From contig WRFU01000007.1 of the NCBI GenBank assembly GCA_009778675.1, forward strand, positions 1 to 39,645: a DNA stretch of 39,645 bases, in the 5' to 3' direction. Origin of the DNA: Candidatus Saccharimonadota bacterium. Its GTDB lineage: Bacteria > Patescibacteriota > Saccharimonadia > Saccharimonadales > Saccharimonadaceae. The translations under genes and the position numbers were made by a program. Shown here piece after piece: positions 1-39,645 of the stretch (its first letter is position 1; the number at the start of each line of letters is the position of its first letter). The notes under the pieces were generated by a model. That model saw nothing but the letters and a program-made list of their open reading frames with translations. It had not been told where the DNA came from and searched no databases.

Positions 1-46
1 AATTTTTATCAAACACTGGCGGCCAGGGGTGAATTAGCCTAGTCAC

Positions 47-310
47 CTATTTTTTGCTTTCTTCAACTTCTTTTTCGACCACAATTGTGCACTCTGTTAC
101 TAACGCCGCGATTGCCCCGACAGCCGCTAGCACTGGTGCTAATACCGCCAAAACTACCCCAGCAGTTACTGGTATTACAATCAATTCTTTACCGGTTTTA
201 TCTTTAATGATAATTTTCCGCACGTTACCAGCTTTTATTAGCTCTTTGACTTTTCCTAATAATTCTTCGCCGTTTACGCGGAATTCTTCTGTTGTCTTTT
301 TCGTTGTCAT
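47..310 (-). CDS. DUF4342 domain protein
   Basis: An 87-residue protein that fits the DUF4342 family. Residues about 15-45 are a charged segment (EELLGKVKELIKAGNVRKII) that reads like a short helix plus strand. Residues about 46-72 are a hydrophobic Val/Ala/Leu stretch that could span a membrane once, and the tail is acidic and lysine-rich. The family has no established function; some members are annotated as nascent-polypeptide-associated-like, which I cannot confirm here. The gene lies 15 bp downstream of the unknown gene at 326-925 on the same strand, so the two may be co-transcribed. Only a weak purine-rich AGAAG precedes the ATG. Confidence 0.8.
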   Translation of the reverse strand: MTTKKTTEEFRVNGEELLGKVKELIKAGNVRKIIIKDKTGKELIVIPVTAGVVLAVLAPVLAAVGAIAALVTECTIVVEKEVEESKK

Positions 311-325
311 AAAATACTTCTTTTA

Positions 326-925
326 TTAAAAACTCTTTACAGACTCTATGGCTGCGGGCGTTTCTAGTAAATGGACTAGACTATCTGTTAGTGGTATATC
401 CTCTAATGGCTCACTAGGGTTATGGTCAAACGATAAGATACCTTTTTTGATAGCCGCATTAGTAGAAAATATTTTTTGAATATCATCTATATTATAAGCC
501 ACAAAGTATTCTACTTGATATAGTGTCCAAATCTTAGCTGTGGCAGAAAATTGAAGTTTATAATACGGTTTTAAGCTACTTAAACTTTTAGCCGTGGCAG
601 TTACGCCATACAGCTCTTTAAGCCTGTTCAAAAGACGCATAATCCGTTCTTTTTCATCTGGAGCATGTTCATTAAAATCTGCTTGTTGCTGGCGGATTAA
701 GTCACCATAAGTGCCTGGTTCAAAAACCATATCATGCACAAATTGTGTTTTATCATCATAAAATGGGAACCAAGTGCCCCACGTATCAGGCCGATCGTTA
801 AAAATAACTACGCCATCTTGCGCCGGTATTAATAAAATAGTTGCCGTAGCCAATCGCTGTGGTATTTTATCACTAGGGACTGGCTGATTCAGCAAATCAT
901 CAGTTATTATTATTGGTTCTCTCAT
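326..925 (-). CDS. hypothetical protein, possibly a degenerate Nudix fold
   Basis: I do not recognise this 199-residue protein with certainty. The reading frame is open up to 937, but the ATG at 925 is preferred because GGAGAT lies about 6 nt upstream of it. The N-terminal third (ATILLIPAQDGVVIFNDRPDTW) has the strand-turn-strand look of a Nudix domain, but no Nudix box (GX5EX7REUXEEXGU) follows. The middle is charged and helical (about 100-125) and the C-terminal part is rich in aromatic residues. There is no signal peptide or membrane segment, so it is probably cytoplasmic. It follows the terminator of the 16S unit and precedes the DUF4342 gene. Confidence 0.6.
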   Translation of the reverse strand: MREPIIITDDLLNQPVPSDKIPQRLATATILLIPAQDGVVIFNDRPDTWGTWFPFYDDKTQFVHDMVFEPGTYGDLIRQQQADFNEHAPDEKERIMRLLNRLKELYGVTATAKSLSSLKPYYKLQFSATAKIWTLYQVEYFVAYNIDDIQKIFSTNAAIKKGILSFDHNPSEPLEDIPLTDSLVHLLETPAAIESVKSF

Positions 926-971
926 AAATATCTCCATTCGTACTGTTATGGTTATATTTTACCACAATACC

Positions 972-996
972 AAAAACAGCCCTTACGGACTGTTTT
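972..996 (-). terminator. intrinsic terminator of the 16S rRNA unit
   Basis: A 9-bp stem (AAACAGTCC / GGGCTGTTT, one G-U pair) closed by a GTAA tetraloop and followed by five T on the minus strand. It ends the 16S transcript just after the lower arm of the processing stem. The plus strand also gives a weaker T-tract. Confidence 0.8.
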
Positions 997-998
997 AT

Positions 999-1021
999 GT
1001 TAACAATTTAGTTGTGCAAAA
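999..1021 (-). repeat. 3' arm of the 16S processing stem
   Basis: This 23-nt segment is the reverse complement of 2723-2745 with one mismatch, so the two sides of the 16S gene can form a long double strand. Such stems are RNase III substrates that release pre-16S rRNA. Partial complementarity continues for another 10 or so bases toward the gene. Confidence 0.8.
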
Positions 1022-1152
1022 AACCGAAAGTTTATAGCTTAAAGTCGCATCTGCCAAAAGCAGAAATGTTGTTTGCTAAGCTTAATATCAAACAACTACG
1101 ACCGACCTAGATCAAACTTACATTGCTGTAAATTTGTCATCATTCTCCCTAG

Positions 1153-2654
<1,502 letters not shown>

Positions 2655-2722
2655 GAGAATTATATAATTCTCGAAAAGTGTTCGTTTCCTAAAAAACTCA
2701 CATAAAATATAACTGACGATTG

Positions 2723-2745
2723 TTTTGCACAACTCAATTGTTAAC
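2723..2745 (-). repeat. 5' arm of the 16S processing stem
   Basis: Reverse complement of 999-1021 with 22 of 23 positions matching. It lies in the 16S leader about 70 nt before the mature 5' end and about 60 nt after the predicted transcription start. Confidence 0.8.
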
Positions 2746-2806
2746 GTTCGTTAATAGCTTGATCTAACTCCAAAGTTAAAAACACACTCGCAATCAAACT
2801 TACGCC

Positions 2807-2835
2807 ATTATAGCGGCCTAAATTCAATGTGTCAA
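2807..2835 (-). promoter_or_regulatory. consensus promoter of the 16S unit
   Basis: TTGACA (2835-2830), a 17-nt spacer, then TATAAT (2812-2807): both hexamers match the housekeeping sigma consensus exactly. The predicted start is near 2800, giving a leader of about 145 nt. It sits just 16 nt after the PAP2-like gene, with no terminator in between. Confidence 0.9.
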
Positions 2836-2851
2836 CACCTATTTTTAATTC

Positions 2852-3286
2852 TTATGTTGTAATAAATACAACTAACGCTATAATTATACCAACACTAGCG
2901 CCGGCAAAAGCTTCTGCTATAGTATGCCCACGAACAACCCGTGGAGCCTTTAGTTTCGAACCTTGCTCTTTAAGTAATTTGCCTATTAATACCGCTTGGT
3001 CGCCAACCGATTTACGAACTTTTACGGCATCATAAAAGATTATCAGCATTACTGCGAAAGCCAAGCCAAACATTGGGCTTTTAAGACCTTGTGTTAGACC
3101 AATAAGAGTCGTAATAGATACTATAACTGCTGTATGTGAACTTGGCATGCCACCAGAGGTAAAAAGCGCTTCCTTTAAATTAAACTGTCTAGTTTTTATA
3201 GAATGGAAGGCACATTTTAAGAGCTGCGCTACAAACCAACTAGCAATAACAACGATGATATATTTATAAGCGTTTAAGATATCCAT
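2852..3286 (-). CDS. divergent PAP2 family membrane protein (DUF212, YuiD-like)
   Basis: A 144-residue integral membrane protein of the divergent PAP2 / DUF212 group, related to acid phosphatases and vanadium haloperoxidases. Visible motifs are GGMPSSHTA (45-53, the SxxH phosphatase signature with His51), a D86...R91 pair and RGHTIAE (119-125, second conserved His). Four hydrophobic stretches fit membrane helices at about 8-27, 52-66, 71-88 and 128-142. The substrate is unknown; lipid or polyprenyl phosphates are the family's likely range (inference). The start codon is 2 nt after the gyrA stop, so it is the last gene of the gyrase operon. Confidence 0.88.
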   Translation of the reverse strand: MDILNAYKYIIVVIASWFVAQLLKCAFHSIKTRQFNLKEALFTSGGMPSSHTAVIVSITTLIGLTQGLKSPMFGLAFAVMLIIFYDAVKVRKSVGDQAVLIGKLLKEQGSKLKAPRVVRGHTIAEAFAGASVGIIIALVVFITT

Positions 3287-3288
3287 TT

Positions 3289-5856
3289 TTACTTTTCCGA
3301 TTTATTGCTAGAATCAGGTTTATCTTCTTGTTGTTGTTCTTCTTTTTCTTCTGGCATAATACCAAGCGATGCGACACTATCGTTATCGTTTAAGCGCATC
3401 ACGCGCACACCTTGGGTGGCTCGGCCTAGTACTGGAATATCTTTTAGGAGTGTGCGGATAGTCTGGCCATTACTAGAAATCATAATGATTTCGGACGCCG
3501 TTGGATCGACTGTGTGTACTGCAACAATTGGACCGGTTTTAGTGGTCACAGCCGCGACTTTCATGCCAACACCACCACGCTTATGCGGCGGGAAATTTGA
3601 GGCTTTAGTTAGCTTGCCATAGCCATTTTGGCTAATCACCAACAATTTTTGTTCATTATCTGATACCAAATCCATACCGACAACCGTATCACTCGGGCGC
3701 AAACGGATGCCACGTACCCCGCGAGCTGAACGCCCCATTGGTCGAACGTCTTTTTCGTCGAAGCGCACTGCTTGGCCAGCAGAGGTGGAGATAATCACGT
3801 CATTATTACCAGTAGTTCGTGCGACCCAACGTAGTTCGTCACCATCGTCTAGTTTAATAGCAATCAAGCCATTGGTGCGAATATTGGCGTAATCTTTGGC
3901 GGCAGTTTTCTTAACCGTACCATGAGTAGTAGCCATAAACAGATAGCCATCATCGCTCGCGTCTTTTTCATACTTAATAATAGAAGTAATTTTTTCTTCC
4001 GGCTGTAGCTGTAATAAATTAACAGCAGCTACACCTTTAGCGTTCAAACTAGCCGCCGGCACTTCGTAAGCCCTAAGTTTAAATACCCGGCCACGGTTAG
4101 TAAAGAATGATAACCAATCGTGAGAATTAGCCGGAATAAGCTGGTCAATTACGTCTTCTTCTTTAGTACTCATACCACGCCTACCCTTGCCACCACGATT
4201 CTGGCGGTGATAATCGTTAACGCTAGTGCGTTTAATGTAATTCTCTGTTGTTAATAATACAACAGACTCTTCCTCTGGTATAAGCTCTTCTTCGCTAAAT
4301 TTACCTAGTTCATGGTTAATAATCTTAGAACGCCGTGCATCGCCATAACGTTTTTTAATCGCCAACAATTCATCTTTAACGACACCCAAAATCTTACTTT
4401 CATCGGCTAATATAGCTTCTAGCTTATTAATTAGTTCGTGCAACTCTTTCAGTTCGTCTTCGATAGCTTGGCGTTCCAAACCAGTTAGGCGACGTAATTG
4501 CATAGCTAGAATAGCTTTTGCTTGGATTTCCGATAATTTAAACTTGGTAATTAAATTCTTCTCGGCTTCCTCGGTAGTCTTGCTGGCACGAATAGTTTTA
4601 ATCACTTCGTCGATGTGATCCAATGCGATTTTATAACCTTCTAAGATATGGGCACGCTCACGCGCTTTCCGTAATTCGAATGCAGTGCGACGACGAATAA
4701 CAGATTCGCGGTGTTTGATAAATTCCGCCAAAATATCATGTAATCCAAGAACTTTCGGTTGGATACCATCAACTAAAGCCAGCATATTATAATGGAAACT
4801 AGTCTGAAGCTGGGTTAACTTGTACAGCTGATTCAATACTTTCTTTGGGTAAGCATCTTTTTTAAGTTCAATGACAATGCGGATTTTACCGCGTGAGCTT
4901 TCATCGCGGATATCAGAAATTGTGTTGATTTTTTTATCCTTGACCAAATCGGCAATTTTCTCAATCATGGTGGCCTTGTTAATGCCATACGGCACCTCAG
5001 TGACAACAATCTGGAAACGATTCTTTTTGGTTTCTTCAATATCGGCTATCGCTCGAATCATAACACTGCCACGACCAGTCTGATAAGCTTGCTGCATTGG
5101 CGCACCGCCATAAACTACAGCACCAGTTGGAAAATCTGGGCCCTTGACATACTTCATCAGCTCATCGATGGTGATATCTGGGTTATCAATTTGCGCAATA
5201 GTCGCATCAATAATTTCATTTAAATTATGCGGCGGGATATTAGTGGCCATACCAACCGCAATACCCATTTGGCCATTAAGCAATAAATTCGGTACAGCCG
5301 CTGGCAACACAACCGGCTCTTGCAACGAACCATCATAGTTATCACGGAAATCAACCGTTTCTTTGTCGATATCAGCTAGTAATTCACCACCAAGTCGGTG
5401 CATACGAGCTTCGGTATAACGCATAGCGGCTGGTGGATCACCGTCCATCGAACCGAAATTACCTTGGCCCTCAACCAAGCAATAGCGCATTGTCCAATCC
5501 TGTGCAAAACGGACCATAGCGTCATAGATAGAAGAATCACCGTGCGGGTGATATTTACCCATTACTTCACCGATTATGTAAGCCGACTTACGAGTTTTGT
5601 TTGGCGCTTTCCAGCCATTTTGATCCATTGCATATAAAATGCGCCGATGAACCGGCTTCAGACCGTCACGCACATCAGGCAGAGCACGGTCAATAATTAC
5701 ACTCATGGAATAGCGCAAATAGCTATCTTCCATAACATTTTCAACAGTTCGAAGTTCTATACCTTTTTCTACGGCTGTTGTGTTTTCTACAACCTCCCCC
5801 TCTAGCGGTTGTTCATCTGGTGTCATAGCTGTTGTGTTTTTTGCATCGTCTTCCAT
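3289..5856 (-). CDS. gyrA: DNA gyrase subunit A
   Basis: An 855-residue GyrA, the breakage-reunion subunit that introduces negative supercoils with GyrB. An acidic non-conserved extension covers residues 1-30. The winged-helix core follows, with catalytic Tyr147 in AAMRYTEAR. The quinolone-determining region has GDSSIYD, so the residues equivalent to E. coli Ser83 and Asp87 (here Ser108 and Asp112) are the wild-type kind. The coiled coil lies at about 380-510. The C-terminal pinwheel carries a GyrA box QNRGGKG at 552-558, which identifies gyrase rather than topoisomerase IV. A glutamine/glutamate tail ends the protein. It starts 8 nt after gyrB, with GGGGA upstream as ribosome-binding site. 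Confidence 0.98.
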
Positions 5857-5864
5857 ATTTTCCC

Positions 5865-7862
<1,998 letters not shown>

Positions 7863-7888
7863 TTAGCAGAAAATATAACTCTTAACTA

Positions 7889-7917
7889 ATTGTACACGAT
7901 TTAGCAAATACACTCAA
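7889..7917 (-). promoter_or_regulatory. gyrB operon promoter
   Basis: TTGAGT (7917-7912), 17 nt, TACAAT (7894-7889). The predicted start is near 7882, leaving a leader of about 30 nt with the GAGGAA ribosome-binding site. Confidence 0.75.
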
Positions 7918-7956
7918 GTAGTATAAACGTTTTTGATAAATTCTTTGTTCAACTAG

Positions 7957-10635
7957 CTATCTTAAGCGCAAGATAGTCTCATCATCTTCGTTGTGTTTTT
8001 TACTACTATTATTTTGTGTCTGGGGTTCGGGCGTAGCTGTAGGTGCTGATGGTGCTGGCTGTTCTACTGGTGCCTCTTGCTGAAGTTGCTTCTTCTTTTC
8101 GATCCAACTATCTAAGAACCCCTGCTGCCGATTCTCCGTTGACATGTTACTAGACAGTGCTCGTTGCTGCTCGGCTTGTAACTTTTTAGCGGCATCACCA
8201 GCACCTAGACGTTGACGTATCTGGGCATCAATTTCTTTGCGTGGTTTACCATATTTAAGTGATGAATATGTTTTAAGCGATTCTTGTAAGTTAGGGTTGG
8301 GTTTGCCCATCTGTGGTAACGAATTTAGGCTGAACGGTGCCGATGGCACATTATTTATCATAACCGATGCAATCCATTGATAGTTTGGCAGTTTTGTCAT
8401 ATCTTCAGCCGTAAAAGTTGGGGCAAACCGTTTATATAGGATTTCGGCATCGGTAATACCCAAGCGCCCCGACATAATAGTGCCAACGTTGCCGATAATC
8501 CCTTCACGGATCTTATCGGTCAACTGAGTCATAAACTGGTTAGCCACAATTAAGTTTAGATGGTACTTACGAGCTTCAGACAAGATAGATTCAAAACTAT
8601 CGGTGGCAAAGTTCTGGAACTCATCTACGTACAGGCAAAAATCACGGCGTTGATCTTCGGGCATACTGGCTCGGCTCATGGCGGCCGTTTGGAATTTCAT
8701 CACAAATATCATGCCTAGTAGCTGTGAGTTTAACTCACCAGTAGTGCCTTTTGATAGGTTAACCAACAAAATCTTGCCATCATCCATAATCTCGCGTAGG
8801 TTAAAACCACTCTTGGTTTGGCCAATGATATTACGCATCATTTCGTTGCTTAAAAATGCACCGAATTTGCTGACAAACCACCCTAAAACCTCTGATTTAT
8901 TGGCCTCGCTAGTTTGCGCCATTTCTTTGTACCAAAAATCTAACACTGTTTGATCAGTCACATATTTAAGTTTTTCGTTAGTAAAACCTTGATCATTAAA
9001 AACTTGTGGTACATCTATAAACGTTGAGCCGTGTGGATCGCTCATAATAGTAAGGGCTGCATTACGAAACCAGTGTTCGTAGCGTGGGCCAATAATACCA
9101 GTATGGCCAGGGTCATATAACTTATATAGCATAGCTATACATTCCTGAATCAAGAAATCACGTTGATCTGGTGTTTCGAATTCAAATAAGTTCAGGCCGA
9201 CTGGTGATTCTAAGTTACCAGGGTTAAAGTAAATTACATCATCAACACGTTCTGGTGGCACCATACCAAGTAAGTCCTCTGCAGCATCACCATGTGGATC
9301 AATAAACGCAAAACCGCGACCATCCATCATGTCTTGGTAGGCTAAGTTTTTAAGCAGGACAGATTTACCAGAGCCAGTAGCACCAATAAAGTAGGCGTGA
9401 CGTCGTCTATCTTCATCGCTCAGCCTGATCTGCTTTTTCACACCCCTAAATTCGTTGTAACCCAACAATATACCACCTTCCATCAGTTCAGCTGGACCAT
9501 CAACTTGCTTGGCCATTTGGCGTTCTACTTGCGAAGTTGGGATACTGCGCTGATCTGGCAGATGGAAGATCGTTGCCAATTCTACACTGTTTAAAATATC
9601 TCGGTTAGCTGTTTGGGGAAATGTGCGCATAATGTAATCGGTGGTTAGCGATTCGATATCACGAGCCATGGCAAATTTAAAGCCATTGTAGCTAGGTGAA
9701 TCAAATAGCGCAAAGGATGCGATTATATTATTAAGTAAAGCCTGCGAACGAGCAGATGTAGGCGAGGATACTAACACGCGGATCATAGTTTCGTAGCCTG
9801 GGTAACGCGTTTTGTCTTCAATCGCCTTAATTTCTGACAGTTCTAAATCAGTCAACGGCTTCTCGTCAGCCTTAGTGCCATCTTTAGCCTCCGGTGGTTT
9901 CCATAAGATCTCGGCTAAATCACCCAAAAAAGCACCCCCGGGTATATTACCTTTTGAGCTCTTACCTTTTTTGATCTTGCTGACCTTATCTATAGAGGTT
10001 TTCGTCCAACTATCCCGGGCTGGCCTAAACATAACTTGCACGGCTATACCGTCTTGTCTGGTAGCAGATGATAAAGCATTAAGCAATGCTCGGGCGGTGT
10101 CTTGCTTGGTTTCTTGGTAAGTAGCGATTGGGTAGGCATATTCTTTCTTTAAACTAAATTCACCACCAATAACACCACTGATACTGCCGGCTTTATTAAA
10201 AATATTTTGTTCTTCTACCTCTTCAACCCTAGCGGTTGGGTAGGCGGCAGCAATGGCTTGTTTTATTACTTCGGTTAACACCGCTGGGACTACTGCATAA
10301 TAATGTACTAAGCCTTCTGTAGCTAAAATTTCAAATGACATATGACGTTCACCGTATAATTTACCCTTAAAACCCTTTATGGCTGTGGATGCAATTATAT
10401 TGTACATAACCTGAGCCTGTGCCAGCATTTCATCGGTTACGTCACGTTCATCGCGATTACCGCCTTCTATGTCGTCGGTGCTAGGCGGTAAATGTATTAA
10501 CATTGGCATCATTTTTAAACTACGTTCATAGTTTTTTGATTCACGTACGCTGCGGCTGTATTGCGACCAAGCAAAAGCACCAATACTGGCACAAATTATC
10601 AATACTACAATGGCCGGCATCATGAACTCTAGCAT
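7957..10635 (-). CDS. DUF87/TraG-type membrane ATPase (type IV secretion or conjugation-like)
   Basis: An 892-residue P-loop ATPase anchored by one N-terminal membrane helix (about 6-25). Walker A is GATGSGKS (418-425). IDPHGDAAEDLL follows, typical of DUF87/HerA and TraG/VirD4 proteins. Walker B is FCLYVDEFQNF with Asp671-Glu672, and QNFATDSFESILSEARKYHLNLIVANQ fits the TraG/TraD recognition region. Residues 75-350 form a large N-terminal domain seen in CPR homologues. The Pro/Gln-rich C-terminus is probably disordered. Such proteins couple ATP hydrolysis to transfer of DNA or protein across the membrane; the actual substrate here is unknown. It starts 7 nt after the small gene at 10643-11053 and is probably co-transcribed with it. 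No VirB4, VirB6 or relaxase gene is in the window. Confidence 0.85.
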   Translation of the reverse strand: MLEFMMPAIVVLIICASIGAFAWSQYSRSVRESKNYERSLKMMPMLIHLPPSTDDIEGGNRDERDVTDEMLAQAQVMYNIIASTAIKGFKGKLYGERHMSFEILATEGLVHYYAVVPAVLTEVIKQAIAAAYPTARVEEVEEQNIFNKAGSISGVIGGEFSLKKEYAYPIATYQETKQDTARALLNALSSATRQDGIAVQVMFRPARDSWTKTSIDKVSKIKKGKSSKGNIPGGAFLGDLAEILWKPPEAKDGTKADEKPLTDLELSEIKAIEDKTRYPGYETMIRVLVSSPTSARSQALLNNIIASFALFDSPSYNGFKFAMARDIESLTTDYIMRTFPQTANRDILNSVELATIFHLPDQRSIPTSQVERQMAKQVDGPAELMEGGILLGYNEFRGVKKQIRLSDEDRRRHAYFIGATGSGKSVLLKNLAYQDMMDGRGFAFIDPHGDAAEDLLGMVPPERVDDVIYFNPGNLESPVGLNLFEFETPDQRDFLIQECIAMLYKLYDPGHTGIIGPRYEHWFRNAALTIMSDPHGSTFIDVPQVFNDQGFTNEKLKYVTDQTVLDFWYKEMAQTSEANKSEVLGWFVSKFGAFLSNEMMRNIIGQTKSGFNLREIMDDGKILLVNLSKGTTGELNSQLLGMIFVMKFQTAAMSRASMPEDQRRDFCLYVDEFQNFATDSFESILSEARKYHLNLIVANQFMTQLTDKIREGIIGNVGTIMSGRLGITDAEILYKRFAPTFTAEDMTKLPNYQWIASVMINNVPSAPFSLNSLPQMGKPNPNLQESLKTYSSLKYGKPRKEIDAQIRQRLGAGDAAKKLQAEQQRALSSNMSTENRQQGFLDSWIEKKKQLQQEAPVEQPAPSAPTATPEPQTQNNSSKKHNEDDETILRLR

Positions 10636-10642
10636 ACGCCCC

Positions 10643-11053
10643 CTAGTTACTGTCTCCTATTTTGCGACCATAACGTTTGTACATATAATCCGCCCTTAAA
10701 GCTTTGATGCCTTCTTCTTTGTTATATGGGTCACCTTTGGTTTCTGACAACGTTTGTTTTATTTTTTGTGACCATTCTTTTTCTATTCTTTCAGTATCTT
10801 TGGCGGTACTAGGCGCAGTGGCCGTAACACTAGCCGGCGACTGATCATTGGCTTGAACAACAGGCTGCGTAGCCACTGGTGGCAAACTAGTCTTACTTGC
10901 ATCGGTCGCTATATGGCTGGCTTCTTTTTCTTGCCTGTCTTGGTTCTGATGAACTTCCGGGTTAGCCGGTGATAATTCTGGTAATGGGTGCATCGACTCC
11001 GCACCAGCTAGTGTCTCAGCAGGAACAGATGCCCGATTTTGCTCTGGATTCAT
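10643..11053 (-). CDS. small helical partner of the DUF87 ATPase
   Basis: A 136-residue protein with two parts. Residues 1-85 are rich in Pro, Ala, Ser, Thr and Gln and look disordered. Residues about 88-130 form a charged helical domain (ERIEKEWSQKIKQTLSETK, then DPYNKEEGIKALRADYMYKRYG). I recall a similar C-terminal pattern in small CPR proteins next to secretion-type ATPase genes, but I cannot name a family. No membrane segment or signal is visible. It is the first gene of a two-gene operon with the ATPase. TACAAT (11065-11060) lies 6 nt before the ATG and there is no Shine-Dalgarno sequence, so the mRNA is probably leaderless. Confidence 0.7.
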   Translation of the reverse strand: MNPEQNRASVPAETLAGAESMHPLPELSPANPEVHQNQDRQEKEASHIATDASKTSLPPVATQPVVQANDQSPASVTATAPSTAKDTERIEKEWSQKIKQTLSETKGDPYNKEEGIKALRADYMYKRYGRKIGDSN

Positions 11054-11087
11054 GATCTAATTGTATCATAACCGCTAGCACTATGAA

Positions 11088-11468
11088 TTATTGTTTTATT
11101 ACCAAAAAACTACCTATAATGGCAAAGAGTGCTACTAGCCCAAGTTCTAACAGGCTAATACCGCCAAAAGACTGCATCGCTAAAATTAACACCGGTACAA
11201 AAGCCAACACTGTACCTAAATAGTAAGCTTTCTTGTCGCTTAGCGGTCGTGGTGGTTTGGCTAAAACTTGTTTTTTGAATAAACTAGCCGTGATTTTAGA
11301 TAAATACCATATAGCAGCCGTGAATATGCCTAAGCAAACCAAATATGTAAGAACAAACAGTAATAAAACGCCTAGTGGTCCTACCTGGGTAGGAGTTGTA
11401 AAAAAAAGGAGTCCGAGCAATAACACCAGAGATGCTATGCTAACTACTCCTAAAACCTTCCTCATCAT
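11088..11468 (-). CDS. four-helix membrane protein, unknown function
   Basis: A 126-residue hydrophobic protein with membrane helices at about 5-25, 31-56, 84-102 and 104-123 and a basic loop (KKQVLAKPPRPLSDKK) at about 65-81. I do not recognise the family. The start is ATG ATG at 11468/11465. TATACT (11480-11475) lies 6 nt before the first ATG with no ribosome-binding site, so this is another candidate leaderless mRNA. It lies 34 nt upstream of the ATPase operon on the same strand, and its position suggests an accessory envelope role (inference only). Confidence 0.65.
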   Translation of the reverse strand: MMRKVLGVVSIASLVLLLGLLFFTTPTQVGPLGVLLLFVLTYLVCLGIFTAAIWYLSKITASLFKKQVLAKPPRPLSDKKAYYLGTVLAFVPVLILAMQSFGGISLLELGLVALFAIIGSFLVIKQ

Positions 11469-11499
11469 GTAAAAAGTATACCATTTATCGCTATGGTTT

Positions 11500-11720
11500 A
11501 GTCCAGGGCGGTATCGTGACCGTCCGGCGTTTTAAACTGACTTGAAGCCGCGTCCGAAAACCGCCCTAGAAGTTTAGTTGACTGCTCCTCACAAAGAGGA
11601 ACGTAACTCTCGCAAGATCGTGCTTCTAGCGATATTTTTATGTGCGAGCACTGGTCTGCGCGCTCAACGCAAGCCCTCGACGCTATTTTCATAGCGGAGT
11701 GTTAGCGGAGCTTTGGTAGT
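11500..11720. other. GC-rich non-coding island with several hairpins
   Basis: A compact GC-rich block inside an AT-rich gap. It can form an outer stem (CCAGGGCGG with CCGCCCTAG), TCCTC-ACAAA-GAGGA, a TGCG/CGCA hairpin and CGCTAT-TTTC-ATAGCG. The only reading frame, 64 codons on the minus strand at 11498-11692, has no ribosome-binding site and an uninformative translation. A structured RNA is possible on either strand, but neither a clear promoter nor a clear terminator is present. Confidence 0.3.
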
Positions 11721-12620
11721 TTTTGTATTTGTAGTAGTTTATGGATAACCAAAAGCTACCAATAGCTGCTCTAATTTTTGTTTTGTCTTTATTTTTGCCA
11801 ATAAAAACTTAGCATCATACTAGCATGCTAGTGTATATTTATCAAGTGTTTATAGTCCGATCTTCGTTGTATTTATAACATCGTTATAATAACCATAAGT
11901 ATTTACAGATGTAATATACCAGTGATGTAATGACCACAACATTGTGCTACATACAACGCTAAATAGCTTGTGTGATTTTATAAACTACTTTTTGAGTACC
12001 ATGAATAAAAATATGAATCAAAATGTTGGATATTTTACGTATAGTAAATTACCTATTTTTTATTGTGTTGATTCAATTTAATTTTTAATATTTTTACGGA
12101 CACATTGTTTTGTATTTTTTGTGTTTTTTAAAATTGCCAATAAACACGTAGGTTCTAAAAAATACGAATTTAAATTTAGTGTTCAAAAATTCAAAAAAAT
12201 ATTAATTTTTAATATTACATTCATGTAATAAATTATTGGTTTTTTGTGTGTTATATATTGCTCGAAATATAATCTCGATTCAGTATGAGCTATTTTGTCG
12301 TATATGTAATGTTGTGTTTATATAAGTTTATCGTCATATTAAGTCATTAGCTTATAAGCATTAATGTGCTGCGTCTGCTTAATATACGCCCGCCATATTA
12401 TGATCAACAACCAATTATACATAAGCCCACAAATTAAACACAGTTAAAGTTTGTTTAGTAATTGTGTAATAGAACTAAAAACCGTGGACTGCGTCATACA
12501 TATAATATATGGCTGCATATTTATTTTAGTATTTGCTTGTAATTGTTGTTAAAGCCGAGCAGATAAGTTTTCCACAGTCTAAAAATAGTCAAAAAATTCG
12601 TAAAAATCATGAAAAAAATG
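11721..12620. other. AT-rich intergenic region, possible origin vicinity
   Basis: About 900 bp without a convincing gene on either strand. It contains a 14-bp perfect palindrome ACTAGCATGCTAGT (11819-11832), one DnaA-box-like TTTTCCACA (12568-12576) and one weaker TTATCCATA (minus strand, 11748-11740). Gene direction changes here: everything to the left down to gyrA is on the minus strand, while comM and infC-rpmI-rplT to the right are on the plus strand. Together with the nearby gyrase genes this permits a replication origin, but two boxes are too few to claim it. Confidence 0.3.
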
Positions 12621-12622
12621 TA

Positions 12623-12651
12623 TTGACATAAGCAAAAACACGGCTTATTAT
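12623..12651 (+). promoter_or_regulatory. orphan consensus promoter
   Basis: TTGACA (12623-12628), 17 nt, TATTAT (12646-12651). No gene follows; the predicted transcript from about 12658 would meet the hairpin at 12729-12761, whose plus-strand T-tract is good. Confidence 0.65.
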
Positions 12652-12657
12652 AGGAGT

Positions 12658-12767
12658 AGCTCTTGAATAAAATATTTATGCAGGGGCTCAAAACAAAAAA
12701 TAGCCAAAATAACTCCACACTCTACATAAAAGACGACCATTCCTCGCAGGTGGTCGTCTTTATTTTA
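12658..12767 (+). ncRNA. possible small RNA of about 110 nt
   Basis: It is defined by the promoter at 12623-12651 and the terminator at 12729-12767. The interior allows only a short GGCU/AGCC pairing and a GGAGU/ACUCC closure. An in-frame 32-codon reading frame starts with ATG at 12678 and runs through the terminator stem, but has no ribosome-binding site. It does not match SRP RNA or 6S RNA signatures. It runs head-on into the tmRNA gene. Treat as a prediction. Confidence 0.4.
12729..12767. terminator. bidirectional terminator between tmRNA and the plus-strand RNA
   Basis: An 11-bp perfect stem AAAGACGACCA / TGGTCGTCTTT with an inner CCT/AGG pairing. The plus-strand T-tract is TTTATTTT; the minus strand has CTTTTATG. 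It ends the tmRNA transcript (minus) and any transcript from the promoter at 12623. Confidence 0.8.
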
Positions 12768-12779
12768 CCTAAATAAGTT

Positions 12780-13164
12780 TGGTGGAGCTGCCGAGCACTG
12801 CCCTCGGGTCCGCACAATTTCACACTACCCGTCTACAAGTTTATCCGATTTTTTATACGTAAAAGTGCGGGCTAAGAACCGGCAAAATCCTAGCACTAAC
12901 GCGTGATAGATTTAACCAAATTTGCCTCACTGCGAACAAATTTGGCGACCAACAAAATATAACACCCACCTAGCCTATGTTGGCAAAGTTACGTGGATGG
13001 TTGCTACAACTCAGGCAGCAACTGTCGCAAAGACAGGTTGGCTAAACAAGTTAGCGAAACTAGCCTTTACTTTTGCAAATACTTTTGGATTTACAATAGA
13101 TTTACGATTCTCATCGACTTGCAAAGTAGCATGTTAACTATACGTCTAAAGCTGATTCAGCCCC
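12780..13164 (-). ncRNA. ssrA: transfer-messenger RNA (tmRNA)
   Basis: A one-piece tmRNA of 385 nt that rescues stalled ribosomes. The acceptor stem pairs GGGGCTG (5' end) with CAGCTCC, followed by A and an encoded CCA. The resume codon is GCA at 13076-13074, with an A four bases before it as in known tmRNAs. The tag has 21 residues, begins AKVKASFANL, ends QPVFATVAA and stops with TGA at 13013-13011. The tRNA-like end is odd: the T-arm is a perfect 5-bp stem (CCGAG/CTCGG) with loop GGCAGTG instead of TTCRANY, and the D-loop region reads AGCTTTAGACG rather than the usual GGNTTCGACG. Other lengths, tag and stems look intact, so I consider it functional. Confidence 0.93.
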
Positions 13165-13168
13165 AACA

Positions 13169-13174
13169 ATTATA
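13169..13174 (-). promoter_or_regulatory. tmRNA -10 element
   Basis: TATAAT at 13174-13169, 4 nt before the mature tmRNA 5' end at 13164. The start of transcription would therefore fall almost at the mature end, leaving little or no 5' leader. I see no good -35 hexamer. Confidence 0.55.
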
Positions 13175-13230
13175 TTTTAGCGTATTTTTATATAAAAATC
13201 AACTTTGCATAACAGCGCCTTTTTGCATAA

Positions 13231-13236
13231 TATAAT
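13231..13236 (+). promoter_or_regulatory. comM -10 element (leaderless)
   Basis: TATAAT directly followed by GCCT and the comM ATG at 13241. An overlapping reading (TTTGCA, 16 nt, CATAAT) also ends at this start. There is no Shine-Dalgarno sequence. Confidence 0.6.
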
Positions 13237-13240
13237 GCCT

Positions 13241-14743
13241 ATGGTCAGTAAAATAATCTCAGCGATACCAATGGGGTATGACGGCGCTTTGGTAGAAATC
13301 GAAGGCGATATGAAAAAGGGGTTGCCTGGCATGCAAATTGTCGGTATGGGTAACAAAACTATTGAAGAAAGCAAAGAACGTGTACGAAGTGCCATTACTA
13401 ACTCTGATTTAGACTTCCCGAGTAAAAAGATCACCATTAACCTAGCGCCAGCCGAGCTACCCAAGGACGGTACTGGCTTGGACTTACCTATTGCGCTTTC
13501 AGTATTGATGCTAAATGGCCAATTAAGGCCTGTGGAGGTCAAAGATAAGTTGTTTGCGGGTGAATTAGCCTTGGATGGCTCTATACGCTCTGTGCGCGGT
13601 ATTATACACATTGTAGAAGCTGCCAAGAAGGCTGGCATTGAAACGGTGTTTATACCGGCAAAGAATTTGGCTCAGGCACAGCTAGTGAAAGGTATCAATA
13701 TTATAGGAGCGACCGATTTACGACAACTATTTTTGCATCTAAAAGGTGAACTGGCGATTCAAAATGACCTTAAACAACCAAATAAAAAATCACCAACTAT
13801 TGATCCAGTAATTCTAGACCACGTATGCGGACAAAATCAGGCTAAACGAGCCTTAACTATTGCTATAAGCGGCCGCCATAACATTTTACTTAATGGACCG
13901 CCAGGGGTAGGTAAAACTATGTTGGCTAAGGTGGCTGTTAATCTTTTGCCTGAATTATCAGACGAAGAAAAGCTTTCTATCACTAAAATACATAGTGTAG
14001 CCGGTATAACAGATGACATTATTCAACAACGCCCCTTTCAATCGCCACACCACACCGCCAGTGTGGTATCTATTGTCGGCGGTGGTAACAAACCAAAGCC
14101 TGGTGATATCAGTTTAGCTAATTATGGTGTGTTGTTTTTGGATGAGCTACCAGAATATCCCAGATCGGTGCTAGAATCGCTTCGCCAACCACTGGAGGAC
14201 AAAGCTATTACTGTAAGCCGTACCAATTATAAAGTACGCTACCCAGCTGATTTTATGCTAATTGCCACTATGAACCCCTGCCCATGTGGCCATTTAGGTG
14301 ATCCTGACAAAGAATGCACCTGTACCACCACCCAAATACTTAATTATCAAAAACGGCTTTCTGGACCACTGTTAGACAGAATTGATATGGTAGTCACGGT
14401 ATCGAAGATCGATAATTCTACCTTGAGTAAATATAAAGCTACCGGTGATGAACAACATCAAGCCGCAATAAGCAGTATTGACAGAGCTTTGCGCCAACAG
14501 ACAAAAAGATATGGTAAACCAGGCGTATACAACAGTGGGTTATCTAGCAAGGATATATCTACCAAACTTAAGCTATCGTCAGAGGCGCAACGTATATTAA
14601 CCCTGGCTTCTAGTAAACTGAATCTTAGTACTAGAGCTTATTTTAAGGTAATTAAAGTAGCTCAGACCATTGCTGACATGGATGAAAGCCCCATAGTCAC
14701 AGATAAACACATCAGTGAAGCTCTACAATACCGAATGAAGTAA
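13241..14743 (+). CDS. comM: YifB/ComM family Mg-chelatase-like AAA+ ATPase
   Basis: A 500-residue YifB/ComM protein. In naturally competent bacteria ComM is a hexameric helicase promoting branch migration of incoming DNA. The N-terminal Lon-like fold contains GLPGMQIVGM and KKITINLAPAELPK. The ATPase core has Walker A GPPGVGKT (219-226) and Walker B GVLFLDE (296-302). A Cys cluster CPCGHLGDPDKECTC (347-361) and a sensor/arginine region SGPLLDRIDM follow, then a C-terminal lid. The frame stays open to a TTG at 13205, but the ATG at 13241 (MVSKIISA) fits the family N-terminus and the TATAAT placed 4 nt upstream. Divergent from tmRNA. With the pili downstream, it supports DNA uptake (inference). 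Confidence 0.93.
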   Translation: MVSKIISAIPMGYDGALVEIEGDMKKGLPGMQIVGMGNKTIEESKERVRSAITNSDLDFPSKKITINLAPAELPKDGTGLDLPIALSVLMLNGQLRPVEVKDKLFAGELALDGSIRSVRGIIHIVEAAKKAGIETVFIPAKNLAQAQLVKGINIIGATDLRQLFLHLKGELAIQNDLKQPNKKSPTIDPVILDHVCGQNQAKRALTIAISGRHNILLNGPPGVGKTMLAKVAVNLLPELSDEEKLSITKIHSVAGITDDIIQQRPFQSPHHTASVVSIVGGGNKPKPGDISLANYGVLFLDELPEYPRSVLESLRQPLEDKAITVSRTNYKVRYPADFMLIATMNPCPCGHLGDPDKECTCTTTQILNYQKRLSGPLLDRIDMVVTVSKIDNSTLSKYKATGDEQHQAAISSIDRALRQQTKRYGKPGVYNSGLSSKDISTKLKLSSEAQRILTLASSKLNLSTRAYFKVIKVAQTIADMDESPIVTDKHISEALQYRMK

Positions 14744-14759
14744 TGGATAGTAGACGTAC

Positions 14760-14788
14760 TTGTGCTACGCTACATTTTTTGCTATTAT
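14760..14788 (+). promoter_or_regulatory. infC-rpmI-rplT promoter
   Basis: TTGTGC (14760-14765), 17 nt, TATTAT (14783-14788). The predicted start is near 14795. This rules out translation from the TTG at 14760 and leaves about 37 nt of leader before the proposed infC start. Confidence 0.7.
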
Positions 14789-14831
14789 CTACCAAGACAA
14801 AGTCACAAGCAAAAGCAGGGAAGGATCAACG

Positions 14832-15338
14832 ATAAAAAACCACGTTCGGATTAACGAAGAAATTCGCAACAGCGAGGTTCGTGTTATTGGCTCTGATGGT
14901 CAGCAACTAGGGTTAATGTCTAGCGCTAAAGCACTAGAACTAGCTCGTGAAGCGGATGTCGACTTAGTTGAGATATCACCTACAGCTGACCCACCTGTGG
15001 TAAAAATCATTGACTGGGGTAAATATCAGTACCAGAAAATGAAGGAACCTGCCAAAAACCATAAGAAGCCAAGAGCTAACGAGTTAAAGCAGATGCGGCT
15101 AGGTCTAAAGATCGGTGCTAACGATCTGGACATTAAAATAAGAAAGATCAAAAAGTTCTTACAAGATGGCTATCGGGTTAAAATTATGATAGTCTTTAAA
15201 GGGCGTGAAATGGCGCATAAAGAAATCGGCAACGAGTTAATGGACAAAACCCTAAACCTACTCGGTGACGAAATTGCGATTGATCAAACCCCTCAGATGG
15301 CCGGTAGGAATCTGAGCGTTAGTATAAGGAGAAAGTAA
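14832..15338 (+). CDS. infC: translation initiation factor IF-3 with a likely AUA start
   Basis: IF-3 of 168 residues if it starts at the ATA codon at 14832. The N-domain begins KNHVRINEEIRNSEVRVIG, the linker is lysine-rich, and the C-domain has KQMRLGLKIGANDLDIKIRKIKKFL and FKGREMAHKEIG, the family signature. Between the promoter and the conserved RINEEI no in-frame ATG, GTG or TTG exists. GGGAAGGA lies 6 nt before ATA, an ideal distance. E. coli infC uses AUU and is self-regulated because IF-3 rejects such codons, so the same control is likely here. The next ATG would remove much of the N-domain. The stop overlaps the rpmI start (TAATG). Confidence 0.93.
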   Translation: MKNHVRINEEIRNSEVRVIGSDGQQLGLMSSAKALELAREADVDLVEISPTADPPVVKIIDWGKYQYQKMKEPAKNHKKPRANELKQMRLGLKIGANDLDIKIRKIKKFLQDGYRVKIMIVFKGREMAHKEIGNELMDKTLNLLGDEIAIDQTPQMAGRNLSVSIRRK

Positions 15339-15532
15339 TGCCAAAGCTAAAAACCCACAAAGGAACTGCCAAACGGGTAAAAATAACCCCGACTGGCAAG
15401 ATTTTACGCGAACGAGCGTTTGGTAACCATATTTTGGCGAAAAAAAGCAAAGCCCGTAAACGTAACATTAAAACCAATGCCCAAGTTAGTGGTAGCACTG
15501 CTAAGAATATCAAGAAAGCCCTAGGAGTATAA
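15338..15532 (+). CDS. rpmI: 50S ribosomal protein L35
   Basis: A 64-residue, very basic protein with the L35 pattern [21 protein letters not shown] at the start and RKRNIK in the middle. Its ATG overlaps the infC stop by one base and AAGGAG lies within the infC end, so translation is likely coupled. Second gene of the conserved infC-rpmI-rplT operon. Confidence 0.96.
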
Positions 15533-15534
15533 CT

Positions 15535-15876
15535 ATGAGAGTAAAACGTGGCGTTGCAGCCCGTGCTAAGCACAAAAAGATACTAAAACAAGCCCGTGGT
15601 ATGCAACACGATCGTACACGGTCGTTCAAGCAAGCTAAACAGGGTGTAATTAAAGCCCTACGTTATTCATACCGCGACCGACGTAACAAAAAGCGCGATA
15701 TTAGGCGTCTATGGATCACCAGGATCAACAATGCGGCTAAATTGCATGACATCTCATATAGTAAGCTAATCGCCGGTTTAAAGGCCAATAACGTTGAATT
15801 AGACCGTAAAGTACTATCAGAACTGGCTGTAAACGAACCTAAAGCCTTCGAAGCAGTAGTAAAAGCTGTTAAATAA
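15535..15876 (+). CDS. rplT: 50S ribosomal protein L20
   Basis: A 113-residue L20. [20 protein letters not shown] and [24 protein letters not shown] are the family signatures, as is [25 protein letters not shown]. It binds 23S rRNA early in 50S assembly, and in several bacteria it represses its own operon; no obvious L20 leader site was found here. It begins 2 nt after rpmI with AGGAG 7 nt upstream. A terminator follows at 15894-15926. Confidence 0.97.
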
Positions 15877-15893
15877 GTAAATTTAGCTAGCAA

Positions 15894-15926
15894 ACTAAAA
15901 CCTCCCCGTTTAGGGGAGATTTTAGT
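15894..15926. terminator. terminator after rplT, also behind rnpB
   Basis: CTCCCC-GTTTA-GGGGAG, extended by flanking ACTAAAA / ATTTTAGT. It has T-tracts on both strands and so can end both the rplT operon (plus) and rnpB (minus), which converge here. Confidence 0.8.
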
Positions 15927-15927
15927 T

Positions 15928-16267
15928 GAGCCTGCCGCATAAGCCGGGTTTTGTCGAGGGTAATCATCTATCTAGTCATATAGTCGCCCATATGATCGAG
16001 CGGTAAACAATTCGCTAGCGGATCACTATTGATGCGAATTTCCTTGCAGCCAACAGGGTTTACCCCCCAGACATGTCACCATATCTGGCTGTGAGCTCTT
16101 ACCTCACTCTTTTCACCTTTTCCTACTACGAAAGTAACAGGTAGTCTAAGTTTCTGTGGCACTTTCCCTAGGATTGCTCCCGGTTGCCGTTAACAACTGT
16201 CGTATCCTTTGCTGCCCGGACTTTCCTCTTAATAACTAACGCTACTAAGCGATTACCTAGCAGGCTC
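15928..16267 (-). ncRNA. rnpB: RNase P RNA, bacterial type A
   Basis: About 340 nt. P1 pairs GAGCCTGC (5') with GCAGGCTC (3'). Signature sequences appear in order: GAGGAAAGTCCGGGC (CR-I/P4 region), CCACAGAAA, GAGGTAAGAGCTCAC (CR-II/III region), GGGTAAACCC (L15 area that contacts the tRNA CCA) and ACAAAACCCGGCTTA (CR-V). The RNA is the catalytic part of RNase P, which matures tRNA 5' ends. Its promoter lies at the end of the upstream RNase HI gene. Confidence 0.95.
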
Positions 16268-16273
16268 TGGTGA

Positions 16274-16302
16274 AGTATACTATTTTACAGCGTGCTCGTC
16301 AA
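16274..16302 (-). promoter_or_regulatory. rnpB promoter overlapping the end of the RNase HI gene
   Basis: TTGACG (16302-16297), 17 nt, TATACT (16279-16274), with RNA starting about 6 nt later. The -35 and spacer lie inside the last codons of the preceding gene. Confidence 0.8.
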
Positions 16303-17140
16303 GAACGCGATTTACTTCACTGTCGGCCTGTACGTTTTTATCGCGTGTAACATGTTTAAAAGCCGCTGATTCTATTTTTTTAAGTAGTAGGTTGATTTCA
16401 TCATAAATCGGCCACAATTCCCTGTTTTTAATCTTGTAAGTACCATTCATGTGCCCTGCCAACATTAGGTTATCTACCTTAAATACTACCTTATTTAGCC
16501 CCAGTTGGATGGCCTTTTCTACCCCTAACTTTAGGGCTATATATTCAGCTTGGCGGCTATTGGTAATACCTATAAACTCGCCACCCCTGTCTAGTACTTC
16601 ACCCTGTGGCGACAATATATAATAACCAGCCGCCGAAGGCCCCGGGTTGCCCCTAGAGCCACCGTCGGTATAGACAACAGCGTAATCAGGCAAGTCAGTG
16701 TCTAGTTCAAAGTGATGTTCTGCGCCTTCTGCGACACCTTTTTCGACTACACCTAAAATATAGGAAGACTCTGACATGAGTTCGATATTTGGTATATCGA
16801 CCTGTTTAGCCCAAACTGATGTTAGGTATTGATCGTGATTAATATCAATTTTGGCAGATGCTAACGTAACCCCAAAGACAATAAACAGGCTGGCCTGGGT
16901 GGGATCTTCGGCCTTGGCCAGTGCTATAACATCTAACAAACTGACACTTTGAATAGTGCTATTTAAATAATCGTGTACCAAACGAGCAACAGCATCTTCT
17001 GGCTGCTCGCCAATTTCTAATTTACCGCTTAAAAACTCGTATTGGCGGGGCTGTTCGGCATTAAGTCTATCTTTTTGCAGCAGCAATAAGTCACCTTCGT
17101 GATTGCGGATTATGGCTACAACTCTAATTCTTTGTTTCAT
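16280..17140 (-). CDS. Nudix-like domain fused to RNase HI
   Basis: A 286-residue two-domain protein. Residues 1-140 have the Nudix fold pattern (RIRVVAIIRNHEGDLLLLQKD), but the Nudix box is degenerate: G39 and E45 are there, while the REUXEEXGU half reads RLVHDYLNS, so hydrolase activity is doubtful. Residues 151-286 are a type-1 RNase H domain: YTDGGSRGNPGPSAAGYY, and the four acidic residues Asp159, Glu199, Asp223 and Asp273. It should cut RNA in RNA-DNA hybrids; the Nudix-like part may bind a nucleotide or position a substrate (inference). There is no Shine-Dalgarno sequence at the ATG. A structured RNA lies directly upstream and rnpB directly downstream. Confidence 0.88.
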   Translation of the reverse strand: MKQRIRVVAIIRNHEGDLLLLQKDRLNAEQPRQYEFLSGKLEIGEQPEDAVARLVHDYLNSTIQSVSLLDVIALAKAEDPTQASLFIVFGVTLASAKIDINHDQYLTSVWAKQVDIPNIELMSESSYILGVVEKGVAEGAEHHFELDTDLPDYAVVYTDGGSRGNPGPSAAGYYILSPQGEVLDRGGEFIGITNSRQAEYIALKLGVEKAIQLGLNKVVFKVDNLMLAGHMNGTYKIKNRELWPIYDEINLLLKKIESAAFKHVTRDKNVQADSEVNRVLDEHAVK

Positions 17141-17159
17141 AAACTTAACTAATAAAATT

Positions 17160-17297
17160 AAGGGTCTCTAGCGAGCGTTGATACTCCCTGCTGTATGTGC
17201 AAGGTGGGTAAGCTCGCTAGTCTAACCCCACGAGGTTAGTCGTATTGAGCTCCCTATCATGATTATTCAGGAAAATCATATACGCTCGCTTTGAGAC
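17160..17297 (-). ncRNA. structured leader or small RNA, four-way junction
   Basis: About 138 nt upstream of the Nudix-RNase HI gene. The closing helix pairs GUCUC plus AGCGAGCG (17297-17283) with CGCUCGCU plus GAGAC (17177-17164). Inside it are three arms: AUGAUU/AAUCAU, GGGAGCUC/GAGCUUACCC carrying CUAACC/GGUUAG, and CCUUGC-ACAUACA-GCAGGG. A competing 9-bp helix CTAGCGAGC/GCTCGCTAG (17220-17212 with 17176-17168) excludes the closing helix and lies just before a U-rich run. TGCTATACT (extended -10, 17312-17304) places the transcript start at the closing helix. It matches no riboswitch or RNA family that I can recall. Confidence 0.55.
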
Positions 17298-17303
17298 TCT
17301 TCT

Positions 17304-17312
17304 AGTATAGCA
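17304..17312 (-). promoter_or_regulatory. extended -10 promoter of the structured RNA
   Basis: TGC followed by TATACT, ending at 17304, so transcription would begin near 17297, the first base of the closing helix. The -35 region is weak, which is tolerated with an extended -10. Confidence 0.55.
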
Positions 17313-17323
17313 TGATTAGCCGG

Positions 17324-17953
17324 CTATAGCACTAGCCGTCCAAAGATATCAACAATGATAAAGTTGATGGCATTACCCATGAACGCCGTTAGGAAAGATC
17401 CGAACACGAGTACCAAAGCTATCATAATAATTAGACCAAAACGCTCCATTTTTTCCATAGCTGTTTGGATGAACTGGGGTGCCAAAGCATATAAAACCCG
17501 CGAACCGTCTAAGGGTGGTATTGGTATTAAATTAAAAACAAAAAAGCCTAAGTTAACCTGTACAGCCAAAAATACATAAAAACCCCAACCGGCATCGACT
17601 GGTACGTGTGCATAATATACTACGCAAAATGCCAAATAGGCTAAGATCAGGTTTACCAATGGGCCAGCTATTGCCACCAGGGCTATGCCCACATTGCCAC
17701 CTTTTATGCGGCTAAAATTTAGCGGGACTGGTTTTGCCCCACCGAATATAGGGCCACCGCTTAGTGCGAATAATAGCGGCACAGCTATAGACATCACAGG
17801 ATCGATATGCTTTAAGGGGTTAAGGGTTAGCCGACCTTGAGCGCGTGCAGTATCATCACCCAACCAATACGCTACGTAGGCGTGTGACATTTCATGTAAG
17901 CTCATTGACAGTAGAATAATCACTAATACAGCCAATAAATACCAAATATTCAT
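17324..17953 (-). CDS. site-2 protease family protein (peptidase M50)
   Basis: A 209-residue membrane metalloprotease. HEMSH (20-24) sits in the first helix and is the zinc site; GPLVN (97-101) and PIPPLDG (144-150, Asp149) supply the third ligand region. It belongs to the short M50 form without PDZ or CBS domains, which cleaves substrates within the membrane; the substrate is unknown. The frame is open to 18175, but the ATG at 17953 (MNIWYLLAV) fits the family and has TACAAT 6 nt upstream with no ribosome-binding site, so it is a leaderless candidate. Its promoter interlocks with that of rpmB on the other strand. Confidence 0.9.
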   Translation of the reverse strand: MNIWYLLAVLVIILLSMSLHEMSHAYVAYWLGDDTARAQGRLTLNPLKHIDPVMSIAVPLLFALSGGPIFGGAKPVPLNFSRIKGGNVGIALVAIAGPLVNLILAYLAFCVVYYAHVPVDAGWGFYVFLAVQVNLGFFVFNLIPIPPLDGSRVLYALAPQFIQTAMEKMERFGLIIMIALVLVFGSFLTAFMGNAINFIIVDIFGRLVL

Positions 17954-17959
17954 ATATAT

Positions 17960-17965
17960 ATTGTA
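17960..17965 (-). promoter_or_regulatory. -10 element of the site-2 protease gene
   Basis: TACAAT at 17965-17960, six bases from the ATG at 17953. The matching -35 region would lie under the spacer of the divergent rpmB promoter. Confidence 0.6.
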
Positions 17966-17970
17966 CCAGA

Positions 17971-17999
17971 TTGACAGGCTATAGTTTACACTGTACAAT
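17971..17999 (+). promoter_or_regulatory. rpmB promoter
   Basis: TTGACA (17971-17976), 17 nt, TACAAT (17994-17999). Predicted start near 18006. Confidence 0.85.
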
Positions 18000-18026
18000 G
18001 AAACGTTGAAAGAAAAGGAAGACCTA

Positions 18027-18218
18027 ATGGCGAAATGTGAATTAACAGGCAAAAGTAAGCAATACGGCAATAATGTTAGCTTTTCTTTGCGTCGTACTAA
18101 GCGCGTTTTTAAGCCCAATATCCAGAACAAAACCATTACTATAAATGGCAAAAAAGTCCGGATGAAGCTTAGCACACAAGCAATTCGTACGCTAAAGAAA
18201 AAGGGCGCAATTAGCTAA
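18027..18218 (+). CDS. rpmB: 50S ribosomal protein L28
   Basis: A 63-residue L28: MAKCELTGKSKQYGNNVSFS at the start, KRVFKPNIQ in the middle and KKVRMKLSTQAIRTLKKKG at the end. The start at 18027 is chosen over the upstream in-frame codon because AAGGAA lies 6 nt before it and the family begins MAxxCxxTG. The single Cys4 is retained but the usual zinc-binding set is not, which is common. The last 8 bases overlap the convergent MBL-like gene. Confidence 0.96.
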   Translation: MAKCELTGKSKQYGNNVSFSLRRTKRVFKPNIQNKTITINGKKVRMKLSTQAIRTLKKKGAIS

Positions 18219-18855
18219 GTTCTAGCTTATGGATTTCCGCTGCTACAGGCAAAGTAGCGGCGGTTTTTAGTTTATACTTCTTTTCATCTACTACTGGCAG
18301 TTTCATAAGCTCGACAAAAGTATCGACGCTGTCTTGCGGTACTTCGTAGCTTAGGGCTTTATTTTGGTAATGTACCGGGATGATAACTTTGGGCCCAATT
18401 TTATTAGCCCAAGCGGCGGCGGCTGTTGCATCTAAGGTATATCCATTACCACCTACCGGTATAATCAAAACATCAATGTTATCAAGAGTTTCTAGTATAT
18501 CATCTGTAATCTCTGGGTCGACATTGCCAATCACGCCGATATTGACATCATCTACCTCAACCCGATAAAGGGTGCTGGCCATTATAGTGCCTTCTTTGGT
18601 TCTATCGTCTAGGTGTCTGTAGGCTGGTGCTCCATAAATTAAGAACCCCGAGACTTCATATTCACCAGGGCCTTCAAGGTTAACTTGATATTCGGGTGAA
18701 TTAGTCAAAAAACGCGCTTCGGTGGCTAATTCTATACCATTTTTTACAACGATGTTTTTTAAACCAAAAATTGAACGTTTAGGATCTATAGCTAAACTGC
18801 CCTTTTTTGTTGTGATTATTACAGCATTACCACCTTTGTACTCAATATCAAACAT
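18211..18855 (-). CDS. metallo-beta-lactamase-fold protein, ligands missing
   Basis: A 214-residue protein that reads as an UlaG-like MBL fold. Visible fold landmarks are AVIITTKKGSLAIDP, the GPGEYEVSGF turn, NIDVLIIPVGGNGYTLDATAAAAW and the C-terminal IPVHY. The HxHxDH motif is absent, and the position that usually reads GDLGHPLT here reads GNVDPEIT, so most metal ligands appear lost. Catalysis is therefore doubtful; a binding or regulatory role is possible. It begins directly at the end of the winged-helix gene (18855), so the two form an operon, and it overlaps rpmB tail to tail by 8 bp. Confidence 0.75.
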   Translation of the reverse strand: MFDIEYKGGNAVIITTKKGSLAIDPKRSIFGLKNIVVKNGIELATEARFLTNSPEYQVNLEGPGEYEVSGFLIYGAPAYRHLDDRTKEGTIMASTLYRVEVDDVNIGVIGNVDPEITDDILETLDNIDVLIIPVGGNGYTLDATAAAAWANKIGPKVIIPVHYQNKALSYEVPQDSVDTFVELMKLPVVDEKKYKLKTAATLPVAAEIHKLELS

Positions 18856-19472
18856 TATTTATCGCCTTTCAATATATTCTTTTCATCTACAACTACTTGC
18901 ATACCAGAATTTAGTATATCACGTACAAATTGGTCTTTAACGCTAAACCGATAATAGAATTCTTCGGGCGAAAGCACCGTATAGCTAAGGGGCTGTTCGT
19001 GCTTTTTTTCGACTGATTTAGCCCACCTTGATAATCGTCCATCTAGATCACGCCCAACAATTAACATATCTACAACATTATTGCTATCGGCCATATGGTC
19101 TGCCACCAATAATACATCCATTAGTTCTTCGACTGGCTTGATAGCGAGTTCCCATTTACTATCGCCTTCTACCTTGGCGGGCACGCCACTATCGGTGTTG
19201 GCGGTAAAGATAGATTTTAGCGCATCGTAATGTGGGTAACGTTTGTTAATAGCATAAAATAGCTTGTTATCGTAGGTATCGCTTTTTAGAACCCCTAAAT
19301 TGTGTAAGTTAGCTAGTTCTCGCCGTACGGAATTAATTTGTTCATCTACTAACCTGGTGACCTCTCGTACATAGAAAGATTTTTTGGCGTTAGTTAAGAA
19401 CAAACTAAGTAATTTTACCCGTGTTTTTGAACCAAAAAGCTTTTCAACACCTTGATCTACTTTTTTACCCAT
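18855..19472 (-). CDS. winged-helix DNA-binding protein with C-terminal domain of unknown role
   Basis: A 205-residue protein starting at MGKKVDQGVEKLFGSKTR. Residues about 10-75 form a winged helix: KTRVKLLSLFLTNAKKSFYVREVTRLV, then QINSVRRELANLHNLGVLKS as the recognition helix and DNKLFYAINK as the wing. The remainder (DVLLVADHMADSNNVVDMLIVGRDL) resembles the nucleotidyltransferase-like tails seen in some CPR ArsR-like proteins, though the catalytic GS...DxD is not evident. It is probably a transcription regulator; targets are unknown. TACAAT (19486-19481) lies 8 nt before the ATG without a Shine-Dalgarno sequence. The upstream frame to 19490 is rejected for that reason. Confidence 0.75.
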   Translation of the reverse strand: MGKKVDQGVEKLFGSKTRVKLLSLFLTNAKKSFYVREVTRLVDEQINSVRRELANLHNLGVLKSDTYDNKLFYAINKRYPHYDALKSIFTANTDSGVPAKVEGDSKWELAIKPVEELMDVLLVADHMADSNNVVDMLIVGRDLDGRLSRWAKSVEKKHEQPLSYTVLSPEEFYYRFSVKDQFVRDILNSGMQVVVDEKNILKGDK

Positions 19473-19498
19473 ACAAATATATTGTACCACACTAGTAA

Positions 19499-20242
19499 CT
19501 AGCCAACAATTTGCCCTACATATGGTTCAATTTCATCTAATTTTAGCCAAGTTATTTGTGGATTACGCTTAAACCAAGTTAGCTGTTTTTTTACAAGTGC
19601 CATATCAGACTTTATGGACAATTCTTTGGCCTCGTTTAGAGTGATTTTATCCTGTAGATATTGGCTGATTATGGGGTAAATGTTTGATTTCGCCAGCTGG
19701 CTATTCGCACCATACTCTTTTAATATTAGTTCAGTTTCGGCTATGATTTCGTTGTTAAAAAAACTATCAGCTCGTTTGGATATTTTGGTTTTTAGCTCAT
19801 TTTTATCTGTAGCTATTCCTACAACAGCAAAATTATTGCTGATTCTACCCCTGTCGGGCATGTTGACCTTTTTACAACTAGCAAAATTATAGCCGTAAAT
19901 TACAGCATCGACGTATAGGCCACTACCACCAACTAAAAAAGGAATTCTACCACGTTTACGGATATCTTTAATCTTTGCTAACGCATATTGTTGAAAATCA
20001 TACACCGTGAATCGTTCCCCTGGACCAACTATATCTAACCCCCAGTGTGGTACACTATCTTGTTCTTTGGGTGTTGGTTTGGCTGTGCCAATATCGGCGT
20101 ACTTATAAATAGCCCTGGAATCAGCCGAGATAACCTCCCCGCCATATTGTTTGGCTAGCTTAATAGCTAGACCAGTTTTGCCACTAGCGGTTGGCCCAAC
20201 AATAACTGGCTTGTTATAGCGACGATTTGCTAACTCGACCAT
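19499..20242 (-). CDS. miaA: tRNA dimethylallyltransferase (A37 isopentenylation)
   Basis: A 247-residue MiaA, which adds a dimethylallyl group to A37 of tRNAs reading UNN codons. Motifs: P-loop GPTASGKT near residue 17, ISADSRAIYKYADIGTAKP, HWGLDIVGPGERFTVYDFQ, FLVGGSGLYVDAVIYG and the C-terminal KKQLTWFKRNPQITWL. It is about 50 residues shorter than the E. coli enzyme, with the insertion domain between GSGLY and the C-terminus trimmed. The ATG at 20242 lies inside thrS (29-bp overlap, GAAG 3 nt upstream), so translation is probably coupled to thrS; an in-frame TTG at 20257 is less likely. Confidence 0.93.
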   Translation of the reverse strand: MVELANRRYNKPVIVGPTASGKTGLAIKLAKQYGGEVISADSRAIYKYADIGTAKPTPKEQDSVPHWGLDIVGPGERFTVYDFQQYALAKIKDIRKRGRIPFLVGGSGLYVDAVIYGYNFASCKKVNMPDRGRISNNFAVVGIATDKNELKTKISKRADSFFNNEIIAETELILKEYGANSQLAKSNIYPIISQYLQDKITLNEAKELSIKSDMALVKKQLTWFKRNPQITWLKLDEIEPYVGQIVG

Positions 20243-21989
20243 GTGCTTCGTTGGCAATTGTCTTTATAAGCTGTTCCATAGCGTACACGCGGGGTTTATC
20301 GCCATCTACGGCTAAGTCAGAACGTATACGTAGCGGTAATTTACCACTTTTAACTTCTTGTTCACCAACTACGACAGAATATGGTATTTTCCAAGTTTCG
20401 ACAGCACGAATTTTTTTGCCAACTGAGTTGTTTGAATCATCTATTGTTACGCGCACGCCATTTTCTTTGGCCAGTGTTGCAATTTTCGCTACAAATTCGT
20501 CAACTTCTGGCGCATCTTTCACTTTAATGATTCGGAATTGTTCTGGTGATAGCCAAATTGGAAAACGACCAGCAAGATGTTCAATTAATATCCCAATGAA
20601 ACGTTCCATCGAACCATAAATCACACGATGTATACAAATTGGGGTTTTTTCACCACCATCTCTATCAGTATATTTCAATCCAAAACGTAATGGTTGCTGA
20701 AAATCAAGTTGGATTGTGCCCATCTGCCACTGACGTCCTATGGCATCCTTCATTAAAATATCGATTTTCGGACCATAAAATGCCCCATCTCCCTCTTCAA
20801 TAAAATACTCTCTATCATTGTTTTCAAGGATCTCTTTGAGTGCCGCTTCGGCCTTATCCCACAGTTTTGGATCACCCATAAATTTCTCGGGTCGAGTGCC
20901 CAAACGAAATGAATACTCCATATCAAAAATTGAGTAAAAACGTTTAGTGATATCAAAAATACGTTCATATTCATCTTGGATCTGTTCCTCGGACACGTAT
21001 ATATGCGCATCATCTTGACGAAACTCTCGGACACGTAATAATCCGTTCAGTGTGCCTGATAGCTCATTGCGATGCAATGTGTCAGTATCGCTTAGCCGCA
21101 GTGGCAAGTCTCGATATGAACGCGATTTGCTACCAAAAACGATCATAGCATTAGGACAGTTCATTGCCTTAATGCCATAAACCTCACCATTTTCACCTTC
21201 TTTAGTCGAGAACATATCATCCCAATAGTGATCAAAATGTCCAGAAGTAACATAGAGTTCTTTTTTATTCATAATTGGAGATACTATTTCTTGATAGCCA
21301 CGCAGAGCGTGCTCTTCGCGCCAAAATTTTACAAGCTCATTATAGATTATCACGCCATTAGGCAACCAATAAGGCATACCTGGCGCTGTCTCATGAAACA
21401 TAAACAGCTCCAGTTCCTGGCCTATTTTACGATGATCACGTTTTTTGGCTTCTTCGAGCATTTCTAAGTAGGCAGCTAGCTCTTTATCGGTAGCAAAAGC
21501 CACACCGTAAACACGCTGCATTTGCGGCCTGGTTTCGTCGCCGCGCCAGTAAGCACCAGATACACGCTGCAGCTTAAACGCCCCTACCTTACCGGTGCTA
21601 GCCACATGTGGACCCTTACAAAGATCAGTAAAGTTGCCAATAGTGTAAAAATCTAATTGTGCGACTTTACCTTCTTTAGCTAGATCTTCAATAAGTTCTA
21701 GCTTGTACGGCTGGTCGCTATCTTTCGCCCATTTTTTAGCTTGGCTAAACGTCTTAGTGGAATGTTCTATCGGTAAATCGGCGGCGACAATTTTATCCAT
21801 AGCATCGGTAATCTTTAATAAATCATCTTCTGAAATAGTGGTTTTACCCAAATCAACATCGTAATAAAAGCCGTCGTCTATACTGGGGCCAATACCAAAC
21901 TTAATGTTTGGCCAAATGGTTTGCATGGCTGCGGCCATAATATGGCTTAAGCTATGGCGCATTTTTTCTAAGTAATCTGAATCTTGCAT
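20214..21989 (-). CDS. thrS: threonyl-tRNA synthetase without TGS domain
   Basis: A 591-residue class II ThrRS. The protein begins directly at the editing domain (RHSLSHIMAAAM, HxxxH at 12-16, CKGPHV further on); the N-terminal TGS domain of about 60 residues is missing. The catalytic core has GMPYWLPNG, the zinc ligands in AMNCPNAM, DDAHIY and CIHRVIYG, motif 2 RVREFRQDDAH, and motif 3 GSMERFIGILIEHLAGRFPIWLSP. The C-terminal anticodon domain follows. TTGCCA, 18 nt, TATATT ends 8 nt before the ATG with no Shine-Dalgarno sequence, so this is a leaderless candidate. First gene of the thrS-miaA operon. Confidence 0.96.
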   Translation of the reverse strand: MQDSDYLEKMRHSLSHIMAAAMQTIWPNIKFGIGPSIDDGFYYDVDLGKTTISEDDLLKITDAMDKIVAADLPIEHSTKTFSQAKKWAKDSDQPYKLELIEDLAKEGKVAQLDFYTIGNFTDLCKGPHVASTGKVGAFKLQRVSGAYWRGDETRPQMQRVYGVAFATDKELAAYLEMLEEAKKRDHRKIGQELELFMFHETAPGMPYWLPNGVIIYNELVKFWREEHALRGYQEIVSPIMNKKELYVTSGHFDHYWDDMFSTKEGENGEVYGIKAMNCPNAMIVFGSKSRSYRDLPLRLSDTDTLHRNELSGTLNGLLRVREFRQDDAHIYVSEEQIQDEYERIFDITKRFYSIFDMEYSFRLGTRPEKFMGDPKLWDKAEAALKEILENNDREYFIEEGDGAFYGPKIDILMKDAIGRQWQMGTIQLDFQQPLRFGLKYTDRDGGEKTPICIHRVIYGSMERFIGILIEHLAGRFPIWLSPEQFRIIKVKDAPEVDEFVAKIATLAKENGVRVTIDDSNNSVGKKIRAVETWKIPYSVVVGEQEVKSGKLPLRIRSDLAVDGDKPRVYAMEQLIKTIANEAHGRVSKSSL

Positions 21990-22059
21990 TACTTATAAAT
22001 ATAGCACAAGAGGTACTAATCTGGCAAAGTGTGTTTAACGGCGTGGTATAATTAAGCTC

Positions 22060-22473
22060 ATGAATTTTTACCAGTCTAAATATAACCCTTTGCCAGGCTC
22101 TAACATGAACGAACTAGCACCTAGAGCACGCGCCATATTCCGCCACGCTGTTGGCAAGTCTAGGCGTTCCCCCTATATCAATAGCAAATGCAGAATATTC
22201 AAAACTGACAAAATATTTCTTAACTTGTTTTGGGCACATTTGAACCAAAAAGGGGCTAAAGAGCGCATACGACGTATAAAACTATACCAGTGCGCCCTGG
22301 ACACCATGCAACATTCTCGTATTTTGCCTGAGCACAAACTATCTACAGATAGAAAAGTAGTATTGTATCGATTTTACGGTATCACCAAAGGTGGTGAGGA
22401 GTATTGCGTACAGGTCAAGGAAGAATTGAAAACTGGCCGTAAATATTTTATGTCTGTGTTCCCGCTAAAATAA
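22060..22473 (+). CDS. small basic protein, possible RelE/BECR-type nuclease
   Basis: A 137-residue basic protein. The C-terminal half (KTDKIFLNLFWAHLNQK, then VVLYRFYGITKGGEEYCVQVKEE and GRKYFMSVFP) resembles phage-type barnase-EndoU-colicin-RelE (PBECR) nuclease domains; I recall this pattern but could not test it. The N-terminal 45 residues (QSKYNPLPGSNMNELAPRARAIFRHAVGKSRRS) are basic and may bind RNA. There is no signal peptide and no neighbouring immunity or antitoxin gene. TATAAT (22047-22052) lies 7 nt before the ATG with no ribosome-binding site, so it is probably a leaderless single gene. It converges with the large surface-protein gene. Confidence 0.6.
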   Translation: MNFYQSKYNPLPGSNMNELAPRARAIFRHAVGKSRRSPYINSKCRIFKTDKIFLNLFWAHLNQKGAKERIRRIKLYQCALDTMQHSRILPEHKLSTDRKVVLYRFYGITKGGEEYCVQVKEELKTGRKYFMSVFPLK

Positions 22474-22517
22474 AAGAAAACCCCGCAGTGTAGCTCATAG
22501 ACTACGGCCGGATCTTC
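22474..22517. terminator. imperfect terminator between convergent genes
   Basis: CCG and GTAG pair with CTAC and CGG around an internal loop. On the minus strand the run TTTTCTTTTATTTT follows, which suits the surface-protein gene; the plus strand has TTCTTT. Confidence 0.45.
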
Positions 22518-22607
22518 TTTACACGCACCTGTTGCCAGGTACATGCTTATGATATCAAGCTTGAACCTATTTTGTCAACTACACATTATTAACGCAATCA
22601 AAAACTT

Positions 22608-25600
22608 TTAGTATCTTGGGGGCAAATCTTTAACGTTACTTACAATTGCTTTATTGTTGCCTAACCTAGCCTGGTTGAATGCCCACAGATAAGCATCTGG
22701 GGTTAACTTAAAGGTTTCGGCTGGCGTAGCATTGTCTTGGGCAGTAGTGCCCCACGCCCCGGCGGTACGGTACATATTTAAGTTAGTAGATACGACTGGG
22801 CCATTAATGGTTAATTGTTGGTTGCATTTGGCATCTGTTAAATCTGTGGCCTGCATGACATTATTGCCAGTACTACCCCAACAGGTATAAACACTCTTTT
22901 TGCTAATTAGCCAAGAATCGATGTTTGTCACACTAGCATCAATATCAATATCGCCATCGGCCACAATCACTAGCTGCGGCACGTTTTCGACACGGAAAGA
23001 GCTGGTTCGATCATAAGATATATTACCTGTTATAGTCACTTTGCCAGTGACATAGACTATTGTAGTATTAGCTATATTGGCGATACCGCCGATAGTAAGA
23101 TCACCGCTACGCTTATAGTTGCCCCCAGCAGCTACGCCAGCCCAGCTAGAGGTGCTAATGTTACTACCACTGTTACCGACGCCCTGGAAGTAACTGTATA
23201 GTGTGTCAAACTGGCTTAAGTTGTAGCTATCGTTCCGATAATTGCCAAAATTGTTATCATTAGCAAAAGTTAGCCGGTTAACTTTTAAGAACGGATCGGC
23301 GTCAATAGAGTTGATACCTGTCATGAAACCGTAGCCACTACCAGACGCAAAGCCTTTTATGGTACTAGGTGAAATAGCTTCGGCTGTGCTGTAGCTACCA
23401 AAGGTCAGACCATTGCCATTTATGGTACGACTTGAGGTGTTAGTCTGTATACCACCAGTAGCACTTACGCCACCGCCCTGTACAGCTACTTTTGGTCTTT
23501 TGCCGACAGTTACACAGACAGGCTTTGAATGACGCCAAGTACCACTGGCGGCTTCGCTGGTAGCTGGCTCAACCGACAAAGCATAGCAGAACTTATCACC
23601 AATGTTTAAGGTATCAGGTATGGTTATTTCTGTACCGCTAACACCACTGTCGCTACCATCGGCACTAAATGTACGACCACTGCCATAGGCATTGGGGGCA
23701 CACTGGGTAACACCAGGCTTAAGATAAGCGCCACTAGAGCAAGGGATACCGGCAAAATCGGTGTAGGCACTATCTGCAAGTGGTATAGCATTACCTTTAG
23801 TGACAATAAAAGTGGTAAGCTGCCATTGGCTAGGCTTAGAATCGGTCTTGTACGACTGAGAAGTTTTAGGGAAGCCAATATCACGCGAACGCGCTATATT
23901 GGCAATGTCACCACTAGGAGTCAGCTTGCTGCTTGGTTCAATATCTGGCGGCGTAGCGGGGTTTGGTTGTAGCTCGTAGTTGTATGGTACATTGGCGCAA
24001 ACCGCATCTGCTGTACCTTGCACCGCTGGCGTTGAAGCGTCTTTAGGTGTCCAATACAGTTTATTACACCTTTTAGTGCCAACGTCAGTTTGTAATACGG
24101 CTTTAGTTTTTCCATCAGTGTAAGGTGATATCCAGTCCCAGCCAACATATGCACCTGCAGTTGGCACATTGGCCGTTTTATCGGCAGTTGTAGCACCACC
24201 CCAAGCACCAGTGTATATAACTGTGCCAGTACCGTCGGATTTAGTTATAGAATAAGTGGTATTAGGACGGTTAGCATTGTTTTTGCCATACCCTGTGCCA
24301 GTCATCGAATGCTTAAAGGCCACGTTCCAACCTGGTCTGGTATCAATAGTACCGGTTGTAAAGTTGGTAGATGCAATTGATGCACCAGTCGCAACCTGTG
24401 AAGTACCAGTGTAACTGTAATTTGCTGCGATATCTTTCACCTTGGCGCATAGTGACGTGGAAGATGCGCTGCTGCCCTTATCATCGCTAGGGCTAGCGGT
24501 TACTTTAGAACAGAACATTTTGCCGCCATCAGTACCATCTGATTTGGTATTGTATGTTTCAGTGTAGGTTGCAGCCGCCGTGGTACTAGTAGCCGACTTA
24601 CTAGGCACAGACGTGCTACCACTAGTACTGCTGGGCGTAAAAGCACTTGATGGGTTAGTAGACGAGCCAGAAGCGTGGCTGACCGTGAGGTTACTAACTT
24701 TATTAGTCGTACCAGTAGTCACTGTACCAGTGTGTGTCCAGGTAATTTTAGTACCTGGGTCTATACTAGTAGGGTTAGTAGCAGTCCCAGTAGCAGCGAG
24801 AGTGCCAACTTTCATTGTAGTAGCAGGGGTAACCTTCCAGGCAGTGCTATTCTTTGTCACATAAACATAGTTATCACCTACTGTTTTTGTATTATTACTA
24901 CCCCCTACTGCGGCGGCATAATAAGTTGTATCTTTATCTAAGGTAGCACTATCATACGTCCAACCAGATGCCATACCGTAAGTTACCGACCAGCTGGCCC
25001 AGCAGCCGAATTTTACAGTAACCTTAGCGCTAGTTGCACTAGTATTATATTTAGACGGATAACCACAAATACTCGCATAAGGCTGGGTGACACTGACACT
25101 AAAGCCGCTACTTGGGTTAGGAGCAGTGGTAGTGCCTTTTACTCGAAATGTGATTGGCGTCTGATAATAATGATGGTTACATCCTATGCAGCCACCCATA
25201 GATGCAAAATATATCCCCGGATAGATAAGGTTAGTAGTCAAATTGCCTTTACCATCATATCCACTTTTACATGCTGTGCCATCTGCTTGAACAGCGTACA
25301 CATCTGTGCTAGGAAATATAACTGAGGACATAATCTTAAAAACATAGGAAATGGCATCCCCTATGCTAGCAAGGATATCACTGATTAAGCTTTTGGTTGA
25401 CGCAGTACTGTTTAGTGAATATTTACTTATAATATCTTTTTCAAAGTTATCCCACGATAAATAAGTGCCTTTTGAAGAGCTTTCCAACCTAAGTATGGCA
25501 AACGTCCCATCTTGACTAGCAAAAACATTAGTATAACTGTCAATCTTTTTGAGTGTTTTAACTTCTGTATTAGAGCTAATCAAATTACCTGGATCACCTA

Positions 25601-26384
25601 TGTATTTAGCATCAGGCATGTCATTAAAGACCATGTCTTTGTTATAGCTATAGTAATCCGCTATAATTACCGGCTGTGTATAGAATTTATTTTCATCAAA
25701 ACTAGCTATCGACGCTGGGTCTGTTCGATTAAAGTCAGCGTGTTGCGCAATTTCCTCCCTACTTTTACCAGCCTTAAACATTGGCATAAATTCATCATTT
25801 AATCGCTTTTTAGCAGCACCATATGCCACATTTACTTTATCTACACTATCAAAACTTAAGAAATATGGAGCATCAAAAGTGATATATACATCAAATACTC
25901 CTTTTGTGGCAACAATACAATCGAATAATTTATCTTTATATGCTCTATTCTCAGCTCGAATTCTATTGAAAGTACCTTCCTTACCAAGTGTACTTTCTAA
26001 TAAAGTACTGCTATCCTGGCCTAATTTAACTTTTACCCCCACCGCATTCAAGACATCTTCATTAGTAAGAGATACGTTGCATTTTTTCGCATAATCTTTG
26101 AATACTTTGTTAAACACCAAGTCTTTCGTGGCAATATCGTTTATACTACCACTACCAAAAGTTTCACCTGGATGGTCTTTTAAATACTGCTGCATATCAG
26201 TTGCAGTGTTATCTATGGTTTTCTTGGTTATGGTTGTATCACCAACCTTTATATCTTGGCCACTGTGCGCTAAACGCACCACTAATAGTGCCCCAACTGC
26301 TATTAACAGCGCAGCTACTACACCGCACCCTATTAATAAACCGAATTTTTTGGGGTGATTCTGGTTTTTATTATGCTTAGCCAT
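22608..26384 (-). CDS. large secreted or membrane-anchored surface protein with SurA-like N-terminus
   Basis: A 1258-residue protein. One membrane helix (about 14-37) leaves the rest outside the cell. Residues about 40-330 look like a SurA/PpiC-type chaperone N-domain (VGDTTITKKTIDNTATDM...). The middle, about 380-900, is rich in Thr, Ser, Gly and Asn with paired cysteines and repeated Ig-like strand patterns. The C-terminal 250 residues (LTIGGIANIANTTIVYVTGKVTITGNI and VPQLVIVADGDIDIDASV) look like a beta-helix, and the protein ends TPDAYLWAFNQARLGNNK...LPPRY, an ending I remember from other CPR surface proteins. It probably forms a surface filament or adhesin. TATAAT lies 10 nt before the ATG. 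Confidence 0.75.
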   Translation of the reverse strand: MAKHNKNQNHPKKFGLLIGCGVVAALLIAVGALLVVRLAHSGQDIKVGDTTITKKTIDNTATDMQQYLKDHPGETFGSGSINDIATKDLVFNKVFKDYAKKCNVSLTNEDVLNAVGVKVKLGQDSSTLLESTLGKEGTFNRIRAENRAYKDKLFDCIVATKGVFDVYITFDAPYFLSFDSVDKVNVAYGAAKKRLNDEFMPMFKAGKSREEIAQHADFNRTDPASIASFDENKFYTQPVIIADYYSYNKDMVFNDMPDAKYIGDPGNLISSNTEVKTLKKIDSYTNVFASQDGTFAILRLESSSKGTYLSWDNFEKDIISKYSLNSTASTKSLISDILASIGDAISYVFKIMSSVIFPSTDVYAVQADGTACKSGYDGKGNLTTNLIYPGIYFASMGGCIGCNHHYYQTPITFRVKGTTTAPNPSSGFSVSVTQPYASICGYPSKYNTSATSAKVTVKFGCWASWSVTYGMASGWTYDSATLDKDTTYYAAAVGGSNNTKTVGDNYVYVTKNSTAWKVTPATTMKVGTLAATGTATNPTSIDPGTKITWTHTGTVTTGTTNKVSNLTVSHASGSSTNPSSAFTPSSTSGSTSVPSKSATSTTAAATYTETYNTKSDGTDGGKMFCSKVTASPSDDKGSSASSTSLCAKVKDIAANYSYTGTSQVATGASIASTNFTTGTIDTRPGWNVAFKHSMTGTGYGKNNANRPNTTYSITKSDGTGTVIYTGAWGGATTADKTANVPTAGAYVGWDWISPYTDGKTKAVLQTDVGTKRCNKLYWTPKDASTPAVQGTADAVCANVPYNYELQPNPATPPDIEPSSKLTPSGDIANIARSRDIGFPKTSQSYKTDSKPSQWQLTTFIVTKGNAIPLADSAYTDFAGIPCSSGAYLKPGVTQCAPNAYGSGRTFSADGSDSGVSGTEITIPDTLNIGDKFCYALSVEPATSEAASGTWRHSKPVCVTVGKRPKVAVQGGGVSATGGIQTNTSSRTINGNGLTFGSYSTAEAISPSTIKGFASGSGYGFMTGINSIDADPFLKVNRLTFANDNNFGNYRNDSYNLSQFDTLYSYFQGVGNSGSNISTSSWAGVAAGGNYKRSGDLTIGGIANIANTTIVYVTGKVTITGNISYDRTSSFRVENVPQLVIVADGDIDIDASVTNIDSWLISKKSVYTCWGSTGNNVMQATDLTDAKCNQQLTINGPVVSTNLNMYRTAGAWGTTAQDNATPAETFKLTPDAYLWAFNQARLGNNKAIVSNVKDLPPRY

Positions 26385-26394
26385 AACTACTCTG

Positions 26395-26400
26395 ATTATA
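26395..26400 (-). promoter_or_regulatory. -10 element of the surface-protein gene
   Basis: TATAAT at 26400-26395, ten bases before the ATG at 26384. The mRNA leader would be only about 3-4 nt. Confidence 0.55.
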
Positions 26401-26430
26401 ACACAGCTAGTGCTTTTTAAAGCAAGGCAG

Positions 26431-26459
26431 TTGGCATAAAATGACTAGTTTGATATTAT
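26431..26459 (+). promoter_or_regulatory. promoter of an unassigned small RNA
   Basis: TTGGCA (26431-26436), 17 nt, TATTAT (26454-26459); predicted start near 26466. Confidence 0.75.
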
Positions 26460-26464
26460 GACAG

Positions 26465-26570
26465 GTAGGGAGACCGCGCGGGTAACGTAAGTGCTACATT
26501 GTAGCCAGCAAGGCCAGCGAAAGGAGTACCCATTACCAAAATAGAATCCGAAAGGGTTCTATTTTGTTTA
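26465..26570 (+). ncRNA. unassigned small RNA of about 105 nt
   Basis: A stand-alone RNA gene: strong promoter, no reading frame, strong terminator. The closing stem pairs GGUAGGG (26464-26470) with CCCAUUACC (26529-26537, two-base bulge). Inside are a GCUAC-AUU-GUAGC hairpin and single-stranded GGCCAGCGAAAGGAG. I tested SRP RNA by eye (needs CAGG...GGAAG...AGCAGC) and it does not fit; 6S, TPP, glycine and fluoride riboswitch signatures also fail. Its terminator precedes the separate promoter of the LPATG gene, so it is not that gene's leader. Confidence 0.6.
26538..26570 (+). terminator. terminator of the unassigned small RNA
   Basis: AAAATAGAA-TCC-GAAA-GGG-TTCTATTTT: a 12-bp stem with GAAA loop, followed by GTTTA. 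Confidence 0.85.
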
Positions 26571-26629
26571 TAGATGAAAAATATATAAAAAATGTTTTGG
26601 CAAGCTCGACATGACAATTGATGGGTAAT

Positions 26630-26657
26630 TGGCTATTCGAAAATAGCCAATTATAAC
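26630..26657. repeat. 12-bp perfect hairpin
   Basis: TAATTGGCTATT-CGAA-AATAGCCAATTA without a T-tract, between the small RNA and the LPATG promoter. It could be a protein-binding dyad or an RNA hairpin; there is no further evidence. Confidence 0.5.
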
Positions 26658-26684
26658 CAACTACGAATATTGTGTAAAAAAGTG

Positions 26685-26713
26685 TTGCGTTTTTATTTAT
26701 TGTATTGTATAAT
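26685..26713 (+). promoter_or_regulatory. promoter of the LPATG protein gene
   Basis: TTGCGT (26685-26690), 17 nt, TATAAT (26708-26713). The start near 26720 leaves a leader of about 130 nt, unusually long for this window. Confidence 0.75.
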
Positions 26714-26728
26714 GCTAGTTGTAATTAG

Positions 26729-26760
26729 TGCGTAATAGCTAACGCGCGTGCTATTATGCA
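26729..26760 (+). promoter_or_regulatory. 5' UTR hairpin of the LPATG gene
   Basis: TGCGTAATAGC pairs with GCTATTATGCA over 11 bp (one G-U) around a 10-nt loop, 10 nt into the mRNA. It may protect the 5' end or regulate translation. Confidence 0.55.
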
Positions 26761-26848
26761 ACTTCAAATCGAGAGAAAAGAAAGGAAGGTATCAAACTTT
26801 TTTATTTGTCTTGCGTTCTATTCGTTTCTGAAAGGAAGGAGGCGCCAA

Positions 26849-28006
26849 ATGAAAAAGCGCCGAATTACTGCAATCTTGGTTGCATTGGCCATGGTACTGT
26901 CGATGACAGTATTACCCGCTGCAGCCCTAGCTGGTGAAAGTCAGGAGACTACCGATACGCCAACCGTGGCCGAAGTAGTGCCAAACCCTGAGACTGACCC
27001 AGCGCCCGACCCTACACCTGCCCCTACTACCCCTGAACCTACGAAAGAAAGTGAACCTGCTGAACAGCCCGCTGCACTTGCAGCCGCTGTGCCAGCCACT
27101 GCACCAGCAAAAGCCAGTTTGTCGCAAGCAGCAGCTGGTGAATGTGAGTTGCGTGTGAGGATAAATGTCACTGATTCAGACCCTACTGATAGTGACGTCC
27201 CAGACCCTAACGCTACATTTGGAGTTATTGTGGGGGTGTATTCTGACGCCCCAGGTGGCATAGGTGGTGGAGGCCTTGATTTCATTGATGGGATTAACCT
27301 GACACCAAGTCCCAGTATTGCTACACCATACAGCCATACTGTATCGTTGGCAGATATAGATGCCTATACATTCCAAAGCATATTCCCGCCCAATAATAAG
27401 TACACTTTTGTATCTACTGGTAGCACTCCGCTTAACACTCGTATGGATTTAACTGATGGTGGTACGCTGGATGTTGTATTCAACTTTACTTACCACAGCT
27501 CTGGTTCTGGCGGTGGCGGTACTGGTGGTAACACCGGTGGTAATACTGGCGGCAACACTAGTGGCGGTGGTGGGAACACCCAGCCAGCCAAGGTCACCAG
27601 CAAGTGGGCTCGGGGTAATACTTTTACTCATGGGTCTAAGAGCACCCTGACCTTTATCGTCGAGAAGGACTTTAAGTTCTTCGACGGCAAGGTGACGGTC
27701 GATGGTGCAACAATTTCTGTGAAAAAGGATTTTGTTGCCAAGAGCGGGTCAACGGAAATAACCCTTACGAACACTTACTTGAACAGCTTGTCTGTTGGTA
27801 AACACCATTTGGTGGTTTACTTTACGGACGGCACCAAGGTGGGCGACAGCTTTAAAGTGGTAGCCGCCGCTAAAAAAGCCGAGCCCATAAGCGGCCTGCC
27901 TGCAACTGGCGATAACAGCATTCCGCTGTTATCGGTAACGTTTATAGCAGGCATTGGCATGTTTGGGTCACTGGCGTTGGCTTTACGCCGTAGGCGTACC
28001 GCCTAA
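26849..28006 (+). CDS. LPATG cell-wall-anchored surface protein
   Basis: A 385-residue secreted protein. The signal peptide is residues 1-28 (MKKRRIT...AAALA). A Pro/Thr/Glu-rich spacer covers 36-75, followed by a beta-rich domain at 98-215. A Gly/Asn/Thr linker (217-244) leads to an X2/Ig-like domain (249-337: WARGNTFTHGSKSTLTF...LSVGKHHLVVYFTDG) of a kind I know from Firmicutes. The C-terminus is a sortase signal: LPATG (350-354), hydrophobic helix, RRRR tail. The ATG at 26849 is chosen over upstream frames because GGAGG lies 6 nt before it and the signal peptide starts there. No sortase gene is in the window. Base composition and domain type suggest acquisition from a Gram-positive donor. 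Confidence 0.88.
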   Translation: MKKRRITAILVALAMVLSMTVLPAAALAGESQETTDTPTVAEVVPNPETDPAPDPTPAPTTPEPTKESEPAEQPAALAAAVPATAPAKASLSQAAAGECELRVRINVTDSDPTDSDVPDPNATFGVIVGVYSDAPGGIGGGGLDFIDGINLTPSPSIATPYSHTVSLADIDAYTFQSIFPPNNKYTFVSTGSTPLNTRMDLTDGGTLDVVFNFTYHSSGSGGGGTGGNTGGNTGGNTSGGGGNTQPAKVTSKWARGNTFTHGSKSTLTFIVEKDFKFFDGKVTVDGATISVKKDFVAKSGSTEITLTNTYLNSLSVGKHHLVVYFTDGTKVGDSFKVVAAAKKAEPISGLPATGDNSIPLLSVTFIAGIGMFGSLALALRRRRTA

Positions 28007-28040
28007 GTCGCCCAGTGGCATCTCTCGATTAAGCACCTTG

Positions 28041-28069
28041 AAAAGCCCGGCCTAACACCGGGCTTTTCC
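28041..28069 (+). terminator. terminator of the LPATG gene
   Basis: AAAAGCCCGG-CCTAACA-CCGGGCTTTT: a 10-bp perfect stem with its own T-tract. Confidence 0.9.
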
Positions 28070-28102
28070 CCTATCGTATTATACGGCTTTTCCAAAGATC
28101 AC

Positions 28103-28148
28103 AAAAAGGGCGTGACCCTAGCTATCCAGCATGGGTGACGCCCTTTTA
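28103..28148. terminator. second, bidirectional hairpin terminator
   Basis: AAAAGGGCGT pairs with ACGCCCTTTT, extended by ACC/GGT past a G-G mismatch. T-runs occur on both strands, the longer on the minus strand. Between here and 28313 I see no gene. Confidence 0.7.
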
Positions 28149-28313
28149 TGGATACATATTAACAACCCTACTTACTTATATCAATAATATTGTTAGACTT
28201 TGTTATCACTAATAATCTTTTAGCTTTTTGAGTAATTTTAAATTCCTTGCGTAATTTTGACAGACCACGGGATGGGTAGCCCAATGATACAGGACAAACA
28301 TATGTACGCATGT

Positions 28314-28319
28314 TACAAT
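28314..28319 (+). promoter_or_regulatory. -10 element of the CdiA-CT-like gene
   Basis: AGGACA (28291-28296), 17 nt, TACAAT (28314-28319), nine bases before the ATG at 28329. Confidence 0.5.
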
Positions 28320-28328
28320 CTACTAATC

Positions 28329-28721
28329 ATGTCTAAACAAAAATTTGGTGATTATGTTATTAAAGGTGGCGCAAATGTTTGGCCACACGAAGAAAGAACA
28401 GCCAAGACTCTTGTTAAAGCAGGCTATACGGTCAAGTTTATCCGTAAGAGTGAGCGAGAACGTGAGACCAGTGCAGATGCCTGGGTAAATGGCAAAAAAT
28501 GGGAGATGAAAGCGCCCGACGGCGCAAAATTATCACTTGTTGAAAGAAATTTACGCCACGGTGTAAAACAGTGCAATAGAATCATATTTGACTCTCAACG
28601 TGTTAAACGTATACCAGATAAAGCGCTGCTGCGTGAATTGACTAAATGGTCAACCGAGATTAAGGGTCTTGATAAACTAAAATTTATTAATAGGAAGCGT
28701 GATATTATTGACATAAAATGA
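28329..28721 (+). CDS. CdiA C-terminal-type nuclease-like protein
   Basis: A 130-residue basic protein that resembles the CdiA C-terminal tRNA-nuclease domain. After FGDYVIKGGANVWPHEERTAKTLVKAGYTVKFIRKS comes SADAWVNGKKWEMKAPDGAK, the strand-turn-strand with an E-x-K pair typical of this fold, and then RNLRHGVKQCNRIIFDSQR. In contact-dependent inhibition systems the domain is the toxic tip of a large exoprotein with an immunity gene behind it; here it stands alone, without carrier or partner. The frame opens at 28257, but the ATG at 28329 fits the -10 and the domain start. A terminator and tRNA-Val follow, an integration-prone setting. Confidence 0.7.
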   Translation: MSKQKFGDYVIKGGANVWPHEERTAKTLVKAGYTVKFIRKSERERETSADAWVNGKKWEMKAPDGAKLSLVERNLRHGVKQCNRIIFDSQRVKRIPDKALLRELTKWSTEIKGLDKLKFINRKRDIIDIK

Positions 28722-28747
28722 CTAGTCTGCTATACTCCTAAGTATAG

Positions 28748-28794
28748 AAACCCCCGAAAGATACGTAAGTACCTTCTCCGGGGTTTTCTTTTTG
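28748..28794 (+). terminator. terminator of the CdiA-CT-like gene
   Basis: AAACCCC pairs with GGGGTTT, with an inner TAC-GTAA-GTA arm, followed by TCTTTTTGTTTT. Confidence 0.8.
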
Positions 28795-28841
28795 TTTTAT
28801 CAACGTCTACGAGATACTGCCAAAAAAATAGGCACTTCTAT

Positions 28842-28854
28842 TGGTGGACGATAT
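28842..28854. repeat. 13-nt copy of the tRNA-Val 3' end
   Basis: TGGTGGACGATAT, identical to 28912-28924 (acceptor strand plus ACCA of tRNA-Val) and exactly 70 bp away in the same orientation. It looks like an attachment-site remnant. The space between holds GATATCC-TAAA-GGATATC and a second hairpin at 28881-28905 that may end the tRNA transcript. Confidence 0.5.
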
Positions 28855-28911
28855 CCTAAAGGATATCTTTCGCCACTCTGAAAAGCCAAAGCAAGCTTTG
28901 CTTTTCGCTCG

Positions 28912-28988
28912 TGGTGGACGATATAGGGCTCGAACCTATGACCTCCACAACGTCAATGTGGCGCTCTAGCCAACTGAGCTAATCGTCC
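28912..28988 (-). tRNA. tRNA-Val(GAC)
   Basis: Complete cloverleaf: acceptor GGACGAT/ATCGTCC, D-arm GCTC/GAGC, anticodon stem CCACA/TGTGG with loop TTGACGT (anticodon GAC), T-arm ATAGG-TTCGAGC-CCTAT, A73 and encoded CCA. An extended -10 (TGCTATAAT, ending at 28997) lies 8 nt upstream of the 5' end. Confidence 0.95.
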
Positions 28989-29020
28989 GTGGTTTTATTA
29001 TAGCAGATTTTGTTGGTAGA

Positions 29021-29047
29021 GATCCTGAAACAAGTTCAGGATGACGG
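29021..29047. repeat. palindromic repeat element, copy 1 (intergenic)
   Basis: 27 nt identical to 39287-39313, built on the palindrome ATCCTGAA/TTCAGGAT. It belongs to the widely scattered element whose translation reads HPELVSGSP. It lies between the glycosyltransferase stop and the tRNA-Val promoter. Confidence 0.8.
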
Positions 29048-29056
29048 GGGGACATG

Positions 29057-30694
29057 TTATTTTTTGTGCTTGGCGGTTTCGAACGTGGCTTTGTCGGTAA
29101 CGTCGAAGTTTTCCATATATAAACCTAGGGCTAAGCGGGTTTGTGAATAGTAAGCGGCTACAGAGCTATAGGCTATAGAAGTTATTGGTATTAATACCCA
29201 CTGCACCAACATACCAATGAATTTATGTTTTTTATATCTTTCTGGACGCTTTGGTAGTATCTTGAGCGACAATACTACTGTTACAAAAATACCTATCATG
29301 GCAACAGTTTGTACAACACTTACCACGTTGGGCAACTGGTTAGCAATAGGGCTACGTGCCGAACCGCTATTAATAAGTAATGGCGCCCAACCGCCTAATG
29401 TGACCAAGATTGGCATATAAGCCAATGTTACGTGGCTGTCGATTAACCGCCATAGCCGAGTCAAGCTGTGGAACAGTGGTACCGTTCGCTTTTTAGTAAA
29501 AATACGCGTAGCGACATATGGAACGTCCGAAGCGCCGTAATCCCAACGCCGCACTTGTACAAATTGAGCTTTTAGAGTTTTGATAAAGCTAAAGGACATA
29601 ACGGCATCTTGGTAAATAGCCGTGTGCAGCGGTACTACTGTGTAATTACCATTAAAGAAAAAGTAACTGCGCCAGTATTGGTGGCCATCTTCTACAATAG
29701 TTCGAGTGCTCCAAAAATTCATGTCTACCAAAGCATCCATAGGTTGGGAATGAGCCGCAAAATTGCGTAGCGAATGCGGGCGCATGGTGCTAATAATGTT
29801 CCAAAACGAATTGCCCATAGCGATCACCCGCATTGGCGCTGGCACGTCCCAAATGTTTTGGGTGAATAGTGCTACAGGTTGGAAAGCCAGATGGCGACGA
29901 TTTTCATGGCAAATATATTCATAGGTTAAGTAGCTAAAATAATTCCTGGCCTCTCTGTTATCGCTATCTTGTGTTGTAACTATTACATCACTATATTTCA
30001 TACCCTTTTTGTCTAGATATTTTTGCAGTTCTTTAGCAGCGTAAGTGATATTGCCGCCCTTACCCCTAACCTCGTTCGGCAAGCCGTCTGGGTGTTTTAC
30101 GGCAAAGAAATCAAAAAACACGCCTTTATAGCGTTTAGTTAGCTCTTTTGCGATTGCAGCTGTTTTGGCACCACCCCTTCCTTCGTAGGCCAAAATCAGA
30201 ATAATGTGATCGTTCGGGTAATCGGTATCCACCACCGTATCGATAGTTGGGGCTAGCACTTCTATACCTTCGTTATATGTTGCAATTATTACAGCATTAT
30301 AGATCTGCGACGGTTTGGGGAAATAACCTTCTTCGGCTGCTGCCATTAGACGCAAGTTTTCTAGGTGTTGACCGTGCAAATAACTATGACTCGGTTTATC
30401 GCGTAGTTTTTCGTAGCTTTCTTTGGGGTTTTCTAGGTGTTGTAGCCGACGATACCAGCTAACTTTTTTGGTACGTTCTAAAGCAATATGTCCACCAACC
30501 ATACGGTGAGCCGCAGCCAGGGCTTTGACCAAAGCAGCTATAACGACAATCAATAAATAAATAGAACCCAGTGTGGGGCTAATTAGCGATAGAATTATTA
30601 GCAGCAATACTATACCGTAGCTACAAGCGGCTGGTAATATTTCAAAAAGACGATACGATAGCTTTCGTTTGCCAATTGGTATTTCTATATCCAT
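29057..30694 (-). CDS. membrane glycosyltransferase, family 2
   Basis: A 545-residue processive-type GT2 enzyme. Two N-terminal membrane helices (about 20-65) precede the catalytic domain: VIIATYNEG, VVTTQDSDNRE (the DxD metal site), RTIVEDGHQYWR (catalytic acid) and QVRRWDYGASD (QxxRW). Three or four helices close the protein (about 405-525). Such enzymes make or extrude polysaccharide, or glycosylate lipids; the sugar is unknown. It is translated from a start overlapping the upstream small membrane gene by 10 bp, so both form an operon behind tRNA-Thr. Confidence 0.88.
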   Translation of the reverse strand: MDIEIPIGKRKLSYRLFEILPAACSYGIVLLLIILSLISPTLGSIYLLIVVIAALVKALAAAHRMVGGHIALERTKKVSWYRRLQHLENPKESYEKLRDKPSHSYLHGQHLENLRLMAAAEEGYFPKPSQIYNAVIIATYNEGIEVLAPTIDTVVDTDYPNDHIILILAYEGRGGAKTAAIAKELTKRYKGVFFDFFAVKHPDGLPNEVRGKGGNITYAAKELQKYLDKKGMKYSDVIVTTQDSDNREARNYFSYLTYEYICHENRRHLAFQPVALFTQNIWDVPAPMRVIAMGNSFWNIISTMRPHSLRNFAAHSQPMDALVDMNFWSTRTIVEDGHQYWRSYFFFNGNYTVVPLHTAIYQDAVMSFSFIKTLKAQFVQVRRWDYGASDVPYVATRIFTKKRTVPLFHSLTRLWRLIDSHVTLAYMPILVTLGGWAPLLINSGSARSPIANQLPNVVSVVQTVAMIGIFVTVVLSLKILPKRPERYKKHKFIGMLVQWVLIPITSIAYSSVAAYYSQTRLALGLYMENFDVTDKATFETAKHKK

Positions 30695-31071
30695 ATGCCA
30701 GCTTCTTTATTGATACCAAAAACATTCAGCATGATGGCTATCAAGAATAGAACTAAAAAGATACTAAAAGCCAAAAATAGTAGTGTTGGGACTTTGCCAT
30801 GTTTTTTGTACAATCTGATCGCTATAAGATTGTGCAACCCGCCTAAAACCACCGCCAAAATAATAAAACTAATCAGATAATACCACTGGACTCGGTAATA
30901 ATATTCGCCCATGCTAACATACCGGTACCAAACTGGGATGACGCTAGGGTGAATAGACACTACGCCTAGGACAACCGCGACCAACGACAAAATTACCAAC
31001 GATACCATCGTGATAAACACCTGACGGTCGTTTTTCATGATTAGTTTGATATTGTCTAATTGTTCTTTCAT
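30685..31071 (-). CDS. small membrane protein paired with the glycosyltransferase
   Basis: A 128-residue protein with membrane helices at about 20-42, 64-85 and 94-118 and a short cytoplasmic N-terminus (KEQLDNIKLIMKNDRQ). I do not recognise the family. The ATG at 31071 is preferred to the TTG two codons upstream. Only 8 nt separate it from the CCA end of tRNA-Thr, so trimming of the tRNA 3' end would create an almost leaderless mRNA. Overlap with the glycosyltransferase gene suggests a joint role in surface polysaccharide (inference). Confidence 0.75.
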   Translation of the reverse strand: MKEQLDNIKLIMKNDRQVFITMVSLVILSLVAVVLGVVSIHPSVIPVWYRYVSMGEYYYRVQWYYLISFIILAVVLGGLHNLIAIRLYKKHGKVPTLLFLAFSIFLVLFLIAIMLNVFGINKEAGIWI

Positions 31072-31079
31072 ATACAACC

Positions 31080-31155
31080 TGGAGCCGTTGGCCGGGTTTG
31101 AACCGGCGACCTACGCTTTACGAAAGCGCCGCTCTACCAGCTGAGCTACAACGGC
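31080..31155 (-). tRNA. tRNA-Thr(CGT)
   Basis: Acceptor GCCGTTG/CAACGGC, anticodon stem GCGCT/AGCGT with loop TTCGTAA (anticodon CGT), T-arm GCCGG-TTCAAAC-CCGGC, T73 and encoded CCA. TGCTATAAT (extended -10, ending at 31165) lies 9 nt upstream. It is the first element of the operon with the membrane protein and glycosyltransferase. Confidence 0.95.
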
Positions 31156-31180
31156 GTCAAAGTAATTATAGCATATTACC

Positions 31181-31209
31181 TTGCGCGTGCCCCCTGTTAT
31201 GTGTATAAT
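31181..31209 (+). promoter_or_regulatory. tRNA-Asp promoter
   Basis: TTGCGC (31181-31186), 17 nt, TATAAT (31204-31209). It stands back to back with the tRNA-Thr promoter. Confidence 0.8.
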
Positions 31210-31223
31210 TACGGCAGGCTTAA

Positions 31224-31301
31224 GGGCTCGTGGTGTAGTTGGCCTAACACGCCTCCCTGTCACGGAGGAGATCGCCGGTTCGAATCCGGTCGAGCCCGCC
31301 A
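31224..31301 (+). tRNA. tRNA-Asp(GTC)
   Basis: Acceptor GGGCTCG/CGAGCCC, anticodon stem CCTCC/GGAGG with loop CTGTCAC (anticodon GTC), T-arm GCCGG-TTCGAAT-CCGGT, G73 (the Asp identity base) and encoded CCA. Confidence 0.96.
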
Positions 31302-31308
31302 TAGGTAG

Positions 31309-31337
31309 AAAAATAACCCTTTTAGGGTTATTTTTTT
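31309..31337 (+). terminator. tRNA-Asp terminator
   Basis: AAAAATAACCC pairs with GGGTTATTTTT over 11 bp, followed by TT. Its end touches the CCA end of the convergent tRNA-Gly gene. Confidence 0.9.
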
Positions 31338-31411
31338 GGTGCGGATAGAGAGGGTCGAACTCTCGTCTTATGCTTGGGAAGCATACATAATAGCCGTTAT
31401 ACGATATCCGC
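31337..31411 (-). tRNA. tRNA-Gly(CCC)
   Basis: Acceptor GCGGATA/TATCCGC, anticodon stem TATGC/GCATA with loop TTCCCAA (anticodon CCC), T-arm GAGAG-TTCGACC-CTCTC, A73 and encoded CCA. TGGTATAAT (extended -10, ending at 31423) lies 11 nt upstream. Confidence 0.94.
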
Positions 31412-31430
31412 TTAACTACCTAATTATACC

Positions 31431-31451
31431 ATGTTGTGATAATCACAACAT
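31431..31451. promoter_or_regulatory. 21-bp perfect dyad upstream of tRNA-Gly
   Basis: ATGTTGTGAT-A-ATCACAACAT, centred 13-18 bp upstream of the tRNA-Gly -10 and touching the stop codon of the SurA-like gene. No T-tract follows on the minus strand, so a protein-binding site or RNA stability hairpin is more likely than a terminator. Confidence 0.5.
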
Positions 31452-32479
31452 CAATCTGTTGGGATAGTGATGAATTCCCGAATTTTACCGTCTTTTTTAA
31501 GTTGATCAATGCGTTTTTGCAGCTCGGTAAAAGGTACTCGGATTGAGGCATATTCTACCTGGGAATTGTCTTTTTTAAGCAATTTTACAATATAGTAGCA
31601 ATCGCCTGAACGCGACAAGAAAGACTTTGATACATGGCCAACACTCAATTTATTAGCTTCGCTGGCTCTACCGCCATCTTGATTTTGCACACCGACTAGC
31701 CCACTCGAAGGTTCGTAGATTATTTTACTGCCAAATTTCTGAGCCACAGTGTCAAAATTACTACCGTCGGTTTTAAGTTCGGCGGCTAATTGTTGCACAA
31801 TCTGCTTAGCGGTTTGGTCGATATTTACAGATACATCTTGTTTAAGCAACGGCAGTTCTATAAACATTCGCTTATATTCGGTTAAATTTAAGCCAAAGTT
31901 ATCGCTGACTAACTTTTCAAAGCCAGTTTTAGTGACCTGGGTGTCGCCCGACGTAAGGTGTTCGTTGAATACCGCGTCGATACGCTGTTGGCTAACCGTA
32001 ATACCCTTTTGGCGCGCCAATTTTATGGCATAAGCGTTAGTTATGGCATTATTTAGGGCAGCTCGTTTGTAGTAGTTCATTTGTCTGCGGCCATCTTCGT
32101 TGTTACTAATCTTGCCTTCTTGCTGCTCTACTACCCTAATACTGCTGCGATATTGCATTAAATAATCACTAAATAGTACTGTTTCGCCGTCAACGTTTGC
32201 GACTGGTAAGTGCAAGAATTCTGTTACCCTGTAAGCCAAATAGCTAGTGTTGTGAAATTTATACAGTTGTAACCCGCCAAAGACACCTGCGACCGACAGT
32301 GCCACCAGGCCGATTACAATGGTGTTTATGACCAATTTATGCTTGGTGTACTGGATCGGATATTTAAATTTACGGCCTTTAGCCAAAATTTCTTCACGAT
32401 GTTCTTCTATGGTGCTGCCAGTAATCTGTCGTTTAGCCTTGGACTGACTAGTCTTCTTCTTTAGGAACTTCTTGATCAT
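31451..32479 (-). CDS. SurA/PpiC-type foldase, membrane-anchored
   Basis: A 342-residue protein with one membrane helix (about 50-72) after a basic cytoplasmic tail. The outer part has a SurA N-domain (VANVDGETVLFSDYLMQYRSSI and NNAITNAYAIKLARQKGITVSQQRI). A degenerate parvulin domain follows (FDTVAQKFG...DGGRASEANKLSVGHVSKSF...DCYYIVKLLKK). It probably helps exported proteins fold outside the membrane; peptidyl-prolyl isomerase activity is not certain. It starts inside the PH-domain gene (32-bp overlap), so the two are translationally coupled. Confidence 0.85.
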   Translation of the reverse strand: MIKKFLKKKTSQSKAKRQITGSTIEEHREEILAKGRKFKYPIQYTKHKLVINTIVIGLVALSVAGVFGGLQLYKFHNTSYLAYRVTEFLHLPVANVDGETVLFSDYLMQYRSSIRVVEQQEGKISNNEDGRRQMNYYKRAALNNAITNAYAIKLARQKGITVSQQRIDAVFNEHLTSGDTQVTKTGFEKLVSDNFGLNLTEYKRMFIELPLLKQDVSVNIDQTAKQIVQQLAAELKTDGSNFDTVAQKFGSKIIYEPSSGLVGVQNQDGGRASEANKLSVGHVSKSFLSRSGDCYYIVKLLKKDNSQVEYASIRVPFTELQKRIDQLKKDGKIREFITIPTD

Positions 32480-32972
32480 TTTTCCTCCGTTTTTTTAGCA
32501 CATAGTTTAACACGTTCTGTAACTTATTATATATCTTTTCTGGATGCCCCACATAGCTGATCACTAGATCGCCGACCAAGGTCTGAATGACAATTGTACC
32601 ATAACCACAAATACTGCCAAAAAACCCAGGTATAGTGTAGCTAATACTTTCAATACGGTTTAAATCTAGATCTATAACAGTCTTTTTAAAGAAACTTTTT
32701 TGCGATACTTGGCGGATGCGTTCGTTAGTTATGATATACACTGTAAAATACCATAAAATGTAATAATACAGGCACAATATAAGGCCAATTACGAACCCAG
32801 CAACGAATGACCAATACATACGACTGTCATCTGCCCAGATAAATGGCGGGATACTGCCCAATAACAATGCTATAAATAGACAATATAACCCCTTGCGCAT
32901 GGTCATTATATGACGTCGGAACAAGAATAAAACTTTTTCACCCTTTCGTTGGCCTAAAAAGCCTGCAGCCAC
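32448..32972 (-). CDS. PH-domain (DUF304-type) membrane protein
   Basis: A 174-residue protein with two membrane helices (about 27-45 and 51-75). A bacterial PH domain follows (YFTVYIITNERIRQVSQKSFFKKTVIDLDLNRIESISYTIPG...GYGTIVIQTL). The start is GTG at 32972, chosen because GGAGG lies 4 nt upstream. Such proteins are usually membrane-associated scaffolds; no precise role is known. The C-terminal tail is highly charged. The gene overlaps the SurA-like gene and lies directly behind tRNA-Arg. Confidence 0.83.
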   Translation of the reverse strand: MAAGFLGQRKGEKVLFLFRRHIMTMRKGLYCLFIALLLGSIPPFIWADDSRMYWSFVAGFVIGLILCLYYYILWYFTVYIITNERIRQVSQKSFFKKTVIDLDLNRIESISYTIPGFFGSICGYGTIVIQTLVGDLVISYVGHPEKIYNKLQNVLNYVLKKRRKNDQEVPKEED

Positions 32973-32990
32973 TGTGCCTCCATTTCACTA

Positions 32991-33067
32991 TGGTACCCTG
33001 GACAGGAGTCGAACCTGTAACCTTATCCTTAGGACGGATCTGCTCTATCCAGTTGAGCTACCAGGGC
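32991..33067 (-). tRNA. tRNA-Arg(CCT)
   Basis: Acceptor GCCCTGG/CCAGGGT (first pair G-U), D-arm GCTC/GAGC, anticodon loop GTCCTAA (anticodon CCT), T-arm ACAGG-TTCGACT-CCTGT, A73 and encoded CCA. The outermost anticodon-stem pair is a G-A mismatch and position 32 is G, both unusual but tolerable. Confidence 0.92.
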
Positions 33068-33106
33068 GTAAACTCGATGATTCGAGCTTGTTTATATTAT
33101 ATCAGC

Positions 33107-33619
33107 TTAGCGCAGATACTTCTCGTTTAGATTAGTGTAAGTATAAATTTCGTTATCCGAAAACCAATGGGCAATTTCGGCCTTAGCATCGGTTTCATCG
33201 GCGCTAGCATGGATTAGATTCGGTATCCCTATATGCTTACTATCGGCATAACCAAAGCTAATGTGTGAATAATCACCCCTAATTGTACCCATATCGGCAG
33301 CCTTTGGCTCAGTTGGACCAACAATTTTGCGAACTACTTCGATCGCTTCTACCCCTTCAAACACCATAGCTATCACTGGCCCTTGCGACATATATCGCAT
33401 CACGTTATCTAGCGCATCTTGCCCACGCCTAGCTGTTACATGACCAATTTCTTCGTAATGTTCATATAATGACTTTTCACTGGGGTTAATCATCTTAGTG
33501 GCTACAATTTTGAGCCCAACTCGTTCAAATCGTTCCAAGATTTCACCAACAATCCCCCGCTGTACGGCATCCGGTTTAAAAATTACCAATGTTCGCTGAA
33601 TCAAATCTTGTTCTACCAT
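33107..33619 (-). CDS. ndk: nucleoside diphosphate kinase
   Basis: A 170-residue NDK, which balances nucleoside triphosphate pools by phosphate transfer through a histidine. Lys15 (FKPDAV), IRGDY (113-117) and the catalytic NLIHASAD (His137) are in place. It is about 25-30 residues longer than most bacterial NDKs, with an insert SHISFGYADSKHIGIP between IRGDY and the active His loop and a C-terminal extension, as in some archaeal forms. The ATG at 33619 is preferred because TATAAT (33631-33626) lies 6 nt upstream; no Shine-Dalgarno sequence, so leaderless. Divergent from the recombinase gene. Confidence 0.95.
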   Translation of the reverse strand: MVEQDLIQRTLVIFKPDAVQRGIVGEILERFERVGLKIVATKMINPSEKSLYEHYEEIGHVTARRGQDALDNVMRYMSQGPVIAMVFEGVEAIEVVRKIVGPTEPKAADMGTIRGDYSHISFGYADSKHIGIPNLIHASADETDAKAEIAHWFSDNEIYTYTNLNEKYLR

Positions 33620-33625
33620 GCAGCC

Positions 33626-33631
33626 ATTATA
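33626..33631 (-). promoter_or_regulatory. ndk -10 element (leaderless)
   Basis: TATAAT six bases from the ATG. No clear -35. Confidence 0.6.
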
Positions 33632-33666
33632 CACAAAAAAGCCGGGTCTTGCAGCATGGGCAGTAG

Positions 33667-33695
33667 ATGGGGCGATGTATGGGGTGATGTATAAT
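33667..33695 (+). promoter_or_regulatory. Xer gene -10 element behind a 12-nt tandem repeat
   Basis: TATAAT at 33690-33695, six bases before the ATG at 33702. The region before it is two tandem 12-nt units, ATGGGGCGATGT and ATGGGGTGATGT, which take the place of a -35 and may bind a regulator. Confidence 0.5.
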
Positions 33696-33701
33696 ACCTG
33701 T

Positions 33702-34616
33702 ATGTATGTTGCTGATTTAATTATCGACTTTATGGAGTTTCTAGAGGTCGAACGCGGCCGATCTGTGAAGACTATCGAGAACTACGAGCTATATTTAAAC
33801 CGATTTGTAGAATTCGCCGGCGAGAACCTAAAACCCAACCAAATTAACTATGAACTGGTGCGCAAATATCGTTTGTGGCTAAATCGCCATAAAAATGAAC
33901 GCCACGAAGAACTATCCACTACTACCCAGGCCTATCACCTTATAGCGCTAAGGGGGTTCTTAAAATACTTGTCTAGGCGCGAAATTAAGAGTTTAGATCC
34001 ATCTAGGGTTGATTTACCTAAGACTAATCGCAAACAGGTAACTTTTTTAAACTATGACGAGGTGAAACGTATGCTAGAAGCTACGGCGCAAGCCGGCGAT
34101 GTGGCTTTACGAGATCGTGCGATTATTGAGCTATTATTTTCGGGTGGGCTACGTGTATCTGAACTAGTATCGCTCAACCGTGATCATGTTAATTTAACTA
34201 GGCGCGAATTTACTGTTCGTGGTAAAGGTAGCAAAGATCGCCCGATTTTTATTAGTAAGACCTGTGCAACCGTGCTGCAAGAATATTTACAGACGCGTAC
34301 AGACAGTCTACCAGCTTTATTTATCAACGACAGCAAAAATACTGCTGTGGCTACGACCGATGGTAATTATCGTCGGTTAACAGCTCGTAGCATACAGCGG
34401 CTGATTCAAAAGTATGCTCGATCCGCCGGTATAACTAAACACGTTAGCCCCCACACTATGCGTCATTCTTTTGCCACCGATCTACTGATGAACGGCGCTG
34501 ATATTCGTAGCGTACAAAGTATGTTAGGGCATGCCAACATTAGCACTACTCAAATTTACACTCATATTACTGACGCCCACTTAAAAGAAGTGCACGAAAA
34601 GTTTCATAGCGATTAA
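33702..34616 (+). CDS. tyrosine recombinase, XerC/XerD type
   Basis: A 304-residue site-specific recombinase. The N-terminal SAM-like domain covers 1-100 and the catalytic domain 110-300. Catalytic residues are all present: Arg151 (SGGLRVSEL), Lys175 (VRGKGSKDRP), His251 and Arg254 (HTMRHSFAT), His277 (LGHANI) and the nucleophile Tyr286 (TQIYTHI). Length and motifs fit a chromosome-dimer-resolving Xer enzyme acting at dif rather than a phage integrase; whether it is XerC, XerD or a single XerH/S-like enzyme cannot be decided. The frame is open from 33618; the ATG at 33702 fits domain and -10. The last 4 bases overlap the convergent PilX-like gene. Confidence 0.93.
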   Translation: MYVADLIIDFMEFLEVERGRSVKTIENYELYLNRFVEFAGENLKPNQINYELVRKYRLWLNRHKNERHEELSTTTQAYHLIALRGFLKYLSRREIKSLDPSRVDLPKTNRKQVTFLNYDEVKRMLEATAQAGDVALRDRAIIELLFSGGLRVSELVSLNRDHVNLTRREFTVRGKGSKDRPIFISKTCATVLQEYLQTRTDSLPALFINDSKNTAVATTDGNYRRLTARSIQRLIQKYARSAGITKHVSPHTMRHSFATDLLMNGADIRSVQSMLGHANISTTQIYTHITDAHLKEVHEKFHSD

Positions 34617-35842
34617 TTACAATTTTGAGATTGGCCAGTGTCAGTAATAACGTAATCTTTACAGAATTTACCATCACCAGCACCATTGCCCGATCCGCCT
34701 AAGTCGACCGCAAACTCTGGGAACAAGGTGTTACTACGTAATTCTACCCTGGCTTCAACCCGGCGATACAAATCGTTAGCACGGCCAGTAGAGTCGACGA
34801 CAGATTGCACACCCTGGAACTGTAAATTATTGCCGCTACCATCGTATGGGCTTAGGCTAAAGTAAGCGTTGTGATACATGCTAGTTAAACGCACATAGGT
34901 AGTTGTCCCGCCGGTACTGTTTAAGCCCGTGATAGTAATATCGTTGCAGGCATAAGTATAACTTTTACCACCCGAGGTATAGTCACTTAGACAAGCCACC
35001 GGTATGGGAGCTGTGTAATCTTTTGTTCCATCGATACTTTTTGTACCAGCTGGGCTAATGGTTGGGTATAAGAACATAGTATGAGAAACGATACTGTTAT
35101 CGTTACCACCAAGAGTAAAGCCAGCATTGTTAACCTGGATGATCTGTAACCGCATTAGGCTTGGGTTGCTATTACTACAGCCTGTTGTGCTCTTAGCATC
35201 CCAATCGTTATAGCTATAAAGTTTACCAGCCGAGCCATCTTGGACTTCAGCACCGACATTACCAGTACACAGTTTATCTTCGCCGTTGTTGTCCTTATCT
35301 TTGTCGAACCACGACAATTTAAAACTCGTAGTCGCACCGGTTTTAGTGGTTAGCGGTATTAAGACAGATTTACCAACTTCGGCAGTTTCTTCGTAATTAT
35401 TTGGGAAAGGATTGATCGTCACACAAGTATAGGCCTGGTTTAAAGCTGTGCTGGTATCATCGCTAGTTTGGCTGGTTTGAACCTTCGTTTCTTGGCCCGC
35501 CGTGCCAATTCCGGTAAGTATACTTACAACATCACAGTTATTAGTAGGGCCAGTTTTATCGTTATACATTGCACTAATCAGTTCATTGCATGATTGATGA
35601 TTCGGATCATTAATACAACCTTGATTAGCCAAATCGAGTAGTGCCACTTTGGCATCTTCGACACCCGCCATGGCCGAGTCGTAGGCCGAAGCCGACAAAT
35701 CGGTATTGGTGGCATGTTGGCGTTCGCTGATCATAATACGAATAAAGCTAACAGTGATAACACTAATTAAAAGTGTTGTGAATATTACTACATATAGTGA
35801 TACCGCGCCACTTTTGAATTTAGTTGATGATCTTTTTGACAT
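34613..35842 (-). CDS. PilX-like pilus assembly protein
   Basis: A 409-residue protein with one N-terminal helix (about 13-33, SGAVSLYVVIFTTLLISVI) and the PilX N-terminal pattern RIMISERQHATNTDLSASAYDSAMAGVEDAKVALL. No classical prepilin cleavage site is seen (SGAVSLY replaces GFTLIEL), as in other PilX-like proteins. The extracellular part is rich in Thr, Asn and Gly, with paired cysteines (for example at about 75 and 84) that may form disulphides. It is the last gene of the minor-pilin operon and probably sits in the pilus tip complex. Confidence 0.82.
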   Translation of the reverse strand: MSKRSSTKFKSGAVSLYVVIFTTLLISVITVSFIRIMISERQHATNTDLSASAYDSAMAGVEDAKVALLDLANQGCINDPNHQSCNELISAMYNDKTGPTNNCDVVSILTGIGTAGQETKVQTSQTSDDTSTALNQAYTCVTINPFPNNYEETAEVGKSVLIPLTTKTGATTSFKLSWFDKDKDNNGEDKLCTGNVGAEVQDGSAGKLYSYNDWDAKSTTGCSNSNPSLMRLQIIQVNNAGFTLGGNDNSIVSHTMFLYPTISPAGTKSIDGTKDYTAPIPVACLSDYTSGGKSYTYACNDITITGLNSTGGTTTYVRLTSMYHNAYFSLSPYDGSGNNLQFQGVQSVVDSTGRANDLYRRVEARVELRSNTLFPEFAVDLGGSGNGAGDGKFCKDYVITDTGQSQNCN

Positions 35843-35865
35843 AGTTACTCCTTAAGCTTATTTTA

Positions 35866-36546
35866 CTACGTTAATGTCCTAACCGTAAAGTCGAATCTAT
35901 TAATTGCACAGTAGCTAAAATCAGAACCAACCCCCGTCGGTGGTGTACAACTAAGGTTGGTGTCAACATTTATGCCAGTAGTTGTGCCCAAAATAAAGCT
36001 AACGGTATAGATTGTTTGGCTTGATGTGGGGTCAGTAATTTTAAATAGTCGTAAGCCGTAAATGGCCAAATTATCGCCTGGTTGAATTAAAACGTTAGGC
36101 TTTAGATCGGCTTTTGTGCCTAGTTCTACTTTAGTGAACACCGACCCACTAGTGCCACAAAGCCCCGAACCATCGGCGCTAATCTTGATTAGCATTATCT
36201 CTTGGTTACCATCTGTGGTACTATCGGGACTGTATTTACTAAGTGGGGTAGCATCGCTTGGCGAATTCCAAATATAGGCATACGACCCCGTACATAAACG
36301 ACCGCTGCCGTTACCCAAGGATGCAGAAGTGGCTTGCGTTGACGACTGAAGCGTACGCGACATGTCGTCGATAATGGCGCGACCAGTCGTGTTGACGTCC
36401 TGGATTGTAGTGCCTTTACGGTACATATTAAGAATGTTAATGGTCACCATCACAACCACTATTAGTAGCACCGCAATAAACGACATGGCGATAGTTAGTT
36501 CTATTAGGGTAAAACCGTGTTTTTTGGTACGTATCTTTTTTAGCAT
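35866..36546 (-). CDS. type IV prepilin, PilW-like minor pilin
   Basis: A 226-residue prepilin. Leader MLKKIRTKKHG, cleavage before FTLIELTIAM with Glu at +5, then a long hydrophobic helix to about residue 40. The globular part (DVNTTGRAIIDDMSRTLQSS...) has the PilW/PilJ pattern and C-terminal cysteines (SCTPP...YCAIN). It lies 12 nt after the PilV-like gene and 23 nt before the PilX-like gene in one operon. Confidence 0.87.
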   Translation of the reverse strand: MLKKIRTKKHGFTLIELTIAMSFIAVLLIVVVMVTINILNMYRKGTTIQDVNTTGRAIIDDMSRTLQSSTQATSASLGNGSGRLCTGSYAYIWNSPSDATPLSKYSPDSTTDGNQEIMLIKISADGSGLCGTSGSVFTKVELGTKADLKPNVLIQPGDNLAIYGLRLFKITDPTSSQTIYTVSFILGTTTGINVDTNLSCTPPTGVGSDFSYCAINRFDFTVRTLT

Positions 36547-36558
36547 CTGTGCCCCCTG

Positions 36559-37695
36559 TTAATTACCCATCGTTAGTTGTCTACAATGGATGTTTACACC
36601 ACCATCTTCTCGTAACTTATATACTAGCGCGGTGGTGTTGGTGCTGACCGGTAATTCGCTGACAGTTAGAGCTATATCGTCCCCGTTAGCATTGGATTTA
36701 TAAACAGTCCCAACGCATGAAGAAGCGGGGTAATAATAGCCTAGGCTAGTTGAAGCATCGCCAGCGACTACCCTATCACCACGTTGAGCGATTTGTTTGC
36801 CAGCTGTATTCAAAACACTTATAAAACCAGCAGTTATGCTACTATCGTAGGTCAAAGTGGATTTACATTTACCAGCCATCAGATTGATATATTGATCCCT
36901 AAGTGGTTGGCCATTGTTAAAGCTTGGGTAATCGCCATAAGTATTATAGTAGCAGTTGATATCTTGTAACACTACATTGGCGGCATTGCCGCTCCAGGCG
37001 TTGTTGTTGCTATCATTGGGCGTAGCCAGGGGTGCTTGCAGCGACACTTTGATCCGACTTGGGTTATACAGACGCACAATAGTACCTAGCGTATTAGGCG
37101 TCGACTGACCAGTCGAACCCCAACAAGCCCGAATATGAAAATCAAAAGCCCGAGCACCGGTCGCATCAACATTAACCTGAACTGCTTCTATCCAGATACC
37201 TTCTATTTTGTTAATCGTGCTATTATCTAATGCATCGACATCGTTAGTGTCCTGACCACTGCCATATAAGATACGCGGGTAAACTGGTGCCTCGCCAGTA
37301 TATGGTGCTGACCCAGAATAAAATCGGGGATCACTTTTATCAACTACGGTCAGGTTAGCATCCCTGGTGTTTATCACAAAAGCTTTTTCTGGTATTTGGC
37401 AGCTACTAAGTTTTGATGGGCTGCTTTTTGTGACATAGTTATTTACAAGATCTACCCATTGCTGTGTGCCAGCATCGTCTGTGGCTGTTAGAGCTTTACC
37501 TTGGATAAAACGCAAAGCTTCGGCCTGGGAGTTCATAGCTTCGCGTGCCAAGGTAATTTCGAGTGAAGTTTGAGCGCTTGACACACCGCGGTTCATTAAA
37601 GCTAGAGCGGCTACCACCACGGCACTAAAAATTACTATAGCCATGGTGACTTCGACAATAGTGTCGCCCGGCTTAAACCGCTTTATCATGAGCAT
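36559..37695 (-). CDS. type IV prepilin, PilV-like minor pilin
   Basis: A 378-residue prepilin. After the leader MLMIKRFKPG, cleavage is expected before DTIVEVTMAI (Asp at +1, Glu at +5), followed by a hydrophobic helix and the PilV pattern TLAREAMNSQAEALRFI. The large globular domain has a Trp-rich strand region and at least six cysteines. The +1 Asp is unusual; most prepilins have Phe or Met there, but PilV-like proteins vary. Its start overlaps the FimT-like gene by 10 bp. Confidence 0.85.
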   Translation of the reverse strand: MLMIKRFKPGDTIVEVTMAIVIFSAVVVAALALMNRGVSSAQTSLEITLAREAMNSQAEALRFIQGKALTATDDAGTQQWVDLVNNYVTKSSPSKLSSCQIPEKAFVINTRDANLTVVDKSDPRFYSGSAPYTGEAPVYPRILYGSGQDTNDVDALDNSTINKIEGIWIEAVQVNVDATGARAFDFHIRACWGSTGQSTPNTLGTIVRLYNPSRIKVSLQAPLATPNDSNNNAWSGNAANVVLQDINCYYNTYGDYPSFNNGQPLRDQYINLMAGKCKSTLTYDSSITAGFISVLNTAGKQIAQRGDRVVAGDASTSLGYYYPASSCVGTVYKSNANGDDIALTVSELPVSTNTTALVYKLREDGGVNIHCRQLTMGN

Positions 37696-38534
37696 TCCAC
37701 CCTTGGAACTACAGTGTTACCTATTGTAACCGCTGCATCGAGCGGAGCGATAGATACACCATTAGCATTACTAGCATTGGCCGCGACATTGATAGCCCTT
37801 GCTCGCCCTGAAAAAATATCACTCGACATAACACAAATGTTAAGAGCTTGTTGGCTCGCCGTGGTATTGATGAGACTCGACAAATTGATTGGATCAGAGG
37901 AACTTTGAGTACCTAAATCTTGGTGACCGATAAAGGTCATGAGCGACCCGCTAAGTGGCGAACGCACAATAAGAATGGTATTAGGACCATCGTCACTAAA
38001 AGGGTTGTTGCTAAATTTGCCTTCGTTTGCGGTGCTGACTGCCCGTGATGGCCAGGCTCCCCAGGTTAGTTCTAAACTTTGCTTCGATGCCGTGTCACGC
38101 GATAAGTACAAACTACTTAGCACGCTAATGTTATCGTTGCTGGTGTTACTGACAGTTGAATAATCTGTACCTAACACGTTATAGGCCGTGAAAGTAGTGC
38201 TATTGGCTGGAAACGATATAACCCTACCATACACGTCGCAGGCTGGGGATCGGCCAGTGTCTTCTTTGCCGCTAGTGCTGCTAGTGTCAATTTGCACGGT
38301 ATTATTCGAACCTTTAATACACTGCTGTTTAGCGTGACTATTTTGGGTATTGGCAGCCTGGCTGTATTGATCTTGCAGGATTTCGCGCATGTTATTAACG
38401 CTGTCGTTGTAACGTTCGCGACGGACATTAACCCCTATGCCGGCCATTAATGTTACAAATAATAAGCCGGTCACAGCAAAAAACAACGTTACTTCTATAA
38501 TTGTAAACCCGGGTTTGGTACTCTTGGCCACCAT
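37686..38534 (-). CDS. type IV prepilin, GspH/FimT-like minor pilin
   Basis: A 282-residue prepilin with leader MVAKSTKPG, cleavage before FTIIEVTLFFAV and Glu at +5. The helix continues to about residue 35 and is followed by RRERYNDSVNNMREILQDQYSQ, the GspH/FimT pattern. First gene of the four-gene minor-pilin operon, 25 bp after the prepilin peptidase gene. TACAAT (38550-38545) lies 10 nt before the ATG, so the leader would be only 3-4 nt. Confidence 0.85.
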   Translation of the reverse strand: MVAKSTKPGFTIIEVTLFFAVTGLLFVTLMAGIGVNVRRERYNDSVNNMREILQDQYSQAANTQNSHAKQQCIKGSNNTVQIDTSSTSGKEDTGRSPACDVYGRVISFPANSTTFTAYNVLGTDYSTVSNTSNDNISVLSSLYLSRDTASKQSLELTWGAWPSRAVSTANEGKFSNNPFSDDGPNTILIVRSPLSGSLMTFIGHQDLGTQSSSDPINLSSLINTTASQQALNICVMSSDIFSGRARAINVAANASNANGVSIAPLDAAVTIGNTVVPRVECS

Positions 38535-38559
38535 AATTAATTACATTGTAGCACAAGCG

Positions 38560-39495
38560 TTATATATTAAACAGTAGTAACAACAGGTGTTGTGTTAAAA
38601 AGATAACTACCAAAGCGACTATTAGCATTGGCCCAAACGGTATGCGTGATTTACGCCCTAACCTACCCCTAGCCATACCCCACATGCCCACTATGCTGCC
38701 CAACAAATTAGCTGCAAAAAGGGCAAATAATGCCAGCCGCCAATCGGCCAAAAATAGTGCTACACTAAACGCCAGCATATAATCGCCGCTACCTACCCAG
38801 GTACTGTGGCTAACTAAATAAAGTAAAAAATAAATGCCCGGCAAAACCGCCAAGGCACCTATTAACGACCAAATTTGGGCAAAAGCAAAGCTACCCTGTA
38901 GGCAACTACAGATTACAAATAGTGTAGCACATATGGCTAGCAAAGTCAAGCATATGCCAGGTAATAGCGACCATTTTAGGTCGTAAATAAACAAAATTGT
39001 CATGGTAACTATCCCGATTAGCCAGATGGCGAACATGGCTATACCCCATGGGCTAAAGCTGTATGGCCAAAACAGAAACGAAAGTGCAAAAACCCAACCC
39101 AAAACTAATTCGGTAGTGATTTCTAGCCAACCAATTTTAGCCTGACAGTGGCGACACTTACCTTTTAGGGCTAGCCAGCTGACAATTGGTAACAGATCGA
39201 ACCATCGTAATTGATAACCACAATGCAGGCAATGGGAACGATCATGGCGAACTTGTTTTAGCATCTGTTGTTCGTGATAGTCAGGGGATCCTGAAACAAG
39301 TTCAGGATGACGGTTGCGGAAGTTAGGGTGATGGTTGGAGGAGTTAGGGTGACAGTTGCGGGAATTAGGGTGATGGTTGGAGGGTTGATGGGCATTTTTG
39401 TATTGGTCAGCCCTAAAACGCCACACTTGAGCTACCGCAAAGCTGCCCATACAGGCACCAATGATGAACAAAAATACAGCCGTAAGCACAATCAT
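38560..39495 (-). CDS. pilD: prepilin peptidase (type IV leader peptidase) with repeat insertion
   Basis: A 311-residue membrane peptidase that removes prepilin leaders and methylates the new N-terminus. The zinc-type Cys set is Cys89, Cys92, Cys114 and Cys117 (HCLHCG...CRHC). The two catalytic aspartates are Asp172 (IYDLKW) and Asp238 (VGSGDYM). Eight or so membrane helices are visible. In the loop after helix 1, residues 38-75 are foreign-looking: three 7-residue repeats (HPNSRNC, HPNSSNH, HPNFRNR) followed by HPELVSGSP, the product of a palindromic element. The frame is kept, and the core is complete. TACAAT (39508-39503) lies 7 nt before the ATG at 39495 (leaderless candidate); the longer frame to 39561 is rejected. 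Confidence 0.93.
   Translation of the reverse strand: MIVLTAVFLFIIGACMGSFAVAQVWRFRADQYKNAHQPSNHHPNSRNCHPNSSNHHPNFRNRHPELVSGSPDYHEQQMLKQVRHDRSHCLHCGYQLRWFDLLPIVSWLALKGKCRHCQAKIGWLEITTELVLGWVFALSFLFWPYSFSPWGIAMFAIWLIGIVTMTILFIYDLKWSLLPGICLTLLAICATLFVICSCLQGSFAFAQIWSLIGALAVLPGIYFLLYLVSHSTWVGSGDYMLAFSVALFLADWRLALFALFAANLLGSIVGMWGMARGRLGRKSRIPFGPMLIVALVVIFLTQHLLLLLFNI
39283..39372 (-). repeat. palindromic element copy 2 plus 21-nt tandem repeats inside pilD
   Basis: 39287-39313 matches the intergenic copy at 29021-29047 in all 27 positions. Next to it are three 21-nt units (39310-39372), each of the type AACCATCACCCTAACTTCCGC, which look like amplified half-elements. The whole block is in frame in pilD and codes for residues 42-71. 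Confidence 0.85.
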
Positions 39496-39645
39496 TGATA
39501 CTATTGTACCAAACACTTCGCGGAATAAACATTTTAAGACAAGGCAAGGCTTTACGATCATCGAAGTTGTATTGGTTCTAGCAATTGCTGGCCTAATCTT
39601 CTTGATGGTCTTTATTGCACTACCAGCCTTGCAGCGTAGTCAAAG
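39461..39645 (+). CDS. type IV pilin, major type (partial, runs off the window)
   Basis: Only the first 61 codons or so are in the window. The mature part begins FTIIEVVLVLAIAGLIFLMV (Glu at +5) after a Gly, followed by FIALPALQRSQ, very close to the main pilins I remember from Saccharibacteria. The only in-frame ATGs are 39461 and 39464, which give a long leader (about 30 residues: MNKNTAVSTI...RNKHFKTRQG) and overlap the divergent pilD gene by 35 bp. A shorter leader would need a non-standard start codon. Start therefore uncertain; the pilin itself is clear. Confidence 0.85.
   Translation, partial: MMNKNTAVSTIIDTIVPNTSRNKHFKTRQGFTIIEVVLVLAIAGLIFLMVFIALPALQRSQ

Follow-up and report, generated by a model that had tools for sequence, protein, structure and literature searches.

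A divergent, probable 6S RNA upstream of a Nudix-RNase H gene in a Candidatus Saccharimonadota bacterium

Introduction

What is the structured RNA encoded just upstream of a Nudix-RNase H gene in a Candidatus Saccharimonadota bacterium (GenBank assembly GCA_009778675.1, contig WRFU01000007.1)? In the 39,645-nt stretch of DNA that we analysed (hereafter the window), the minus strand reads in the order M50 peptidase gene (17953-17324), RNA (17299-17160), Nudix-RNase H gene (17140-16280) and RNase P RNA gene (16268-15923), and the Nudix-RNase H gene starts 19 nt 3' of the RNA. A first-pass annotation had read the RNA as an undescribed structured element with two exclusive folds, resembling a riboswitch or attenuator of the downstream gene, with a nucleotide as a conceivable ligand. 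Here we ask whether this RNA controls its neighbor or is a gene in its own right, and we conclude that it is very probably a divergent, unannotated 6S RNA (ssrS) of the organism.

The two domains encoded by the gene at 17140-16280 were identified by Pfam. This Nudix domain fused to RNase H (window 16280-17140) adjoins RNase P RNA, and much of the family has the two domains fused; matches from genomes farther away in the order cover mainly the RNase H half. Within 4.5 kb of the minus strand (12780-17299) lie three housekeeping RNAs, namely tmRNA (12780-13164; an Rfam match of 91 bits that was missed by ARAGORN), RNase P RNA (15923-16268) and the candidate 6S RNA.

Results

A stable folded RNA lies between the two protein genes

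When the segment of the window from 17312 to 17141 was folded alone, it reached -56.9 kcal/mol (z = -5.4), a stability that no sequence among 200 dinucleotide shuffles attained. The predicted folded RNA is therefore real, about 140 nt long and on the minus strand. We modelled its gene as 140 nt at 17160-17299 (minus strand, p1 = 17299) using the covariance models R1 and R2 described below, its homologues being matched by the Rfam 6S model.

All parts of the fold described here are on the minus strand. Fold and covariation together define a closing stem, with its 5' strand (GUCUC .. AGCGAGCGU) at 17282-17297 and its 3' strand (ACGCUCGCU .. GAGAC) at 17164-17178. A closing helix of 13 bp had been proposed; the helix is present, and its length is 14 bp, made up of 5 bp (GUCUC/GAGAC) and 9 bp (AGCGAGCGU/ACGCUCGCU). 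The next helix, the downstream helix P2, pairs UGAUUUUCCUG (5' strand, 17268-17278) with CAGGGAGUAUCA (3' strand, 17179-17190), and two-sided changes were seen in 9 of its 9 pairs. Beyond P2 the fold opens into a central bubble, whose 5' side spans 17255-17267, and ends in an apical arm (17206-17254; GGG(A)GCUC ... GAGCUUACCC, capped by a CGUG loop) that is supported by covariation and corresponds to the 6S consensus GGGagcc .. ggcaCCCACCU. The 3' strand of P2 is also used by a 3' central-bubble hairpin (CCUUGC-loop-GCAGGG, 17186-17204). The three inner arms described earlier are seen in one of two folds of nearly equal energy, as a 7-bp 5' hairpin, the apical arm and the 6-bp 3' hairpin.

Intermediate genomes connect the RNA to the 6S family

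Against the window copy, the 6S model RF00013 gave no match even at an E value of 10, and neither did any other Rfam class. In a permissive Rfam scan of 18 relatives, RF00013 matched at full length (1-187), on the right strand and exactly at the RNA in five, with 25-32 bits and E values of 0.0094-0.46 (0.0016-0.0038 for three in a second search). The suggested Rfam check thus returned nothing for the window copy and sub-threshold, full-length 6S matches for its relatives, and the idea of an undescribed class gives way to a known family. Family members score no higher than 32 bits against RF00013, all below its curated cut-off of 46.4 bits, which we used as the operational limit. The 6S consensus auaGGGagcc..ggcaCCCACCUgg aligns with the most conserved stretch of the relatives; in the bubble-flanking sequence GGG..CACCCACCU..GG the relatives align to the RF00013 consensus, and the window copy carries UACCCACCUUGC.

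Covariance model R1 was trained on 22 sequences of the family under the 6S-type pairing. The window copy scores 83.6 bits with R1 and 81.5 bits with R2, matches that are partly by construction, as this copy was among the training rows. RF00013, run on 287 genomes sampled from the phylum, found 22 places, three of them above the cut-off (55-60 bits, in three genomes outside the family). R1 coincided with it in position and strand at 17 of the 22 and matched three more in a local search, bringing the agreement to 20 of 22; two of the three places above the cut-off were also matched by R1. Of the 20 RF00013 loci that we retrieved, 12 share another trait with the window, a co-oriented M50 peptidase gene immediately upstream; L067 and L069, both above the cut-off, are among these 12. 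Our main argument is that the RNA is homologous to 6S RNA because two models of different origin meet at the same places, beside the same neighbor gene. E. coli ssrS was not recognised by R1 or R2 (for R2 also with filters off), so the homology to 6S rests on the intermediate genomes.

We considered whether the RNA could instead be a distinct RNA-polymerase-binding RNA that is 6S-like but acts in another mode, such as Ms1-like binding of core polymerase without sigma. Ms1 of Actinobacteria, an RNA that would be recognised by core binding and actinobacterial synteny, shares with our RNA a 6S-like structure and RNA polymerase as the (here expected) target. It is an example of a 6S-like RNA whose partner is the core enzyme (PMC9130861), and in this it differs from the sigma-A binding expected of our RNA. 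The score of the window copy under the 6S cut-off, and the ability of the lineage to form a 5' bubble hairpin overlapping P2, would suit such a mode. However, our RNA retains the 6S consensus CACCCACCU and the GGG that partners it, as well as the arrangement of P2 and 3' hairpin, and the intermediates exceed the 6S cut-off. We regard this reading as very unlikely.

The 6S-type structure covaries across the order and phylum

We compared the locus among relatives. Nearly all readable family members have the M50 peptidase upstream and, in the gap that follows, 130-160 nt of clearly related RNA. Their common pattern begins with the -10 box, a GUCCC closing stem, UAUGAUUUUCCU, GAUAGGGAGUUC and a variable stem with a YGNG loop, and continues with GAACACCCACCUUGC..GCGGGGAAUAUC and then the 3' closing strand. 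R1 found matches in 176 of 198 genomes of the order, at a single place in nearly all, and in 98 of the 287 genomes sampled from the phylum. A transposon-like repeat with terminal inverted repeats was ruled out; the RNA is single copy, and its own genome gives only the self-match as significant.

In 67 sequences aligned to R1, 91.7% of cells in the 6S fold are paired (67.8% in shuffles and 40-58% in slid controls), a value somewhat biased in favor of that structure, to which the alignment was fitted. Two-sided changes occur in 33 of the 35 pairs, so that the check for conserved pairing and compensatory changes in relatives came out positive. The closing stem covaries, its two helices having 95.5% and 85.7% of cells paired. 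In the apical arm two GGG/CCC pairs are invariant in the 67 sequences and the upper arm covaries strongly.

The RNA gene is independent of the Nudix-RNase H gene

A -10 promoter box, TATACT (17304-17309, minus strand), ends 4 nt upstream of the modelled 5' end of the RNA, and TATAAT or a motif with one mismatch to it precedes the closing stem by 3-6 nt at 26 of 26 family loci. This near-fixed distance, together with a tRNA gene that can part the RNA from the next gene, marks a free-standing gene, which, judging from sequence, probably has an independent transcript started at a promoter of the sigma-A type. At the other end, a U-rich stretch after the closing stem (17150-17161, minus strand) is a weak terminator candidate that was not flagged in a terminator scan; GGGACUUUUU stands at this position in some relatives, and in several loci the terminator is weak or absent.

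These features bear on the proposal that the RNA is a cis-acting, nucleotide-sensing riboswitch or attenuator controlling the Nudix-RNase H gene. Its appeal lies in the 19 nt that separate RNA and gene in the window, in the two exclusive folds and the U-rich stretch, and in an arrangement of M50 peptidase, RNA and Nudix-RNase H that is frequent among family members. Of 61 related genomes searched, 55 gave a homologue of the Nudix-RNase H protein. Against this proposal, family loci place the Nudix start anywhere from 12 to 223 nt after the RNA, and at 7 of 26 of them (L009, L011, L012, L018, L019, L025 and L027), though not in the window, a tRNA-Pro(GGG) gene stands between the two. At 6 of the 30 best loci of the order, and likewise at most phylum loci, the RNA is kept and Nudix-RNase H was undetected within about 1.5 kb. 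The switching helix built on AGCGAGC is not conserved (9 bp in the window genome only, 2-7 bp in relatives), and the RNA family is identifiable as 6S. With its own promoter motif, the RNA is highly improbable as an attenuator of the Nudix gene, and the conceivable nucleotide ligand loses its basis, since relatives of the RNA match 6S and the Nudix gene is absent at some RNA loci.

The tRNA-Pro(GGG) gene of locus L027 (about 1290-1455) appears, relative to its counterparts, to hold an insertion of some 115 nt around the D-loop, and the tRNA that ARAGORN predicts there is a shortened one (1381-1451); the insertion could be an intron, or the gene could be broken.

The conserved exclusive folds are those of 6S RNA

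The earlier suggestion of two mutually exclusive folds holds for P2 and the 3' central-bubble hairpin, and the AGCGAGC pair that it named is not the conserved one. The competing 9-bp helix, CUAGCGAGC (17212-17220, minus strand) with GCUCGCUAG (17176-17168), is present exactly as described, and its 9 bp exceed the mean of 4.2 in shuffled sequences, so that the shared strand can form either pairing. Among the 25 relatives tested, one reaches 7 bp at the same place and the others have at most 2-6 bp, and the helix is therefore without evolutionary support; by sequence comparison it is a private feature of the window genome. All relatives have a closing helix of the same kind, with longest uninterrupted Watson-Crick runs of 5-10 bp. 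The U-rich run noted near the competing helix is there (UUAAUUUUAUU), interrupted by an A.

The two forms of the window RNA are practically equal in energy, at -52.5 kcal/mol with P2 and -52.3 kcal/mol with the 3' hairpin, and have ensemble probabilities of about 0.41 and 0.55, respectively. The 3' hairpin has 81.9% of cells paired in the 67 sequences. These alignments indicate that the exclusive folds preserved by evolution are the 6S ones, P2 and the 3' central-bubble hairpin. On the other side of the bubble, 17280-17274 can pair with 17264-17258 to form a 5' bubble hairpin that takes up the 5' strand of P2. Taken together, the alternative hairpins of the 5' and the 3' bubble have 82.4% of cells paired, with weaker covariation than the 6S fold. 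We also found a collapse-type pairing of 4 bp, GAUA/UAUC, between the distal 5' bubble and the 3' strand of P2, which is kept mainly within the family.

Discussion

By analogy with known 6S RNAs, we propose that this rod of about 140 nt, with its closing stem, helix P2, open central bubble and apical arm, would mimic an open promoter with its bubble and capture the sigma-A RNA polymerase holoenzyme as growth slows. When nucleotides return, the polymerase would copy the 5' strand of the bubble into a short pRNA, and P2 would be opened; its freed 3' strand could then form the CCUUGC/GCAGGG hairpin, and the polymerase would be released. Polymerase binding, pRNA synthesis, their timing and the transcript ends are predicted here from this analogy. 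Given the position of the bubble beside P2, and as in E. coli and B. subtilis, the pRNA would be expected to start opposite the 5' bubble by P2, near 17265 on the plus strand, and to read 5'-AUUCAGGAAAAUCAUA.. (17265-17280, plus strand; the complement of the 6S template).

The RNA resembles 6S RNA/SsrS (RF00013) in its rod of closing stem, P2, central bubble and apical arm, in the GGG..CACCCACCU sequence conserved around the bubble, in its own promoter and single copy, and in the exclusivity of P2 and the 3' central-bubble hairpin. It differs in its length (about 140 nt compared with about 180-200), in scores below the Rfam cut-off for every family member searched, in a 5' bubble hairpin overlapping P2 that is predicted in most family members, and in its location after an M50 peptidase gene rather than beside ygfA/fau. 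Published 6S RNAs open P2 as the pRNA is made; the freed 3' strand then enters a 3'-bubble hairpin in gamma-proteobacteria, or a central bubble collapse helix forms, as in B. subtilis and A. aeolicus (PMC8876501). The window RNA has the parts for release of the gamma-proteobacterial type, plus a 4-bp GAUA/UAUC version of the collapse helix. As in the release hairpin of E. coli 6S, the 3' hairpin uses the 3' strand of P2 and excludes it, although it has 6 bp here and 9 bp in gamma-proteobacteria (PMC8876501). As in B. subtilis 6S-1, a short 3'-bubble hairpin is predicted already in the free RNA, and the short collapse-type pairing recalls both 6S-1 and A. aeolicus 6S (PMC8876501), although here it is a predicted pairing of about 4 bp that is poorly kept outside the family.

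One tentative extension, which we consider unlikely though worth stating, is that these RNAs represent a compact, phylum-wide Patescibacteria 6S type, poised between folds of equal energy and with a 5' bubble hairpin overlapping P2, whose release, compared with that in E. coli or B. subtilis, may need a shorter pRNA or follow its steps in a different sequence.

The lineage appears to have lost much else. No Ffh was found in 31 genomes, and 61 genomes gave only four marginal SRP54-domain matches (21.3-22.8 bits); in the relatives searched, no SRP RNA scored at or above the Rfam cut-off, and there was one weak match of 22.5 bits (in G039). That our RNA might itself be the SRP RNA of the lineage, none other being found with RF00169 or RF01854 at a credible level in relatives, can be dismissed, as the protein partner Ffh is also missing and the symmetric-loop motif generally known from SRP was not seen in the alignment. 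Among related reduced genomes, those of Parcubacteria and of many CPR bacteria are reported to have lost the SRP (PMC4508563, PMC8080830).

Among the open-licence papers that we searched, we found none describing 6S RNA in either Saccharibacteria or Patescibacteria. Cultured Saccharibacteria have Actinobacteria as their hosts. As these are reported to be without 6S RNA (PMC9130861), host and epibiont may regulate their polymerases differently. The new finding is a 6S RNA that is phylum-wide, escapes the standard model in this lineage, and occurs in very reduced genomes without an SRP; our covariance model finds 6S RNAs that Rfam's missed in most genomes of the order and in a third of the phylum sample. 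A global regulator of transcription is thereby added to organisms with genomes of about 0.8 Mb from which much else, including the SRP, has been lost, an addition suggesting that control of polymerase by 6S RNA is one of the last regulators that such genomes give up.
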